Below, in pieces: positions 1 to 64,000 of a DNA stretch of 64,000 nucleotides. Under the pieces are notes generated by a model. That model did not search any database. It worked only from the letters and a program-made list of their open reading frames with translations, and was not told where the DNA came from. The stretch's first letter is position 1; each line of letters starts with the position of its first letter. The stretch is taken from IMG/VR virus record IMGVR_UViG_3300024350_000252, positions 124,001 through 188,000 of that record, one strand, 5' to 3'. The position numbers and the translations under genes are program-made. The stretch comes from a virus.

Positions 1-1654
1 TTGATCCAGTATCTGCTGTGCTCTGTAACCATTTAACGTTAACGTCTGAAAGGAAAATTTTATCAAAGTTAGTAAGATAAAAATTATAAGTTTGAAAATC
101 AGCTACTGCTGGTTCTATGACATCCTTGATATAATTCAACAAAATAGTTTTATTAGAAAGTGTAAAACTAAAAGTTCTTTCGTTGTCATATCGATAGATG
201 ATTCCGTCGTCGGCAAATACATTTACACCACTGTACTTTCCGCTAGCATCAATGATATCAAAATTCCTGCTTATACCGCTGCTACTTCTGTTGATCGATT
301 TTACCTTGAGAATATCTTGGCTGCTAGATAGCGGAGCTAGATTATAATCTTCTCCTGTGATCATTCTATTCTGTGTATAATAGACAGCAGGAGCATTAGC
401 ACGGATAGTGTCCATGTCTTCAGATGCGGCGCTGTTATCCACGCTGTAATAGAGGCTACAGGTCACTGTCAAGGTTTCAGCAGTACCTCTAGAACTAGTA
501 TAAGGAATTGATAAAGTTACTCCTCGTAATTCGTTAGGAGAAATAATATATCTTAAACCATTGCTGACTCTATAATAAATCTTAAAAGAACCTCTAGGCA
601 AATTGCCATACACACCGTCAGCAAATAAAAGATCTACCTGATCATTATTTTTTGTAATAGCAGAATAGATATTCTTGACGCCGTTGCTAACACTATTATA
701 AACAATATTGTTGCCTGTCAAAGAAGAAACCTGTGTCCATTTTTCTCCTTGATTTCCTGCGGCATCGACAGCATATAGCCAAAGGTCATCATTGTTAATA
801 CCATTGGTAGTGATATTGATTATTTCGTTAACTGTCGGCTGTGTGATCGTAAAATCAGCCGTAGTCATGCTACCTTGCTTGAACAGTAAGAAAAATCCAG
901 TATTGCTGCTAGCATTACCTTTTCCGTCTTGTCTGTAGACAAAACCTAACTTATTGCCCGGAATAGGATCTTCTTCATAGATATAATCTTTTCCGATTAT
1001 GCTAGTACTAACCAATTCAAAATTCATAGAACGGCCGCCTGCTACCTTACTAAAAGTATAGATAGGAACCCCGGTATTTGAAGCATTAAATCTGTACTGA
1101 TCGGTAGTGATACCGTCGATAGAAGCAGTGCCTTGACTCTTGCCAAATTCAGTAGTAGACGGCATAGCAGCATTTAAAACAGCGATAAACTGTTGATACC
1201 AATTGGTATTTGTAGGATCATTCCATATCACGGTCTGTTTAGCAAGATTGATACCGTTGGCATCTGTAAGTGTTTCTGTAGTAGAAACCGTGTCAAATTT
1301 TAGTAGCCCCTGGGCAGCTTTATTTCTCTTGGCATTATAAGATAACATACGTGCCAACCTTAACACGCTGTCTTTTCTGCTGGCTAATTCTATGAAATTT
1401 TCTCTAGATGCTAAATCAATACGGAACGCAAGATTTTGTCCCAAGAAGGCGATAAGATCAATTAAGGCGACATATTCGCTAGACTCAATATAATCGTTAA
1501 AATCTTCAGCATAGTTTTCTCTCAGATAAGCGGTCATTACCCTTCTGAGATTTTCAAAATCGTAACTGGTAAAATCAGCATTTTTGAAAGTTTGGTAAAT
1601 CCTCTTCCAATCTTCTGCCAATATTAAATTATTTTGTCTAGCTGTGGTTGTCAT
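1..1654 (-). CDS. gp6: Baseplate wedge protein gp6 (3' part missing, runs off left edge)
   Basis: I read this gene directly on the minus strand: ATG at 1654-1652, then 551 open codons to the window edge. In T4, gp6 forms the ring-like backbone of the baseplate wedges, binding gp7 and gp53. The N-terminal part carries a block that I recognise from T4-type gp6: a segment around residues 60-90 with SSEYVALIDLIAFLGQNLAF followed by RIDLASRENFIELASRKDSV and RLARMLSYNAKR. Further on is a long beta-rich domain. It is the last gene in view of the minus-strand baseplate operon and is separated from gp25 by 51 nt containing an AATAAATA late box at 1674-1681. The C-terminus lies outside the window. Family assignment is confident; the full length is unknown. 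Confidence 0.9.
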   Translation of the reverse strand, partial: MTTTARQNNLILAEDWKRIYQTFKNADFTSYDFENLRRVMTAYLRENYAEDFNDYIESSEYVALIDLIAFLGQNLAFRIDLASRENFIELASRKDSVLRLARMLSYNAKRNKAAQGLLKFDTVSTTETLTDANGINLAKQTVIWNDPTNTNWYQQFIAVLNAAMPSTTEFGKSQGTASIDGITTDQYRFNASNTGVPIYTFSKVAGGRSMNFELVSTSIIGKDYIYEEDPIPGNKLGFVYRQDGKGNASSNTGFFLLFKQGSMTTADFTITQPTVNEIINITTNGINNDDLWLYAVDAAGNQGEKWTQVSSLTGNNIVYNSVSNGVKNIYSAITKNNDQVDLLFADGVYGNLPRGSFKIYYRVSNGLRYIISPNELRGVTLSIPYTSSRGTAETLTVTCSLYYSVDNSAASEDMDTIRANAPAVYYTQNRMITGEDYNLAPLSSSQDILKVKSINRSSSGISRNFDIIDASGKYSGVNVFADDGIIYRYDNERTFSFTLSNKTILLNYIKDVIEPAVADFQTYNFYLTNFDKIFLSDVNVKWLQSTADTGS

Positions 1655-1673
1655 GAATTAGCATCCTATCTTA

Positions 1674-1681
1674 TATTTATT
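1674..1681 (-). promoter_or_regulatory. T4-type late promoter box before gp6
   Basis: The minus strand reads AATAAATA here, one mismatch from the T4 late consensus TATAAATA. It lies 20 nt upstream of the gp6 start, in the only real gap inside the baseplate operon. T4-like late genes are transcribed by host polymerase carrying gp55, which is encoded in this window. The site is inferred from sequence alone. Confidence 0.55.
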
Positions 1682-1705
1682 TGGTTTTAAAAACTGCGCA
1701 TATTA

Positions 1706-2155
1706 TCATTGAGCAGTAGTTTTACTTTCTTTCCTATTATCAAAATCAATAGCTATTTTTTCCGATAGGTTAAATTCAACATAAAAGAGATCAACCATGA
1801 CTCGTATACCATATTGTGTAGTATCTACAGTCACATTCTGTACATTAACTCTGGGATCTCTGTTGACTATCTCTGTCACATCGTCGCTGATAGCTTGTAT
1901 ATTCACACCTGTCAAAGGTTCGTAGATCATGTTCCAGATAATAGTTCCAAAATCCGGATTCATCAGTTTTTCGCCTTTCCTAATATTGAAATGATTGAGC
2001 AGATCCTGTTTAACCAAGTCCATATCGTGCTGTTTCCAGCCAGTGGCTACACTATACGAATTAAAGCCCTTGTAGGCAAAAATATCTTGATCTAGATTGC
2101 CAGCCTGTGCCTGAGCAGTGGCTACCTGTGTTACGTTGTATATTCTGACTGTCAT
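1706..2155 (-). CDS. gp25: Baseplate wedge protein gp25
   Basis: The product has 149 residues, close to T4 gp25 (132). The central part has the gp25/GPW hallmark: HFNIRKGEKLMNPDFGTIIW at about residues 56-75, followed by an EPLT segment and a D-I-x-x-I-V-N-R-D-P-R-V stretch. In T4 and in contractile injection systems this protein initiates the sheath at the baseplate and belongs to the wedge core. Its ATG overlaps the gp5 stop by 4 nt (ATGA type), which suggests translational coupling. gp6 follows downstream. Assignment is confident. Confidence 0.93.
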   Translation of the reverse strand: MTVRIYNVTQVATAQAQAGNLDQDIFAYKGFNSYSVATGWKQHDMDLVKQDLLNHFNIRKGEKLMNPDFGTIIWNMIYEPLTGVNIQAISDDVTEIVNRDPRVNVQNVTVDTTQYGIRVMVDLFYVEFNLSEKIAIDFDNRKESKTTAQ

Positions 2156-3786
2156 GCTGTTTGAGTTCCTGTATCTTTTTGTTCTCTATCGGTCTTTTCC
2201 GGTGTTGCTTTAGTAGGATCGACGTTTTCGTGGCCGCCCCAGGGTTCATGCATCGGTATCCTGCGCATGATACTTTTCTTCGGCTCTACGTTTTGATATT
2301 GTGTAGCTTTAAAATCCTGCCTTGGGTTAGTAGAAGGATTATCAAAAGTAGGCAATGTTTCGGGCTTCGATTCTATAGAGCCTGCCGGTGTAGCAGGAAT
2401 AGCAGGAATAGAATTCATGTAGATCTTGTCAGCTGTTTCAATATGATTGCCTGTGGTCAATAGGTTGAGATTACCTCCGCTAGTGGTCAAAAACATATTA
2501 TCGCTACTGGTCATATTGACACCCTTGGCATTCAGTTTCATAGCACCAGATGCGTTTATTTCATAATCTTTATATCCAAATTTACTAGCACCGTCTACTG
2601 TAGTTTCACTATTTCCTTTGATATAGATCTTGTTGTCTGTGCCCACTATTAATGTGTTTTCTTTACCTGTTTCTGTTTGCATTTTTTCGGCAGCTTTGAT
2701 ATTGATATTGCGTCCTGCTTCAATATTGATATCTCTATCCGCACAGAAATTAAAATCGTTTTCAGAATGAATGCTGACACTATCTCCGGCATAGATATCT
2801 ATCTTACCATTGCTGCTCATTTCTATCCACGATGTGCCCGATCCGTGACCAATGTAGATCAAGTCTTCGGAATTGTGTAACAGTATCTGGTGTCCTGTCC
2901 TAGTACGCACACGGAAGTATTCGCTGATAGGAATCCTAACATCTCCGCCTTCATTAGCAGGAACATACTCCGGCGGGCCTTCGCCTGCTGGTTTCTTTCT
3001 AACATATCGTTCGTCGCCGTCATCCATGACGAACTGAAATCCTCCAACTCTACTCACATATGTTGGCTGAGAAATATCTTCGCTTTCACCTATTCTAGCT
3101 TTTTTAGCTCCAGATCTTTTATCTAAAGGACCCGGTGTAGATATCCCATAAACATTAGATGGCGCACTTCTACGCATAGTAGATGTAGTAGGACCGCGGA
3201 AATAATCTTTGATTAAACCTTGGTTTAGAAAAACACCTGCCATCGGATGTACTGGTTTAGCTACTTTATCTACATCTGTGCTAGTTCTATCTTTGTTTGT
3301 CGATCTGTTCATTTCGCCTGTAGGCAACGCTAGTCCAGAACCATATTTGGCTTTATCTTCAGGACTCATATCAGTTGCCGAAGAAGCTGCGATACCCGGG
3401 ACCATATGATTGACATATGTATCAGGTACACATCCTAACCAATAACCTTCTCCTGTTTCTTCAACAAATATACAGAGAACAGTGACTCCAACATCTGGCG
3501 GGACAAAGCTCATTCCATAACTTTTTTGTGTATCTTGGAAAGCTGCTGCGTTTCCAGAATTACTGCCAGTGAAGCCCACATTAGTTGCGCCAAAGAAAGG
3601 TGGACAATATTTTACGATAATATTTTGCCCAGTCTTACCATAACTAGAACTGTTTTGTCCTATGAGGCTGACTAGTAGTCCTCCCATAAATGTAGTATCA
3701 GCATGACCTACTACTTTTGCTAACCTAGGGCCAGAAAGTTTGCCTGCTGTGGCTACGTTAGGATTGGTCTGATAGACTCTTGGCAT
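2152..3786 (-). CDS. gp5: gp5-like baseplate central spike, no lysozyme domain
   Basis: The product has 544 residues. Residues about 20-150 look like the gp5/VgrG OB-fold (VGHADTTFMGGLLVSLIGQ, and later GVTVLCIFVEETGEGYWLGC). From about residue 300 it becomes a regular spike: RTRTGHQILLHNSEDLIYIG, then alternating short repeats such as DINIEAGRNINIKAAEKMQT, the pattern of a triple-stranded beta-helix. T4 gp5 carries a lysozyme domain between these two parts. Here the middle (about 150-280) is a proline- and charge-rich linker with nothing like the T4 lysozyme catalytic pattern. The protein would form the membrane-piercing tip under the tail tube. The gene lies 2 nt after the hub gene and overlaps gp25 by 4 nt. 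The C-terminus is proline- and lysine-rich. Confidence 0.88.
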   Translation of the reverse strand: MPRVYQTNPNVATAGKLSGPRLAKVVGHADTTFMGGLLVSLIGQNSSSYGKTGQNIIVKYCPPFFGATNVGFTGSNSGNAAAFQDTQKSYGMSFVPPDVGVTVLCIFVEETGEGYWLGCVPDTYVNHMVPGIAASSATDMSPEDKAKYGSGLALPTGEMNRSTNKDRTSTDVDKVAKPVHPMAGVFLNQGLIKDYFRGPTTSTMRRSAPSNVYGISTPGPLDKRSGAKKARIGESEDISQPTYVSRVGGFQFVMDDGDERYVRKKPAGEGPPEYVPANEGGDVRIPISEYFRVRTRTGHQILLHNSEDLIYIGHGSGTSWIEMSSNGKIDIYAGDSVSIHSENDFNFCADRDINIEAGRNINIKAAEKMQTETGKENTLIVGTDNKIYIKGNSETTVDGASKFGYKDYEINASGAMKLNAKGVNMTSSDNMFLTTSGGNLNLLTTGNHIETADKIYMNSIPAIPATPAGSIESKPETLPTFDNPSTNPRQDFKATQYQNVEPKKSIMRRIPMHEPWGGHENVDPTKATPEKTDREQKDTGTQTA

Positions 3787-3788
3787 TA

Positions 3789-5915
3789 TTAATTGCCTCC
3801 ACTTGCTGTTGGACCTTCTGGTACTGTATCACCTTGCGGATCTTCTCCCTGTTTCTTAGGTAGACCGGCACCCGGTGCTAAAGAAGCATCTGTTCTTGTA
3901 GCATTAATAGCATCGCTAACTTGGCCTTTATCTCTCATTAATCTTAATTTGTTTGTATACATACCGTCTTTGAAAATAGCATAACTCTTTGTTATTCTAA
4001 AAAATCCGCTGAAAGGACTATCCGATGCTCCGCTGTTGGGGAAAGGATAAGTCGCTTGTCCTCTACGAGGAGCATCGTTTGGTGTTTTAAATCTTATATA
4101 AATCCTAACTTCTTGAGAATTATAAGCTGCTGCTCCATCTGAATTGATGCCGTCTCCTTGTTTCGCAGGAAAATAACCACCGTATCCTTCATCACTAAAA
4201 TAATACGGATCTCCATATATTTCGAGATCAGCAGTCAGTTGATCATAAGTGTCTATTAAATTTTTCTGCATCTGTCTTGCTACTAATACTTCAGGACTAT
4301 CGGCTGCTGCGCCTGAATTTGGTGCCGGCACTGCCGAAGGATCTAAATTTGCTGGTGCTGAGCTAGTAGCACTTGTTGTCACTGCTCCACTGACTCCTGA
4401 ACTATCTTGTCTTATAACAGTAACAGGTGTAGATGCGTTAGCTGCGGATGGGTTTGATCCAGAAGCATATTCTGGAACCCCTGTGAATATAGTTTGGTAA
4501 TAGGTGTTATCTAGAGTTATATTCCAACTGATGATATCATCGTTTTGTCCTGTATAGAGAAAATCGTATTTCTTTCTTACTAGAGTCGGATCTAATCCTT
4601 CGGCTGGTACAGCAGGATTTTTTACCATAGCAGCATTTACTCTATAAGGCATGACATAATAATAAAAGGTCTTACCTAATTGTCCGCCACGTTTAGCATC
4701 CGGACCTAATTCAGGTTTTGGTTTCACAACAGCTCTAATAGTGAACCAATTGATGAAACCATTTTCTACTTTTTCAAAGGCTTTAGCACAAAACTCGCTG
4801 TTTAATACTATCTCTCTCACACAGGCTGTGATGGTTCTTAAACCTGAGCTTTCATCAGCAGTACCTACTGTAAATGTAAAACTTTTTTGTTTCTTGTCTC
4901 CAGAATTTACTGCGTCTCTAGAACTAGCAGCATCTCTATCTTGTTGACTTACTCTCGTTGCGTCACTGGCAAATGGTCTGCTGCCTGTATTTTCTGAAAA
5001 AGCAAAAGCAGAATCGGCCATCGCAGCCCAACGCGGAAGACTTTCATGATTTCCATCATTAAATTCACCATCTACACATTTTATAACAAAATTATCTGTC
5101 TGGCCTATAACTCCTTTTTCTTTTAATTCTATAAAAATGTCATCTAGTAATTTTGAAAGAGAACCTTCGATAGGATCCTCACCCCCTAATGCTTCTTCTA
5201 CAGTTTTACCAAAAGGTGCTACTGTATTTTTTAATGAATTGTTTACATTATTAAAAGCTTCTTGGCCGGCCGGCATTCCTTTGACTTTATAGATTGTACC
5301 GCTATCTGTATATGTAAAACTTATTTCCGTAAAACTAAACGGCAAATATCTAGTAGCTGCTGGTATCTTAGCACTGTTTCCTTCCGCTGTCCAGCCAACA
5401 TATTCTAGTTTTAAAACATATCTAGCATCTGTAGTATAATTTCCCCATCCTGCTTTTAACGATGCTACCTGTAAAGTTTGTAAAAACAAACCCATACTAT
5501 AAGGTTCATAAATGTCAAATTTAAAATTAGCTACAGGTTCGATACCGCTAGAATTTGTTATCTGCATAAATTCAACATTGTTAATGAAGAATTCTGTTTT
5601 GCCATAATAGTTTCCTACTCTCTTGTTGTTGTCTCTACCACCTTCTGACAACATGATATAAGTTAACGATCCGCCCTCTTTTCTATAACTTGTAGGATCG
5701 TTTAATTGAGCAGGAGTTAAACAAGCTATGCTGAACAGATATGTATAACTGGCATATTTTTTTAAAGGATTAGGTATTAGATTAGGAAACAGACTATCGG
5801 GGTTTGTAGAACTGCTAGGCGTGACAGCAACTGTCGCTGCGTTAGACGTCGCTGTAACTCGTACTACATTAGAAGACGAAACAAATGTCTGAGGTAGAGT
5901 TGAGCCTTCTGCCAT
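3789..5915 (-). CDS. Baseplate hub / virion structural protein (gp27 position)
   Basis: A 708-residue protein between gp53 and gp5 in the baseplate operon. The first 40 residues are Ser/Thr/Val-rich. Residues 50-260 hold a beta-rich domain with YTYLFSIACLTPAQLNDPTS and an aromatic-rich core. A Ser/Ala/Pro-rich linker sits near residues 480-540, and the end is polar and disordered-looking. Cyanophages carry a protein of similar size at this place, usually annotated as a baseplate hub or structural protein. Position next to gp5 suggests the counterpart of T4 gp27, the torus on which gp5 sits, but T4 gp27 is only 391 residues and I cannot align the two by eye. Structural role is likely; identity with gp27 is inference. 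Confidence 0.65.
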   Translation of the reverse strand: MAEGSTLPQTFVSSSNVVRVTATSNAATVAVTPSSSTNPDSLFPNLIPNPLKKYASYTYLFSIACLTPAQLNDPTSYRKEGGSLTYIMLSEGGRDNNKRVGNYYGKTEFFINNVEFMQITNSSGIEPVANFKFDIYEPYSMGLFLQTLQVASLKAGWGNYTTDARYVLKLEYVGWTAEGNSAKIPAATRYLPFSFTEISFTYTDSGTIYKVKGMPAGQEAFNNVNNSLKNTVAPFGKTVEEALGGEDPIEGSLSKLLDDIFIELKEKGVIGQTDNFVIKCVDGEFNDGNHESLPRWAAMADSAFAFSENTGSRPFASDATRVSQQDRDAASSRDAVNSGDKKQKSFTFTVGTADESSGLRTITACVREIVLNSEFCAKAFEKVENGFINWFTIRAVVKPKPELGPDAKRGGQLGKTFYYYVMPYRVNAAMVKNPAVPAEGLDPTLVRKKYDFLYTGQNDDIISWNITLDNTYYQTIFTGVPEYASGSNPSAANASTPVTVIRQDSSGVSGAVTTSATSSAPANLDPSAVPAPNSGAAADSPEVLVARQMQKNLIDTYDQLTADLEIYGDPYYFSDEGYGGYFPAKQGDGINSDGAAAYNSQEVRIYIRFKTPNDAPRRGQATYPFPNSGASDSPFSGFFRITKSYAIFKDGMYTNKLRLMRDKGQVSDAINATRTDASLAPGAGLPKKQGEDPQGDTVPEGPTASGGN

Positions 5916-5916
5916 A

Positions 5917-6219
5917 TTATAATCCTAAATATCTTAACAGGTCAGTTTTTTTTGGTATAGAAATCACTGTTCCAGTTTCAAAATCGTAAACAGGATCTTT
6001 TAGGACATCCATATTTCTCTGAGCAAACACCCACCATAAAGCAGCGTCACCATATAGATCATAAGCTAGTAGATCCGGTCTATGATCATATTGACTACCG
6101 ATAGAATACTTAACATCCGAATCAGCTGCCGGTATCTGCCTGATAGTCAATGTATCAAGATAATTGTTTACTATCTTGGTCGTATACCAAGGTGAAGTTC
6201 TAGTGTAGGTAGCAGTCAT
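5917..6219 (-). CDS. gp53: Baseplate wedge protein gp53
   Basis: A 100-residue protein containing a short motif typical of gp53-like and LysM-like wedge proteins: RPDLLAYDLYGDAALWWVFA, about residues 47-66, followed by N-x-D-x-x-x-D-P and a C-terminal KKTDLLRYLGL. In T4, gp53 locks adjacent wedges together through gp6 and gp25. It is about half the length of T4 gp53 (196), as is common in marine relatives. The start codon overlaps the upstream stop by one base (TAATG) and the gene ends 1 nt before the hub gene, so it is part of a tightly coupled operon. Confidence 0.8.
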   Translation of the reverse strand: MTATYTRTSPWYTTKIVNNYLDTLTIRQIPAADSDVKYSIGSQYDHRPDLLAYDLYGDAALWWVFAQRNMDVLKDPVYDFETGTVISIPKKTDLLRYLGL

Positions 6220-7277
6220 TATAGAATTCCTTGAGCGGTTCCGCTAACATAATCTGCTATAGAAAATTCTCGCAGTTGAGCTCTGTTATAAACAGGCGAT
6301 ACTATAACAGTAATCGAATTAGTCATTGGTACCCAATGTGGGGTTCCTCCCACGACAATCTTTTTATAGTTGGCATCTTTAGGCATTTCTGTACTAAAAC
6401 TTTTAATCACTACAGGAACATTGTTAAAGAAATATGTACCGTATCCGGATAAAGTACAAACAATAGGTGGATTTCCAGCTGGTGTACTTTTTCCATAAAA
6501 CATCTTAGTAGCACCTCTTAAAAATGCTACCACTGCTACAAAATATTTGGCATCGTCATCATTTTGTACTGCGAAATCTCCAGTGATTGTTATATCTTCT
6601 ACGTTGCTGTTTTTATAAGATTGTACAGCAAAGTTATTATGCATCGGCTCTGTCGTGTTATAGTTTGCTTTATGTGTGACCATAACAGACGGTGTAAAAG
6701 GAAAAATCATACCATTGGTTTTTTTCAACGGCTCTAATATGTCAGGTGTGGCACCATTGCCTAATAAGGCAAAATTAGTATTCAATCTCACACGCCAATC
6801 GTTAGGATTGGCAGGACTTGCTATCGTAGAAAATGCTGTAGTAGCCCCATCGAATATGTTAGAAAAATCTGGCAAGCTGAATCTTATATTTCTGATAGAT
6901 TCTACCAAATCAAAACCTGCTTTGGCAATACCTGCTGCGGTCTGTGCTAGACCTGTTACCGCGTTACCGATAGCTTGAGGTAGCTGCATCAATGCTGCCG
7001 CAGCTCCTAGTACTCCGAGAGCTTTGTCTAGACCAGTTAGATTCAGACTAGGCAATCTTAGTCCGCCGCCACCGCCGCTGCCGCTGCCACCACCATTAAG
7101 TGAACTGCCAGCCAGGCCACCTAGCTGATTAGCATAGTTTATATTGCTAGAGTACAAATACTCCTTAGGAGCACTGTAACCAGTCAAGAAGCCAGTATAA
7201 CCTTTATCTGTAGCCGCATAGATCGTCGGTTTAGTTGTGGTTCCTGCTGTCGATTGCGTTGTTGTAGGTAAAGCCAT
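6219..7277 (-). CDS. Baseplate tail-tube initiator, gp48/gp54-like
   Basis: A 352-residue protein that is the first gene of the minus-strand baseplate operon. The N-terminal 75 residues are Gly/Ser/Thr-rich with a run of glycines, followed by an Ala/Leu-rich helical part (about 80-130). The C-terminal two thirds are beta-rich with FPFTPSVMVTHKANYNTTEP, then NSNVEDITITGDFAVQNDDD and an ending with MTNSITVIVSPVYNRAQLRE. That layout matches T4 gp48/gp54, which cap the hub and nucleate the tail tube. I cannot tell gp48 from gp54, and no second copy is present in the window. An AATAAATA late box lies 22 nt upstream. Confidence 0.72.
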   Translation of the reverse strand: MALPTTTQSTAGTTTKPTIYAATDKGYTGFLTGYSAPKEYLYSSNINYANQLGGLAGSSLNGGGSGSGGGGGLRLPSLNLTGLDKALGVLGAAAALMQLPQAIGNAVTGLAQTAAGIAKAGFDLVESIRNIRFSLPDFSNIFDGATTAFSTIASPANPNDWRVRLNTNFALLGNGATPDILEPLKKTNGMIFPFTPSVMVTHKANYNTTEPMHNNFAVQSYKNSNVEDITITGDFAVQNDDDAKYFVAVVAFLRGATKMFYGKSTPAGNPPIVCTLSGYGTYFFNNVPVVIKSFSTEMPKDANYKKIVVGGTPHWVPMTNSITVIVSPVYNRAQLREFSIADYVSGTAQGIL

Positions 7278-7298
7278 GTCTTTTGGTATCCTTTACTC

Positions 7299-7306
7299 TA
7301 TTTATT
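7299..7306 (-). promoter_or_regulatory. T4-type late promoter box of the baseplate operon
   Basis: The minus strand reads AATAAATA, centred 25 nt before the gp48/54-like start. It is the only late-type box in the 74-nt gap between this operon and the divergent gp55 gene, so it is the likely promoter for the whole minus-strand unit. Position and sequence fit; no -35 box is expected for gp55-dependent promoters. Confidence 0.6.
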
Positions 7307-7351
7307 TCCTTAAAAATGTGCTATTATATAAGTAATTCTGAGGACCATTGA

Positions 7352-8215
7352 ATGACCACAACTAAAATAAAATACTTAACTAACAAGGACCTACTCAAAG
7401 AAATACACCGAAGCAAAAATACATACTGTTCATATGTAGCACCTGAATTTTCGGACTATGATTTAATACTGCCCAGCTTGGAAAAAATCAATATTCGTAC
7501 TATTGCCGAAGCTAAACGAGTAAGGGCAGCACGTCTATCCAAACAAGCATATGAAAAAGCAGCTCTAACAGATAAAAAAGCTTCTGCTAAAAACTTTGAA
7601 ATCGATTATAAAAAGATACTAAAGACCGATGTTGTTTTTAGGATCGTGTCGTGGGAACATATTCCATTGGCACCTGGTCGGAAAAAGACTGTTAAAAATA
7701 CCGCAGACAGTCACGAAAAAATCAACTTTCCTCCATTCCAACATTGGAAGTTTGATGACAATGATAACCTAATCTGCGTAGGCAAAAGCCACTGGATCGG
7801 TGGTATGGAAAACGGACACTTTAGCAAAGAACACGGACGCATGACTGATAATCTTGCTAGGATGTTTATCAAACTCTGCGAGCGTTACGCTACCAGAGGT
7901 AATGTCAGAGGATATACCTACAACGATGAAATGCGAGGACAAGCGATCTTACAGCTTACTCAAATTGGCCTTCAGTTCGATGAAAGCAAGTCTAATAACC
8001 CTTTCGCTTACTATACTGCTGCCGTTACTAACAGTTTTGTACGGATCATTAACATTGAAAAGCGTAATCAAAATATTAGAGATGACATCCTTGAAATGAA
8101 TGGTATGAATCCCAGTTGGACCAGACAGAACAGCGGTAAATCAACTAGCGCAGGGCCTGTTAGTCCTGTAGTGAGCGACGCAAATTTTAACATGGATTGG
8201 GGCAGCGACGATTGA
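7352..8215 (+). CDS. gp55: Late-transcription sigma factor gp55 with N-terminal extension
   Basis: A 287-residue protein. The C-terminal half contains the gp55 sigma-like core: YTYNDEMRGQAILQLTQIGL (about 189-208), then FDESKSNNPFAYYTAAVTNS and FVRIINIEKRNQNIRDDILE, matching sigma region 2. gp55 recruits host RNA polymerase to TATAAATA late promoters, and several such boxes occur in this window. T4 gp55 has 185 residues and cyanophage versions are similar. Here about 135 residues precede the core (TNKDLLKEIHRSKNTYCSYV near the start and FPPFQHWKFDDNDNLICVGK near 130), resembling a separate small conserved T4-like protein fused in front. The ATG has a GAGGA Shine-Dalgarno 9 nt upstream. It is divergent from the baseplate operon. 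Confidence 0.85.
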   Translation: MTTTKIKYLTNKDLLKEIHRSKNTYCSYVAPEFSDYDLILPSLEKINIRTIAEAKRVRAARLSKQAYEKAALTDKKASAKNFEIDYKKILKTDVVFRIVSWEHIPLAPGRKKTVKNTADSHEKINFPPFQHWKFDDNDNLICVGKSHWIGGMENGHFSKEHGRMTDNLARMFIKLCERYATRGNVRGYTYNDEMRGQAILQLTQIGLQFDESKSNNPFAYYTAAVTNSFVRIINIEKRNQNIRDDILEMNGMNPSWTRQNSGKSTSAGPVSPVVSDANFNMDWGSDD

Positions 8216-8240
8216 CTTTGTCAACGTTGCCGTCTACAAT
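8212..8240 (+). promoter_or_regulatory. sigma70-type promoter for gp47-gp46
   Basis: TTGACT (8212-8217) and TACAAT (8235-8240) are separated by exactly 17 nt, each one mismatch from the bacterial consensus. The -35 box overlaps the last codon and stop of gp55. Transcription would start about 14 nt before the gp47 ATG. This would give host-polymerase, early expression of the recombination nuclease independently of late promoters. Confidence 0.6.
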
Positions 8241-8259
8241 TTAATTAGGAGTTTCGTCG

Positions 8260-9273
8260 ATGGGATTATTCAACAAAGTCGCTTGTTTCACAGATATCCA
8301 TTTTGGCCTTAAATCAGGTAGCAGGATCCACAACATAGATTGTGAAGATTTTGTCATATGGTTCTGTGAAGAAGCTAAAAAAGCAGGAGCTGAAACTTGT
8401 ATCTTCTTAGGTGACTGGCATCATAACAGGTCAACTACTGATGTCAGCACCATGAACTATACAGTTAGCAACATCGAAAGACTGAATGCTAACTTTGAAA
8501 AAGTCTATTTCATTTTAGGCAATCACGATCTATTCTACAAAGACAAGCGAGAAATTAATTCTATTGAATTCATGCGCCTGTTTCCAAACGTTGTGCCTAT
8601 CAAGGATCCGCTAACATTAGACGGTGTGACTTTTTTACCATGGTTAGTAGGCGATGAATGGCGTACTGTGCCAGATATCAAAAGTCGTTACATTTTTGGA
8701 CACTTTGAATTGCCATTATTCTATATGAACGCTATGGTACAGATGCCTGATCACGGTCAATTACAAAGCAACCATTTCGTTAACCAAGAATATGTGTTTA
8801 GCGGACATTTTCACAAACGTCAAACACAAGGCAATATTACTTATATTGGTAATGCTTTTCCACACAACTACGCAGATGCCGGCGATGATGATCGAGGTAT
8901 GATGTTGTTAGAGTGGGGAGGTGCGCCGGAATATCGAACTTGGCAACAACAGCCTGTTTACAGACACTACAAACTCAGCCGCATCATAGATTCTCCAGAT
9001 ACACTGTTAAAGTCTAAGATGCACTGTCGTGTTACCATAGACGTTCCTATCACTTTCGAAGAAGCTAACTTTATCAAAGAAACTTTTATAAAGCAATATG
9101 ATCTTCGAGAGCTGATGTTGATACCGGAAAAAACAGAAATCGAATCTAGTAATGCTGTTCCTGTGGATCTACAGTTTGAAAGTGTAGACACTATCGTGAT
9201 GAATCAGATAACCAGTATAGATTCCGAAACATATGACAAGAAGCTGCTGTTGGAGATCTACAATAACCTATGA
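8260..9273 (+). CDS. gp47: Recombination endonuclease subunit gp47 (Mre11/SbcD-like)
   Basis: A 337-residue metallophosphoesterase with all the expected motifs: D12-x-H14 (FTDIHFG), GD52-W-H, GNH89D90, GHFE around residue 150 and S-GHFHKR around residue 187. T4 gp47 is 339 residues. With gp46 it forms the SbcCD/Mre11-Rad50-type nuclease that processes DNA ends for recombination-dependent replication and degrades host DNA. The start ATG at 8260 has TTAGGAG upstream, and the stop overlaps the gp46 start by 4 nt, so the two subunits are translationally coupled. Assignment is confident. Confidence 0.95.
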   Translation: MGLFNKVACFTDIHFGLKSGSRIHNIDCEDFVIWFCEEAKKAGAETCIFLGDWHHNRSTTDVSTMNYTVSNIERLNANFEKVYFILGNHDLFYKDKREINSIEFMRLFPNVVPIKDPLTLDGVTFLPWLVGDEWRTVPDIKSRYIFGHFELPLFYMNAMVQMPDHGQLQSNHFVNQEYVFSGHFHKRQTQGNITYIGNAFPHNYADAGDDDRGMMLLEWGGAPEYRTWQQQPVYRHYKLSRIIDSPDTLLKSKMHCRVTIDVPITFEEANFIKETFIKQYDLRELMLIPEKTEIESSNAVPVDLQFESVDTIVMNQITSIDSETYDKKLLLEIYNNL

Positions 9274-11048
9274 TAAAGATCAAGAATTTAACTGTTAAAA
9301 ACTTTATGAGTGTGGGTAATCAAACCCAAGCTGTGGATTTTGACAAGGGTCTGCTAACTTTGGTGCTAGGTGAAAATCTAGATCTCGGCGGCGATGATAT
9401 AGGAGCCCGCAACGGCACAGGTAAAACTACTATCATCAATGGTTTAAGTTATGCTATCTATGGACAAGCACTGACAAATATCAAACGTGATAATCTTATC
9501 AACAAGATCAATAGCAAAAACATGCTAGTTACTATCACGTTTGACAAGGATGGGCAAGAATATCATATTGAGCGCGGACGTAAACCCAATCTACTGAAGT
9601 TTAGCATTAACGGTCAAGAACAAAACCCAGACGATAAAGACGAAAGTCAAGGCGATTCTAGAGAAACACAGAAAGAAATCGAAAAAGTAATAGGTATGAG
9701 CCACGACATGTTCAAACACATCGTGGCTTTGAATACCTATACCGAGCCTTTCCTTAGCATGAAACCCAACGACCAACGTGCTATTATCGAACAGTTGTTA
9801 GGAATCACTATCTTGAGCGAAAAAGCCGAACTGTTAAAAGAAGGCATACGCATTTCTAAAGACATGATCGCTGCCGAAAATACCAAGATAGAAACTATCA
9901 AGGTATCTAATGAGCGCATACAGCAAAGTATCGAAGCATTAGAAAGAAAACTCAAACTATGGCAAACTAACAAAGATAATTCTATCAATGATCTAGAAAA
10001 AGCTATCAAGAAACTTGGTTTGATAGACATCGATCAAGAGATTGAAAATCAAAAAGCACTGGCAGAATGGAGCAAGAACAAAAAAGATCTAGACAGTCTC
10101 AATTCGCAGATGTCTAGACAGTCTGCGACCAAAGATAGAGAACAGAAAAATCTAGATAAACTAGAAAGCGAACTGCTGACTTTAGCTGAACACAAATGTC
10201 ATAGCTGTGGACAAGACATTCATGACGAGAAACACATGGTTATGGTCGAGAAAAAAGCACAGCAAGTAGAAGAAAGCCAAGCTGCCGTTGCTGAATCAGA
10301 AAAACAAATAGCAGAACTACTAGACGCTATCGCAGAAATAGGCGAGCTAGGAGCAGCACCTCTGGTTAATTACGACAATATCGACGATGCTTATAATCAC
10401 AAGACTACTCTTAGCGGTCTAGAAAAAGATCTAGCAGCCAAACAAGCTGAACAAGATCCGTATCAAGAACAAATCGATGAACTTAGAAACACAGCGGTAC
10501 AGGAAATAGACTGGAGCAAGGTCAATGATCTAACCAAAGTCAAAGATCATCAGGAGTTTTTGTACAAATTACTGACTAACAAAGATAGTTTTGTACGTAA
10601 AAAAATCATTGATCAGAATTTAAACTATCTAAACACACGTCTAACTTATTATCTGGATAAGATAGGATTGCCACATACTGTGGAATTCCAAAGCGATCTT
10701 ACTGTGCTTATCACACAACTAGGACAAGATCTAGATTTTGACAATCTAAGCCGAGGAGAACGCAATAGATTGATCTTGAGCTTGAGCTGGGCGTTCCGTG
10801 ATGTGTGGGAAAACCTATATCAAAGCATCAATTTACTGTTTATCGACGAAATGATCGATTCAGGCATGGATGCTAGTGGTGTAGAATCCAGCATAGCTAT
10901 CCTAAAGAAGATGACACGTGAACGCGAGAAGAATGTGTTTTTGATCAGCCATAGAGACGATCTAACCAGCAGGGTTAATCAGGTGCTCAAGGTCATCAAG
11001 GAAAACGGTTTCACTTCATATTCTAACGATGTAGAAATACTACAATGA
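9270..11048 (+). CDS. gp46: Recombination endonuclease subunit gp46 (Rad50/SbcC-like ATPase)
   Basis: A 592-residue SMC-like ATPase. Walker A is G-A-R-N-G-T-G-K-T at residues 45-53. Two coiled-coil arms flank a zinc-hook CHSCG with Cys310 and Cys313. The ABC signature LSRGER is near residue 492, and Walker B LLFIDEM is near 523, followed by an ISHRDD switch. T4 gp46 has 560 residues. It pairs with gp47 in DNA-end resection. It overlaps gp47 by 4 nt at its start and the next small gene by 4 nt at its stop. Assignment is confident. Confidence 0.95.
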   Translation: MIKIKNLTVKNFMSVGNQTQAVDFDKGLLTLVLGENLDLGGDDIGARNGTGKTTIINGLSYAIYGQALTNIKRDNLINKINSKNMLVTITFDKDGQEYHIERGRKPNLLKFSINGQEQNPDDKDESQGDSRETQKEIEKVIGMSHDMFKHIVALNTYTEPFLSMKPNDQRAIIEQLLGITILSEKAELLKEGIRISKDMIAAENTKIETIKVSNERIQQSIEALERKLKLWQTNKDNSINDLEKAIKKLGLIDIDQEIENQKALAEWSKNKKDLDSLNSQMSRQSATKDREQKNLDKLESELLTLAEHKCHSCGQDIHDEKHMVMVEKKAQQVEESQAAVAESEKQIAELLDAIAEIGELGAAPLVNYDNIDDAYNHKTTLSGLEKDLAAKQAEQDPYQEQIDELRNTAVQEIDWSKVNDLTKVKDHQEFLYKLLTNKDSFVRKKIIDQNLNYLNTRLTYYLDKIGLPHTVEFQSDLTVLITQLGQDLDFDNLSRGERNRLILSLSWAFRDVWENLYQSINLLFIDEMIDSGMDASGVESSIAILKKMTREREKNVFLISHRDDLTSRVNQVLKVIKENGFTSYSNDVEILQ

Positions 11049-11275
11049 GCACAGATACGCATGATCGCTTGATCAAAGCCTTCCAGGAATATTTTAAATG
11101 GCAGGACAAGTTTGAGTACGGCACAAGCGATGCTGCTGGTATAAAGGCACGATATTGGTTATCAGAAATACGCAATGAGGCAAGTGTAAGGCGAGTAGAA
11201 ATACAAAACAAAAGGCAAAACCGTAAGGAATCCAGAAAAGGCAAGCTAGGAAGGCCACCGAAAATAACTAAGTGA
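11045..11275 (+). CDS. Small basic conserved phage protein, function unknown
   Basis: A 76-residue, strongly basic protein whose ATG overlaps the gp46 stop (ATGA). The N-terminus looks helical (DRLIKAFQEYFKWQDKFEYG), followed by an R-Y-W-L-S-E-I-R motif and a Lys/Arg-rich tail ending GKLGRPPKITK. The GRPP-type tail resembles an AT-hook-like basic stretch and suggests nucleic-acid contact, but this is only composition. Similar short proteins occur beside gp46 or other replication genes in marine T4-like phages as far as I remember. Translational coupling with gp46 suggests a role in DNA metabolism; I cannot give a function. Confidence 0.7.
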   Translation: MSTDTHDRLIKAFQEYFKWQDKFEYGTSDAAGIKARYWLSEIRNEASVRRVEIQNKRQNRKESRKGKLGRPPKITK

Positions 11276-11710
11276 GTGCTTTGGACATATCAAAATCAAA
11301 TCGTAGAAGAAATACCCGAAGGCTATATTGGCTTTGTTTATCTCATCACGAATCTTACTACCGGCCAGAAGTACATAGGCAAGAAACTAGCACAATTTAA
11401 ACGTACTAAACCTCCTCTCAAAGGCAAAAAACTCAAGCGCAGAAGCACAGTAGAAAGCGATTGGCGCGATTACTGGGGTTCTAGCGACAGGTTAAACGCA
11501 GACGTCCAAGCATTAGGTCCGGAAAACTTCACCAGAGAAATACTTTATTACTGTAAAAGCAAGGCAGAAATGGGCTATTTAGAGGCAAGAGAGCAGTTTG
11601 AACGCCGAGTTTTAGAAACAGATGACTATTATAATGGCATTATAAACGTCAGAGTAGGCGGCTCAAACATACTTAGGCAGCGTCTTTTAGAGCACGAAAA
11701 GGCAAAATAA
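11276..11710 (+). CDS. SegE-like GIY-YIG endonuclease
   Basis: A 144-residue protein starting with GTG immediately after the preceding stop. Residues 17-36 read GYIGFVYLITNLTTGQKYIG, the GIY-YIG core in its SegE-type form (VYL and KYIGKK). A basic linker follows, then ESDWRDYWGSS with an acidic residue and N-A-D-V downstream. GIY-YIG nucleases cleave DNA, and Seg proteins of T4 are free-standing homing endonucleases. Here there is no adjacent DNA-binding domain and the gene sits in an operon, so it may be a domesticated nuclease that helps recombination. Family call is good; the role is inferred. Confidence 0.7.
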   Translation: MLWTYQNQIVEEIPEGYIGFVYLITNLTTGQKYIGKKLAQFKRTKPPLKGKKLKRRSTVESDWRDYWGSSDRLNADVQALGPENFTREILYYCKSKAEMGYLEAREQFERRVLETDDYYNGIINVRVGGSNILRQRLLEHEKAK

Positions 11711-12178
11711 TCGCCAAAAAAACCCGCACCGGTGACTGTTATGGTGCCCAAAATCCGCTCTGATGTGTGGCGGTAAGGAACTCTACCTTGGCGAAGAGGT
11801 ACTCAGCAACTATCCTTTACAGGACGTCGATCGCAAAAAAGCCTGCGGTTTTGCTGTTTGAACGGAGTCAATATAGGCTAAATGAGGGGAGAAAAACCCC
11901 ACGTATACGCTAGTGATAGCAGATTAGCGTATGCCGCCGTCATGATAAGACGGAGCTCGAGGTACCGGATGACCGCCTCTGTAATGCTCTACTGCTGTGT
12001 GACTGTGCTACTCAGATAATGCTCAGTTTTATTTTTAGCCCGGCGACGGGCTAAGTGTGACCATACTATCTAGATAATACTTAAATGCTTCGCATCTAAG
12101 ATTAAATACTATCAGAAGAAATAAAATGTGGCTGAGCGAAAGCGATAGACACAAGTGAGCGTAGCTCACTTCAAAAAG
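11711..12178 (+). other. Hairpin-rich non-coding region (possible structured RNA)
   Basis: No convincing gene in 468 nt between the GIY-YIG nuclease and the late promoter at 12179. At least ten perfect or near-perfect stems can be drawn: 11726-11730/11743-11747, 11784-11788/11797-11801, 11833-11838/11849-11854, 11886-11889/11897-11900, 11905-11912/11925-11932 (8 bp), 11937-11941/11949-11953, 11959-11962/11976-11979, 12035-12042/12047-12054 (8 bp closed by a GCGA tetraloop), 12081-12088/12092-12099 (one mismatch) and 12153-12160/12164-12171 (8 bp, GTA loop). GC is higher than in neighbouring gaps. None of these stems is followed by a T-run, so they are not simple terminators. It could be a structured RNA, a replication or packaging element, or a long leader. 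The strand is assumed from the flanking genes. Confidence 0.5.
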
Positions 12179-12186
12179 AATAAATA
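12179..12186 (+). promoter_or_regulatory. T4-type late promoter box
   Basis: AATAAATA, 27 nt before the ATG at 12214, at the right distance for a late transcript with a short leader carrying the Shine-Dalgarno AGGA. It isolates the next gene as its own late unit. Confidence 0.6.
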
Positions 12187-12213
12187 TAAAATAGAATTTA
12201 GGAAACGTTCACT

Positions 12214-13467
12214 ATGAGAATCAATGATATCTTAATCGAATCACAGGTCAAAGAAGCACCACAAGGCATGCTCAAACGAGCTGGACTTGGTATAATGAGT
12301 AAATTTGGCAGTGATAAAGCTGCTGGTAAACTAGATACTGGTGCTATCGCTAATGCTCTAATGAGAGATTTTAACAGATTCCTTGGTGCTACTAAGCTAG
12401 AACCTGATGCTGATGCTGTACTACGTTTCCTACAAAGCAAAGGTTATCCATCTGATGGCGCTAAGATGGTTTTAGACAAAGAAGCTAACTCTGCTACTGG
12501 TAACAGAGCTCCGAAAGGTCCTATGGGCGGTGGCATCATGGGCAAGATGAAAGGCGCTGCTGGCTCTTTAGGCAACAGGCTAAAAGCTAATCCTGAACAG
12601 CCACAAGACAGGATTGAGCCAACAGGAGACGACGATGCGACAGCTACAGCTCAACCTAGCGCATCACAAGCACAACCAACAGCACAACCAACAGCAACAG
12701 CACAACCAACAGCAGCAGCACAACCAACAACAAAACCTAGCGCATCACAAACACAAACGCCAGCGCAACAGAACACTAATAAAATTGATAAAAAAGCACG
12801 TAAAGCCGCAGGTAAAGCTGCTATGGCTACACAGCAGGCTGCAGCTGACGCTCAGAACAAACCTGGATGGGCACGGACCGCTGATGATAAGATAAGAATA
12901 CAGGCCGCAAAAGGTGTTAATGCTAATGCTGCCGGATCTTTTAAGTCAGGAGCAGCTAAAATCCGTTCTAAAGGTCTAAACATGAGCATGTACACTGAAG
13001 AAGCTCTTCCACAAGCTACACTAGACAAAGCATTCATGCAAGCTGCTCATGATGCTGCCAAGATGGGCTATGGACTAGATCCAAACACAGGTAATATCGT
13101 TGACCAAGGTGGTGCCGCACAAGGTCCTATGGGTGGAGGCAATCAAGGTGCTGCCCAGGGCGGTGGCAGTGCTTGGGACAGTTTTAAACAAGGTGTCGCT
13201 GGAGGTCTAACTGGACAGCAAGCAGGCGATGCTTCTGGTGGCGGACAAAGCGGTATACAAGGTTCGCTAAACGTCAATGCGTTAACACAGCTATTGCCTA
13301 ATGTCAATCCAGCTCAATTAAAAATGGCTGTGAGCACGGTCAAGAGCGGTGGACAGTTAAGTAGGACACATCAAGCAGTGCTAGCATCTGCTATGATCGA
13401 TCTGATGAAAGCTGATCCTGCTACTACACAAAAAGCATTCACGCTGTTAAAACGAATACAGGCTTAA
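12214..13467 (+). CDS. Unknown Ala/Gln/Gly-rich late protein with PT-rich linker
   Basis: A 417-residue protein I do not recognise. The N-terminus (MRINDILIES) is followed by a helical domain to about residue 90. Residues about 145-190 are a low-complexity linker made of AQPT-type repeats. A basic, alanine-rich helical stretch follows (about 190-260). Residues 300-350 are Gly/Gln/Ala-rich, and the last 60 residues form a compact helical domain (NPAQLKMAVSTVKSG and onward). No cysteine clusters, signal peptide or membrane segment are evident. It has its own late promoter and overlaps the convergent gp26 extension by 3 nt at its end. The architecture (small folded ends joined by disordered linkers) suits a virion-associated or scaffold-like protein. 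Function unknown. Confidence 0.75.
   Translation: MRINDILIESQVKEAPQGMLKRAGLGIMSKFGSDKAAGKLDTGAIANALMRDFNRFLGATKLEPDADAVLRFLQSKGYPSDGAKMVLDKEANSATGNRAPKGPMGGGIMGKMKGAAGSLGNRLKANPEQPQDRIEPTGDDDATATAQPSASQAQPTAQPTATAQPTAAAQPTTKPSASQTQTPAQQNTNKIDKKARKAAGKAAMATQQAAADAQNKPGWARTADDKIRIQAAKGVNANAAGSFKSGAAKIRSKGLNMSMYTEEALPQATLDKAFMQAAHDAAKMGYGLDPNTGNIVDQGGAAQGPMGGGNQGAAQGGGSAWDSFKQGVAGGLTGQQAGDASGGGQSGIQGSLNVNALTQLLPNVNPAQLKMAVSTVKSGGQLSRTHQAVLASAMIDLMKADPATTQKAFTLLKRIQA
12670..12729 (+). repeat. Coding tandem repeat of gcacaaccaaca units
   Basis: The 12-nt unit gcacaaccaaca occurs at 12670, 12682, 12700 and 12718, with short gcaaca/gcagca spacers. It encodes the AQPT linker. A flanking cctagcgcatcacaa also occurs twice (12655 and 12735). 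Such repeats expand and contract by slippage. Confidence 0.85.
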
Positions 13468-13694
13468 AAGAAAGGCAGTCCAGAAGTCTTAGCGATTTCT
13501 ATATTTTCTTTTACTAACTTCTGTATTATTTCTCTTTCCTCATAGCTGAGGTTCATGGCTTCGGTATAAGACATTCCTCCACGCAGGTACCATATACATC
13601 TAAAAGCTTCAAGTTTAACGTCTTTGGCCTGTTCGTCAAGGGCTTTCGTCTCAGCCAGGATTTCATCAATCGTTAACGACGAAAGCCTGAACCG
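13464..13694 (-). CDS. -1 frameshift extension of gp26 (putative)
   Basis: Read in the -1 frame from the slippery site, this adds 76 residues to gp26 and ends with TAA at 13466-13464, giving a fusion of about 371 residues. The stretch reads as real protein: SLTIDEILAETKALDEQAKD, then KLEAFRCIWYLRGGMSYTEA, then EEREIIQKLVKENIEIAKTS and LPFF. It has no ATG, GTG or TTG start before an internal methionine at 13574, and no spaced Shine-Dalgarno. In T4 the gene after 26 is 51, a non-virion factor for hub assembly, so this extension sits in the gene 51 position. An alternative is a separate short protein started at ATT or at 13574. See the signal at 13641-13700. Confidence 0.75.
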   Translation of the reverse strand, partial: RFRLSSLTIDEILAETKALDEQAKDVKLEAFRCIWYLRGGMSYTEAMNLSYEEREIIQKLVKENIEIAKTSGLPFF

Positions 13695-13700
13695 AAAAAA
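13641..13700 (-). promoter_or_regulatory. Programmed -1 ribosomal frameshift signal
   Basis: On the minus strand gp26 codons GAT TTT TTC (13702-13694) contain the heptamer T TTT TTC (13700-13694), a classical -1 slippery sequence. After a 6-nt spacer comes GGCTTTCGTC (13687-13678), which pairs perfectly with GACGAAAGCC (13650-13641), giving a 10-bp stem with a 27-nt loop. The zero-frame stop TAA (13675-13673) lies in the loop. Loop bases TTAACG could also pair with CGTTAA just downstream of the stem, making a pseudoknot. The -1 frame entered at 13694 is exactly the open frame running to 13464. Confidence 0.8.
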
Positions 13701-14578
13701 TCCGAGCTGTCCATGTTAAGATCTACGGACCATTCGTGCTCGCATTTGGAACATTTGGCTTTAAATGAGCTCATAGTTCCGCTTTCTTTGCTTTTGTTTA
13801 CAGCATCAGTGATAGATTGGAATATAGATTTATCAGCGTTGGTTAAAAATTCTCTGATAAACTCTGGATTATCTGTGCTACCTTCTGTACTTTCGATCTT
13901 ACTAATACAATTAACAGCAGAATCGATAGTCAAATCAGTGAGCTTGACAAAACTTTCTTGGAACATCCTAACTTTTTCCTGTTCCTCGATACGATCATCA
14001 TTGATGATAGAAAATATACGCTGGTGTTCAAATGCTTTTAAGCTGACTTTGGTCAATTGATTGTAGTCCATAGGACGTAGATGAACCAACATACTATCGC
14101 CTATCTCGACAGTTTTATTGAAATTTACTTTGTTAAGACTATCTAACACATTCCTTAGATCAACAGCTAGATCATTTACAGTTTCGCATTTAGGACAACC
14201 TGCGGTGACATCCATTTCTTCGCCGTAGGTAGCGATACGGATAGCTACTAAGATAGCATCAACATCTAAGCTAGGCACTGCCCAACCATCTTTGATGTTA
14301 GGTACACAGCTACGTATAACTTCTACAGTAGCAGCACCGTTCATCAGCGCATCTGGTGTTTTAAACAACAGTTCATCTCGAGCTGTCATAGCAAACACAG
14401 GATACTCGTTGTTGATAGTTTTTTCTAAAGCACCTTCTGGGTAAAACTCTCCTTTGCTAGGCAGCGAAATCCAAATTTTGGGCTGTCGAAAAAATGCTGC
14501 TAGAGGATTTTTATCTGTTTTCACAGCAGGTGCTGGCTGCGCAGATGTTGGGTTTAAGTTGTTGATAAATTCTGCCAT
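13673..14578 (-). CDS. gp26: gp26-like baseplate hub assembly protein
   Basis: A 301-residue protein of the T4 baseplate gp26 family. Recognisable blocks are IWISLPSKGEFYPEGALEKT (about 32-51), AMTARDELLFKTPDALMNGA (about 58-77), SCVPNIKDGW, and DVDAILVAIRIATYGEE followed by a C-x-x-C pair. A second C-x-x-C lies near the C-terminus (KCSKCEHEW), so it may bind zinc. In T4, gp26 is needed for hub assembly and is not clearly a virion part. It has its own TATAAATA promoter and lies apart from the baseplate operon, facing the tape-measure genes. Its 3' end contains the frameshift signal, so two products are expected: this short form and a -1 fusion. Confidence 0.85.
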   Translation of the reverse strand: MAEFINNLNPTSAQPAPAVKTDKNPLAAFFRQPKIWISLPSKGEFYPEGALEKTINNEYPVFAMTARDELLFKTPDALMNGAATVEVIRSCVPNIKDGWAVPSLDVDAILVAIRIATYGEEMDVTAGCPKCETVNDLAVDLRNVLDSLNKVNFNKTVEIGDSMLVHLRPMDYNQLTKVSLKAFEHQRIFSIINDDRIEEQEKVRMFQESFVKLTDLTIDSAVNCISKIESTEGSTDNPEFIREFLTNADKSIFQSITDAVNKSKESGTMSSFKAKCSKCEHEWSVDLNMDSSDFFGSGFRR

Positions 14579-14588
14579 TTTCTATACC

Positions 14589-14596
14589 TATAAATA
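14589..14596 (+). promoter_or_regulatory. T4 late promoter (perfect TATAAATA) for tail/head genes
   Basis: A perfect plus-strand TATAAATA, 60 nt before the first tape-measure-like gene. It lies only 14 nt from the opposite-strand box at 14611-14618 that serves gp26. Confidence 0.7.
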
Positions 14597-14610
14597 TAAT
14601 AGTGTTCAGA

Positions 14611-14618
14611 TATTTATA
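14611..14618 (-). promoter_or_regulatory. T4 late promoter (perfect TATAAATA) for gp26
   Basis: The minus strand reads TATAAATA, 32 nt before the gp26 ATG. It faces the plus-strand box at 14589-14596, so both predicted start sites fall at about 14602-14605. Confidence 0.7.
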
Positions 14619-14656
14619 TGCGTAGATTTCTGGCATTTTCATAATTGGTAGGAAAG

Positions 14657-17167
14657 ATGGCCATACAAAAAGTACAAATCCTGGGTGGTGAACTAGACGG
14701 TGTCGTTATTGAAAACGCTGCCAGCGAAGCTACCTTACAGGAAATTATCAAATCGGTCAATTCTATCAACAAATCCATGGGCGGCAGTTCTGGTGGCGGT
14801 GGAGGCGGTGGTGCTGCTAACAGAGCAGACAATACTGATAAAGCCAAATCTGAATGGGGTAAAAAACTAGCTAAAGGCATAGGTGCTTTAGCAGGAACTA
14901 CTACTAATCTCGCTGGCATGATAGCCAGCGGCAGCGACAAGATGAGTGAATATTCAGCGGCGCTGAATAATGGACTGATCAAGAATTTGCCTTTCGTTGG
15001 AGAAACACTTGGTGCTCTAGGAGATGTGTTTGTCCAAGGTGTTAAAGTACTAGAAGGTTGGAACGATAATCTTAAAAAATCATCGTCATATGGTGCTAAT
15101 TTTAACAACAGCATCATGGAAATGAGATCAGTAGCAGCCGGTCTTTACCTAGACATGGACGGACTTAGTCAATTAATAGCTAAACGCAGCAAAGATTTTG
15201 CTATGCTAGGACGAGGAGTCACTGAAGGTGCGAGAGAAGTTTCAGATTTTTCTCGAGAAGTTTATAAAGGTTCAGGCGGTGTTGGTGAAAGGATGCTTAA
15301 CTTGGGCAGAACTGTTGACCAACTAGCAGACAACATGACCTCTTGGTATACCATGGTCAACCGAGGTGTGAGAGACAATAGGATACAAGGACCAGCAGCA
15401 GCCCAAGCCTTTGAAAGTTACATGAAAAACATCATGTTGATTTCTAGGATGACTGGAGAAAGCGTAGAGGATCTACAGGCAAAAGCTGAAAAAGAAAGTC
15501 AAAACGCAGCTTTCCAATTAAAATTAAACAGCTTGGCTCCTGAAGCTAGAAACCGTATCATGCAACAGATGACCTATTTCCAAAGCATGTATGGCGAAAC
15601 TGGAGCTGAACTGTTTAGAGCACTGTATCTAGGAGTAGCACCACAGACTGATGCTGCTCAATTGTTAATGACACTAAATCCTCAACTGGTAGCAGAAGCA
15701 AGACGAGGACAAGCTCTAGCTAAATCAGGACTAGATGAAGAAGAATACGGCAAGCGTATGAGAAGAAGCAGAGCCGAAAGTCTATTCCAATCTGCTAGAC
15801 TAGGTAAAGCCAATGACGCACTTTATTCTATGATAGCCAGTGGTGCGCCTGGCATGAAAGAAATAGGGCAGTCCACGGAAGCATTAAACAGGACTACTCT
15901 AAAAATTGCGAACATGAAATCTGTAGATGAGATAGAAGGATTCTTGTTACAGCTTGAAAATCAAAATAAAGAAGGTGATCCATTAACTAGGATATTAAAT
16001 GCGTTTGGACTCAGCGCACACGACTTCCAGACAAAAGTGATAGATGTGCTATTGCCGATATTAGAAGGTATAGGTAGCGAATTGATCAAAGCTGGTGTAG
16101 CTGACAAGATGAAAGAAATGGGCACGACACTAGGCCGATGGGTAGGTGAGTATCTACCCGATGCTGTAGGATTTTTTGAAGAACTTACAGATGCTAATGG
16201 GTGGAAAAGATGGAATGTCAAGATCGAATCATGGTTTAGCACTATAACTGCTTATCTAAGATATGCTATAAGGAAAGCCTTTGAAAGTCCTGAAGCAGAT
16301 AATCAACTAAAACAAGAATTAGAAGAAGTACTCAAACAGAAAGAACGTGATCTAGCAGCTATTCCTAAACCAGCAACACCGATAGCTGACGCAGCAAGAC
16401 GTGGTTATGCTGCGGCATTAGAAACACAAAGAAGAGAAGCACGTGAAGCAGCCGCTGGCGGCGGTGCTCCTATTCCCGGAGGACCTGGACCTGCTCCACA
16501 AGGTTATACTTATGGTCCTCAGGAAAACATGACCGACGGCAGCAACGGTCGACTACCAGACAGCGCATTAGCTAGCATAGGACAAGGACGTCATAGATTA
16601 CAACCAAGCGCGGCTAGAGCTTTTATAGCCATGGCTGATGCTGCTCGTCGAGAAGGTATCAATCTAAATGTAACTGATTCATATAGAACATTCGCAGAAC
16701 AAGTAGACGTTAAAAATAGAAAACCCACACTGGCTGCTCGACCAGGATTTTCTAAACATGGTTGGGGATTAGCAACAGATATCAATGTACGTGATCCTAA
16801 AGTTTTTGATTGGCTAAAAAGGAATGCTACTAGATTTGGATGGGAAGGGCCTTTACAACAACCATACGAACCATGGCATTGGCAATTTAAAGGAATGAGT
16901 ACTGGTACCTTAGGTACTATGGGAAAATTGTTTGGAGAGTTTGGAGCAGGAACTCCTGTCGAACTACACGGACGAGAAGCTGTTATCACACCTAGCCAGA
17001 TGGAAGATATAATCTCAACAGGCGGCAAGGTTAATGTAGGAGAAATGATCAATGATCTAAATTCTAAGATGAACACTCTTATCAGCATCTATAAAGAAAA
17101 AATAGACATTAATAAATCTCACCTAGAAACTTTAAGACATCAATCAGGTAATATGATCTATGCCTAA
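14657..17167 (+). CDS. Tape-measure-like tail protein with M15 peptidase domain
   Basis: An 836-residue protein from the ATG at 14657, which has TAGGAAAG just upstream; an in-frame TTG at 14645 is less likely. The N-terminus has a helical IENAASEATLQEIIKSVNSI block, a Gly-rich hinge, hydrophobic helices near residues 70-130 and long helical stretches to about 580. After a Pro/Gly linker, residues about 635-750 form a D,D-carboxypeptidase (VanY/M15) domain: SKHGWGLATD at 699-708 (His701, Asp708) and EPWHW at 738-742 (His741), the classic zinc ligands. The C-terminus carries GEFGAGTPVELHGREAVITP, a motif common near tape-measure ends. It probably sets tail length and cleaves peptidoglycan at entry. 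The next gene is a paralogue overlapping by 8 nt. Confidence 0.75.
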   Translation: MAIQKVQILGGELDGVVIENAASEATLQEIIKSVNSINKSMGGSSGGGGGGGAANRADNTDKAKSEWGKKLAKGIGALAGTTTNLAGMIASGSDKMSEYSAALNNGLIKNLPFVGETLGALGDVFVQGVKVLEGWNDNLKKSSSYGANFNNSIMEMRSVAAGLYLDMDGLSQLIAKRSKDFAMLGRGVTEGAREVSDFSREVYKGSGGVGERMLNLGRTVDQLADNMTSWYTMVNRGVRDNRIQGPAAAQAFESYMKNIMLISRMTGESVEDLQAKAEKESQNAAFQLKLNSLAPEARNRIMQQMTYFQSMYGETGAELFRALYLGVAPQTDAAQLLMTLNPQLVAEARRGQALAKSGLDEEEYGKRMRRSRAESLFQSARLGKANDALYSMIASGAPGMKEIGQSTEALNRTTLKIANMKSVDEIEGFLLQLENQNKEGDPLTRILNAFGLSAHDFQTKVIDVLLPILEGIGSELIKAGVADKMKEMGTTLGRWVGEYLPDAVGFFEELTDANGWKRWNVKIESWFSTITAYLRYAIRKAFESPEADNQLKQELEEVLKQKERDLAAIPKPATPIADAARRGYAAALETQRREAREAAAGGGAPIPGGPGPAPQGYTYGPQENMTDGSNGRLPDSALASIGQGRHRLQPSAARAFIAMADAARREGINLNVTDSYRTFAEQVDVKNRKPTLAARPGFSKHGWGLATDINVRDPKVFDWLKRNATRFGWEGPLQQPYEPWHWQFKGMSTGTLGTMGKLFGEFGAGTPVELHGREAVITPSQMEDIISTGGKVNVGEMINDLNSKMNTLISIYKEKIDINKSHLETLRHQSGNMIYA

Positions 17168-19841
17168 TAGCAATGTAGAAATAATCATATCAGGAACCAG
17201 AGGCGTTATAGACAACGCAGTTTCTGAAGCCAGCTTACAAGAACTTCTTAAAGCTATACAGAAACTTGACAAAAATTCAGGTGGAGAAACTAACAGAGGA
17301 AGCACTGCCGGTGCTGCCGCAGCTTACGAAAAAAGCTCAAGCGAAATAGCGGATTCTATATCAAAATTAGACAGCAAAGCTGCTAATGCTATCAAAAAAA
17401 GCGTAGACATGTTCAAAGGTGCTATGGACAGAAACACTAATACTTTTAGTGATTTTGCCAGAGTAATGAACGATACTTTTATCAAGAAAGTTCCGTTAGT
17501 TGGCGGGCTAGTTGGAGGTTTCCTTGATATATTTGTGATGACCACAGCGGTAGTAGAAGGTTGGAACTCGACTCTTAAAAAGACTTCTGCTGTTGGTGCT
17601 AACTTTGGTAATAGTGCGTTGGCTCTACGTCATGCTGCTGCTAATGCCAGGATGGATTTAGATGAATTTGCTAATCTGGTAGTTTCTAATGCTCAAGGGT
17701 TATCTCTATTATCTGGAGATGTTAGATCAGGCGCTGAACGCCTATCTATGAGTTTTGAAAATCTATATAATGGAACTAGTGGTGCTAGAGAAAGACTGTT
17801 ACAGCTGGGAATAAATCAAGAAGAATCTGGAGATATGTTTGCTAAATGGTTGATAATGACCAATCAGGGCAATCAAGAAAATACACAGAGGACAGCTAAT
17901 CTTAACAAAGCGTTTGTTGGTTATATAGAAAACCTAGATGCGCTAGCATCTATGTCAGGAGTTGACAGAAAATCTCTAGCTCAAAAAGTAGCAGCAGTTG
18001 AACAAGATGTGATCTATCAAAGATCATTGGCAAAATTAGATCCACAAGAACAAGGCAAGATGAGAACTAGACTGACTAGGATGATAGCTCTGTTTGGAGA
18101 CCAAGGTGCCGACTTACACAAAGCACAGGCGGCAAACACTACACCAGTCACGCAAGGTGCTTTCCAAATATTGGGATTAGCACAGGGTATGAGACAGGTT
18201 CTAGAAGAAGATCTAAGACAGGCTAGAGATCATAATGTAACCGAAGAAGAATACAACAAAGGTGAATCTGAAAGAACTTTTAAATTGTATCGAGTAGGAT
18301 TACAGCATTTTAAAAACAACAGGTCGTTCTTTATGGCCACACTGGCCACAGCTGAAGGTCAACGACAATTAGGCCCTGGCATGACTAAAATGTTACAAGA
18401 TCTTCTTAGTTTTGGTGATATCAGCAAGATGACTGATGCTGAACTTAGGAAAGCTATAGAAGACAGTAGAAATAAAAAAAACAAATACGAAGGTATAACA
18501 AAAATCCTAGATACATTTAGTTTAGCATTCAAAGATGCTAGGAAAAACTTTTTTGACACATTGATACCTGTATTAAAAGGTATGGGAGAAGCATTAAAAC
18601 CTCTACCTGCTTTATTAAAACAAGCAGGTGAAGATCTTTCTAAATGGATCAAAGATGTTGCTATGCCCGCTATGACTGCTGTATATGATAATATGTTTAG
18701 CGAAGAAGGCAGGAACAAGATATTTGTACATCTCGAAGGCTGGGCAAGATTGATGTATGTAGAAATAAAAAGGCTTATATCTGATTTTCTTGTAGCCCAA
18801 GGAGCTCCAGACAGTGTCGTAAGTTTATTTTTAGGAAAATATGACGATAATTTACGAAGAGCTCAAATGAAAAATGCGTTAGGAAGAGCAGCAGCCGGAG
18901 GCGGCATGACTTCTTCTGGAGGAGCTACAACAATACAAAGAGATGCTGGTTCTGTGATAGCACCAGACGCATCAACTGAATCAGAAACTATGACAATAGC
19001 TAACACTATTGGTGTTAATACTCAACAATTTGTCGCTCCGTCTGCTGGTGGCAAGATGACCGGTACATATCTTACACAAGATCAAACTAGAGAACTGGTG
19101 GTGCCCGGCGCTTCTGAGTTTGGATCTGCTACGGTTCCATTAGAAAATTCCACAAGAAGATGGGAATTCGCTAAAGGTCATGAACCATTTGGTGCTCCAT
19201 TTAATGGTTTGATCACTGTAGCTGACATCGAAAAACAAATTGTAGAATTATGGGATGAAAAAGCTAATTCCGGAGAAGGTATAACTCTAAGGATTTCGGG
19301 ATTTGATAAAGAAAAAAGTAAAGCTATTTTTGATGCTATACGAGGAAAACCAGTAACTGCTGGACAGACTATAGGTATAGGACCAAACAACCTGTTAACA
19401 GGGTCTTGGTTTAGTTATCTAACACCTAATACTGTACAAGTACAAGGATTTAGAGGAAAACCAGAAAATGAAAGGACGTTTGATCCTAGAATATTTTTTC
19501 CAGGTGAAGGACCAAAAGCAAATAATCCAGCAGCATCGACTCGAGCAGCTCCGGGAGCACCGCCCGCTTCTCGTGCGTATGGATCTCTAGGTGCTACAGG
19601 CAAGCTGTTTGAAGAATTTGGAGCAGGTACAAAAGCGATTCTACATGGCAGAGAAGCTGTAGTTACACCTCAACAGCTGGAAGGAATAGTTAATAGCAAA
19701 GATCAAATCGAGATGGTACAATTCATTTCTAGTTTAAATACTAATATGGCCAATCTTCTAGAAATAGCCAGACAAGAACTATATATAGATCAAAACAAAG
19801 CACATGTTCAAAAAGGAGTTAAAATGCCTTACATGGCATAA
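17160..19841 (+). CDS. Second tape-measure-like tail protein, paralogue of the preceding gene
   Basis: An 893-residue protein starting inside the end of the previous gene (8-nt overlap). Its N-terminus IDNAVSEASLQELLKAIQKL matches the upstream protein block for block. So do VEGWNSTLKKTSAVGANFGN (upstream: EGWNDNLKKSSSYGANFNNS) and the C-terminal GKLFEEFGAGTKAILHGREA. The middle is long and helical, with hydrophobic segments near residues 95-135. Instead of the M15 domain, residues about 590-800 hold a beta-rich part with no peptidase motif I can see. The pair clearly arose by duplication. One may be the ruler and the other a tail or hub component; T4 itself has a single gp29. The exact role of each is inferred. 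Confidence 0.7.
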   Translation: MPNSNVEIIISGTRGVIDNAVSEASLQELLKAIQKLDKNSGGETNRGSTAGAAAAYEKSSSEIADSISKLDSKAANAIKKSVDMFKGAMDRNTNTFSDFARVMNDTFIKKVPLVGGLVGGFLDIFVMTTAVVEGWNSTLKKTSAVGANFGNSALALRHAAANARMDLDEFANLVVSNAQGLSLLSGDVRSGAERLSMSFENLYNGTSGARERLLQLGINQEESGDMFAKWLIMTNQGNQENTQRTANLNKAFVGYIENLDALASMSGVDRKSLAQKVAAVEQDVIYQRSLAKLDPQEQGKMRTRLTRMIALFGDQGADLHKAQAANTTPVTQGAFQILGLAQGMRQVLEEDLRQARDHNVTEEEYNKGESERTFKLYRVGLQHFKNNRSFFMATLATAEGQRQLGPGMTKMLQDLLSFGDISKMTDAELRKAIEDSRNKKNKYEGITKILDTFSLAFKDARKNFFDTLIPVLKGMGEALKPLPALLKQAGEDLSKWIKDVAMPAMTAVYDNMFSEEGRNKIFVHLEGWARLMYVEIKRLISDFLVAQGAPDSVVSLFLGKYDDNLRRAQMKNALGRAAAGGGMTSSGGATTIQRDAGSVIAPDASTESETMTIANTIGVNTQQFVAPSAGGKMTGTYLTQDQTRELVVPGASEFGSATVPLENSTRRWEFAKGHEPFGAPFNGLITVADIEKQIVELWDEKANSGEGITLRISGFDKEKSKAIFDAIRGKPVTAGQTIGIGPNNLLTGSWFSYLTPNTVQVQGFRGKPENERTFDPRIFFPGEGPKANNPAASTRAAPGAPPASRAYGSLGATGKLFEEFGAGTKAILHGREAVVTPQQLEGIVNSKDQIEMVQFISSLNTNMANLLEIARQELYIDQNKAHVQKGVKMPYMA

Positions 19842-19853
19842 TTGGAGAATACA

Positions 19854-21587
19854 GTGAGCTGGAAAAAATATTTTACACCCGTTACAGTTGGAGCGCAAAC
19901 AGGGACATTCAGCCCACTGGGCAATGGTTCTCGTCCGGGTCCAGCCAAAGTAAATTATAGTTCTTACCTGCCCGACGTCTACGCAGGTACACCTAATCGT
20001 ACAGAACGTTATATGCAATATGACACTATGGACATGGATTCAGAAGTCAACGCAGCGTTAGATATTCTAGCAGAGTTTTGTACGCAGGACAACAGAGACA
20101 ACTATACAGGATTCCAATTCCAGTTTAAAGGCACACCTACAGCCACTGAAGTCAAGATATTAAAAGACAGTTTACAAAAATGGCACAAACAGAATCAGTT
20201 CGATACTAGACTGTTTAGGATCATTAGAAATATATTCAAATACGGTGATGCGTTCTTTGTACGTGATCCAGAAACTAAAAAATGGTTTTATGTAGATCCA
20301 GGTAAAGTTACCAAGATCATCGTCAACGAAAGCGAAGGCAAAAAACCAGAACAGTATGTTGTTAGAGATTTTAATCTCAACTTTAAGCATCTCGTAGCTA
20401 CAAACATAAGCCCTAACACTAGCAACACACCCGCAGGCACAGCCAACTATATCAGCGGTGGCGCACTAGGAAGAGGCATGGTAGGAGCAGCACCTACACA
20501 GACTGGCAGCAGATTCAGCGTAAATCAAAACGAAATCGCTATAGATGCTGAACATGTTATACACATCAGCTTATCAGAAGGACTAGATAACAACTATCCA
20601 TTTGGCAACAGCCTGTTAGAATCTGTATTCAAAGTCTACAAGCAAAAAGAATTGCTTGAAGATGCTATCGTTATCTATCGTATACAACGTGCTCCGGAAC
20701 GTCGTGTGTTTTATGTAGACGTTGGTAACATGCCCGCACACATGGCCATGAGCTTTGTTGAGCGTGTGAAAAATGAAATCAATCAACGTCGTATACCTAG
20801 CCAAGCAGGCGGCGGACAGAACATCATAGATGCTAGCTATAATCCGTTGAGCATCTCTGAAGACTACTTCTTTCCCCAGACCGCAGAAGGTCGAGGATCA
20901 AAAGTAGATGTTCTACCAGGTGGTACTAATCTAGGCGAAATCGACGATCTACGCTACTTTACTAATAAACTATTCCGTGCTTTGCGCATACCTAGCAGCT
21001 ACTTGCCAACCATGCCTGACGACAGTCAAGCACAGCATGTGGATGGCAAAGTAGGCACAGCCTACATTCAAGAACTGCGTTTTAACAAATATTGCGAACG
21101 TCTACAGAGCCTGATGATCGGAGAGTTTGATCTAGAATACAAGAGATGGTTGATAGATCAAGGCATCAATATTGACAATTCTCTGTTTGAACTTAAATTT
21201 AATCCTCCACAAAACTTCGCAGCTTATCGTCAGAGCGAACTGGACAACGCTAGAGTACAGACGTTTGCTGCTTTACAAGAAGTGCCTTACCTCAGCAAGC
21301 GTTTCTCTATGAAACGTTTCTTAGGATTGAGCCAAGAAGAGATCGTAGAAAACGAACGTATGTGGAAAGAAGAAAATGGTTCTACTGTAGCAGCAGCTCT
21401 AAACGCAGCAGCAGAATTGCGTGGAGTAGGAGTTACACCGGACGGTATTTCAGGCGATCTAGGCGATCAAACAGCAGAAGCACCAGAAGATATGGCAGCG
21501 GCTGCTGAACCAGGAACCTCAGAAGCACCAGAAACAGCAGCAGCTACAGCAGCACCGCCAGCACCACCGACTCAGCAGACTATCTAA
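19854..21587 (+). CDS. gp20: Portal vertex protein gp20
   Basis: About 577 residues from the GTG at 19854, which follows GGAG by 6 nt; an in-frame TTG at 19842 would add four residues and lacks a spaced ribosome site. Typical gp20 blocks are DMDSEVNAALDILAEFCTQD, a KYGDAFFVRDPETKKW segment, YPFGNSLLESVFKVYKQKEL, then RRVFYVDVGNMP and YFFPQTAEGRGSKVDVLPGG. gp20 forms the dodecameric portal at one capsid vertex, through which DNA is packaged and ejected. The C-terminus is Ala/Glu/Pro-rich. In T4-like phages it usually follows gp18 and gp19; here it follows the tape-measure pair. Assignment is confident. Confidence 0.95.
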   Translation: MSWKKYFTPVTVGAQTGTFSPLGNGSRPGPAKVNYSSYLPDVYAGTPNRTERYMQYDTMDMDSEVNAALDILAEFCTQDNRDNYTGFQFQFKGTPTATEVKILKDSLQKWHKQNQFDTRLFRIIRNIFKYGDAFFVRDPETKKWFYVDPGKVTKIIVNESEGKKPEQYVVRDFNLNFKHLVATNISPNTSNTPAGTANYISGGALGRGMVGAAPTQTGSRFSVNQNEIAIDAEHVIHISLSEGLDNNYPFGNSLLESVFKVYKQKELLEDAIVIYRIQRAPERRVFYVDVGNMPAHMAMSFVERVKNEINQRRIPSQAGGGQNIIDASYNPLSISEDYFFPQTAEGRGSKVDVLPGGTNLGEIDDLRYFTNKLFRALRIPSSYLPTMPDDSQAQHVDGKVGTAYIQELRFNKYCERLQSLMIGEFDLEYKRWLIDQGINIDNSLFELKFNPPQNFAAYRQSELDNARVQTFAALQEVPYLSKRFSMKRFLGLSQEEIVENERMWKEENGSTVAAALNAAAELRGVGVTPDGISGDLGDQTAEAPEDMAAAAEPGTSEAPETAAATAAPPAPPTQQTI

Positions 21588-21593
21588 TAAATA
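21586..21593 (+). promoter_or_regulatory. Late-promoter-like box at the end of gp20
   Basis: AATAAATA overlaps the gp20 stop and lies only 4 nt before the next ATG. If used, transcription would begin at or after that ATG, so it may serve the genes further downstream or be a chance match. Confidence 0.3.
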
Positions 21594-21597
21594 CAAG

Positions 21598-21846
21598 ATG
21601 AAACTTTACGAATTCTTCTATTTCAACGACCAACAAAACGAGTACGTAGACGACAAACGCTACGAAAATCGTGCTGATACCAGTGTCTTAAGAAAAGACG
21701 ACACACGTAAGATTTCATTGACTCTTCGACAAATCAATCAGCTTCGCAAGCAAAGCGAAGCCCATCAGTTCGAACAGGCTGCTGAGCTAGAATTTATACA
21801 GCAGATGTATGGACAGAAACCTGAAGCAGAACAGCCCGCAGCCTAA
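21598..21846 (+). CDS. Small conserved protein after the portal gene
   Basis: An 82-residue charged protein with MKLYEFFYFNDQQNEYVDD at the start, an R-K-D-D-T-R-K block and a predicted helix LTLRQINQLRKQSEAHQFEQ, ending in Glu/Pro/Ala. A protein of this kind lies directly after gp20 in many marine T4-like phages as I recall, and is annotated as hypothetical. The location among prohead genes suggests a head-assembly role, but no function is known to me. The next gene starts 38 nt before its stop in another frame. Confidence 0.75.
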   Translation: MKLYEFFYFNDQQNEYVDDKRYENRADTSVLRKDDTRKISLTLRQINQLRKQSEAHQFEQAAELEFIQQMYGQKPEAEQPAA

Positions 21847-22438
21847 TAACACAGCATTTGTACTCGGTAACGGACGCAGTAGACTGCGTGTAAATCTTGC
21901 TGAGATGAAAAAATGGGGCAAGATCTACGGCTGTAACGCACTATATCGAGAATTTGATCCAGACTTTCTAGTGGCAGTAGATGTCAAAATGATCAAAGAA
22001 ATAGTAGCCGCGGGCTATCAATACAAGCGTCCTGTATGGACTAATCCTAATAAAGAAGTGTTAAATGAGCAGGGTATAAACTTTTTTAACCCTCATAAAG
22101 GTTGGAGCTCAGGTCCTACAGCACTTTGGTTAGCTGCTAGCCACGGCATAACCAACATCTATATTCTGGGTTTTGACTATCAAGGAATAGATCAAAAATT
22201 CAATAATGTATACGCAGACACTCCAAATTACAAGTGTAGCAGCGAACCTGCTACCTATTTTGGCAACTGGAGCAATCAAACTGAACGTGTGATCAAGGAA
22301 AATCAAAAAGTAATATTTACAAGGGTAGCAGAAAAAGATGCTTTCTGCCCTAAGAATCTGTCTGATATAACAGGCAATCTCCGACATATCAATTTTGAAC
22401 AGTTCGAAGAGGATTTTCCTGGTTGCGTATTTAAATAA
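21809..22438 (+). CDS. MptE/DUF115- or sialyltransferase-like protein
   Basis: A 209-residue protein with a Rossmann-type start, TAFVLGNGRSRLRVNL (about residues 15-30), then CNALYREFDPDFLVAVD and SGPTALWLAASHGITNIYIL followed by GFDYQG. This order (L-G-N-G-x-S, a central VAVD and a GFD) recalls the DUF115/MptE group and small sialyltransferase-like proteins that use nucleotide-activated substrates. The ATG at 21809 overlaps the preceding gene by 38 nt, and codons before the conserved domain may not be needed. It lies between portal and prohead core genes, an odd place for a sugar or pterin enzyme. It could modify a surface glycan or a virion protein. Fold assignment is tentative. Confidence 0.55.
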   Translation: MDRNLKQNSPQPNNTAFVLGNGRSRLRVNLAEMKKWGKIYGCNALYREFDPDFLVAVDVKMIKEIVAAGYQYKRPVWTNPNKEVLNEQGINFFNPHKGWSSGPTALWLAASHGITNIYILGFDYQGIDQKFNNVYADTPNYKCSSEPATYFGNWSNQTERVIKENQKVIFTRVAEKDAFCPKNLSDITGNLRHINFEQFEEDFPGCVFK

Positions 22439-22488
22439 TCAAAATTGATCAAAAAAGCATCATTTAATACCCAAATATTATCTTAGCA

Positions 22489-22496
22489 TTAAATAT
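22489..22496 (+). promoter_or_regulatory. Variant late promoter box before the capsid genes
   Basis: TTAAATAT, a weaker form of the late box, within an AT-rich 93-nt gap and 36 nt before the ATG at 22532. It is the best promoter candidate for the core-gp21-gp22-gp23 block. Similar [CT]TAAATAT boxes lie at 26426 and 48389. Confidence 0.4.
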
Positions 22497-22531
22497 ATTC
22501 GACAGCCCCACAATATTCAGGAGGAATTAAC

Positions 22532-23428
22532 ATGGCAGACAAGAATAAAATCGCAGAAATGCTAGAGCATATCGTAAACAACGATACCGCTAAAGCAGAA
22601 GAAATCTTCCACAACTACGTAGTGGAAAAATCCCGTGAAATTTACGAAAATCTAATCGAAAGCGAATTAGAAGAAGAAGATCTAGGCGAAGAAGACGACG
22701 AAGAAAATGATGACATGGATGAGTCATTTGAAGACGTCGAAATGGGCGAAGCTGATGATGAAACTGACGACATGATCGACGATATGGAAGGCGATGATGA
22801 AGGCGGTGAAGAAGGCGAAGAAAACCCATTCGGTGACGAAGAAGGCGAAGAAGGCCATGACGAAGATGCTGAAGCAACCAAGGGCGATATCAAAGACCTA
22901 GCTTCTGCTATCGACGAACTACAAGCAGCTTTTGACCAATTCCTACAAGGCGAACAGCATGAAGAAGAAACAGGCGAACCAGGTGACCACGCAGGACACA
23001 TGGACGCTGCTGCTGACGCACTAGATGGTTCAGAAGAATTTGAAACAGTCGAAGACCTAGACACAGTACGTGAATACGTAGAAAAAGTTGGTAACGATTG
23101 GGACAAAAACAATCAGAAAGGCGAAGGCAAGGCCGTAGGCGCACAGTCTGGTTCAGTAACAGGTGCTACAAATACCAAGAGCACAGTAGCTGGCAAGAAT
23201 GACATGGGCGGAACAACTGCTAACATCGCAAAAGGCGGCGAAGGCGGTGGTTCAGAAACAGGTCTAAGCAAGAACAAGCCACAAGACATGAACACAGGTA
23301 ACATCAATGTTCCTGGTGGAAAAGCAGGCAGTGCTTTTTCTAAGAAAGAACCAGGACATGGCGCAGAAAAGAAAGGTTCAGGCGAATCAGCTGATAACAC
23401 AGCAAGTCTTTTCCGCGGTAAGAAGTAA
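22532..23428 (+). CDS. Acidic prohead core protein (gp67/gp68-like N-terminus)
   Basis: A 298-residue, extremely acidic protein. Residues 1-45 form a helical domain (AEMLEHIVNNDTAKAEEIFH, then VVEKSREIYENLIESE) that resembles the T4 prohead core proteins gp67/gp68. Residues about 46-115 are almost all Glu, Asp and Gly. A short helical domain follows (about 120-190), then a Gly/Lys/Ser-rich tail. T4 gp67 is only 80 residues, so this version is much longer. Its position just before gp21 is where core proteins occur. It has a strong AGGAGG ribosome site. In T4 the core peptides are cut by gp21 and partly stay inside the head. The role is inferred from place and composition. Confidence 0.7.
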   Translation: MADKNKIAEMLEHIVNNDTAKAEEIFHNYVVEKSREIYENLIESELEEEDLGEEDDEENDDMDESFEDVEMGEADDETDDMIDDMEGDDEGGEEGEENPFGDEEGEEGHDEDAEATKGDIKDLASAIDELQAAFDQFLQGEQHEEETGEPGDHAGHMDAAADALDGSEEFETVEDLDTVREYVEKVGNDWDKNNQKGEGKAVGAQSGSVTGATNTKSTVAGKNDMGGTTANIAKGGEGGGSETGLSKNKPQDMNTGNINVPGGKAGSAFSKKEPGHGAEKKGSGESADNTASLFRGKK

Positions 23429-23442
23429 TCGGAGCCCTTTAG

Positions 23443-24075
23443 GTGAAAAACTACCTTAGAGAAAATCTGAGTTTCGACCAAGCGCAATTGGTTCTTGAAA
23501 GTTCCGAGGAAGGGGATAGAAAGACCCTGCATCTCCACGGTATCTGTATCCAAGGTGATATCAGAAACCAGAATCAGCGTGTTTATCCCTCTACTGAAAT
23601 TGCTCGGGCTGTCAAAACTATCAACGAACAGATTGCGGGTGGATATTCAGTTCTAGGGGAAGTGGATCATCCTGCTGATCTACGCATAAATTTGGACCGT
23701 GTTAGTCACATGATCACTAAGATGTGGATGGACGGCCCAAATGGTTACGGTAAGATAAAAATACTTCCAACTCCTATGGGACAATTAATTCAAACCATGT
23801 TGGAGAACGGAGTGAAACTAGGCGTATCAAGCAGGGGTTCCGGTAACGTTTCAGAAGATGGCAGCGGTAAGGTTTCTGATTTTGAAATCATTACCGTTGA
23901 CATTGTCGCACAACCAAGCGCCCCGGGAGCGTATCCCACACCAGTTTACGAAGCATTAATGAACACAACAGGCGGTTATAAGGCATTGAATATAGCAAGG
24001 GAAGTCCAAGGCGATCCTAAGGCACAGAAATACGTAGCAGAGAGCTTGATGAGAATCATCAAGACCCTCAAATAA
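23443..24075 (+). CDS. gp21: Prohead maturation protease gp21
   Basis: A 210-residue serine protease of the T4 gp21 family, starting with GTG after GGAG. Active-site candidates are His76 in GEVDHP and Ser129/Ser130 in GVSSRG. The N-terminal HGICIQGDIRNQNQRVYP and the later DIVAQPSAPGAYP are typical blocks. gp21 sits in the prohead core and, once activated, cleaves scaffold, core and capsid proteins at (L/I)-x-E sites before packaging. T4 gp21 is 212 residues. It lies directly upstream of its substrates gp22 and gp23. Confident. Confidence 0.95.
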   Translation: MKNYLRENLSFDQAQLVLESSEEGDRKTLHLHGICIQGDIRNQNQRVYPSTEIARAVKTINEQIAGGYSVLGEVDHPADLRINLDRVSHMITKMWMDGPNGYGKIKILPTPMGQLIQTMLENGVKLGVSSRGSGNVSEDGSGKVSDFEIITVDIVAQPSAPGAYPTPVYEALMNTTGGYKALNIAREVQGDPKAQKYVAESLMRIIKTLK

Positions 24076-24091
24076 TTTGTAGGAGAATCAC

Positions 24092-25183
24092 ATGCTAGAT
24101 ATAGTAAAACAATTATTCGAAAACAATGTGATTTCCGAAGAGATCAAGTCGGAAATTGAATCCGCTTGGCAAACAAAGATTCAAGAAAATCGCGATGAAG
24201 TTACAGCTACACTTCGTGAAGAGTTCGCACAAAAGTACGAACACGATAAGGGCGTGATGGTTGAAGCTATTGACAAAATGATCAGTGATCGTCTACAAGG
24301 TGAGCTCGAAGAGCTTGCTGAAGACAGAAATCAATTAGTCGAAGCCAAAGCCAAGTACGCTAAGAAAATGAAAGATGATGCTAAGAAGATGGAGAGCTTT
24401 GTGCTTTCTAGACTCGCTGGCGAACTTTCAGAACTACACGAAGATCGCAAGTCTGTAGCAGAAAATTTTGCTAAACTAGAAACGTTCATTGTTAACGCTC
24501 TAGCTAAAGAAATTGCTGAATTCCACACTGACAAGAAAGACCTAGCAGAAACAAAAGTCAAACTAGTCCGTGAAGCCAAAGCAAAATTTGAACAAGTCAA
24601 GTCTGATTTCGTTAAGAAGGCTACCAAAGTCGTTGAAGCTACTGTTACCAACAAGCTAGCTTCAGAGATGAGCCAACTGAAAGAAGACATCGAAGTCGCT
24701 CGCAAGAATGATTTCGGTCGCAGAATCTTCGAAGCTTATGCTAGCGAATATGCTTCTAGCCACTTAAATGAGAAGTCTGAAACTTCAAAACTACTTCGTG
24801 TAGTTAGGGAGAAAGAAGCTGCTCTAGCAGAGGCTAAGAAAGCCATTGATGATAAGCAGTCCGTTGTCGAAAGCAAGGACCGCGAAATTCGTATCATGAA
24901 AGATACGGTACAACGTAGAGAAATTATGAGCGAACTGTTAAGCCCACTCGCCGGAGAGAAGAAAACGGTGATGAGCGAACTGCTTGAATCCGTTCAAACA
25001 GAAAAACTCCGTGGTGCATTTGACAAGTATCTCCCAGCCGTTATGGCCGGCGAGGCTCCTAAAAAGAAGGCAATTACAGAAGGCATTGAAGTTACAGGCA
25101 ACAAGCAGGCTACTACAGTCAGCGGAGAAGAAAAGACCGCTGAGATTTTTACCATCCGCAAGCTCGCGGGACTTAAAGTTTAA
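24092..25183 (+). CDS. gp22: Prohead scaffold protein gp22
   Basis: A 363-residue, highly charged and almost entirely helical protein with long heptad-like stretches (for example ELSELHEDRKSVAENFAKLE), as expected for the T4 major core/scaffold protein gp22 (269 residues). The N-terminus DIVKQLFENNVISEEIKSEI and the C-terminal KLAGLKV region are consistent with cyanophage gp22. It shapes the prohead and is degraded by gp21. It has a GTAGGAG ribosome site, 16 nt after gp21 and 11 nt before gp23. Confidence 0.93.
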   Translation: MLDIVKQLFENNVISEEIKSEIESAWQTKIQENRDEVTATLREEFAQKYEHDKGVMVEAIDKMISDRLQGELEELAEDRNQLVEAKAKYAKKMKDDAKKMESFVLSRLAGELSELHEDRKSVAENFAKLETFIVNALAKEIAEFHTDKKDLAETKVKLVREAKAKFEQVKSDFVKKATKVVEATVTNKLASEMSQLKEDIEVARKNDFGRRIFEAYASEYASSHLNEKSETSKLLRVVREKEAALAEAKKAIDDKQSVVESKDREIRIMKDTVQRREIMSELLSPLAGEKKTVMSELLESVQTEKLRGAFDKYLPAVMAGEAPKKKAITEGIEVTGNKQATTVSGEEKTAEIFTIRKLAGLKV

Positions 25184-25194
25184 GGAGAACAATA

Positions 25195-26373
25195 ATGTCA
25201 GAACTATTAGAGTCACGCTGGCAGGAAACCAAAGAGGCACTACTTGAAGGCCTTCAAGGAACTCGTCGTACGGTGATGGCAACAACTCTGGAAAATACCC
25301 GCAAGTATTTGTCGGAGTCAGCCACCGCTGGTGCTACTTCTGCCGGTAACGTCGCAACCCTAAATCGTGTGATCCTTCCAGTGATCAGACGTGTAATGCC
25401 AACTGTCATCGCAAATGAACTAGTTGGTGTACAACCAATGACTGGTCCAGTTGGTCAAATCCACACCCTACGTGTTCGCTATGCGGACAGCGCAGGTGGT
25501 GTAACAGCTGGTGAAGAAGCATTGAGCCCATTCAAGATCGCTGCTTCATATTCTGGTAATGCTGCTGGTTCTTCATCAACAGCCGCCGCAGGTGCTACAA
25601 CAGCAGCACTAGAAGGCGTTGCTGGTAAGAAGATGAGCATCCAAATCTTGAAGCAAACAGTAGAAGCAAAGACCCGCAAGCTATCAGCTCGTTGGACTTT
25701 TGAAGCTGCTCAAGATGCACAAGCCCAACAAGGCATTGACATCGAAGCAGAAATCATGGCTGCTTTGGCTCAAGAAATCACTGCTGAAATCGACCAAGAA
25801 GTTCTAGGTTCACTACGTAACCTAGCTGGTACAGGATCAGAAACATACGACCAGACCGCTGTGTCAGGTACTGCTACATTCGTTGGTGACGAACATGCTG
25901 CCCTAGCTGTTCTAATCAATCGTCAAGCAAACCTAATCGCTCAGCGTACACGTCGTGGTGCTGGTAACTACGCTGTAGTTTCACCATTCGCACTAACAAT
26001 CCTACAGAGCGCAACAACTTCTGCTTTTGCTCGCACTACAGAAGGCACATTCGAAGCTCCAACAAACACCAAGTTCGTTGGTACTTTGAACAGCGCAATG
26101 AAAGTGTACGTAGACGCCTATGCTGCTAACAACGCACCTGTGCTAGTTGGCTACAAGGGCTCAAGTGAAAGTGATGCTCCAGCATTCTACTGCCCATACA
26201 TCCCATTGATGTCAAGTGGTGTTGTGCTTGATCCAACAACTTTCGAACCAGTCGTGAGCTTCATGACAAGATATGGCTATGTTGAACTAAGCAACACAGC
26301 ATCATCTCTTGGTAATGCTGCTGACTACTTGGCTCGTGTTGAAATCACAGACACAAGCGTAAGCTTCAAGTAA
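25195..26373 (+). CDS. gp23: Major capsid protein gp23
   Basis: A 392-residue HK97-fold capsid protein. Family blocks include LPVIRRVMPTVIANELVGVQ, PMTGPVGQIHTLRVRY, then KLSARWTFEAAQDAQAQQGI and a C-terminal DPTTFEPVVSFMTRYGYVEL. T4 gp23 has 521 residues; the shorter form is usual in marine relatives. A candidate gp21 cleavage site is L39-S40-E41, which would remove the N-terminal arm. No gp24 vertex paralogue follows, as in cyanophages. GGAG lies 8 nt before the ATG, and a strong terminator follows the gene. Confident. Confidence 0.97.
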   Translation: MSELLESRWQETKEALLEGLQGTRRTVMATTLENTRKYLSESATAGATSAGNVATLNRVILPVIRRVMPTVIANELVGVQPMTGPVGQIHTLRVRYADSAGGVTAGEEALSPFKIAASYSGNAAGSSSTAAAGATTAALEGVAGKKMSIQILKQTVEAKTRKLSARWTFEAAQDAQAQQGIDIEAEIMAALAQEITAEIDQEVLGSLRNLAGTGSETYDQTAVSGTATFVGDEHAALAVLINRQANLIAQRTRRGAGNYAVVSPFALTILQSATTSAFARTTEGTFEAPTNTKFVGTLNSAMKVYVDAYAANNAPVLVGYKGSSESDAPAFYCPYIPLMSSGVVLDPTTFEPVVSFMTRYGYVELSNTASSLGNAADYLARVEITDTSVSFK

Positions 26374-26396
26374 TCAAAAACAGATTCGTCTGTTCG

Positions 26397-26422
26397 AAAG
26401 GCCCTACGGGGCCTTTCTTTTT
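26397..26422 (+). terminator. Rho-independent terminator after gp23
   Basis: AAAGGCCC, loop TACG, GGGCCTTT, then CTTTTT: an 8-bp stem closed by a UNCG-type tetraloop with a T-run. It ends the capsid transcription unit 24 nt after the gp23 stop. Confidence 0.92.
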
Positions 26423-26425
26423 GAC

Positions 26426-26433
26426 TTAAATAT
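26426..26433 (+). promoter_or_regulatory. Variant late promoter box
   Basis: TTAAATAT follows directly after the gp23 terminator and lies 4 nt before the ATG at 26438. If real, the message would be essentially leaderless, which agrees with the lack of a Shine-Dalgarno there. Confidence 0.35.
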
Positions 26434-26437
26434 TGAT

Positions 26438-26992
26438 ATGGAACAAATTACTACCTGGAAAACTCCGATAGCTGTACAAGAGATAGTCGTTGACGACGGA
26501 ATATCTTGGGATCTATCTGCTTTTAATAATCTCGACAAACTAGATTTTAAACAGATTAAAACACACGAACCGTTACAGGGCATTTCTAATACTACGTTTA
26601 ATAGAGATGGCATGACTATAATGGAAACAAACAAATTGGTTTTTACTGGTTTTAATTTTTCTGTCACAGGTAATATACTAGGAATAGAATTAGAAATAAA
26701 AGGTCAGCGTTATTCTAGAGTTACTGATCAGATCGTACAGTTACACCTAAATGAACGCATAGGTCAAAACATGAAGCAGTTATCAGATATAAATGAAAAT
26801 TATTTTTCCTATGGTGGCCCTACTGATCTTTGGCAGGATCAAAATCATCTTAGCAATCTTACAGCAGCTAAAATTAATGATCCATTATTTGGAATCATGC
26901 TACAATTTAGAAGCCATCCGCATTTTCCTCATAGAGACACAGCTTATGTCGACCAACTGAGAATGCGTGTTTACTATGACGACGGCGCTTGA
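26438..26992 (+). CDS. Unknown protein, probable beta-sandwich structural protein
   Basis: A 184-residue protein I cannot assign. It alternates hydrophobic and polar residues in a beta-rich pattern, with LVFTGFNFSVTGNILGIELE in the middle and many aromatic residues near the end (QFRSHPHFPHRDTAYVDQLR, then MRVYYDD). There is no signal peptide or membrane segment. It follows the gp23 terminator and opens the adhesion region. The next gene overlaps its 3' end by 17 nt. Probably a small virion protein. Confidence 0.65.
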   Translation: MEQITTWKTPIAVQEIVVDDGISWDLSAFNNLDKLDFKQIKTHEPLQGISNTTFNRDGMTIMETNKLVFTGFNFSVTGNILGIELEIKGQRYSRVTDQIVQLHLNERIGQNMKQLSDINENYFSYGGPTDLWQDQNHLSNLTAAKINDPLFGIMLQFRSHPHFPHRDTAYVDQLRMRVYYDDGA

Positions 26993-27251
26993 TCAACCAA
27001 GAGATTTTAAAGAAATAAGAGATCGTATAAACGACTGGCGCAGACGCTTTCCTATGTTTAACCATGATGTTAAACGGATAGAACGAATAGTAGAAAATCA
27101 TATACAAGAATACAGCACAGCGTTAGTCTATTATAGACAGACCAAGCAGAAAAAATATCTAGAACAAGCACAAAATCACATAGATGAGATAGACAGAGTG
27201 ATTAATACTGTGGAAAAAGTACAGTTGATAGCATTGTTAGCCCGTAGATAA
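26976..27251 (+). CDS. Small helical protein, unknown
   Basis: About 91 residues from the ATG at 26976, inside the end of the previous gene; an in-frame GTG at 26967 is an alternative. The sequence is charged and likely coiled-coil (DFKEIRDRINDWRRRFPMFN, then IERIVENHIQEYSTALVYYR and AQNHIDEIDRVINTVEKVQL). The overlap suggests translational coupling. Nothing identifies its function; it could be a small chaperone or neck component. Confidence 0.65.
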   Translation: MTTALDQPRDFKEIRDRINDWRRRFPMFNHDVKRIERIVENHIQEYSTALVYYRQTKQKKYLEQAQNHIDEIDRVINTVEKVQLIALLARR

Positions 27252-27254
27252 ATA
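27247..27254 (+). promoter_or_regulatory. T4-type late promoter box
   Basis: GATAAATA overlaps the previous stop and lies 67 nt before the ATG at 27322. The leader that follows holds a small hairpin, GCGG (27274-27277) pairing with CCGC (27284-27287), then a clear AAGGAG site. Confidence 0.55.
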
Positions 27255-27321
27255 AAGTATCTAAGTTTATTATGCGGCACCCACCGCGTAGACCTAGAAC
27301 GTCAACATAAGGAGAAAACAA

Positions 27322-27717
27322 ATGGGACGTCCAGTAAAAAAGATTAATTTTGGTACAGCGGCAGGATCAGATTCAGGTATTTTGGTATCTGCTATGAAAA
27401 CTAGCACAGCTCGTACTAGCTACATCGTAGCACAACGTGGTTCAAACAAATACGATGTATACAATGCTACAGACGGTACATTCCGTGTAACACTAGCAGA
27501 AGGTACAAGTTTTGCTGCCGACACAGCAGGAACAGCAGTCATGGTAGGTTACAGAGATCCGGGTAATGATGCTACAAGAGTTACTATAAAGAAACTAACA
27601 GCTCGCATCATGACAGGTTTTGATGGCACACGCTACAGATGGGCACTAGTAAATGATTCATCATCTGACTACATCCAATTGTATGTCAAGGCTAACGGTA
27701 CAACCGACTACGTATAA
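27322..27717 (+). CDS. Small beta-rich virion-type protein, unknown
   Basis: A 131-residue protein with a basic start (MGRPVKKINFGTAAGSDSGI) and beta-rich sequence (AQRGSNKYDVYNATDGTFRV, then TAVMVGYRDPGNDATRVTIK), ending SSDYIQLYVKANGTTDY. It has a strong AAGGAG ribosome site and its own late promoter, so it is probably made in large amounts. Similar short GRP-start proteins occur in marine myoviruses as hypothetical structural proteins, from memory. It could be a head decoration or tail component. Confidence 0.65.
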   Translation: MGRPVKKINFGTAAGSDSGILVSAMKTSTARTSYIVAQRGSNKYDVYNATDGTFRVTLAEGTSFAADTAGTAVMVGYRDPGNDATRVTIKKLTARIMTGFDGTRYRWALVNDSSSDYIQLYVKANGTTDYV

Positions 27718-27730
27718 TTAGGAATCAATA

Positions 27731-29269
27731 ATGAGTCAGGTAATCCAGACTAACGGCGACTACAAGATCAAGACGCCCAATGCTAACAAGATCACATTCG
27801 TTACCTCAGAAGTAAACGTAGTAGGGAATCTTGTAGTAACGGGTAATACTGTATCTGTAGATGTCGCTAATCTTTCGATCCAAGATAATATCATACGATT
27901 GAACAAAGGTGAAACCGGTAATGGTGTTACCAAGATAGTGTCTGGACTTGAAATAGATAGGGGGTTTGTATCTCCAGGAGTAGCAAACCCTCTACCTTCA
28001 TTCCTATATAATGAAACTAACAACGATTGGGAAATCATTGAAAGTTTTGGTGGCATAGCTAAAAGCTATGTCAATAGTAAAATAAAAGTAAGAAAGGTCG
28101 TGACAGATCCTGGCACTGACGGTGGAGATCTAACACTGATAGGATCAGGAACAGGTGTTGTTAAAGTTACAGGTATTTCTAACTATGAATCAAGAGTAAC
28201 CGCAGACGATCACATACCAAATAAAAGATTCGTAGATCTAGCTATCAGAAACAGAGAACCTGACAACGAAATCAAGAGAGACAATACTTACGTTATCGTA
28301 AAAGATACTGCCGGTGGCGCAGTTGGTATAGCTGTTATGGGCATCTCTAATGCCATAATCAACAATCAAGGTCTTAACTATGTTGTCGGAGATGTTATTT
28401 CTATAGTAGGCGGTACTGCTCAATTAACAGCCAATGCAACAGTCACAGGAGTTGATGGTACTGGCAAGATAACATCATTCAATCTTACTGTTCCAGGAAG
28501 ATACACAGTTTTACCACCATCAAATAACAACGTAGCCACTATCACAAATAGTCTCAACGGAGCAGGTGCTACTCTAGATTTAAGATGGGAAGTGATAGCT
28601 GTTGATATTATCAGTGGCGGTAGTGATTATGCATCTGCTACAGTCACTATAAGCACAGGAGCTCTAGGACCAGGTAGTACCGCTACAGGTACAGTGACAG
28701 TGGATACAAACCCATCGTCACCGACAGCAGGACAAATAACAGCAGTCACTATATTACCCGGCGATAGGGGCACATATTATACAGTGCCTACAGTTACATT
28801 TTCCGCAGGACTTAATACAGCACTGACAGAAAGTTTAGCACAAGTAGTAGTTGACAATGTTATCTCAACTACTTTCTACAAAAATAGGATAGAGTTAGGC
28901 GCATTAGAAATATCAAATAATATTATTTCTAATAACAACAGCAATACTAACATAATTTTTAGACCACAAGGTACAGGTAAAACTGAATTTCAAACACCGT
29001 TACAGATCAATGATATAGATGTAGTGCCATCTTATGTCAATGCTTCTTCTGTATTATATTCTTTCGATGCTGGTGATTCGTCTAATACATTCAGTCCTGG
29101 TGGTACAGCTTTGTATTATAACAACAGGACGCAGACTTTGTATTGGCAGAGTTACATGACTAATCATCCACATCCTGTAGAATATAATCTTAGCAATCTG
29201 TCACTGTATCCTGTCAAGAATGAATTAATAAGTAAACAAAAAGCACTGGCTATGAGCATGATATTTTAA
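27731..29269 (+). CDS. Fibre-type structural protein, beta-rich
   Basis: A 512-residue protein. The N-terminus (NANKITFVTSEVNVVGNLVV, then TGNTVSVDVANLSIQDNIIR) is the repeated V-x-G-N-L-x-V-x-G pattern of fibre shafts, also found in the two large fibres downstream. Residues about 190-380 contain two or three G-x-x-Y-x-V/A-G-D-type beta modules (NNQGLNYVVGDVISIVGGTA; ISGGSDYASATVTISTGA). The C-terminal part has NNIISNNNSNTNIIFRPQGT, the N-I-x-F-x-P-x-G-T-G element shared with the other fibres. It probably belongs to the tail-fibre or baseplate-fibre assembly; the exact part is unknown. Confidence 0.7.
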   Translation: MSQVIQTNGDYKIKTPNANKITFVTSEVNVVGNLVVTGNTVSVDVANLSIQDNIIRLNKGETGNGVTKIVSGLEIDRGFVSPGVANPLPSFLYNETNNDWEIIESFGGIAKSYVNSKIKVRKVVTDPGTDGGDLTLIGSGTGVVKVTGISNYESRVTADDHIPNKRFVDLAIRNREPDNEIKRDNTYVIVKDTAGGAVGIAVMGISNAIINNQGLNYVVGDVISIVGGTAQLTANATVTGVDGTGKITSFNLTVPGRYTVLPPSNNNVATITNSLNGAGATLDLRWEVIAVDIISGGSDYASATVTISTGALGPGSTATGTVTVDTNPSSPTAGQITAVTILPGDRGTYYTVPTVTFSAGLNTALTESLAQVVVDNVISTTFYKNRIELGALEISNNIISNNNSNTNIIFRPQGTGKTEFQTPLQINDIDVVPSYVNASSVLYSFDAGDSSNTFSPGGTALYYNNRTQTLYWQSYMTNHPHPVEYNLSNLSLYPVKNELISKQKALAMSMIF

Positions 29270-29278
29270 GGATCGAAG

Positions 29279-29632
29279 ATGATAGTAAACACACAACTAA
29301 CAACTAGCACAGCATCACTTTTTACAGCACCGGGTACTCCGGGTGATATGAACACGCAGAGTGCTATCACTACAATGATCTTTTGTAATACACTCGCACC
29401 TAATGCCTCAGACGAAACAGTAAATGCTGTAACTATTGATGTATTTGCTGTAGCATATGGAGCTTCACCAGTTACATTGACTAATAAAATCATCTCTAGC
29501 TTGACTATACCGGCTGGTGAAACTTTATTTTTTGATACAGAAAGAATCGTGTTAGCTGCCGGCGATTCTATACAAGCTTCATGTAGTCAAAACAGCGCAG
29601 TTGTCGCAACCGTGAGCGTGTTACCAGTATGA
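29279..29632 (+). CDS. Small beta-sandwich protein, paralogue family member 1
   Basis: A 117-residue protein with alternating beta-strand pattern: MIFCNTLAPNASDETVNAVT, then SSLTIPAGETLFFDTERIVL and AAGDSIQASCSQNSAVVATV. The order (a S/I-x-x-C-N strand, a central I-P-A-G-E strand, an E-R-x-V-L-x-A-G-D turn, and an S-V-V-A-T-V end) recurs in the proteins at 41559 and 56118. Each lies just before or after a giant fibre gene, so they probably attach to or join fibres. The stop overlaps the next ATG by 4 nt. Confidence 0.65.
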   Translation: MIVNTQLTTSTASLFTAPGTPGDMNTQSAITTMIFCNTLAPNASDETVNAVTIDVFAVAYGASPVTLTNKIISSLTIPAGETLFFDTERIVLAAGDSIQASCSQNSAVVATVSVLPV

Positions 29633-30495
29633 AGTTTTTAAAAACAAAAACACTTTCTAAGTTTAGTTCTAATGATCGAGCAGTCATAGTATATCCTAAC
29701 GACGTCGGTACAGGCAACAGAGTAGTGTTTAATGCTACTGGATCAGTCATGTTGCCTAAAGGCACGACCAGCAATAGACCAAAAACGACTGGAGTTAGAC
29801 AGCCCACTGATGCTAATGGTTCTTTGAGATATAACACTTCGGCTGCTGTTTCTAATCCAGCAGGAGAAGTTGTTAGATATTTTCCTGAAAACGATACAGG
29901 TCTAGAAGTATATCAATCAGGATCTTGGACACAGATAAGAACACAAGGTCCTGCTAGAGTGATACAAGAGATCCTAGGAGCAGGTACTTATAATATAATC
30001 ACCCAACCTAACAGCGATATCAGCAGATGGTTTCCTAGCGATGGCAATCCATTGCCCTATGTGCCAGGACTAGCACAAGGATATGATCCACAAGATTATG
30101 TTAACAACATGATCGTGTTAGTAGAAAATGTGTTTCAAATTGCCAATACAAACTATGAACTAGTCCAAAGCGCAGGACAAGTAGTGGGAGTAGAAGTAGT
30201 ATCACCAGGTACCGGTTATACACCTAACAGCACAGTTCCTATAACTGTAGCTGCTCCTAGCGGCGGTGGCACTACTGCGACAGGTACAGCTACTACTGAC
30301 AGCAGTGGTAATATAGAATCTATCAGTATAACATCAGGCGGAACTAATTATACTACTATTCCTTCTGTATCGATAGCAGGAGGAGCAGGCGGCACATATC
30401 TAGCTTATATTGCTAAAGCTGGATGGTTTATCAGATTCTATACAGCCGTACCTGACACAAAACCAGTAACAGTTTTATACGGTTTCGACCAGTAA
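29629..30495 (+). CDS. Fibre-associated beta-rich protein
   Basis: A 288-residue protein translationally coupled to the gene before it. Residues about 38-105 carry the LPKGTTSNRPKTTGV ... LRYNTSAA ... LEVYQSGSWTQI module, which in the downstream fibres appears as LPxGTxxxRP, IRYNT and a final W. Residues about 190-260 contain two V-x-x-P/S-G-x-G-Y/N-Y-T modules common in marine phage fibres. A C-terminal aromatic strand (AGWFIRFYTAVPDTKPVTVL) ends the protein. Likely a fibre or fibre-linker component. Confidence 0.65.
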   Translation: MKFLKTKTLSKFSSNDRAVIVYPNDVGTGNRVVFNATGSVMLPKGTTSNRPKTTGVRQPTDANGSLRYNTSAAVSNPAGEVVRYFPENDTGLEVYQSGSWTQIRTQGPARVIQEILGAGTYNIITQPNSDISRWFPSDGNPLPYVPGLAQGYDPQDYVNNMIVLVENVFQIANTNYELVQSAGQVVGVEVVSPGTGYTPNSTVPITVAAPSGGGTTATGTATTDSSGNIESISITSGGTNYTTIPSVSIAGGAGGTYLAYIAKAGWFIRFYTAVPDTKPVTVLYGFDQ

Positions 30496-30511
30496 TCCAA
30501 AATCTACCTGC

Positions 30512-30519
30512 GGTAAATA
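30512..30519 (+). promoter_or_regulatory. Weak late-promoter-like box
   Basis: GGTAAATA, 17 nt before the first giant fibre gene. Two mismatches from the consensus, so low confidence. Confidence 0.3.
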
Positions 30520-30535
30520 GTTAAAAGGATTAACT

Positions 30536-33500
30536 ATGTCTGACCTAGGTAGAATCTCCGGATCGATGCTCAAAGAAAACCTCTTGCGAGGTGGCGAGAA
30601 TCTGGTCTTTCAAAATTCCCTAAGCGATAGTCTACTCTATATAGATGTAGAAACTAACAGGATCGGCATCAATACAGATGCTCCTACTAGAGATCTAACT
30701 GTACTCACAGCTATCAAGACTTCGGATCTCATAATAGACAATAATCTAAATCTTTCTGGATTTAATTTCGATGGTGCTAACAGCATATTATCCAGTGTTA
30801 ATGGTCCTATCTATATTTCTCCAGCGTCTAATCAAACGATAGTACCTCAATTAAGGACCGATAATTTACGTTTTTCTAACAATACTATCAGTTCTTTAAA
30901 CAGCAATGATAACATAGAATTAAAACCACACGGTATTGGAGAAACTATATTCGATTCCGATGTAATGGTAGATGGAAATCTACATAGTACCGGAGATATA
31001 TTAATCGACGGACAGATATTTTTTGGTAATCAGACTACAGATACTGTTAGCATAACTGCTGAAGTAAACACAGACTTGATACCAGATAGCACCGATTATT
31101 TTAATCTAGGATCTAGCAGCAAAAAATGGTTAGATTTACACACACATCTAGTTAATGGTCAGCTGCTATCAACTGGATCAGTTTCATTTCCTAGTCTGTA
31201 TGATATAGGACTCGATGTAGGCAAGCAATGGTTCGTGGCTACAAATGGTGATGATACGAATGTAGGATTTCATCAACATGGTCCATTTGCTACAATAGCT
31301 AAAGCCTTGAGCGTAGCAACATCCGGCGATACAGTTTACATATACCCAGGAACCTATACAGAAATATTTCCATTGACAGTTCCACAAGGAGTTACTGTAC
31401 GAGGCGCAGGTATAAGAGCAGTTACTGTCAAACCAACTGTAAGTACTAACACCCAGGACTGTTTCTTGCTCAACGGAGAAACTACAATAGACGATCTGTC
31501 AGTGGTAGATTTTTATTATAATTCAGTTACAGACACAGGCTATGCCTTTAGATTTGCTCCAGGTTTTACAGTAACCTCAAGAAGTCCTTACGTACAAAAT
31601 GTATCTGTTATAACAGAACCAGGAACAGGTACTGAAATTCCAGCATCAGTAGTACATGGCACAGGCCCAATTTCTACATCTTCATATTCTACTTTTGGAT
31701 TTACTATTAGAGCATCCGATTATGGAGATATTGGCGGTTATATAACAGCCTATGCTCCTCTGACAGCAGTGATACAATCTGGTTATATAGATCCTCCAGG
31801 ATACTACACAGTAACATCAATAGAAGTAGATCCTACTAATACAGATAATTGGTTTATACATACTGCGGAAGAATTTAATCCTTCTCAACCTGGACTTTCA
31901 TTAACTTTGTACAGTGTAGGAGCTTCTTTCATCGTTTCAAATGCTTTATTTGCTGAAGCTGGTTACTATTATCTAGATTATAATAAATCTGATTTGCCTG
32001 TAGATTTTGGCACAACTGTTGGAACTAATTGGATTTATACTGTTGACGTTAATTACTATGGCGGAACTAGCTATATCATTGACAGTATTTCTGATCAAGG
32101 AACAAGGTGGAGGATAAACTTTACACAGACTATAGCAACTCCTTCTCTTGGCCAAGTACTTTTTGTGTCCCCTGTTGCTCCAGACGGCACACCAGTAATA
32201 CCACTACCGGCAGGTAAAGGAGCACTAGTTGATGGTAGTGTAGCTAATCCCGACAGCAAAGAAGCAAGTATGCTATTTCATAGCTGTACATTTATCACCA
32301 CTGAAGTAGATGCGTTGACTATGACTAATGGTGTTCGTGTGGAATGGCTCAATAGCTTTACATATTTTGCCAACAAAGGGCTTTATGCTATAAATGGCAC
32401 ACTAGGATTTGCCAACCAAGGAGTAAAATTTGGTGCTGAAGTACGAAGCATAGGTTCAGCCAATGTCTACGGTACCTATGGTGCTTATGCCGATGGTTCG
32501 GATACATTGATGTATTTGATTAATCATAATTTTGCGTATATCGGAGCAGGCACAGATACATCCAACGACCCTACAGCAGTCATACAGACTAATGAAGCTA
32601 GCAAACACAATGGTGGAGAAATTTACTATCAAAGTCTAGATCAACGAGGAGATTTTAGAGTTGGTGATGTATTCACAGTCAACCAAGAAACTGGTTTTGT
32701 CACACTAAACGGCATAGGACAAAATGCTAACGGTATCACTAGGATCACTTTAAGCAATAATTCTGGTCAAGACACTATATTAGATCCACAGTTCATCCAA
32801 ACAGGCGGAATAAAAATCAGTGGAAATACTATCTATGGCCTAGATGCTGAAGTTAATATAGATCCTGCTAGCAATCAACTCAATCTCGAAAATGTTTCTA
32901 TACCACAGAATCTTTCAGTGACTGGAAATTTTGTCATAGATGGCCAGTTAACTTTAGGCAATCAAGTGGTCGATACTATCAGTTTTGTAGCCGATGTTGA
33001 CAGTGATATTTTACCTAATTCAACTTCTACATATAATCTTGGTAGTGAAACTTTACGTTGGACATCTCTAAAAAATATCAGATCAGATTTGCCTAACATT
33101 AAAATTTATGATAACAATATACAGACTGTAGATACAAACAGTGATTTAGAATTACGAGCAAATGCTAGCGGGTCTGTGGTATTTGTAAAAAATACTGAAA
33201 TATCAAATACATTAACTGTTTCTCAAACTTCTAGTTTTGCTAACACTTTTATCACAGGATCATTTGCTAAAAACGGCACCTCTCTGATAACTGGTGATAT
33301 CAATCAAACTGGAGATATAAACATCTCGGGAGATTTCATAGTAAACAACAACTACTATGCTTTCAACGACATCTATCTCAATCTAAATCAAGTTAGCACT
33401 GTTTCTTCCAATAGTGATCTAGAATTAGTAGCTGCGGGCACCGGTGTTATTTCTATACCAGATAAAAATGTTCAGCTAGATAAAAATCTACAAGTAGGAT

Positions 33501-35791
33501 CATTTAATGCCGCAGCGATTTCTGTAAATCAAGTAACAGCTCCGGTTATTTCAGACAATAACATAGTTGTCTACGATAATGTAATTGAAACTACACAATC
33601 AAACAGCGATCTTGAGTTAAAAGCCAGCGGTACAGGTCAAGTTGATTTTGTACAAAATCTAGAAATACTCAACGATCTCACAGTCATGGCTTTGAGCTCG
33701 TTAAAATCTACACAGATACAAGGTACAGTGACACAGACTGGAGATTACAATCAGACAGGTAATACTACAAGAACCGGTGATGTAAATGTTACTAGTTCGT
33801 TGACTTCTAACGGAAATTTTGTCACAGATTCTATCACTGTAAGCAATAATACAATAAGAACTACCGTATCTAACAGTGACCTAGAATTAGCAGCCACAGG
33901 CAATATAGTGATAAACGATATAGCTAGATTTAATAATAATCTAACTACCAATACTACAACATCTACAAATTTAACAGCGATTTCAACAACATCCTCGGGA
34001 GTTTTTTCAGACGGCGATATAAAGATCGAAGGTAATCTAGTTACTACTACACAGAGTAATAGCGATCTAGATCTCAGAGCCAACGGTACCGGTATCATAA
34101 GATTTACCGCTGCGACATTTAACAATCAATTGTCTGTTACAGGAATTAGTGATCTACAGGCAACAAATATAGTTGGAGATGTTACTGTACAAAATCTATC
34201 ATCTAGCAGTATCACACATACAGGATCATATCAACTTTATGGTACTGGATATGTAACTGGTGATTTTACCAATACTTCAGTAACACAGGCAAATTTTGGC
34301 AATATCGTATTCTTGAACAATGCTGTTAAGACTACAGAATCAAACAGTGATTTAACTTTAAATGCCAGCGGCACAGGCAGTATTAGATTAAAATCACAGA
34401 CTACATTTAACAAAAATTTATCAGTAAATGATACTTTAACAGTCAATAATCTAACAGTTAATAAAGTAACATTCAATAGTTTAACTGATGGCACGGTTTT
34501 AGTAAAAGATAATTTTATCACTACCGTAGATTCAAACGCAGACCTAGATCTCACAAGCCACGGCACTGGGATCGTAAGAATACCTAGCAATGATTTAAGA
34601 ACATACGGATTAACTGTAGCTGGCACTAGCTATTTTAACAATACGTTTTTAGGTGGAGGCAATCACTTAGGTAATTTTTCAATCACCGGTAATAGAACAG
34701 TAAATGGCAGTTACTATCAAACAGGTGATTTTACTAATAATAATGAAATAAGACTAGACAATATACACATAGTCAACAATACCATATTGACTACCCTCAG
34801 TAGTAGTGACCTTGAATTGCGAGCATCTGGTTCAGGATTAATCAGTTTTACTAATAACAATGTTTTAATTAACAACAATCTTTCAGTTTCTCAAGATATA
34901 ACCTCTAGCATTATCAACACATCTTCTACAAGTTATGCTGATAGCTTGTATGATGGTGAGATATTAATCAAAGACAACTTTATTAGGACTACAAATTCAA
35001 ACAGCAATTTAAAATTAACAGGTAATCTCCTAGGCGGCGTAGCATCTCAAAATGTATTGATTAACAACAATGTTATTTCTCCGGTTACATTTAATGATCT
35101 ATTGATACAACCAAATGGCATCGTTACTGTAGACAGTGTTTCTGCTATGAAATTACCAACAGGAACTACAGCTAATAGACCTTCAGGAGTAGCCGGTCAG
35201 ATACGATATAACACTACAGCACAGCAATTTAGGGGATGGAATTCTGCGGCAACTAAACCATTTAATGGCGTATATTCTGCGGATCTAAAAACTTCAGTAA
35301 CTGCCCTTGATACACAGTCTTTAAGATTTACTGTTAACAATGCTAACAAGATGTCCATAACTAGCAGTAAAGCTATTACCGAAGCTGTACAAGTAAACAC
35401 TTATATGACGGTGTCTAATAACACATTTAGCAATGCTCTGAATGAAAACATCTTTATAACACCGGGCGGTACAGGCCAGCCGATCTTCGATAAAACTACA
35501 ATAGTAGGCGATGCTTTTATAAATCTAGATAACACATTACCGTTAACAGTCGCATCAAACGGACAGGGCTATGTAAAATTCAATAACAACAAAGCACTGG
35601 TTATTCCAGTAGGTAATACCAGTGAACGTCCAGCTGGACCAGAAGTGGGAGATTTTAGATTTAACACAGATCTAGCTGCTCCTGAAGTTTGGAACGGAGT
35701 AGCATGGGCTTCATTAGCAGGTGATGCTGTAGGTATTAGTGCCAGCGAATTCAACGACCTTGATCAAGTTTACAGCTTGATTTTTGGCTAA
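30536..35791 (+). CDS. Giant tail-fibre protein A with beta-helix domain
   Basis: A 1751-residue protein. Residues 1-70 (LGRISGSMLKENLLRGGENL, then DVETNRIGINTDAPTRDLTV) match the start of the next gene and look like a particle-attachment domain. Residues about 225-295 carry WFVATNGDDTNVGFHQHGPF and SGDTVYIYPGTYTEIFPLTV, the DUF1565/pectate-lyase-type right-handed beta-helix start. A segment with no counterpart in the paralogue is inserted at about 365-560. A RGDFRVGDVFTVNQETGFV block follows near 705. From about 850 to 1530 there are repeated modules of 70-110 residues with TxxSNSDLELxAxGTG followed by LTVxGTS. The C-terminus has two IRYNT/FRFNT-W modules. It is probably a trimeric adsorption fibre. 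No intramolecular chaperone motif is evident. Confidence 0.82.
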   Translation: MSDLGRISGSMLKENLLRGGENLVFQNSLSDSLLYIDVETNRIGINTDAPTRDLTVLTAIKTSDLIIDNNLNLSGFNFDGANSILSSVNGPIYISPASNQTIVPQLRTDNLRFSNNTISSLNSNDNIELKPHGIGETIFDSDVMVDGNLHSTGDILIDGQIFFGNQTTDTVSITAEVNTDLIPDSTDYFNLGSSSKKWLDLHTHLVNGQLLSTGSVSFPSLYDIGLDVGKQWFVATNGDDTNVGFHQHGPFATIAKALSVATSGDTVYIYPGTYTEIFPLTVPQGVTVRGAGIRAVTVKPTVSTNTQDCFLLNGETTIDDLSVVDFYYNSVTDTGYAFRFAPGFTVTSRSPYVQNVSVITEPGTGTEIPASVVHGTGPISTSSYSTFGFTIRASDYGDIGGYITAYAPLTAVIQSGYIDPPGYYTVTSIEVDPTNTDNWFIHTAEEFNPSQPGLSLTLYSVGASFIVSNALFAEAGYYYLDYNKSDLPVDFGTTVGTNWIYTVDVNYYGGTSYIIDSISDQGTRWRINFTQTIATPSLGQVLFVSPVAPDGTPVIPLPAGKGALVDGSVANPDSKEASMLFHSCTFITTEVDALTMTNGVRVEWLNSFTYFANKGLYAINGTLGFANQGVKFGAEVRSIGSANVYGTYGAYADGSDTLMYLINHNFAYIGAGTDTSNDPTAVIQTNEASKHNGGEIYYQSLDQRGDFRVGDVFTVNQETGFVTLNGIGQNANGITRITLSNNSGQDTILDPQFIQTGGIKISGNTIYGLDAEVNIDPASNQLNLENVSIPQNLSVTGNFVIDGQLTLGNQVVDTISFVADVDSDILPNSTSTYNLGSETLRWTSLKNIRSDLPNIKIYDNNIQTVDTNSDLELRANASGSVVFVKNTEISNTLTVSQTSSFANTFITGSFAKNGTSLITGDINQTGDINISGDFIVNNNYYAFNDIYLNLNQVSTVSSNSDLELVAAGTGVISIPDKNVQLDKNLQVGSFNAAAISVNQVTAPVISDNNIVVYDNVIETTQSNSDLELKASGTGQVDFVQNLEILNDLTVMALSSLKSTQIQGTVTQTGDYNQTGNTTRTGDVNVTSSLTSNGNFVTDSITVSNNTIRTTVSNSDLELAATGNIVINDIARFNNNLTTNTTTSTNLTAISTTSSGVFSDGDIKIEGNLVTTTQSNSDLDLRANGTGIIRFTAATFNNQLSVTGISDLQATNIVGDVTVQNLSSSSITHTGSYQLYGTGYVTGDFTNTSVTQANFGNIVFLNNAVKTTESNSDLTLNASGTGSIRLKSQTTFNKNLSVNDTLTVNNLTVNKVTFNSLTDGTVLVKDNFITTVDSNADLDLTSHGTGIVRIPSNDLRTYGLTVAGTSYFNNTFLGGGNHLGNFSITGNRTVNGSYYQTGDFTNNNEIRLDNIHIVNNTILTTLSSSDLELRASGSGLISFTNNNVLINNNLSVSQDITSSIINTSSTSYADSLYDGEILIKDNFIRTTNSNSNLKLTGNLLGGVASQNVLINNNVISPVTFNDLLIQPNGIVTVDSVSAMKLPTGTTANRPSGVAGQIRYNTTAQQFRGWNSAATKPFNGVYSADLKTSVTALDTQSLRFTVNNANKMSITSSKAITEAVQVNTYMTVSNNTFSNALNENIFITPGGTGQPIFDKTTIVGDAFINLDNTLPLTVASNGQGYVKFNNNKALVIPVGNTSERPAGPEVGDFRFNTDLAAPEVWNGVAWASLAGDAVGISASEFNDLDQVYSLIFG

Positions 35792-35811
35792 TCACGCATT
35801 TTGTTTAAACG

Positions 35812-35819
35812 AATAAATA
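35812..35819 (+). promoter_or_regulatory. T4-type late promoter box
   Basis: AATAAATA, 101 nt before the ATG at 35920. It gives the second giant fibre gene its own late transcript with a structured leader. Confidence 0.6.
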
Positions 35820-35827
35820 CTTGTGAT

Positions 35828-35910
35828 TACAAGAGAGGACCAGTCTCTTGTATGGCTAAACTGTGGTAAACCCGCAATGTAAGGTGGTTAACCGTGAAAC
35901 ACGGGGTTAA
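35828..35910 (+). promoter_or_regulatory. Structured 5' leader of fibre protein B
   Basis: Two hairpins lie between the late box and the start codon. TACAAGAGA (35828-35836) pairs with TCTCTTGTA (35844-35852) around a GGACCAG loop, a perfect 9-bp stem. TTAACCGTG (35888-35896) pairs with CACGG and TTAA (35900-35910) around an AAA loop with two bulged bases, ending at the AAGGAG ribosome site. They could stabilise the message or tune translation. Confidence 0.5.
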
Positions 35911-35919
35911 GGAGAGCGA

Positions 35920-38900
35920 ATGAGCCAGCTTGGTCGTATATCTGGGCCGCTCTTGAAGGCGAATCTACTTCGTAATGGAGTTGATCTGGCTTTCGAGACT
36001 GACCTACTCTATCTAGATGTTAAAAATCTCCGCGTCGGAATAAAGACAGCCAACCCCACACACGATCTTACAGTCAACGGCACAACAAGAACCACAAACT
36101 TAGAATTAACCAACAGCCTAACAGTAGGCAATCTCACGTTTGGTAATAACACTATCAGTAGCACACAGGGCGAGATACAGCTTAATCCCGCAGGTGGTGG
36201 TACCGTATTTTCTGGCAAGATCACAGCAGACGAAATAGATATTTTTAACAATACTATTTCTACTAACATTTCAAACGCAAATCTAGAATTCCGTCCACAC
36301 GGTACTGGTAGCGTAGATATCTATAGCAATGCTACAGTTAATGGAGATCTACACGTCACCGGTAATGTCACAGCAGACGGCGACATACAGATCGGTAATC
36401 AAACTACTGATACTGTGTCATTCACTGCTGAAATAGTCAGCGACATCATTCCTAAATTTAATGAAACTTATAGTCTTGGATCAGATCCAGGAGCTGGAGG
36501 CAATCGTTGGAATGATGTTTGGGCTAAAAATCTATACGCAGACGCAATTTTTACTTCTAACCTAGTAGTTAATGGTATCAATCTTACCCTAAGACAGGGA
36601 AAGATTTATTATGTAGCTACCAACGGCAACGACACATACTCAGGTACACACGAAAACGATCCGTATGCTACAGTGAAAAAAGCATTAACTATGGCAGTCA
36701 GTGGAGATACTGTGTACATATACCCAGGAACTTACACAGAAATATTTCCTCTAACTGTGCCTGTTGGTGTTAGCGTAAAAGGTATAGGACTAAGATCTGT
36801 ATTCATCCAACCTACTAGCGGTACTAGAAACAAAGACGCTTTTCAATTAAATGGTGAAACTACCATAGAAGACATCACTGTTGGCAATTTTGAATACGAT
36901 TCTGTTAATAATACCGGACATGGATTTGTATTCGCTCCGGGATTTAAAGTCACTACTAGAAGTCCATATATCAAAAATGTCACTGTGTTGACATTTGGTA
37001 GTACTGTAAGATTAGGCACTAATCCTCTAGATGATCCGCGTGGATATCTAGCCGGTGATGCAGGACGTGGAGCATTCGCAGATGGTAGTCTAGCAGATCC
37101 TACTAGTATAAAAGCTAGTATGCTGTTTCATTCTGTAACATTTTTAACTCCTGGTGCTGATGGATTAAAATGTACTAATGGTGTTAGGATAGAATGGCTC
37201 AATTGTTTTACATATTTTGCTTCTAAAGGTATAAATCTTTACAGTGGCAGCACAGGTTTTGCCAATGACGGTAAGACTAGGATAGAATTTTCCACAACAT
37301 CTGGCACATTTAATGTCGGTGATACAGTCACATACTATGATACAGACGGAACCACAGTATTAGCCAGCGGATTGATAGAAAGTAAATCAGGTAATGTTTA
37401 TACTATAGATGGAAAATCTAATAATTGGGAAACTATTACTGACCGCGGCGGCAAACAGGTTGTAGTGTCAGGCGATGCCAAGTTAACAACATCTTTGAAA
37501 AAATTTGGCACAGCCAGTTTATCATTAGATGGAACAACAGACTATATCAACATCGCTAGCCAACCAGATTTTGCGTTTGGTACAGGCGATTTTACCATGG
37601 AAGGTTGGTTCTATCCTACCGCTTCTGGCACCTATAGAACATTGTTTGATCTAAGAACTACTACACCCGGCGATGGTGGCGGGATCATTATAGGTATAAA
37701 CAACCTTGATCAATTGTATTTTTATTACAATTTTGGTTTTAGAATAGGTGCTGCTGGTTCTGTACCATTGAATCAATGGAGTCATATAGCTTTATCTAGA
37801 GTGTCTGGAGTAACTAGAGCGTTCGTCAACGGAACTCAGATCGGTGTAAATTATACAGATAGCAATAACTATGCTCAGAGAGCAGTTCGTATCGGAGCAG
37901 ATCCTGCTGGACAATATGCTTTTACAGGTTATGTAGATGATGTAAGAATTTCAAAAGGCGTCGGAAGATATACATCAAATTTTTCAGTACCGACTAATGC
38001 GTTTGTTGGAGATCTTTCAACAGTATTGCTATTACATTTTAATGGACCAAACGCATCAACTATCATAACAGATGACGGCTACACTGGCCAGGATATTAGA
38101 TCATCTAGCGGTGGTGTTTCTACAAGATTAGATAATGTAGATTATACAGACTTTGGTGCTGAGCTTCGTAGCATCGGTTCTGCTTGTGTTTATGGACAGT
38201 ATGGAATTTACGGTGACGGTGTTGGTGTTATTGGATATCTGATCGGTCAGAATCTTGCTTACATAGGTTTAGGCAGGAGTACAGATAACGATCCGTTGTC
38301 AGTGATACAGGCTAACGAAGTAGTAAAACTAAACGGAGCAAAAATATTCTTTAACTCTGTTGATGCTCGTGGAGATTTTAGAGTAGGAGATTATTTCTAC
38401 ATCAATCAGCAGACTGGTGAAGTTAGTTTTAGTAATTCTAATGTCAGTGTGACAGGCAACATATTATTAGATGACGGTCTAGGTAATGTTACCTATATCG
38501 ATCCTACTAAAATAGACACGGGCAATATCGAAATCGCTGGAAATACTATCAGCAGTGTTGCCGGCGACGTAAACATTAACGCATTTTCTAATCAGATCAA
38601 TCTTTTAAGCAATGTAACAGTATCTGGCAATCTAGATGTCACTGGCAATGTTACCGTAGGCGGTAATATTACCATCGGTGATCAAACCACAGACACTGTT
38701 AATATTACCGCTAAAGTAACCAGTGACATCATACCAACTATCGATTCTAGATTTAATCTCGGATCCAACAGCTATCGATGGAATAATCTTTATTCTACTG
38801 AATTAGATACAGGCGATATAAGAATATTTGACAATGTGATTACCACTGTTACCAGCAACAGCGATCTCGAATTAACTGCTAATGGTACCGGTAAGATTTC

Positions 38901-41553
38901 GATACCTACTAATGATCTATTAGCACAACAAAATTTAACTGTACAAGGTACTAGTTATCTAGCAAATACCGATATCACAGGCAGTTTCACACTTGTAGGA
39001 AATTCTACACTAACCGGTACTATAACACAAACCGGCAATTACACAGTCAATGGTGTGGTAACTGCTGATAATTTATTTTTGAATAGATTAAGTCTACAGG
39101 GCAATCAGTTACGTTCAACGCAAGGTAATGAAAATCTAGTTCTTTCTGCGGCAGGCACTGGTAAAATATATGTGCCAAATAACAATGTCGTGATAGATAA
39201 TAATCTAACAGTAAACGGCACTGCTACTGTTAATAATTTTACAGTCAACAACAAACTGACTGCGGATTCTTTTGCGACCAGCGATGTTTATATAAAAGAT
39301 AATTTTATTACAACTACTCTTTCTAACAGCGATTTAGAATTAAGAGCAAACGGAACTGGTCGTGTACTAATACCTAATAACAATACACGATTAGATCAGG
39401 ATCTCACAGTCAACGGAACTAGCTATCTCAAGAACACAAATATAGTAGGTACTGTAACCCATACAGGCAACACCAACGCCACAGGTAACTTGATACAAAC
39501 AGGTACAGCCAATATATCTGGATCTATCACTATAGGTGATTATGCGCAGTTTGCTGATGTGCGCATCAACAACAATTCTATAACAACCACATTGGCTAAT
39601 AGCGATTTAACTCTAATCGCTAACGGTACTGGTAAGGTAATAGTACCAAACAACAATGTTATCATCAATAACGGATTGACAGTTATAGGAAATACACAGT
39701 CACAGAATATCACTGCGACTAACACCATCACATCACCAGTGTTCACAGACGGTGATATACGCATCGAAGGTAATTTGATCACTACTACATTAAGCAATAG
39801 TGATCTTGAATTAGCTGCTAACGGTACAGGCAAAGTAGTAGTACCAAATAACAATGTCGATATCGCAAACACATTAACGGTTAACAGCACTAGCTATCTT
39901 TCTTCAGTAAATGTTACTGGTACTATTAATCATACTGGCAATACTATACAAACCGGTAACCTAACAGAAGTAGGCAATTTTACACTACAAGGTACATTGA
40001 CTGTAGATGGTATTAGCAATTTTGCTAATGTCAACGTACAGACTAACAATATTTCAAGCAGAACAGGAAATAGTGATTTAAATCTTATAGCAGCAGGCAC
40101 AGGCAAGATTTATGTGCCTAATAATGATGTTGTTGTAGAAAAAAATCTCACAGTCACTGGAAACATAACTGCTACCTCAGCAACTATCAATCAAAATCTT
40201 GTAACTGACAATCTCAGCAATGGCAATATAGACATACAAGGTAATCTGATCACAACAACTTTAAGTAACAGTGATCTAGAACTAAGAGCCAATGGCACCG
40301 GATCTGTGTCGATACCTAACAATGTTCTAAATCTAGGACAATCTCTTTATGTTACTGGCACGACTAATCTAGCTACCACAAACATCACAGGAACATTAAC
40401 ACAAGTCGGTACTGTTACACAAACAGGCACAGTCAATCAAACTGGAAACTATACAGTTAACGGTCTGTTTAATATCAACGGTACTGCTCAGTTTAAAGAT
40501 GTTAGAATACAAGATAATTTTATAACAACCACTTTAGGTAATAACGACCTAGTGATGATAGCCACAGGTACAGGCATAATTTCTATGCCAACAAACAATG
40601 TATCTATGTCTAAAAATCTTTCAGTGCTAGGCAATATTTCTGCTAATTCTGTAACAGCATCTGACAGAATCACAGCACCTACTTTTGTTGTAGGTAATGT
40701 ACAGATAAACGGCAACAGTATCACAACTAATGCGTCTAATACTAACTTACAGTTGACAGCCAACGGTACCGGGTTTATTGAAATAGAACAGGTATTAATT
40801 AGAGGTAATACTATAACAACACCTTCTAATACTGATCTAGTATTACAGCCGACTGGCACAGGTATCGTAAATATCAACACCACACAGGCATTGAAATTAC
40901 CTGCGGGCAATGACAGCCAAAGGCCTGCCGGACAAGCTGGTATGATACGTTATAACACCCAAACAAATGGCTATGAAGGTTATGATGGTACCTATTGGAG
41001 AAGGATAGACGGTGTTTATGATGTAGCACAGACTACCTATATCACTGGAGAATTAACACCAGGTGCCAATGATAATATTATAAGATTCTATGTCAATGGT
41101 GGAACTGCTATAGCTGATCTAAATGCTAGCAGATTCCGAGTACCGTCTTTGGACATTAGCAATATCAATATCACTGGAGATACTATCAGTTCTACTGGCA
41201 ATTCAAATATAACATTCGCTCCTACAGGTTCTGGATCTACTGTTATTGGAAATTTTGCCTTCAAGAATAACTTGATCACAAATACTGTGACTGACAGTAT
41301 CACTTATTTTAATCAAACAGGTAACGGATATTTTAAAATTTCAGGTACTAACGGATTTGTTATACCTACAGGAACTAGTGGACAACGCGGTGGTATAGTT
41401 GAAACTGGTATGATTCGTTTTAATACCACAGACAACAGAATGGAAATTTACGATGGTACTCAGTGGGGATCAGCAGCTGGCAGCACTGGGCAAGGAATAA
41501 CTATTACTGAAGCTACTGATGTAGCCATTGTAAACGCATTAATTTTTGGATAA
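35920..41553 (+). CDS. Giant tail-fibre protein B with beta-helix and LamG-like insert
   Basis: A 1877-residue paralogue of the previous fibre. The N-terminus (LGRISGPLLKANLLRNGVDL, then DVKNLRVGIKTANPTHDLTV) and the beta-helix start at about 227-297 (YYVATNGNDTYSGTHENDPY; SGDTVYIYPGTYTEIFPLTV) align well. Residues about 515-710 are a concanavalin A/laminin G-like domain: FGTASLSLDGTTDYINI, GDFTMEGWFYPTASGTYRTL, WSHIALSRVSGVTRAFVNGT and YVDDVRISKGVGRYT. This domain is absent from the paralogue. Residues about 960-1650 have about ten modules with ITTTLSNSDLELRANGTG, VPNNN and LTVNGTS elements. The C-terminus has IRYNTQTNGYEGYDGTYW and IRFNTTDNRMEIYDGTQW modules. The LamG and helix parts probably bind cell-surface glycans. 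Confidence 0.85.
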   Translation: MSQLGRISGPLLKANLLRNGVDLAFETDLLYLDVKNLRVGIKTANPTHDLTVNGTTRTTNLELTNSLTVGNLTFGNNTISSTQGEIQLNPAGGGTVFSGKITADEIDIFNNTISTNISNANLEFRPHGTGSVDIYSNATVNGDLHVTGNVTADGDIQIGNQTTDTVSFTAEIVSDIIPKFNETYSLGSDPGAGGNRWNDVWAKNLYADAIFTSNLVVNGINLTLRQGKIYYVATNGNDTYSGTHENDPYATVKKALTMAVSGDTVYIYPGTYTEIFPLTVPVGVSVKGIGLRSVFIQPTSGTRNKDAFQLNGETTIEDITVGNFEYDSVNNTGHGFVFAPGFKVTTRSPYIKNVTVLTFGSTVRLGTNPLDDPRGYLAGDAGRGAFADGSLADPTSIKASMLFHSVTFLTPGADGLKCTNGVRIEWLNCFTYFASKGINLYSGSTGFANDGKTRIEFSTTSGTFNVGDTVTYYDTDGTTVLASGLIESKSGNVYTIDGKSNNWETITDRGGKQVVVSGDAKLTTSLKKFGTASLSLDGTTDYINIASQPDFAFGTGDFTMEGWFYPTASGTYRTLFDLRTTTPGDGGGIIIGINNLDQLYFYYNFGFRIGAAGSVPLNQWSHIALSRVSGVTRAFVNGTQIGVNYTDSNNYAQRAVRIGADPAGQYAFTGYVDDVRISKGVGRYTSNFSVPTNAFVGDLSTVLLLHFNGPNASTIITDDGYTGQDIRSSSGGVSTRLDNVDYTDFGAELRSIGSACVYGQYGIYGDGVGVIGYLIGQNLAYIGLGRSTDNDPLSVIQANEVVKLNGAKIFFNSVDARGDFRVGDYFYINQQTGEVSFSNSNVSVTGNILLDDGLGNVTYIDPTKIDTGNIEIAGNTISSVAGDVNINAFSNQINLLSNVTVSGNLDVTGNVTVGGNITIGDQTTDTVNITAKVTSDIIPTIDSRFNLGSNSYRWNNLYSTELDTGDIRIFDNVITTVTSNSDLELTANGTGKISIPTNDLLAQQNLTVQGTSYLANTDITGSFTLVGNSTLTGTITQTGNYTVNGVVTADNLFLNRLSLQGNQLRSTQGNENLVLSAAGTGKIYVPNNNVVIDNNLTVNGTATVNNFTVNNKLTADSFATSDVYIKDNFITTTLSNSDLELRANGTGRVLIPNNNTRLDQDLTVNGTSYLKNTNIVGTVTHTGNTNATGNLIQTGTANISGSITIGDYAQFADVRINNNSITTTLANSDLTLIANGTGKVIVPNNNVIINNGLTVIGNTQSQNITATNTITSPVFTDGDIRIEGNLITTTLSNSDLELAANGTGKVVVPNNNVDIANTLTVNSTSYLSSVNVTGTINHTGNTIQTGNLTEVGNFTLQGTLTVDGISNFANVNVQTNNISSRTGNSDLNLIAAGTGKIYVPNNDVVVEKNLTVTGNITATSATINQNLVTDNLSNGNIDIQGNLITTTLSNSDLELRANGTGSVSIPNNVLNLGQSLYVTGTTNLATTNITGTLTQVGTVTQTGTVNQTGNYTVNGLFNINGTAQFKDVRIQDNFITTTLGNNDLVMIATGTGIISMPTNNVSMSKNLSVLGNISANSVTASDRITAPTFVVGNVQINGNSITTNASNTNLQLTANGTGFIEIEQVLIRGNTITTPSNTDLVLQPTGTGIVNINTTQALKLPAGNDSQRPAGQAGMIRYNTQTNGYEGYDGTYWRRIDGVYDVAQTTYITGELTPGANDNIIRFYVNGGTAIADLNASRFRVPSLDISNINITGDTISSTGNSNITFAPTGSGSTVIGNFAFKNNLITNTVTDSITYFNQTGNGYFKISGTNGFVIPTGTSGQRGGIVETGMIRFNTTDNRMEIYDGTQWGSAAGSTGQGITITEATDVAIVNALIFG
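38815..40870 (+). repeat. About ten fibre-shaft modules in protein B
   Basis: Modules of about 60-90 residues repeat the order ITTTxSNSDLELxANGTG, then xIxVPNNNVxxxxxLTVxGT, then one or more TGN/TQTGN steps. Spacing is regular but DNA copies have diverged, so this is an old protein repeat and not a recent tandem duplication. The related shaft in protein A spans about 33100-35130. Confidence 0.8.
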
Positions 41554-41558
41554 AAAAC

Positions 41559-41888
41559 ATGGCAACAGCATTTAAAAATAAAATAGAAAATCAATTAGGC
41601 ACTAGCCCTACACAACTGATCGCCACACAGCCTGCTAGCAGGATCACTGTTATTGGTATGAGCCTTTGTAATCTGTTGCCTCAATTGGTAAAAGTAAGTG
41701 TAACACTAACTGATTCGACTTCTACTACAGGATATTATGTCAAGGATGTACAGATACCTCCTAATCAAAGTTTAAGAATAGTCAATGGTGGTGAAAAACT
41801 GATCATGGCGGAAAACAGTTCACTATCAGCATTTGCTGATCAAGCTGCTGCTGTAGATGTGATTATCAGTTATGTTGAAATCGTATAA
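41559..41888 (+). CDS. Small beta-sandwich protein, paralogue family member 2
   Basis: A 109-residue protein directly after fibre B. It shares the pattern of the 29279 and 56118 products: ITVIGMSLCNLLPQLVKVSV, then VQIPPNQSLRIVNGGEKLIM, then SLSAFADQAAAVDVIISYVE. All are about 110 residues, beta-rich and beside giant fibre genes. The likely role is a fibre-associated structural piece; this is inference from place and pattern. Confidence 0.65.
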   Translation: MATAFKNKIENQLGTSPTQLIATQPASRITVIGMSLCNLLPQLVKVSVTLTDSTSTTGYYVKDVQIPPNQSLRIVNGGEKLIMAENSSLSAFADQAAAVDVIISYVEIV

Positions 41889-41899
41889 GGAAAAATATC

Positions 41900-42265
41900 A
41901 TGGCCGGACCATTTAATTTAGGTGAAATTAATCAAGAAGAATTGTTAGGTGTAGGTGTACCTAGATATCTGTATGCTATGAGAAGAACAGATGACGGTGA
42001 ATTATACGTGAATAGGTTTGATCAGTTGAGCAACACAGATTCTATCACTATAAATCAAAACGGAACCACTGACGGCAATTATGACCAATTCGAAACTGGT
42101 GTAGATTTCTTCGAAGGAAGAGACGTTAATCACGAGCTAGTCTATGAAAATTTAAATTATGAACAATACCGATGGGATGGACGATCACTTTGGTATTACA
42201 TCAATGATGATGGTGAGTTAGTAGTTAGGATAAACGGAAATTACAACTATCCTAGTGGTATATAA
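41900..42265 (+). CDS. Conserved small acidic/aromatic phage protein, unknown
   Basis: A 121-residue acidic protein: MAGPFNLGEINQEELLGVG, VPRYLYAMRRTDDGELYVNR, then GNYDQFETGVDFFEGRDVNH and YEQYRWDGRSLWYYINDDGE. A similar protein occurs near tail-fibre genes of cyanophages as I remember, annotated as hypothetical. A perfect late promoter for the following gene overlaps its last codons. Structural role likely, function unknown. Confidence 0.65.
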   Translation: MAGPFNLGEINQEELLGVGVPRYLYAMRRTDDGELYVNRFDQLSNTDSITINQNGTTDGNYDQFETGVDFFEGRDVNHELVYENLNYEQYRWDGRSLWYYINDDGELVVRINGNYNYPSGI

Positions 42266-42268
42266 ATA
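42261..42268 (+). promoter_or_regulatory. T4 late promoter (perfect TATAAATA)
   Basis: A perfect TATAAATA overlapping the stop of the 41900 gene, 26 nt before the ATG of the first CBM-like giant gene. Confidence 0.7.
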
Positions 42269-42294
42269 TTTTCAACGCAAAATTAGGATGAAAA

Positions 42295-45200
42295 ATGGCA
42301 GATTTTAGATTTTACAAAATGCGATTTACCTGGAGAGGGGAATGGTCTACGGGTACTGCTTACGTCAAAGATGACATAGTTACCTACGGAGCTAAAACGT
42401 TTGTCTGTTTGGTAGGACATACCGCTGCTGCCAATTTTTATACCGATTTAGATTTCGTAGATATCACACAAATTCCCAATGTACCAGCACCAAAGTGGGC
42501 ATTACAGGTAGATGGATATACTTACAAGAAAGAATGGGTACCTAATGAATTTTATAATCTAGGCGACATAGTCAAATATAACGGTATGATCTATATCTGT
42601 GTCGTACATCATACTTCTAATAGCATCGGCCTTTATCATGATTACACTAAATGGATCGTCTATGTCAAATCAGACTACTGGAGAAATGATTGGCAGACTA
42701 ACACTAGATATCAGATCGGAGATGTAGTCAAATACAATGGATTTTTATATAGGTGTAATTATTCGCATCAATCTGCGGATATTATCACCGGTCTAGAAAT
42801 CGACAGTAATTTCTGGGACACAGTTCTAGCAGCAGAACAGTGGAGACAAGACTGGCAAACATCTACGAGATATAGAGAAAATGATGTTGTCAAATACGGC
42901 GGTATCGTATATAGATGTAAGCAAGGACATACTTCAGCATCTACTATAGCAGCCGGTCTAGAACAAGATCTAGATTTACAAGACAGTACATTAACCAAAT
43001 GGGAAGTAGTTCATTCAAATATTGAATATAAGACAGACTGGACTGCTTCTACTAGATACAAGTTAAATGACGTAGTCAAATATGGTGGTAGTCTTTGGAT
43101 TTGTACAGTATATCACACTTCGACAACTTCTTTTCAAGATACTAAATGGACTTTGTATGTTCCGGGATTTCAATTTGAAAATGGTTGGGATGGTACTGTA
43201 GTTTATCAAAAGGGCGATGTGGTAAGATATGGTGGTTATTTTTATACAGCATTGGTAAACAATGTAGGTGTAACTCCGACTACAGCCGTAGGTGATAGCA
43301 CAATAGATGTATGGCAACTATTGACTAAAAATTACCAGGTCACTGGTGATTGGTCCAATATATTCAATTACAGGATAGGCAGCGTCACTAGACGAGAAGG
43401 TCAAGTTTATCTAGCCAAACAGGATAATGTAGGCAAGGATCCTAACAGCAATTCCACAGAATGGGAATTATTAATACCTGGTGAAAAATTCCAAAATTTC
43501 TGGAATACAACTACTACCTATGAAATAGGTGACATCGTAACTTACAAACAAAATACCTATGTTTGTATACTACAGCATACTCCTGTGTTGGCTAACAGAC
43601 CAGATACAGACACTACAGACGGAACTGTGGTAGGCACCTATTGGAAATTGTATATCAAGGGTGAACCAACTAACAGTCTGATAACACAGGGTGATCTAAA
43701 AACATATTCTACCACACAAGATAGGATAGCATTAGGCACTGAAGGTCAGGCCTTGAGAGTAGTGACAGGTACAGCTTCATGGTATTCATTTAATTCTGCT
43801 GCGGCTGTGTATTATGTGGCTCCAGAAGGTATCGACCAACCAAACAACGGAACAACACTACAAAATCCTTGGAGAACTATTAGATATGCCTGCGGTAGAG
43901 TCAGTGGTCCTGCTACTATCTTTGTCAAGACAGGTTCTTATTCAGAAATATTGCCTATCAGTATACCGGCAGATGTAGCTGTGGTAGGAGAAGAATTAAG
44001 AAGCACGTTAATACAACCAGCTGCCGGCTATGAAACTTCGAATATGTTTTATATGAGGAATGGTTCAGGATTAAGAAACTGTACCCTTTCGGGATTGACA
44101 GGCACACTAGGGCCATTTGACACTTATATCACTCGTCGTCCTACCGCAGGAGCTTATGTCAGTCTAGATCCAGGATATGGTCCTGCGGACACTTCTACAT
44201 GGATCACTACGAGATCGCCATATGTACAGAATGTGACTACTTTCGGTACAGGATGTACAGGCTGTAAGATCGATGGCAGCTTACATAATGGTGGTAATAG
44301 ATCTATAGTGTCTAACGACTTTACGCAAGTACTAAGTGATGGTATTGGCGTATGGTGTACAAATCTAGGATTAACAGAACTTGTTTCTGTGTTTTCATAC
44401 TACGGACACATCGGTTATCTAGCAGAAAACGGTGGTAAGATACGTGCTACTAATGGTAACTCATCATATGGTGCTTACGGAACTGTGGCACTAGGATTTG
44501 ATCAAACAGAAACACCTATCACCGGTATAGTAGATAATAGAACAAAGCAAGCGCAGATAAGATCAGCATTTTCCGGTGAAGCCAACGATTTTGTATTAAG
44601 GTATGAATATTCTAATGCTGGACAAAATTATACAACAGTAAATTACACAGTAGTAGGTAGCGGTGTAAACATTTCAACGGTCAACGATGAATTTAGAGAC
44701 AGTGCTGTATTTGAAGCTCAGTTAATAGACAACACAGGTACTACAGGATCTTTTGGTGGAAACGGTTACTATAACATAGGTAACAATGCGCAGGCAGGAG
44801 ATCTAACCACAGTAACATTGGCTACTGGTGATCAAAATACTTTCAACACCTATAGAGGTATGAGAGCGATCATACAAAGCGGTACAGGTACAGGACAATA
44901 TGGTTATGTGGTAGGGTTTAATACTAGCAGTAAAGTACTCAGCGTAGCTAAAGAAAGTTTTCAACCAGTTATAGCTGCCAGCAGCAGTTCTAGCACTAAT
45001 TTGTTTACTACAGACGGAGCAACTTATCCTTACAAGTTATATGTTAACCAACCTGTCTATTTTGATTTCGAACCTATCGCAGTTACAGCTACTGGTATAA
45101 ATGTTTCAAATGGTATTATTTTATCATCCGTGACAGGATTGTCTGTAGGAATGACTATCACTTTTACCAGCGCAACAGTTTATGGTGGTATACAACAGAA

Positions 45201-48200
45201 CTTTACCTATTATATCAAGACCATTAACGGTAACATCATCACGATCAGCCAAAACTTCAATGGTGCTACATTTACAGTTACAGCATTTGCCAACATAACT
45301 ATGACCGGCACTGCTAATAGTAATATAGGAGGTGTATCTTTAGGTACTCTTTATTATATAAAAACTGTTCCATCAGCTACAACATTTTCTATATCTAGCT
45401 TACCAGGCGGAGCTACTATCAACTTAACCGATGGTGCAGGTGCTATGAGAACCAATGCTGCTGGGTGGGATCATGTTAATTTAGGATTTCCTGCTGTAGC
45501 TTTATTGGATACTACCAGTGTATATAGGATTGAACCTAGACCAAGTTGGTCTAGACCACCTTTTTCAATCACCACCGGTACAGTATCAAGCTCGGGTACA
45601 TGGATAGCAGAAGGCAGCGGCTGTTTTGGTAATGGTAGATATCTCGCTATTACTACTAGCGGAAGTGTAGTTTATAGTACCGATGGTACAACTTGGACTA
45701 ATGCCACTATGCCTTCGAGTGGTGGTGGCTCGTGGGCGTTTGTTACATTCGGTAATGGCAGATTCGTGGCTGTAGCTGCTCCTTCTAGTACAGCAGCATA
45801 CAGCACAGACGGTATCAATTGGTCTACCTCGGTATTACCAACTAATACTTCTTGGAGTTCTGCTGCCTATTGTAATTTTAACAATAGATGGGTAGCGGTA
45901 TCAGGAAGTTCTGGAACCATAGCAGCTTACAGCACAGATAATGGTGCTAGCTGGTTATCATCAACACTGCCAACTACTGGCAACTGGGCTAGTGTAGCCT
46001 GTGGCTCAGGTATCACTGTGGCAATAGCTTCAGGCAGTACTGCTGCCGCTTACAGTACCAATGGTGGACAGACATGGACAGCAGCTACGTTACCTACTTC
46101 TGCTACTTGGAGCGCAGTAAACTATGGGGATGGCAGATTTTTAGCAGTAGCACAGGCAAATACCATAGTGGCACAGACATATAATGGTTCAACATGGACA
46201 CAAAATCCTCCATTACCATTTTCAGCTAACTGGGTCGACATATCGTATGGACAAGGTTCTTGGCTAGCAGTATGTTCAGATGTTACAGCTAATTTTGCTA
46301 CCAGCGACAATGGTATCTATTGGACCCAAAGAACCAGTTCGCAAAGCCAAGGAAGATCTAGTGCTACGTTTGGATCTATATCAGGAGTAGGTCGTTGGAT
46401 AGTATTTCCGGCCAGCGGTAATGCTATCGATATAGTATCCTCAGGTTCTACCACGAGAGGACGCATAGAATTAAGCGGTAGTACATTATCCTTGATAAAA
46501 TTGTGGGAACCGGGCAGCAGTTACACTTCTGCTACTTGTACAATAACAGATCCTAGCGCAATTACAGCCGCAGTAGTCAACAATAGGATAGCAAACGGAG
46601 TTTTAGCAAATCCTTCTTTTGTCAACAGAGGTATAGGTTACAAGACATCGACTACAGTAGTAACAGCAACAGGTGACGGATTTGCAGATATCTATCCTTT
46701 CGGTAATACGATGTATCTAAAAAATCTAACTCGATTACCTAAACCTGGTGCTAACTTGATATTTGATCAGATAATCTGGAGTTCATACGGCTTGCCTTCT
46801 AGTGGTACTTGGAGTGATGCTGTATATGGTACAAAATTTGTAGCAGTTAGATCAGGTAGCAACGCTGGTGCTTACAGTACAGACGGATCATCATGGTCAG
46901 CATCAATACTGCCAGCGTCAGTTAATTGGTCATCGGTTGTATTCGGTAATGGAATATACATGGCTGTAGCTAACGGTTCGGCTACAGCGGCTATCAGTAG
47001 CGACGGCATCACGTGGACTAGTATTACACTACCTGGAGCACTAGCATGGACTTCTGTAGCATACGGTTCGGGTAAATTTGTAGTAGTAGCTTCCGGTAGT
47101 AACACAGTCATATGGAGTGTAGACAACGGCACTACGTGGACATCAACAACATTGCCAAGTTCTGGTGCGTGGATCAAGGTAGTTTCAGGAGCCAACGATT
47201 TCTTTGCGTTGAGATCGGGCAGCAATCAGGCTGCTTATAGTTCAGACGGCACAGTTTGGGCTGTTAGGAATCTTCCAATAACAGCCGCCTGGACATCTGC
47301 TACCTATGCTAGCGGTATTTCCACATATGTATTCGCAGCCACAGGTAACAGTTTAATCTATACTGTCGATTCAGGAGCCAATTTTACTACAGTAACACTG
47401 CCGGTCAGTGCTAACTGGAGTAAAATATTATTTGGCTATCAGAAATTCGTGTTAGTGGCTGCTGACTCTGCTAATTTGTTAACTAGCAAAGACGGAATAA
47501 CTTGGACAGCAAGATCATATACACAGACCACAAACACAGCATTGGCAAACGGTAATGGTTATTTCACAGTATTAGGAACTAATACAGCAGCCAGAGGTTC
47601 AGATGGTAGCACTGACATACAATACAAAGTGTTAACCATCACCGAAACTAGTGGATCTGCTAACAATTATCGAGCAACATTCACAGTCAGTCCTACACTA
47701 AACAAAACTACCTCGCCTGTAAATGGAGTGGCTATCGAAGTTCGAGAAAAATACAGCCAAGTACGTCTAACAGGACACGACATGTTGGCTATCGGTACTG
47801 GTAATAAAACAGAAACCAACTATCCTTATGTTGATGTTAATGATTATCTACCAGGAAATGAAACTTATTTCAGAGGCGGTGGACGAGTTTTCTATACCAC
47901 TACTGACCAAGATGGTAATTTCCGTGTAGGACAGTTATTTGCTGTACAGCAAGCAACAGGTATTATCACTATTAGTGCTGATTATTTTAATCTAAATGGT
48001 CTAAGCAGTCTGACACTGGGTGGTATCGCTGTGGGCGGAAATGCTACGATCATCAATGAGTTTAGCACAGATGCTACGTTTACTGCGGATTCAAACTCGA
48101 TCATACCTACGCAAAAAGCGATCAAACAGTATATCGCTAGACGTATTTCAGGCGGTGGATCTAATGCTGCTACGGGTACTCTAGTTGCTGGTACAGTTTC

Positions 48201-48363
48201 GATAGGACCGACTAGCATAGGCAGCACCACAAATACAGTGGTAAGAATACCCGTAAAAATGAGATTTATCAAGGGATTAGGGGGTAGCATTACAGCGATG
48301 ACTTTCTTTACAGAAACATTTGATTCTAGATTAGATTTCGTGGATCCTGTGAGACAGTTTTGA
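42295..48363 (+). CDS. Giant adhesion protein C: CBM-like repeats, beta-helix, BNR-like repeats
   Basis: A 2022-residue protein. Residues 1-460 hold eight repeats of about 50 residues with a W-x-x-x-W ... Y-x-x-x-D-V-V-K-Y-x-G-x-x-Y-x-C ... H-T-S pattern, like CBM5/12-type carbohydrate-binding modules. Near residue 500, YYVAPEGIDQPNNGTTLQNP and KTGSYSEILPISIPADVAVV begin a DUF1565-like beta-helix that continues to about 740. Residues about 1100-1770 have some twelve repeats of about 40 residues with Y-S-T-D-G-x-x-W and F-G-N-G-x-F-V-A-V, resembling BNR/sialidase propeller blades. The last 200 residues (YSQVRLTGHDMLAIGTGNKT; TTTDQDGNFRVGQLFAVQQA; IIPTQKAIKQYI) are shared with the next gene. 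It probably binds host glycans; catalytic residues for a hydrolase are not evident. Confidence 0.82.
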   Translation: MADFRFYKMRFTWRGEWSTGTAYVKDDIVTYGAKTFVCLVGHTAAANFYTDLDFVDITQIPNVPAPKWALQVDGYTYKKEWVPNEFYNLGDIVKYNGMIYICVVHHTSNSIGLYHDYTKWIVYVKSDYWRNDWQTNTRYQIGDVVKYNGFLYRCNYSHQSADIITGLEIDSNFWDTVLAAEQWRQDWQTSTRYRENDVVKYGGIVYRCKQGHTSASTIAAGLEQDLDLQDSTLTKWEVVHSNIEYKTDWTASTRYKLNDVVKYGGSLWICTVYHTSTTSFQDTKWTLYVPGFQFENGWDGTVVYQKGDVVRYGGYFYTALVNNVGVTPTTAVGDSTIDVWQLLTKNYQVTGDWSNIFNYRIGSVTRREGQVYLAKQDNVGKDPNSNSTEWELLIPGEKFQNFWNTTTTYEIGDIVTYKQNTYVCILQHTPVLANRPDTDTTDGTVVGTYWKLYIKGEPTNSLITQGDLKTYSTTQDRIALGTEGQALRVVTGTASWYSFNSAAAVYYVAPEGIDQPNNGTTLQNPWRTIRYACGRVSGPATIFVKTGSYSEILPISIPADVAVVGEELRSTLIQPAAGYETSNMFYMRNGSGLRNCTLSGLTGTLGPFDTYITRRPTAGAYVSLDPGYGPADTSTWITTRSPYVQNVTTFGTGCTGCKIDGSLHNGGNRSIVSNDFTQVLSDGIGVWCTNLGLTELVSVFSYYGHIGYLAENGGKIRATNGNSSYGAYGTVALGFDQTETPITGIVDNRTKQAQIRSAFSGEANDFVLRYEYSNAGQNYTTVNYTVVGSGVNISTVNDEFRDSAVFEAQLIDNTGTTGSFGGNGYYNIGNNAQAGDLTTVTLATGDQNTFNTYRGMRAIIQSGTGTGQYGYVVGFNTSSKVLSVAKESFQPVIAASSSSSTNLFTTDGATYPYKLYVNQPVYFDFEPIAVTATGINVSNGIILSSVTGLSVGMTITFTSATVYGGIQQNFTYYIKTINGNIITISQNFNGATFTVTAFANITMTGTANSNIGGVSLGTLYYIKTVPSATTFSISSLPGGATINLTDGAGAMRTNAAGWDHVNLGFPAVALLDTTSVYRIEPRPSWSRPPFSITTGTVSSSGTWIAEGSGCFGNGRYLAITTSGSVVYSTDGTTWTNATMPSSGGGSWAFVTFGNGRFVAVAAPSSTAAYSTDGINWSTSVLPTNTSWSSAAYCNFNNRWVAVSGSSGTIAAYSTDNGASWLSSTLPTTGNWASVACGSGITVAIASGSTAAAYSTNGGQTWTAATLPTSATWSAVNYGDGRFLAVAQANTIVAQTYNGSTWTQNPPLPFSANWVDISYGQGSWLAVCSDVTANFATSDNGIYWTQRTSSQSQGRSSATFGSISGVGRWIVFPASGNAIDIVSSGSTTRGRIELSGSTLSLIKLWEPGSSYTSATCTITDPSAITAAVVNNRIANGVLANPSFVNRGIGYKTSTTVVTATGDGFADIYPFGNTMYLKNLTRLPKPGANLIFDQIIWSSYGLPSSGTWSDAVYGTKFVAVRSGSNAGAYSTDGSSWSASILPASVNWSSVVFGNGIYMAVANGSATAAISSDGITWTSITLPGALAWTSVAYGSGKFVVVASGSNTVIWSVDNGTTWTSTTLPSSGAWIKVVSGANDFFALRSGSNQAAYSSDGTVWAVRNLPITAAWTSATYASGISTYVFAATGNSLIYTVDSGANFTTVTLPVSANWSKILFGYQKFVLVAADSANLLTSKDGITWTARSYTQTTNTALANGNGYFTVLGTNTAARGSDGSTDIQYKVLTITETSGSANNYRATFTVSPTLNKTTSPVNGVAIEVREKYSQVRLTGHDMLAIGTGNKTETNYPYVDVNDYLPGNETYFRGGGRVFYTTTDQDGNFRVGQLFAVQQATGIITISADYFNLNGLSSLTLGGIAVGGNATIINEFSTDATFTADSNSIIPTQKAIKQYIARRISGGGSNAATGTLVAGTVSIGPTSIGSTTNTVVRIPVKMRFIKGLGGSITAMTFFTETFDSRLDFVDPVRQF

Positions 48364-48388
48364 TAAAAACATGCTATTAAAAAAACAA

Positions 48389-48396
48389 CTAAATAT
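48389..48396 (+). promoter_or_regulatory. Variant late promoter box
   Basis: CTAAATAT, 26 nt before the next ATG, at the same distance as the perfect box before the paralogous gene at 42295. Confidence 0.4.
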
Positions 48397-48421
48397 ATTA
48401 ACGAACAGTTCGGAGCAATAA

Positions 48422-51400
48422 ATGGCTGAGTATAAATTAGGTAGAATACGTTTTATTTGGAAAGATCAGTGGGCAGCAGGAACCACGTATCTCAAAGATG
48501 ATGTAGTTCGCAAAAATGGTAAAGTTTACATCTGCGTGATCGGGCACACAGCCGCTTCGGATTTTTACGTAGACGCAGACAATATTCCAGCTCGTTGGAA
48601 TCAAATGAGTGACGGCCAAACATGGCGTTCAGATTGGTCTCCAGATACAGTTTACTATCTCAATGACATAGTAAAATATGGCGGACAAGTCTATATCTGT
48701 ACACAAGGACACACTTCGGCAGCTACCTATGCTCTCGGTCTAGAACAAGATCTAGATCTTGGTGACAGCACAGTTTCTAAATGGCACATTTTTGCCGAAT
48801 CTTTTGATTGGAAAAATGATTGGGTACCAAATTATAGATATAAGAGACACGATATCGTCAAGTATGGTGGTAACACATACCTTTGTAATACTGGACACAC
48901 TTCCGCATCTGATTATACATATGGTCTAGAAGGTCTAGGATTAGTCACACCTGGTGTTCAAGCAGATATAGGCAAGTGGGATCTATATTCAGAATCTTTC
49001 GAATGGAAGACTGACTGGGCACCTAGCACACGATATAAATTACACGATGTGGTAAGATTTGGTGGTACCACTTATGTTTGTAATCTAGGTCATACTTCTG
49101 CTGCTACATTTGACCTTGGGTTAGAAGCTGACCAGACAAAATGGGATTATTTCAATCAAGGTATACAATATCTCTACGATTGGGATAATGGCGATGTAAA
49201 CTATAAGATCAACGATGTGGTAAAATATGGTGGAGATCTTTGGATCTGTACCAAAAAACACAAGTCGAACACTTCTACTCTTTTCCAAACAGAAGAAGCC
49301 GCAGGACGTTGGAAGAAATTCGTCGAAGGTCTTAAATTCCAAGATTCATGGAATAGCTCAACAGTGTATGAACCAGGTGACATCGTAACATATGGTGGTT
49401 ATGCTTATGTGGCAAAGACTAATCACAGCAACGTTTCACCGATCGCAGCAGTGGCTGGTGGAATCAATTGGAGTTTATACACTACTGGATTTACTCTTAA
49501 AAACAATTGGGATCAAGACACAAATTATAAAGTAGGTGAAGTAGTTAGACTCAACGGGTATTCTTATGCTTGTATAGCCGATACTACAAAATACACAACT
49601 ACGGTAACAGCTACTAGTCAGTCTACTGGTCAATTAACTATAAACAACAGTCTGGCTACCACTACATCTACAGCAACAACCAGCGTGACTGTAAATTCTG
49701 TAACTTATAATTATGTTCGAGTTAACAGTGGTACAGGACTTAGCATTGGTAGATCTATCGTATTCACTGGTACCACATTTGGTGGTATCACGGCAAATCA
49801 AACTTATTATATCGTAGGATTACCTACTACAACACCACAGACTATCGTTTCAGTGGCACAGGCCAGCACTATAGTTACAGTAACAACTAATCTAGTACAT
49901 GGATATACTGCCGGACAGACAGTCACGGTAACAGGAACCAGCCTAGTAGATGCTGCCAATGTGGTGATAACTGCTGTGCCTAATGCTTATACATTTACCT
50001 ATGATCTAGCCAGCAACACAGTACCTACTACTACAGTGTCTGGTACAGTAACACCGGCAGCACAGATTATTATTTCATCTAGCTATAACGGATCTCCATT
50101 GACATTGACTACTGCGTCAGGTTCGATGGGAGTATCAGCTGGTGAAACTTATTTTGTAGGACAAGCTATTAGATTTAGCGGTACGACATTCGGAAATATA
50201 CAGACAGGATCAACACCAAAACAAACCTATTGGATCTATTCTGTAGACGGTCTTAATACTCTAAAGATTTCTACGACACAGTATGGTTCTCCTGTTTCTA
50301 CTACAGCTACCGGTACTAATGGTCAGTCTACGATCACCGTGACTAGCTTGACTGGTATAGCCTTAGGGTTCCAAGTGACTGGCAATGGTATCGGTAGCGG
50401 AGCAACTGTAGTCAGCATAGTAGGCTATGTTGTCACACTCAGTCAACCTAATACCAGCAATATCACTACAGGAACTGGAGCAATTACATTCAGTTCATAT
50501 TTTGTACCTCAGACACAGACTGGTTCGATGACTGCTGAAATAGTAGCAGAACCACCAAATGACACATTCTGGGGTAGATTGAATTCAGGCATTAAATGGA
50601 CTAATTCTTGGGTAACCGACATAGACTATTTCTTAGGTGATGCTGTTCGCTATGGACCAAATAGTTACATCTGTATACAACAACATCATTCATTGACCAG
50701 CAACAGACCAGACAATGATGTGACAGGAACTTTCTGGAACTTGTTGGCTAATGGTCAGGAATCATCAGTATTGACCACACAAGGTGATCTAGTTTACTTC
50801 GGCGGTTCTGGACCTACAAGATTGCCAATAGGGCAAGATGGTCAAGTGCTGACAGTCAATGGTAATACATTGGCTCCAAATTGGAAGTTCTGGGGCAGCA
50901 TCGATCAAGTTTATTATGTAGCTACTTCAGGTACAGACAGTGCTTATCCTATCTATGGTGCTACATTAGACAAACCATGGAAGACTATCAGATATGCTTG
51001 CGAACAGATATTAGCAGGACCTAGAAATCCTAATGCTGCTTATCTTATAAATGTTAACAGACAGTTCATCCAACGAGAAACTGTAAATTGGATCAACTAT
51101 CAAATCGCTAACAATATATCTCCTTTCACTACTGGTTTCACTTATGATCAAACCAAATGCGAAAGAGATACAGGTTATGTAATCGATGCTTTAGTCTGGG
51201 ACTTAACACACGGCGGCAATGTGAGATCTAGAGCGGCAGCATTAAGCTATGTTGGCGGAACATATACTTTATTATCTTCACAGAAAACACAAACCAACGC
51301 AGCACTAAATTATGCTATCAATAATGTGTTAGTCGCCGCAGTATTAGCTAACGCAGCACCTTTCCAAAACTATCAAGTACTAAATGGAGTAGCTGTTGGT

Positions 51401-54400
51401 TCTCGTATCAATCAAGTTATCAATACAAATTATACTTCAGAAACTGTATCATCAGATATTACTGCTTTATTAAAAATAATCACAGATGCTATAACAGCAG
51501 GTGTATCTACTAATATTCCTGCTCAGGTACAACCAAATTATACTATCTTGGCTAAAACTGGAGTATATTATGAAACATTACCTATCGTTGTGCCAGCGTT
51601 TACCGCGATAGTAGGAGACGAATTAAGATCTACAAACATACGTCCAGCTGCTTCGCAAGTAGCTGCTGGTGATGTCACTTACAGTCTAGCAGCATTGGCT
51701 TATATCAAGACTATAATCAGCAATGTAGTGACTGGTACCACAGTAACTACTAATCAAATCACATATTCACAAGATAAAACACTGCCTTTGGCTACAGGTA
51801 CTGAAGGAACTACCGTACAGAATCTTGTACAAAATATCATCGACTATATTAATTTCTATATCAATAGCACAGGCAGTGCTCCAGCTATGACTGGTACCAA
51901 CACACCGGCTAGCACTTACGATCCGTATGCCGCTGCTAGATTGTTAGAATTGAACAGAAACTTTATCGTAGCTCAAACTAATGCCTATATAGCAGCGACA
52001 TATCCTGCTTATAGTTACAATGTGGCATCATGTTCTAGGGACGTTAATCGTTATATAGATGCTCTTAAATATGATCTAGTCTATACAGGAAATTATAAAA
52101 CATTAACATACGCAAAACTATATGTCAATGCGGTAACTGGCAGTCTCTTACAAAATATGTTCTTGGTAAGAAATGCCTGTGGTCTAAGAAATTGTACCGT
52201 ACAAGGATTGACAGGTACATTAGGATCAGCCAACGCATATGGAACTAAGAGACCTAGTGCTGGAGCCTATGTCAGCCTAGATCCAGGCTATGGACCAAAC
52301 GATTCGGATGCTTGGGTAACCACAAGATCTACATATGTACAAAACGTGACTACATTTGGCACGGCGGCAATCGGTCTTAAGATCGATGGTAATTTACATA
52401 ACGGTGGCAATAAATCTGTTGTTGCTAACGACTTTACACAGGTCATCAGCGATGGTATCGGTGTATGGTGTACCAATAATGGGTTGACAGAACTTGTGTC
52501 TGTGTTCTCGTATTATGGACACATGGGATACCTAGCAGAAGCTGGTGGTAAGATACGTGCTACTAACGGTAACTCATCATATGGTGATTACGGTACTGTG
52601 TCTGAGGGTGTTGATGCGACAGAAGTTCCGATCACTGCTCAGATTGACAATAGAGCATCCGCAGCACAAGTTGGGTTGACAGTACAAAACGGCAATGCTA
52701 TACAGAGATTAGAATTTACTAATGCTGGTATAAACTATAATAATTCTGCTACATTTACTTTCAACGGGGCAGGTATTAATGCGGCAGCAGTATTTGACGA
52801 AACTAGAGATAATGCTATTTTTGAAGCTAGACAATTACAGTTAGCAGCAGATGGTTCAGATGGCATGTATGGCGGATCATCATACTATACAGCACAGAAC
52901 GTTGCCCAGGCGGGCGGTCTATATCAGATCACGCTAGCTGCTACAGATAGCCAAACTTCTAGCGGTTATCTGGGAATGAGAATAGTCACTGTATCAGGTA
53001 CTGGTGCAGCTCAACAGGCTAAGATCATCAACTACAACGCAGGTAACAAGATCGCTCTTGTGGCTAAAGAATCATTCGCAGATATCACAGTTACTGGTAG
53101 CACTATCAGTGGTAACACTTTGACTACTACTGCCGCAGAACAAGATAGATTGTATGCTAACATGCCATTGTATCTTAGCGCAGCTATTGGTGGGTTGAGT
53201 GCTAACTCTTTATATTATGTGGTTGGTTCTAGTATCGCTACACCCGGAACTACTTTCCAAGTTTCAACAGCACCGAGCGGATCTGCTGCTACGATAACAG
53301 CTACAACAACAGGACAAAACGTCACATTATATCAAGCAGGTTGGGAAGGAGCTATCAACGGTACCACTATCACATCACCGGATCCTTCTACATTATATTT
53401 GATCGAACCGAGAGTAACATTTGCTGCTCCAGGATTTAAACAAAACGCTACAGGCACACTACCGACCGTAGCTGTTGGATATAAAGATGGTGTGTTTAGT
53501 CAGACAAGATCTACTCATACAGGAGTGTCAGCGAGCGGTGGCGCTGGTTCAAGCGCAACCTTCAACATTACTAGAGTAGGATTGGTTTATACTGTAACAT
53601 TAAACAACGGTGGTACGGGCTATGCTGTGGGAAATACTCTAACTATTTTAGGAACCAGTGTCGACGGTGCTACTCCAAGGAATGACATCACGATAACAGT
53701 TACAAAAGTTACAAGTCCTACAGGAGTTATCAGTGCGTTCAGCTCTACTGGTTTAGGTAGAGGTGGACAGTTCTTTGCTTTACCAAACAGTGGAGCAACA
53801 GGTGCATATTCAAGGGATGGCAGTACATGGACATCTACTACTATCACTAACCAATCTTGGGGAACAGTAGCTACTGGTACTATTAGTAACGTGGATTATG
53901 TACAAATATTGCCAGGTAGTGGATCGGCTAATTTCCAATACAGCACCAATGGAGGACAAACGTGGACAAGTTCTACGCTGCCAACTACACAATCATGGAC
54001 CAGTTCCGCATTTGGTAATGGTGTATTCATGGCAGTGTCCAGCACATCTAATACACCTATAACATCATCAAATGGTACGAGCTGGGCTGTTACAGCCGGA
54101 AACCTTGGCGCTTTTACTAATTTAGTAGGAGTTGCTTACGGATTGGGTAGATTTATGGTATTGCCAGGATCAGCAGCTAACACAACAGCATCATACAGTC
54201 TCAATAACGGCACTACATTTGTGGCTACGACATTACCTTCCAGCCAGACATGGTCTGGTATAGCATATGGTAATGGAAGATTTGTAGCCATAGCGTCAAC
54301 TAATAGAGCAGGTGCTATCAGCATAGATGGTGTAAACTGGACAGCAGTAACACTACCGAATGGAACTATGACCAAGATCAGATATGCTCAAGGTCTGTTT

Positions 54401-56104
54401 ATGATGATAACTAGCGGTAGTGCTAATACTGTATGGACATCGCAAGATGGTATCAATTGGACTAACAGGACATTTGCTACCAGCGATACGAGAGCATTCC
54501 CATTCTTTGGTGATCCAAACAATGTACCAAGCTGGATAGTTCTACCGTCGAGTGCTACTACTACAGGTATCATAGCAAAAACTGGTGCTACTGCTACAGG
54601 CAGAGTTTTAGTAACTAACAACAGTATTTCTCAAACTAGAATCGTTGAACCTGGTTCGGGATATCCGTTCGGATCTGTAACTAACGTAGGACCTACAACA
54701 ACTATCACAGTAACCAGCGTATCAGGAACTACTATAACCACTTCAACAAACTTGACTACTGCTGGTATACTATCAGATCAACCTATAGTATTCAGCGCAG
54801 GATTAGGCAATATCGTCGGCGGCAGTACATATTATGTGTTAACGGCTAGTGGCACATCGATGACTATTAGCTCTAGCTTACAAGGAACTGCTTTCACTGT
54901 AGGCACAGCATCTGGTACTATCACTGGTACTACTGCTAGCGTGATCAAAGTTGATCAAACTGATAATCTAGTCAATGGTCAACCTGTGAACTTTACCAAT
55001 TTAGCTGCGGTTGGCTTGTCTACTAATAAAGCATACTATGTGATCAGCGGTAGTATCACTACTACCAGCTTCAGAGTTTCACAAAATACAGTATCTTCGA
55101 CAGCGGCAACGCTGACCACACCAGCATCTAGTTTGGTGAATGCTTTTTATAACGCAGGCGGTGCTATAACTATAACTGATCCGAACCGTGTGTTTGCTGC
55201 CCCTATACAAGTAAGAGCTGGATCTAGTGTATTGGCTAATCCTACATTTACCAATAGAGGTACTTTATGGACTACAGCTACAACAACAATATCAGGCGAC
55301 GGTGTTGGAGATATATTCCAACCAGGTCAATATATCTCTATCAAGAACATTAGCTCACTGCCAACAGTTGGATCGAATGTGGAATTCGCTTCATTACCGG
55401 GACAGTATTTCAAACTAGTTACTACCAGAAACTTGATAGGAACTGGTCCATATACTGCTACATTCCAGATCAGTCCGTTAATGTCCGTGACAGATTCTCC
55501 ACCAGATGGCGATGCTATCACTGTAAGAATCAGATATAGCCAAGTGCGTCTAACTGGACATGATTTTTTGAGCATCGGTACTGGTAACTTTACCAATACA
55601 AATTATCCAGGAATACCACTGATCGCTTCTGATTCGGCCAAGCAGACCAAAGAGTCCGCCGGAGGTCGCGTGTTCTTTACCAGCACTGACCAAGACGGTA
55701 ACTTCAACGTTGGTAACTTGTTCTCGGTACAACAGGCTACAGGTACTGCTACCCTAAATGCTAACGCATTCAATCTAGCAGGACTACAGAGCTTGAGCTT
55801 AGGCTCAGTTAACGTGGGAGGTAGCGCAGGCGCTACTATCACTGAATTCAGTACAGATCCATATTTCACAGCTAATAGCGATGCTATATTGCCTACTCAA
55901 CGAGCTATCAAGGCATATGTAGCTTCACAAATTGGTTCTGGATCCAGTACTTTGAACGTAAATACACTTACTGCTGGTTCGATCTTTGTAAGCGGAAACA
56001 CCATTACAACCACTACAAACCTCGAAATCAAAGTAACTACAAAATTGAATTTCATCAAGGGTGTGGATGGTTATCCAGTGGCCTTGAATTTGTTCTTAAC
56101 ATAA
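48422..56104 (+). CDS. Giant adhesion protein D, paralogue of C
   Basis: A 2560-residue protein, the longest here. Seven CBM-like repeats (W-x-x-x-W, D-x-V-x-Y-G-G-x-x-Y-x-C, G-H-T-S-A) fill residues 1-395. A Thr/Val/Ser-rich beta segment of about 330 residues follows, then an eighth CBM-like repeat near 720-760. The beta-helix starts near 830 (YYVATSGTDSAYPIYGATLD) and is interrupted by helical inserts with a C-x-R-D-x-x-x-x-I-D-A-L-x-x-D-L pattern at about 915 and 1205. About six BNR-like blades lie at 1780-2030, half as many as in C. The C-terminal 200 residues (YSQVRLTGHDFLSIGTGNFT; TSTDQDGNFNVGNLFSVQQA; ILPTQRAIKAYVASQIGSGS) match C. Probable host-glycan-binding tail appendage. Confidence 0.82.
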   Translation: MAEYKLGRIRFIWKDQWAAGTTYLKDDVVRKNGKVYICVIGHTAASDFYVDADNIPARWNQMSDGQTWRSDWSPDTVYYLNDIVKYGGQVYICTQGHTSAATYALGLEQDLDLGDSTVSKWHIFAESFDWKNDWVPNYRYKRHDIVKYGGNTYLCNTGHTSASDYTYGLEGLGLVTPGVQADIGKWDLYSESFEWKTDWAPSTRYKLHDVVRFGGTTYVCNLGHTSAATFDLGLEADQTKWDYFNQGIQYLYDWDNGDVNYKINDVVKYGGDLWICTKKHKSNTSTLFQTEEAAGRWKKFVEGLKFQDSWNSSTVYEPGDIVTYGGYAYVAKTNHSNVSPIAAVAGGINWSLYTTGFTLKNNWDQDTNYKVGEVVRLNGYSYACIADTTKYTTTVTATSQSTGQLTINNSLATTTSTATTSVTVNSVTYNYVRVNSGTGLSIGRSIVFTGTTFGGITANQTYYIVGLPTTTPQTIVSVAQASTIVTVTTNLVHGYTAGQTVTVTGTSLVDAANVVITAVPNAYTFTYDLASNTVPTTTVSGTVTPAAQIIISSSYNGSPLTLTTASGSMGVSAGETYFVGQAIRFSGTTFGNIQTGSTPKQTYWIYSVDGLNTLKISTTQYGSPVSTTATGTNGQSTITVTSLTGIALGFQVTGNGIGSGATVVSIVGYVVTLSQPNTSNITTGTGAITFSSYFVPQTQTGSMTAEIVAEPPNDTFWGRLNSGIKWTNSWVTDIDYFLGDAVRYGPNSYICIQQHHSLTSNRPDNDVTGTFWNLLANGQESSVLTTQGDLVYFGGSGPTRLPIGQDGQVLTVNGNTLAPNWKFWGSIDQVYYVATSGTDSAYPIYGATLDKPWKTIRYACEQILAGPRNPNAAYLINVNRQFIQRETVNWINYQIANNISPFTTGFTYDQTKCERDTGYVIDALVWDLTHGGNVRSRAAALSYVGGTYTLLSSQKTQTNAALNYAINNVLVAAVLANAAPFQNYQVLNGVAVGSRINQVINTNYTSETVSSDITALLKIITDAITAGVSTNIPAQVQPNYTILAKTGVYYETLPIVVPAFTAIVGDELRSTNIRPAASQVAAGDVTYSLAALAYIKTIISNVVTGTTVTTNQITYSQDKTLPLATGTEGTTVQNLVQNIIDYINFYINSTGSAPAMTGTNTPASTYDPYAAARLLELNRNFIVAQTNAYIAATYPAYSYNVASCSRDVNRYIDALKYDLVYTGNYKTLTYAKLYVNAVTGSLLQNMFLVRNACGLRNCTVQGLTGTLGSANAYGTKRPSAGAYVSLDPGYGPNDSDAWVTTRSTYVQNVTTFGTAAIGLKIDGNLHNGGNKSVVANDFTQVISDGIGVWCTNNGLTELVSVFSYYGHMGYLAEAGGKIRATNGNSSYGDYGTVSEGVDATEVPITAQIDNRASAAQVGLTVQNGNAIQRLEFTNAGINYNNSATFTFNGAGINAAAVFDETRDNAIFEARQLQLAADGSDGMYGGSSYYTAQNVAQAGGLYQITLAATDSQTSSGYLGMRIVTVSGTGAAQQAKIINYNAGNKIALVAKESFADITVTGSTISGNTLTTTAAEQDRLYANMPLYLSAAIGGLSANSLYYVVGSSIATPGTTFQVSTAPSGSAATITATTTGQNVTLYQAGWEGAINGTTITSPDPSTLYLIEPRVTFAAPGFKQNATGTLPTVAVGYKDGVFSQTRSTHTGVSASGGAGSSATFNITRVGLVYTVTLNNGGTGYAVGNTLTILGTSVDGATPRNDITITVTKVTSPTGVISAFSSTGLGRGGQFFALPNSGATGAYSRDGSTWTSTTITNQSWGTVATGTISNVDYVQILPGSGSANFQYSTNGGQTWTSSTLPTTQSWTSSAFGNGVFMAVSSTSNTPITSSNGTSWAVTAGNLGAFTNLVGVAYGLGRFMVLPGSAANTTASYSLNNGTTFVATTLPSSQTWSGIAYGNGRFVAIASTNRAGAISIDGVNWTAVTLPNGTMTKIRYAQGLFMMITSGSANTVWTSQDGINWTNRTFATSDTRAFPFFGDPNNVPSWIVLPSSATTTGIIAKTGATATGRVLVTNNSISQTRIVEPGSGYPFGSVTNVGPTTTITVTSVSGTTITTSTNLTTAGILSDQPIVFSAGLGNIVGGSTYYVLTASGTSMTISSSLQGTAFTVGTASGTITGTTASVIKVDQTDNLVNGQPVNFTNLAAVGLSTNKAYYVISGSITTTSFRVSQNTVSSTAATLTTPASSLVNAFYNAGGAITITDPNRVFAAPIQVRAGSSVLANPTFTNRGTLWTTATTTISGDGVGDIFQPGQYISIKNISSLPTVGSNVEFASLPGQYFKLVTTRNLIGTGPYTATFQISPLMSVTDSPPDGDAITVRIRYSQVRLTGHDFLSIGTGNFTNTNYPGIPLIASDSAKQTKESAGGRVFFTSTDQDGNFNVGNLFSVQQATGTATLNANAFNLAGLQSLSLGSVNVGGSAGATITEFSTDPYFTANSDAILPTQRAIKAYVASQIGSGSSTLNVNTLTAGSIFVSGNTITTTTNLEIKVTTKLNFIKGVDGYPVALNLFLT

Positions 56105-56117
56105 CGGAGAAAAATAA

Positions 56118-56441
56118 ATGGCAACAGGAGTTTTGGGCACATACGATCATACCGCAGGAGCTTGGTTTGCTCTATATACGGTCCCAGCCACTACATTTTC
56201 GGTGGTCAGCTTGTCAATGTGTAACAGAAGCAATCAAGCTGTGAACGTAAGAGTAGCAGTTTCTACAAGTTCAGTTAGCCCTGCTAACGGCGAAATCATC
56301 GAATTTGATACAGAAGTATTAGGAAAAGGTGTGCTAGAAAGGACCGGTATCGTGATGGATGCCGGTAAAGTGCTTCTAGTTTACTCAAATGCTGCGGGCG
56401 TTAGCTCGGTAGCATTTGGAATCGAAACATCAACTGTATAA
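56118..56441 (+). CDS. Small beta-sandwich protein, paralogue family member 3
   Basis: A 107-residue protein right after giant protein D. It has VVSLSMCNRSNQAVNVRVAV, EVLGKGVLERTGIVMDAGK and VLLVYSNAAGVSSVAFGIET, the same strand order as the products at 29279 and 41559. It has an ACGGAG ribosome site. Likely a structural accessory of the fibres; function unknown. Confidence 0.65.
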   Translation: MATGVLGTYDHTAGAWFALYTVPATTFSVVSLSMCNRSNQAVNVRVAVSTSSVSPANGEIIEFDTEVLGKGVLERTGIVMDAGKVLLVYSNAAGVSSVAFGIETSTV

Positions 56442-56447
56442 TAAATA
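56440..56447 (+). promoter_or_regulatory. T4-type late promoter box
   Basis: AATAAATA overlapping the preceding stop, 20 nt before the ATG at 56468. It probably serves the 110-residue protein and the Cys-rich trio. Confidence 0.55.
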
Positions 56448-56467
56448 TAGCATCAGGGGAATAAACA

Positions 56468-56800
56468 ATGGGAAGATATCTTACAACTACAGGAACAGCA
56501 GGCAATACGGTCAGAGAGATCTCAGGAGCCTACTCTGCAGTAGTCAACGACAGAATTTTAGCTAATACTGCTAGTAGCGGTTTTACTATAACACTGCCTG
56601 CTAACAGCACATTATTTTTGAATGATACTATTCAGATCATTGACGTAGCAGGAAACGCAGCTATTAACAACATCACTATCGCTAGAAACAGCTCTAAGAT
56701 CAACAATATCGCAGACGATTTCGTGATTGACGTTAACTATGCTGTGATCACGTTGATCTATACAGGATCAACATATGGTTGGATCGTAGCCAACGCTTAA
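56468..56800 (+). CDS. Small fibre-type beta-domain protein
   Basis: A 110-residue protein consisting of one domain common at the ends of phage fibres: YSAVVNDRILANTASSGFTI, TLPANSTLFLNDTIQIIDVA, then NNITIARNSSKINNIADDFV and a final VITLIYTGSTYGWIV. As a free-standing protein it may cap a fibre or decorate the capsid. It lies between the last giant protein and the cysteine-rich trio. Confidence 0.68.
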   Translation: MGRYLTTTGTAGNTVREISGAYSAVVNDRILANTASSGFTITLPANSTLFLNDTIQIIDVAGNAAINNITIARNSSKINNIADDFVIDVNYAVITLIYTGSTYGWIVANA

Positions 56801-56818
56801 TGAAGGATAAAGACGGGT

Positions 56819-57790
56819 ATGCCAACCTCGCTTAAAGCAACTAACGGTTTTAAAAGTCAGGCTTTCTGGAATCAGGAAACTAATCTAGAAAGAGGGACTA
56901 TACATGTTTACACCCCAGGTAACGACTTCCAAAGTTTCCCCTGCTGCGGATGTTTCGTCGCACCTAGCTGTGGTACAGCAGTCATAGAAATCTGGGGAGC
57001 TGGCGGAAGCGGTTCTCGTATGTGCTGCTGTGGTGGCGGCATGCCAGGAAATTCAGGTGCCTATGCCAAAAAGACTATCAGAATGGGCGCAGGCTGTTAT
57101 ATCTATTTCTATGTAGGCATGGCCTGCGGTAACGCAGACTCTTTATGTTATAGAGGCTGTTCAGAAGCTACCTGTCTATGTTGGTTTGGTAACCAAGGAC
57201 TTAGTGGCTGTATGTGCGCACAAGGTGGACAGGGCGGTATCAGTTACTGTTCTACAGGTACTTCTATGTACTGCTGCTATGCGGCCAATAGTTGGCCAAC
57301 TACAAACTTAGGCAATGGTTGCGGAATCGTCTGTAATAATTGCTCAGGATCATATCAAGCATGTGCCTACGGTGGAGACGTTAACCTCTGTAGTAGGATT
57401 TCCTGCGTGGTCTATCTAGGCTGCTTGCCCAGCTGCGTATGTAACATCAATTGGAGCATGGCTATCCCCGCAGGACAATTTTCAAAATGCGGAGGCTATG
57501 TCAGCTACACGACAGAAAATAACCAAGACTACGCTAACTGGGTCGGTGTAGGACAACATAATCATATCATGGCACTGAATGCTGCCAGTCGTTGGCCACA
57601 ACAGGGTATGCCATGGGCATACTGCTGGGGGTTTGGCGGTGGTTGCGGCTGTTACGAAAACGAAGGCTGTACAGGATTTGTTCCACCAGGACATCCTGGA
57701 ATGGGACCGCTTCCATGTCCAGATGTGAGAGATCATGCTAGAAAAGGCGGCAGTGGCATGGTAAGAATTAAATTTATACCGGGAACATAA
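56819..57790 (+). CDS. Cysteine- and glycine-rich protein 1 of 3
   Basis: A 323-residue protein with about 33 cysteines (about 10%). After a 40-residue N-terminal region it has IEIWGAGGSGSRMCCCGGGM followed by PGNSGAYAKKTI, the start typical of Gly-rich phage tip domains. Cys-rich loops follow (SYCSTGTSMYCCYA; GNGCGIVCNNCSGSYQACAY). The C-terminus is PLPCPDVRDHARKGGSGMVR plus IKFIPGT, a closing strand. Nearly all cysteines line up in the next two proteins. There is no signal peptide. The Gly-rich sandwich recalls T-even adhesin gp38, but the cysteine content is exceptional, suggesting metal binding or oxidised stabilisation. A host-recognition tip is plausible. Confidence 0.72.
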   Translation: MPTSLKATNGFKSQAFWNQETNLERGTIHVYTPGNDFQSFPCCGCFVAPSCGTAVIEIWGAGGSGSRMCCCGGGMPGNSGAYAKKTIRMGAGCYIYFYVGMACGNADSLCYRGCSEATCLCWFGNQGLSGCMCAQGGQGGISYCSTGTSMYCCYAANSWPTTNLGNGCGIVCNNCSGSYQACAYGGDVNLCSRISCVVYLGCLPSCVCNINWSMAIPAGQFSKCGGYVSYTTENNQDYANWVGVGQHNHIMALNAASRWPQQGMPWAYCWGFGGGCGCYENEGCTGFVPPGHPGMGPLPCPDVRDHARKGGSGMVRIKFIPGT

Positions 57791-57791
57791 G

Positions 57792-58772
57792 ATGCCAACT
57801 TCGATTAGAACATGGACACAAACTAGACTAAACTTCATCGCAGATAATGAAGAAAACTTAGAACGAGGTTCGATCTATCTGTTCAGCGGTTCTGCTGAAA
57901 GAACGAATTTTAGTAACGGTGGTTTTTGCTGGGTAGCACCTGCTACCGGACAGGCTATCGTAGACATTTGGGGAGCTGGTGGTAGCGGTGCTCGTATGTG
58001 CTGCTGCGGTGGCGGTCTTCCGGGCAATCCAGGAGCATTTGCTAGAAAATGTCTATGTATACAGTCTGGCTGCTGGATCTGCGGATTTACTGGTATGAGC
58101 TGCGGCTCACCAGATCTTTGCTTTAGAGGTTGTTCGGAATATTCAGGTATCTGCTGGCAAGCTAGCGGTACAAACGGTTGTGTATGCGCCCAAGGTGGCC
58201 GCGGAGGCACTAGCTACTGTTCTACAGGAACTTCTCTCTATTGCTGTTTTACAGCTGGTAACTTCTGTACTACACTAATCAACGCTAACTGTGGTGTTGT
58301 CTGTAACTATGGTTCAGGCACAGCCAGCTGCTGCGCACAAGCATTCGGTGGCGACATTAACTGTTTTGGCGGTTTTAGTTGTGTACTTTTCGCAGGTTGT
58401 CAACCAAGTTGTCCATGTTCAACAATCTATCACATAGCTACACCTCCATACTATTATTCAACATGCGGTGGAGTGATCACTTACACCTCTGAAGGTGATA
58501 GCGGAGCAGCTAACTGGTCGGGCGGTACATTGACAGGATACATACACGGTATGTCAGTCATGGGTCGTCAACCACATCACGGTACACCTCCAGAGCAATC
58601 TTGCTGGACTGGCGGTCGTACATGCGGATGTTACGAAGGTCAAGGATGTATTCCTTTTGTACCAGCAGGATTCCCAGGACCTGGTCCTTTGCCTTGCCCA
58701 GATGTTCGCGATATGGCATTCCGTGGCGGTCATGGTGCTGTAAGAATCAAATTCATAGCCGCAACAGAATAA
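57792..58772 (+). CDS. Cysteine- and glycine-rich protein 2 of 3
   Basis: A 326-residue paralogue of the preceding gene, which ends 1 nt upstream. It shares NLERGSIYLFSGSAERTNFS near the start, VDIWGAGGSGARMCCCGGGL, SYCSTGTSLYCCFTAGNFCT, an N-C-G-V-V-C-N-Y segment, TYTSEGDSGAANWSGG and the ending PLPCPDVRDMAFRGGHGAVR. Conserved parts are the frame and the cysteines; loops between about residues 165 and 250 vary. That is the pattern expected of a receptor-binding tip under diversifying selection. Confidence 0.72.
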   Translation: MPTSIRTWTQTRLNFIADNEENLERGSIYLFSGSAERTNFSNGGFCWVAPATGQAIVDIWGAGGSGARMCCCGGGLPGNPGAFARKCLCIQSGCWICGFTGMSCGSPDLCFRGCSEYSGICWQASGTNGCVCAQGGRGGTSYCSTGTSLYCCFTAGNFCTTLINANCGVVCNYGSGTASCCAQAFGGDINCFGGFSCVLFAGCQPSCPCSTIYHIATPPYYYSTCGGVITYTSEGDSGAANWSGGTLTGYIHGMSVMGRQPHHGTPPEQSCWTGGRTCGCYEGQGCIPFVPAGFPGPGPLPCPDVRDMAFRGGHGAVRIKFIAATE

Positions 58773-58784
58773 GGTGAAATAAGA

Positions 58785-59768
58785 ATGGCACAATCGCTTA
58801 ATAGCTTAGTAAGATTAAAAACTCCAGATAGGAATGAAGATAACCTTGAATTAGGCCAGATCTTTGTGTTCAGTCCTGGCACCATGTATACCAACTTCTG
58901 TTATAACGGTGGTTCTGGTTTCTGTTGGAAAGCTCCAGGAACAGGTACAGCAGTTATCGAAATGTGGGGAGCTGGTGGTAGCGGTGCTAAGATGTGCTGC
59001 TGCGGCGGCGGAACTCCAGGAAATGCAGGTGCTTATGTAAGAAAAACTATTTCGGTTAACTCTAGCACATATGTTTGCGGTTGTACCGGATTTTCCTGTG
59101 GTAACTCAGACTCATTATGCTATAGAGGTTGCTCAGATCCTTCGGGATTAAACTGGGTGAATGGTACTGGTGCGATAGGAGCTACCAGTGGCTGCTTATG
59201 TGCCCAAGGTGGTAACGGTGGCCTTAGCTGGTGTTCTACAGGTACTTCTATGTATTGTTGTATGGGGGCTAGCGGATGGTGTACCACTTATCTAGGTACA
59301 GGTTGCGGTGTGGTCTGTAATTACTGTAATGGTATGTGGATTGCCTGCGGGTTTGGTGGAGACATTAACTGCTGCGGTCGATTCAGCTGTATTACCTATT
59401 ATGGTTGTCTACCTAGCTGTATTTGTTTGTTCCAATATCATATTGCTGTACCGGCTAATTTCTTCTCATGCGGTTGCGGTAGTATGGCTAATTTCACAAC
59501 AGAAAATGATAATAGGCATTCTAACTGGTCAGGCCAAGGTGTTAACCAACAGATGAACGCATTAGGAGCATTGAGTAGATCGCCGAGACAAGGTATTCCG
59601 CAAAGCTACTGCTGGCGTTCAGATCGTAAGTGTGGATGTTATAATATGCAGGGCTGTATGAACTATAACCCACCTGGTGTGGGCGGTGTCGGACCAGCTC
59701 CGTGCCCAGACGTCCGCGATCACGCTATGCGTGGTGGAATGGGCGCAGTGCGTATTAGATTCTTTTGA
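58785..59768 (+). CDS. Cysteine- and glycine-rich protein 3 of 3
   Basis: A 327-residue paralogue of the two genes before it. Matching blocks are NLELGQIFVFSPGTMYTNFC, IEMWGAGGSGAKMCCCGGGT, SWCSTGTSMYCCMGASGWCT, CGVVCNYCNGMWIACGFGGD and the end APCPDVRDHAMRGGMGAVRI. A 10-residue insertion near residue 130 (NGTGAIGATSG) distinguishes it. All three are on one transcript and presumably co-expressed, so a hetero-oligomer is as likely as alternative tips. Confidence 0.72.
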   Translation: MAQSLNSLVRLKTPDRNEDNLELGQIFVFSPGTMYTNFCYNGGSGFCWKAPGTGTAVIEMWGAGGSGAKMCCCGGGTPGNAGAYVRKTISVNSSTYVCGCTGFSCGNSDSLCYRGCSDPSGLNWVNGTGAIGATSGCLCAQGGNGGLSWCSTGTSMYCCMGASGWCTTYLGTGCGVVCNYCNGMWIACGFGGDINCCGRFSCITYYGCLPSCICLFQYHIAVPANFFSCGCGSMANFTTENDNRHSNWSGQGVNQQMNALGALSRSPRQGIPQSYCWRSDRKCGCYNMQGCMNYNPPGVGGVGPAPCPDVRDHAMRGGMGAVRIRFF

Positions 59769-59774
59769 TAAATA
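59767..59774 (+). promoter_or_regulatory. Late-promoter-like box
   Basis: GATAAATA at the end of the third Cys-rich gene, 15 nt before the ATG at 59790. The leader would be very short but contains an AGAGGA ribosome site. Confidence 0.45.
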
Positions 59775-59789
59775 GTTTAGAGGATAAAA

Positions 59790-60440
59790 ATGAGAAAGTT
59801 ATTTCAAATTACATTGCCCGACGAACCATACAAAACAGCCACTACTAAAAATCAAAAAGTAGACTGTATGTATGTGGGCCCACGATATATGGTACTTTGT
59901 ATCGATAATACTACTGATTTAGTAAAATATGTAGGTAGACGTGCTGACACGATCGAAGAAGCAGAATTAGATAATCACGTAGAAGATGATCATTATCATG
60001 TTTTGCTAGATGCTTCTGTGAATACATTTGAAGCAGCATATCTTACAGGACAGTACGAACACGGTGAGATAGAGAATTATACCGAAACGTTACCTACAAA
60101 AAACGCAGCAGGTGAGTTCGAAACTTATACATATCACTATGATGATTACAGAGGTATTATAGGACAGATTTATTGGAATCAGGTTCTTTATTACAATCCT
60201 TCAAATAAAACTTTCAAAGAACCCGCAAGAAGAGAACATGCTACTGACTGGGATCAAGTAGTAAAAACTACTAAAGATGGGGCTGCTGAAATACGTAAAA
60301 TGTTAGAAGCTAATGATTATTTTCCAGCTCAATTAGCAGTTATCAATGAATATCTAGATTGGGTTGATACTTTTGAAGAAAAGTATGCTGATGTAGATCA
60401 TTGGAAAGTTCCATTTCCACCATATCCAAACATGGCTTAA
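59790..60440 (+). CDS. Unknown protein after the Cys-rich trio
   Basis: A 216-residue acidic, tyrosine-rich protein. The N-terminus MRKLFQITLPDEPYKTATT is followed by CMYVGPRYMVLCIDNTTDLV. The middle has YHYDDYRGIIGQIYWNQVLY, and a helical part ends in a short aromatic/proline tail (VPFPPYPNM). Not a family I can name. Its place directly after the putative adhesins is where tail-fibre assembly chaperones often lie, so a chaperone or assembly role is a reasonable guess only. Confidence 0.65.
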   Translation: MRKLFQITLPDEPYKTATTKNQKVDCMYVGPRYMVLCIDNTTDLVKYVGRRADTIEEAELDNHVEDDHYHVLLDASVNTFEAAYLTGQYEHGEIENYTETLPTKNAAGEFETYTYHYDDYRGIIGQIYWNQVLYYNPSNKTFKEPARREHATDWDQVVKTTKDGAAEIRKMLEANDYFPAQLAVINEYLDWVDTFEEKYADVDHWKVPFPPYPNMA

Positions 60441-60458
60441 TTTAGTCTGGACCAGATC

Positions 60459-60505
60459 TAGGTCGACTGTTACCGTATAGCTAATATATAGTAGCACTCG
60501 ACCTA
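60459..60505 (+). promoter_or_regulatory. Inverted repeat upstream of the glycosyltransferase
   Basis: TAGGTCGA (60459-60466) and TCGACCTA (60498-60505) form a perfect 8-bp inverted repeat with a 31-nt AT-rich centre (TAATATATAG). It occupies the gap before the GT9 gene and ends 16 nt before its ATG. It could be an operator, a leader hairpin or a promoter region; no clear late box is present. Confidence 0.35.
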
Positions 60506-60521
60506 TATTCTTGGAGACTAA

Positions 60522-61478
60522 ATGGAACAGCAACAACCAACACAGCGATCAAAAGCCTTTTTCTTAAATGGCGGCGCTGGCAGAGTTCTATGCTCTATCC
60601 CGGCATTAGAAAAATACGAAGAAGAATCAGGGGATAAAGATTTCATCATAGTGTGCGAAGGTGGTACGGAAGTGTTCAAAGGACATCCTACACTAGACAG
60701 CAGAACATATGACAATTGGCACAAGAATCTTTTTGTAGAAAAAATCAAAGATCGCGATTGTGTAACACCCGAGCCTTATAGAGTTTGGGAATATTACAAT
60801 CAAAAATGCGATCTAGCACAGGCATTTGATATCGAAATCAATAGAAAAGGCATTAGAGAATTACCTAAACCTAATCTAAGATTGAGCAAAGACGAATTGT
60901 TAGTAGGTAGACAGCTAATCGCCGACGTCAAGAAAAAAATCAAGAAAGAAAAAATCATAGTTTTCCAACCATTTGGCCGAGGCATAGACTATGTCGATGG
61001 TTCTTTTGTAGATCGTACTAACAGAAGCTTTGAATTTAAAGATGTAAAATCAATCATACGAAAACTTCAAGAAGCCAATTACGGTGTCGTAATGATGGGA
61101 GAAATGCGGCTCGATCTTACCAGCGAAAAACTAAAAGATGATGTAGCAGCACCAGAAAACACTACCATAAGACAGTGGGCAGCTATCATCAAATACGCAG
61201 ATCATTTCTTGGGCTGTGACAGTGTGGGTCAACACCTAGCCTATATCGTAGGCAAACAATCTACTGTAGTATTCGGATCTACATATCCAGTTAACGTGTC
61301 TTACCCTAATTGTAAGTACATGAATCTTCTAGATATGGCTGAAGAAATAAGAGAATATAGTCCTATCAGGATTACACTAGACGAACGTATTGATAGAAAA
61401 CTAGAAGGAGTTATGTCCATGACTCCGGAAATTGTTGATTATGTAGTGAATGCTGTTTTAGGGAAGAAACAAAAATGA
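60522..61478 (+). CDS. Glycosyltransferase family 9-like (heptosyltransferase-like)
   Basis: A 318-residue protein with two Rossmann-type halves. The first begins KAFFLNGGAGRVLCSIPALE, then DFIIVCEGGTEVF. The second has KIIVFQPFGRGIDYVDGSF, YGVVMMGE, and a C-terminal ADHFLGCDSVGQHLAYIVGK followed by STVVFGSTYPVN. The D-S-x-x-x-H-x-A-x-x-x-G-K motif is the nucleotide-sugar binding signature of GT9/ADP-heptosyltransferases. It overlaps the carbamoyltransferase gene by 4 nt, so the two probably act together on one sugar, either on host envelope glycans or on virion proteins. The acceptor cannot be inferred. Confidence 0.75.
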   Translation: MEQQQPTQRSKAFFLNGGAGRVLCSIPALEKYEEESGDKDFIIVCEGGTEVFKGHPTLDSRTYDNWHKNLFVEKIKDRDCVTPEPYRVWEYYNQKCDLAQAFDIEINRKGIRELPKPNLRLSKDELLVGRQLIADVKKKIKKEKIIVFQPFGRGIDYVDGSFVDRTNRSFEFKDVKSIIRKLQEANYGVVMMGEMRLDLTSEKLKDDVAAPENTTIRQWAAIIKYADHFLGCDSVGQHLAYIVGKQSTVVFGSTYPVNVSYPNCKYMNLLDMAEEIREYSPIRITLDERIDRKLEGVMSMTPEIVDYVVNAVLGKKQK

Positions 61479-63289
61479 GTGAAAGCAAGAATCCAATGTT
61501 AAACACTGGCTGGATCGCAGCCATAGCTAGAGGTCATAATTCAGGTATCTGTCTATTCAAAGACGGAGAGATCGTTTTTTCTGCTGAAGAAGAAAGATTT
61601 ACCAGACAGAAATACGACGGCGGTCCGTATGCTTCGATGATGAAAATCAAAGAATACACAGACAAAATCGATTATCTAGTAGTAGCACACACACAAAAAT
61701 TAAATGAAACTGCGGGTCGTGTTGACTATTCTGGTGATGATGTATACACAGGATTAGCTCGTAAGATGAATCTTATTGATCGAAAAGCTGATTTACATAA
61801 TCATCCTCAAGTAATTGACCTTAGTTTTATGCATCATAAGCTACACGCTGCTTGTGCGTTTTATCGTTCGGGATTTGATGATGCTGTAGCATTGATTGTA
61901 GATGGTGCCGGTACTTTCATCCAGATGTCTTATGCTAACCAACCTATATGGGTATGGGAAGTAGAAAGTATCGTAGACTGTTCATATCCATCAAAGTTCA
62001 AAACTTTGTACAAGCATTATGGTACTAGAGAGCCTATTGCTGGTGCTATCGAAACTAGCATTCCGTCTGATCAGTACGGTGAAGTAAATGATTTTCATGC
62101 TGCCGTATTATCAGACAGAGCAGGTATCGTTAAGACTTACGAAGCAGTCACAGAATATTGTGGGTTCAGTGCTATCGAAGCAGGCAAGACTATGGGATTG
62201 TTCCCATACGGACAGAAAAACGATAAGATTCCTCCATTGTTTGATTTTACATCTAAGGTACCCTTATCAAACAGAAATGTTATAGTTCCAGCATATCCTT
62301 CGTCTGCTAGAGTCAACGCACAACTATTTGATTATTTGGACGAAGAAATTCCAGAAGGAGTAGATCCTACTAAATTACAAAGTCGTAGAGATTTGGCTTA
62401 TGCTTGTCAAACACAGACTCAAGACCAAGTAGTGAGATTGATACGAAAAGCTGTAGAAATTAGCGGCAAGAAGAAAGTAGTGATCAGCGGTGGCTATGGT
62501 CTTAACTGTGTGGCCAATTATCATTATCTAGAAGCATTGAAAGACGGGGGTATCGAAATTTATGTAGAACCTATCTCTAACGATGCCGGAACAGCTATGG
62601 GAGCAGGACTGATGTTTTGGCATGCCATGACTGACAACACAGACATACAGAAACTAGATACCCTTTACCTCGGACCTAAGTACGAATATACACAGGAAGA
62701 AATTGCGGAAAAGGTCAAGTACGCAGGTGGCGAGTTGACAGACGCTACCAATGAACAAGTAGTAGAACTGCTACGTTCTAAGAATATCGTGACGATCTTC
62801 CAAGGTAGATCAGAAAACGGTCCGAGGGCCCTAGGCAATAGAAGTGTTTTATTTGATCCTACATTTCCAGATGGAAAGGATTTTGTAAACACTGTCAAAC
62901 GTCGAGAATATTTCCGTCCTTTTGCGGGCAGCATTATACATGATGTTGTACATGATTGGTTTGATCTGCGCGGCATGGATGAAAGTCCTCACATGATGTA
63001 TGCTGTAAACTGTAAGCCCGGAATCGCAGAAAAGATACCCAGCATCATACACGTAGACGGTACCTGTAGAATACAGACTGTAAAACGTGAGCAAAATCCT
63101 CATTATTATGATTTGATCAAGGCTTTTTATACAGCTACAGGAATTCCTATCCTGTTTAATACCAGCTTTAATTTGGGCGGTGATCCGCTAGTAGAAACAC
63201 TAGATGATGCTATAGATACCTTGATACGCAGCGATATAGAGTATCTGTACCTGCCAGAATACGGCAAACTGATCAAAATAGCCAACTGA
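61475..63289 (+). CDS. NodU/TobZ-family carbamoyltransferase
   Basis: A 604-residue enzyme with both domains of the family. The N-terminal Kae1-like part has ARGHNSGICLFKDGEIVFSA, EEERFTRQKYDGG, HHKLHAACAFYRSGFDDAVA near residue 118, VDGAGTF and GKTMGLFPYG, then VVISGGYGLNCVANYHYLEA and PISNDAGTAMGAGLMFWHA. The C-terminal YrdC-like part has GRSENGPRALGNRSVLFDPT near residue 443, KRREYFRPFAGSI and PILFNTSFNLGGDPLVETLD. Such enzymes transfer carbamoyl from carbamoyl phosphate via carbamoyl-AMP to a hydroxyl, often of a sugar. Members occur in marine myoviruses. The gene is coupled to the GT9 gene and followed by a terminator. Confidence 0.92.
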   Translation: MSESKNPMLNTGWIAAIARGHNSGICLFKDGEIVFSAEEERFTRQKYDGGPYASMMKIKEYTDKIDYLVVAHTQKLNETAGRVDYSGDDVYTGLARKMNLIDRKADLHNHPQVIDLSFMHHKLHAACAFYRSGFDDAVALIVDGAGTFIQMSYANQPIWVWEVESIVDCSYPSKFKTLYKHYGTREPIAGAIETSIPSDQYGEVNDFHAAVLSDRAGIVKTYEAVTEYCGFSAIEAGKTMGLFPYGQKNDKIPPLFDFTSKVPLSNRNVIVPAYPSSARVNAQLFDYLDEEIPEGVDPTKLQSRRDLAYACQTQTQDQVVRLIRKAVEISGKKKVVISGGYGLNCVANYHYLEALKDGGIEIYVEPISNDAGTAMGAGLMFWHAMTDNTDIQKLDTLYLGPKYEYTQEEIAEKVKYAGGELTDATNEQVVELLRSKNIVTIFQGRSENGPRALGNRSVLFDPTFPDGKDFVNTVKRREYFRPFAGSIIHDVVHDWFDLRGMDESPHMMYAVNCKPGIAEKIPSIIHVDGTCRIQTVKREQNPHYYDLIKAFYTATGIPILFNTSFNLGGDPLVETLDDAIDTLIRSDIEYLYLPEYGKLIKIAN

Positions 63290-63294
63290 AAAAA

Positions 63295-63314
63295 GCCCCG
63301 CAAGGGGCTTTTTT
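63295..63314 (+). terminator. Rho-independent terminator after the carbamoyltransferase
   Basis: GCCCC, loop GCAA, GGGGC, then TTTTTT, starting 6 nt after the stop. The upstream AAAAAA extends the stem. The GNRA loop and T-run make it a strong terminator. Confidence 0.93.
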
Positions 63315-63358
63315 ATTATGTCCGAAATCAGTTAAATACATAATACAAGAGAGTGACC

Positions 63359-64000
63359 ATGACTGATTTCAACAAGTTTTTTAACATAGACGTAAAGAAC
63401 ACATTAGGGTTAAAAAACGGGGTGAACTTTAACTATAAAGGGCCCTGGGTACAGGTCTATGAAAATACAGAACTAGATCGTTGGTATGTTGGTGATTTTG
63501 CCAGCGCCAATTATCATATTTCTATCGAATTCAACTCTAACAAAAAAGAAACATTATCAGTTTTAGTAGTTGCCCGCCCAGGGTATGCCAACTATACAGT
63601 TTACGGGCGTGTGGCTATCGACGATGAATTAGTTGATATATCTGCGGTGGTTAATAATAACCATCTATCTTTGATATTGAATCCAAAAGTAGCAGCATAC
63701 AAAGGTATGCGAGCAATATTTACAGCCACATATGCTGGTACGTTGACCGCACTATCTATACCTGCTACCCCGACATTTTTAGTCCCAGATACTAGTCCAA
63801 ATTCAGGCAGCGGAACTCCTGGTACCGGCAGTTCGGCTATAGATCTAACCAGCATCACTACAGATGTAGTACCTTTAGATACCGGAGTTAAAGACCTAGG
63901 CAAAACAGGAAAACGCTGGAGAGATCTTTTCATCAGCGGAAATTTAAACATCAATGGCGCTATCATTGGTGCTTCTAACAATGCTGTCGATTTACCAACA
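63359..64000 (+). CDS. Fibre-like structural protein, 5' part (runs off right edge)
   Basis: I read 214 codons from the ATG at 63359, which follows an AAGAGAG ribosome site. Residues 1-150 (MTDFNKFFNIDVKNTLGLK; GVNFNYKGPWVQVYENTELD; YHISIEFNSNKKETLSVLVV) look like a beta-rich attachment or baseplate-type domain. A Gly/Ser-Pro linker follows. Then comes TDVVPLDTGVKDLGKTGKRW and RDLFISGNLNING, the same S-D-I-I-P ... Y-x-L-G-S ... R-W-x-x-L-Y element found in fibre proteins A and B. It is therefore another member of the fibre shaft family with a different N-terminus. The end is outside the window. Confidence 0.75.
   Translation, partial: MTDFNKFFNIDVKNTLGLKNGVNFNYKGPWVQVYENTELDRWYVGDFASANYHISIEFNSNKKETLSVLVVARPGYANYTVYGRVAIDDELVDISAVVNNNHLSLILNPKVAAYKGMRAIFTATYAGTLTALSIPATPTFLVPDTSPNSGSGTPGTGSSAIDLTSITTDVVPLDTGVKDLGKTGKRWRDLFISGNLNINGAIIGASNNAVDLPT

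Follow-up and report, generated by a model that had tools for sequence, protein, structure and literature searches.

The gp26-like gene in the window (the whole 64,000-nt stretch that we analysed, positions 124,001 to 188,000 of IMG/VR record IMGVR_UViG_3300024350_000252) ends in a -1 frameshift cassette. The cassette is conserved among relatives, the extension that it opens is under selection, and T4 gp26 and gp51 belong to one protein family. By analogy with G/GT of phage lambda, the gp26-like protein and its -1 fusion very probably form a tail assembly chaperone pair. An earlier note on this DNA, made from the sequence by itself, had proposed the two products as the G/GT equivalent of a T4-like lineage, and the conserved heptamer and extension, the stem and the architecture of gp51 all support that proposal.

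Layout of the cassette at the 3' end of the gp26-like gene

The cassette and the genes that face it are listed in Table 1. Read directly from the minus strand, the gp26-like gene ends GAT TTT TTC GGT TCA GGC TTT CGT CGT TAA, and the in-phase heptamer, the 6-nt spacer, the 10-bp stem and the stop codon in its loop are all present as the earlier note had described them. The two arms, GGCTTTCGTC and GACGAAAGCC, pair perfectly along their whole length, and the distance of 6 nt between heptamer and stem is inside the 5–9 nt range for the stimulatory structure of a -1 cassette. The -1 frame claimed in the note is open as well, running for 76 codons after the shift to a stop codon at 13466-13464, with a predicted fusion product of 371 aa. 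The fold of the window's cassette had a z-score of -3.6 when compared with dinucleotide shuffles and of -2.8 when compared with shuffles of synonymous codons. The word TTTTTTC as such is not rare, occurring 26 times on the two strands of the window versus 13.9 times expected from shuffles; what is not due to chance is the phase of the heptamer, its place and its invariance among relatives.

Table 1. Positions, in window coordinates, of the cassette elements and of the divergent large genes
Feature	Position	Strand	Basis
gp26-like gene, TAC-N, short chaperone (candidate role), 301 aa	13673..14578	-	PF12322, phrog_150
Slippery heptamer T TTT TTC	13694..13700	-	in phase; invariant in relatives
6-nt spacer GGTTCA	13688..13693	-	sequence
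Stem 5' arm GGCTTTCGTC	13678..13687	-	pairing, relatives, synonymous shuffles
Stem 3' arm GACGAAAGCC	13641..13650	-	pairing, relatives, synonymous shuffles
0-frame stop TAA, within the loop of the stem	13673..13675	-	sequence
-1 frame extension, 76 codons + stop, putative TAC-C, gp51-like tail	13464..13694	-	relatives, dN/dS, model
Two large paralogous genes, candidate tape measures, divergent from gp26	14645..19841	+	paralogy, VanY

The identity of the gene was established with profiles. Its protein matches PF12322 (T4_baseplate) at 62.5 bits, with a cut-off of 24.5, and phrog_150 ('baseplate hub') at 6e-23, while single-sequence hhalign comparison of the window's family with T4 gp26 and gp51 was too weak and the Pfam and PHROG evidence was used instead. 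When a structure model of the protein (pLDDT 79) was compared with viral models, the best matches were predicted T4-like baseplate hub assembly proteins and gp26; a fold search with the same model in the PDB returned no similar solved structure, and a DNA similarity search among phages gave no match. Within the 238-kb virus record, which is possibly incomplete, PF12322 matches the gp26-like gene and no other, and we found in that record no second PF12322 gene carrying the extension in the manner of the separate gene 51 of T4. Searching the same, possibly incomplete, record with T4 gp51 also produced no match, in a search run without a positive control.

Two overlapping plus-strand genes, 14645-17167 and 17160-19841, diverge from the gp26-like gene and encode paralogues of 840 and 893 aa, which are 27% identical over 521 aa and 47% identical at the C end. 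A VanY peptidase domain is present in the first of them, and it is plausible that the pair are tape measures, possibly duplicated. Directly after them lies a gene (19842-21587) which, from its position and sequence, we take to be the portal gene; in Phosso, 121Q, XaC1 and PA5oct, too, portal, a large structural protein and a divergent gp26 are arranged in a similar order. At the other end of the locus, a plus-strand gene (12214-13467) for a Q/A/T/P-rich protein of 417 aa, for which Pfam gave no match, is convergent with the extension, and their stop codons overlap at 13464-13467, leaving no gap between the frames. Further along, just downstream of gp47/gp46-like genes, a 144-aa plus-strand ORF (11276-11710) has a GIY-YIG-like start (YLITN...KYIGKK) and, judged by eye, is possibly a homing endonuclease.

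Conservation of the heptamer, the stem and the extension

Relatives of gp26 were collected by searching viral contigs with the gp26 protein and then with an alignment, the identity going down to about 43% for the large set and to 35% for the first one. TTTTTTC was the last in-phase heptamer before the stop codon in 73 of the 73 distinct gp26 genes of the large set, and the -1 frame at these loci was open from the heptamer for 77–78 codons, or, in three of them, until the contig ended. When the extension protein alone served as the query of a separate search, TTTTTTC was in phase at 80 of 80 loci. Considering that both Phe codons are used elsewhere in these genes (163 TTT, 115 TTC), and that the fraction of relevant preceding codons ending in T is about 0.7, this invariance is not explained by amino-acid constraint. 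At the same time, the position of the 0-frame stop varies among the relatives from 3 to 33 nt past the heptamer, and the extension protein is conserved in the alignment. The three elements that the earlier note had joined into one cassette, heptamer, stem and extension, travel together across the relatives (66 of them for the stem), and the extension frame is never broken.

The longest stem starting 4–10 nt past the heptamer had a mean length of 8.4 bp in 66 distinct relatives, compared with 5.5 bp in synonymous-codon shuffles of the same extensions (SD of the mean 0.19, maximum 6.0). In eight close relatives, 95% of the cells of the window's stem were paired; the one compensated pair, 22/52, is A-U in four of these, U-A in two and unpaired in two, and one G-U was counted. 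A pairing of TTAACG in the loop with CGTTAA, which the note had put forward as a possible pseudoknot, does exist in the window, but all six pairs are found only there, with one pair present in one of the eight close relatives and another in three, and we rejected it as a conserved pseudoknot. An alternative loop pairing, 13658-13654 with 13628-13624, had 82.5% of its cells paired and two doubly changed pairs; a pseudoknot at that place is possible and weakly supported, the signal following mostly from two conserved alanine codons.

Pairwise comparisons of the extension gave dN of 0.05–0.62, with dS ranging from 0.8 up to saturated values, and the third codon position was the one that changed most. 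With dN well below dS, the extension is under purifying selection, and the protein-like content that the note had seen in the -1 frame is borne out. The structure model of the extension is all helical and confident (pLDDT 86), and a fold search with that model returned no significant match.

The same arrangement is found in isolated phages. TTTTTTC, in phase and followed by an open -1 tail, occurs in the jumbo phages Phosso, Atu_ph07, XaC1, 121Q and PA5oct, as well as in Munch, GAP32, Desulfovibrio phage 7757, ACP17 and Mendera, in the cyanophages S-RIM8 and S-CAM7, and in Aeromonas phage phiAS5, a member of the Straboviridae, T4's own family. Variants of the heptamer occur in SH-Ab 15599, with TTTTTTA, and in Stenotrophomonas phage CM1, with seven T. 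In public records of relatives the extension figures as a hypothetical protein of its own or as 'gp51 baseplate hub assembly catalyst', and the starts given to it are unlikely (loci L020, 4825-5055; L023, 4840-5049; L029, 4262-4384; L031, 2256-2393; L034, 2214-2393); in the record of PA5oct (L024) it is unannotated.

The proposed frameshift and its alternatives

It is highly likely, in our view, that gp26 is a TAC-N and that a stem-aided -1 shift on U_UUU_UUC turns part of it into a TAC-NC fusion, the two products making a chaperone pair. In such a mechanism gp26 would act as the short tail assembly chaperone (TAC-N), and a fraction of the ribosomes on U_UUU_UUC would step back one base, with the stem-loop 6 nt downstream aiding the slippage. 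The slipped ribosomes would bypass the gp26 stop in the loop and read 76 further codons, yielding the 371-aa fusion (TAC-NC) as a minor product at a fixed ratio, and its helical C-terminal domain would correspond to the end of T4 gp51. Many short copies and few fusion copies would then coat the tape measure, by analogy with lambda gpG/gpGT, two proteins that virions do not contain, and the extension may, again as in lambda, recruit tail-tube subunits during assembly. We infer the slippage, its efficiency and the chaperone role, the last of these from family membership.

A quite different possibility is that the extension is a small gp51-like gene of its own, whose translation would begin by re-initiation or at a non-standard start past the gp26 stop, so that no fusion is made. 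Such genes do occur: in Pseudomonas phage Cygsa01 (L030, 3809-3982) and Vibrio phage K475 (L032, 2223-2405), both distant relatives without the slippery heptamer, the gp51-like tail has an ORF to itself, and its ATG shares bases with the gp26 stop (TAATG), and Phosso and Atu_ph07 have a -1-frame ATG at the gp26 stop. In the window, however, the first ATG, GTG or TTG of the extension is codon 41 of 76, in agreement with the earlier claim that the extension has no start of its own, and an own start is not conserved in the relatives either, the stretch from the upstream stop to codon 15 containing an ATG in only 16 of 72 distinct relatives while the heptamer is found in all of them. Since a separate gene would not require a conserved heptamer or a conserved stem, we consider this explanation very improbable.

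We give a somewhat lower probability still to slippage of RNA polymerase on the six T, which would place an extra U in part of the mRNA and lead to the same fusion by normal translation. The six T are invariant and the distant phage CM1 has seven, which favours slippage of this kind, but a run of six T is short for efficient RNA polymerase slippage, and the conservation of the trailing C and of the downstream stem suits a ribosomal -1 shift. As for a sequencing error or a decayed gene, in which one ordinary ORF comprising gp26 and the extension would have been split by an indel, nothing specific speaks for it, and it is hardly conceivable in the face of an identical frame change and an identical heptamer in 73 of 73 relatives and in many isolates, and the relatives refute it.

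Comparison with T4, lambda and other chaperone loci

T4 gp26 and gp51 both match PF12322. On phrog_150, T4 gp51 covers positions 13-280 and T4 gp26 positions 14-235; the phiAS5 extension matches positions 231-281 of the same profile, and both it and the S-RIM8 extension match phrog_634 ('baseplate hub assembly catalyst'). Considering that gp51 runs past gp26 on phrog_150, and that the phiAS5 and S-RIM8 extensions have these matches, gp51 is built like the predicted fusion, with a gp26-like domain followed by a C-terminal tail. The window's own extension had no direct match to phrog_634 or gp51 and showed weak profile similarity to the phiAS5 and cyanophage extensions; we link it to the phiAS5 group because of where it lies and because the two have the FFR start and the heptamer in common. 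The likeness to T4 is one of family and architecture, whereas the encoding differs: the long form of T4 comes from a separate, divergently transcribed gene 51, and that of the window would come from a single gene with a -1 shift. The earlier note had stated that the gene after 26 in T4 is 51, which holds insofar as the two genes adjoin, but 51 is on the opposite strand.

Where the shift came from is a matter on which we see even chances: the U_UUU_UUC shift at the end of gp26 may be ancestral in the whole T4-like supergroup, with gene 51 being the fused form copied as a gene of its own, and with the tail of Cygsa01 and Vibrio phage K475 having become a separately started ORF. If this is true, three different mechanisms set one chaperone ratio within one family. 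Frameshift, separate ORF and duplicated gene offer a natural comparison on why it matters for contractile tails in what ratio the two forms are made, and T4-like phages outside the T4 genus gain a concrete candidate mechanism for making two chaperone forms.

Vladimirov, Gautam and Davidson reportedly identified T4 gp26 and gp51 as the tail assembly chaperones of T4-like phages in 2022. Some T4-like phages are described, in a passage of PMC10885494, as having two genes, a short one and a long, fused one, and a passage of PMC12846349, citing Vladimirov et al. 2022, reports poly-T slippery sequences in the TAC-N genes of T4-like phages. Chaperone frameshifts have been published before, those at poly-T sites of T4-like phages among them, and the gp26 case is a confirmation and an extension of that work; what may be new about it is how broad and how strict the conservation is, and that three modes of encoding coexist.

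In lambda, the short and the long form occur at about 30:1 and both bind to the tape measure, the long one also recruiting the tail tube protein (PMC5009743). The gp26 locus resembles lambda G/GT, and the chaperone frameshifts of other dsDNA phages, in arrangement, which is what we compared rather than sequence, with a short protein and a -1 fusion, predicted in the case of gp26, from one gene and the shift near the 3' end (PMC5009743). It differs from lambda in its heptamer and in that gp26 does not lie upstream of the candidate tape-measure genes but diverges from them. A likeness in the slippery site is seen in the chaperone locus of the Vandenendeviridae and Andersonviridae (phage Adele, PMC12846349), where a poly-T site also ends TAC-N and the -1 frame is uninterrupted, although these phages belong to another family and their slippery site is GTTTTT (PMC12846349).
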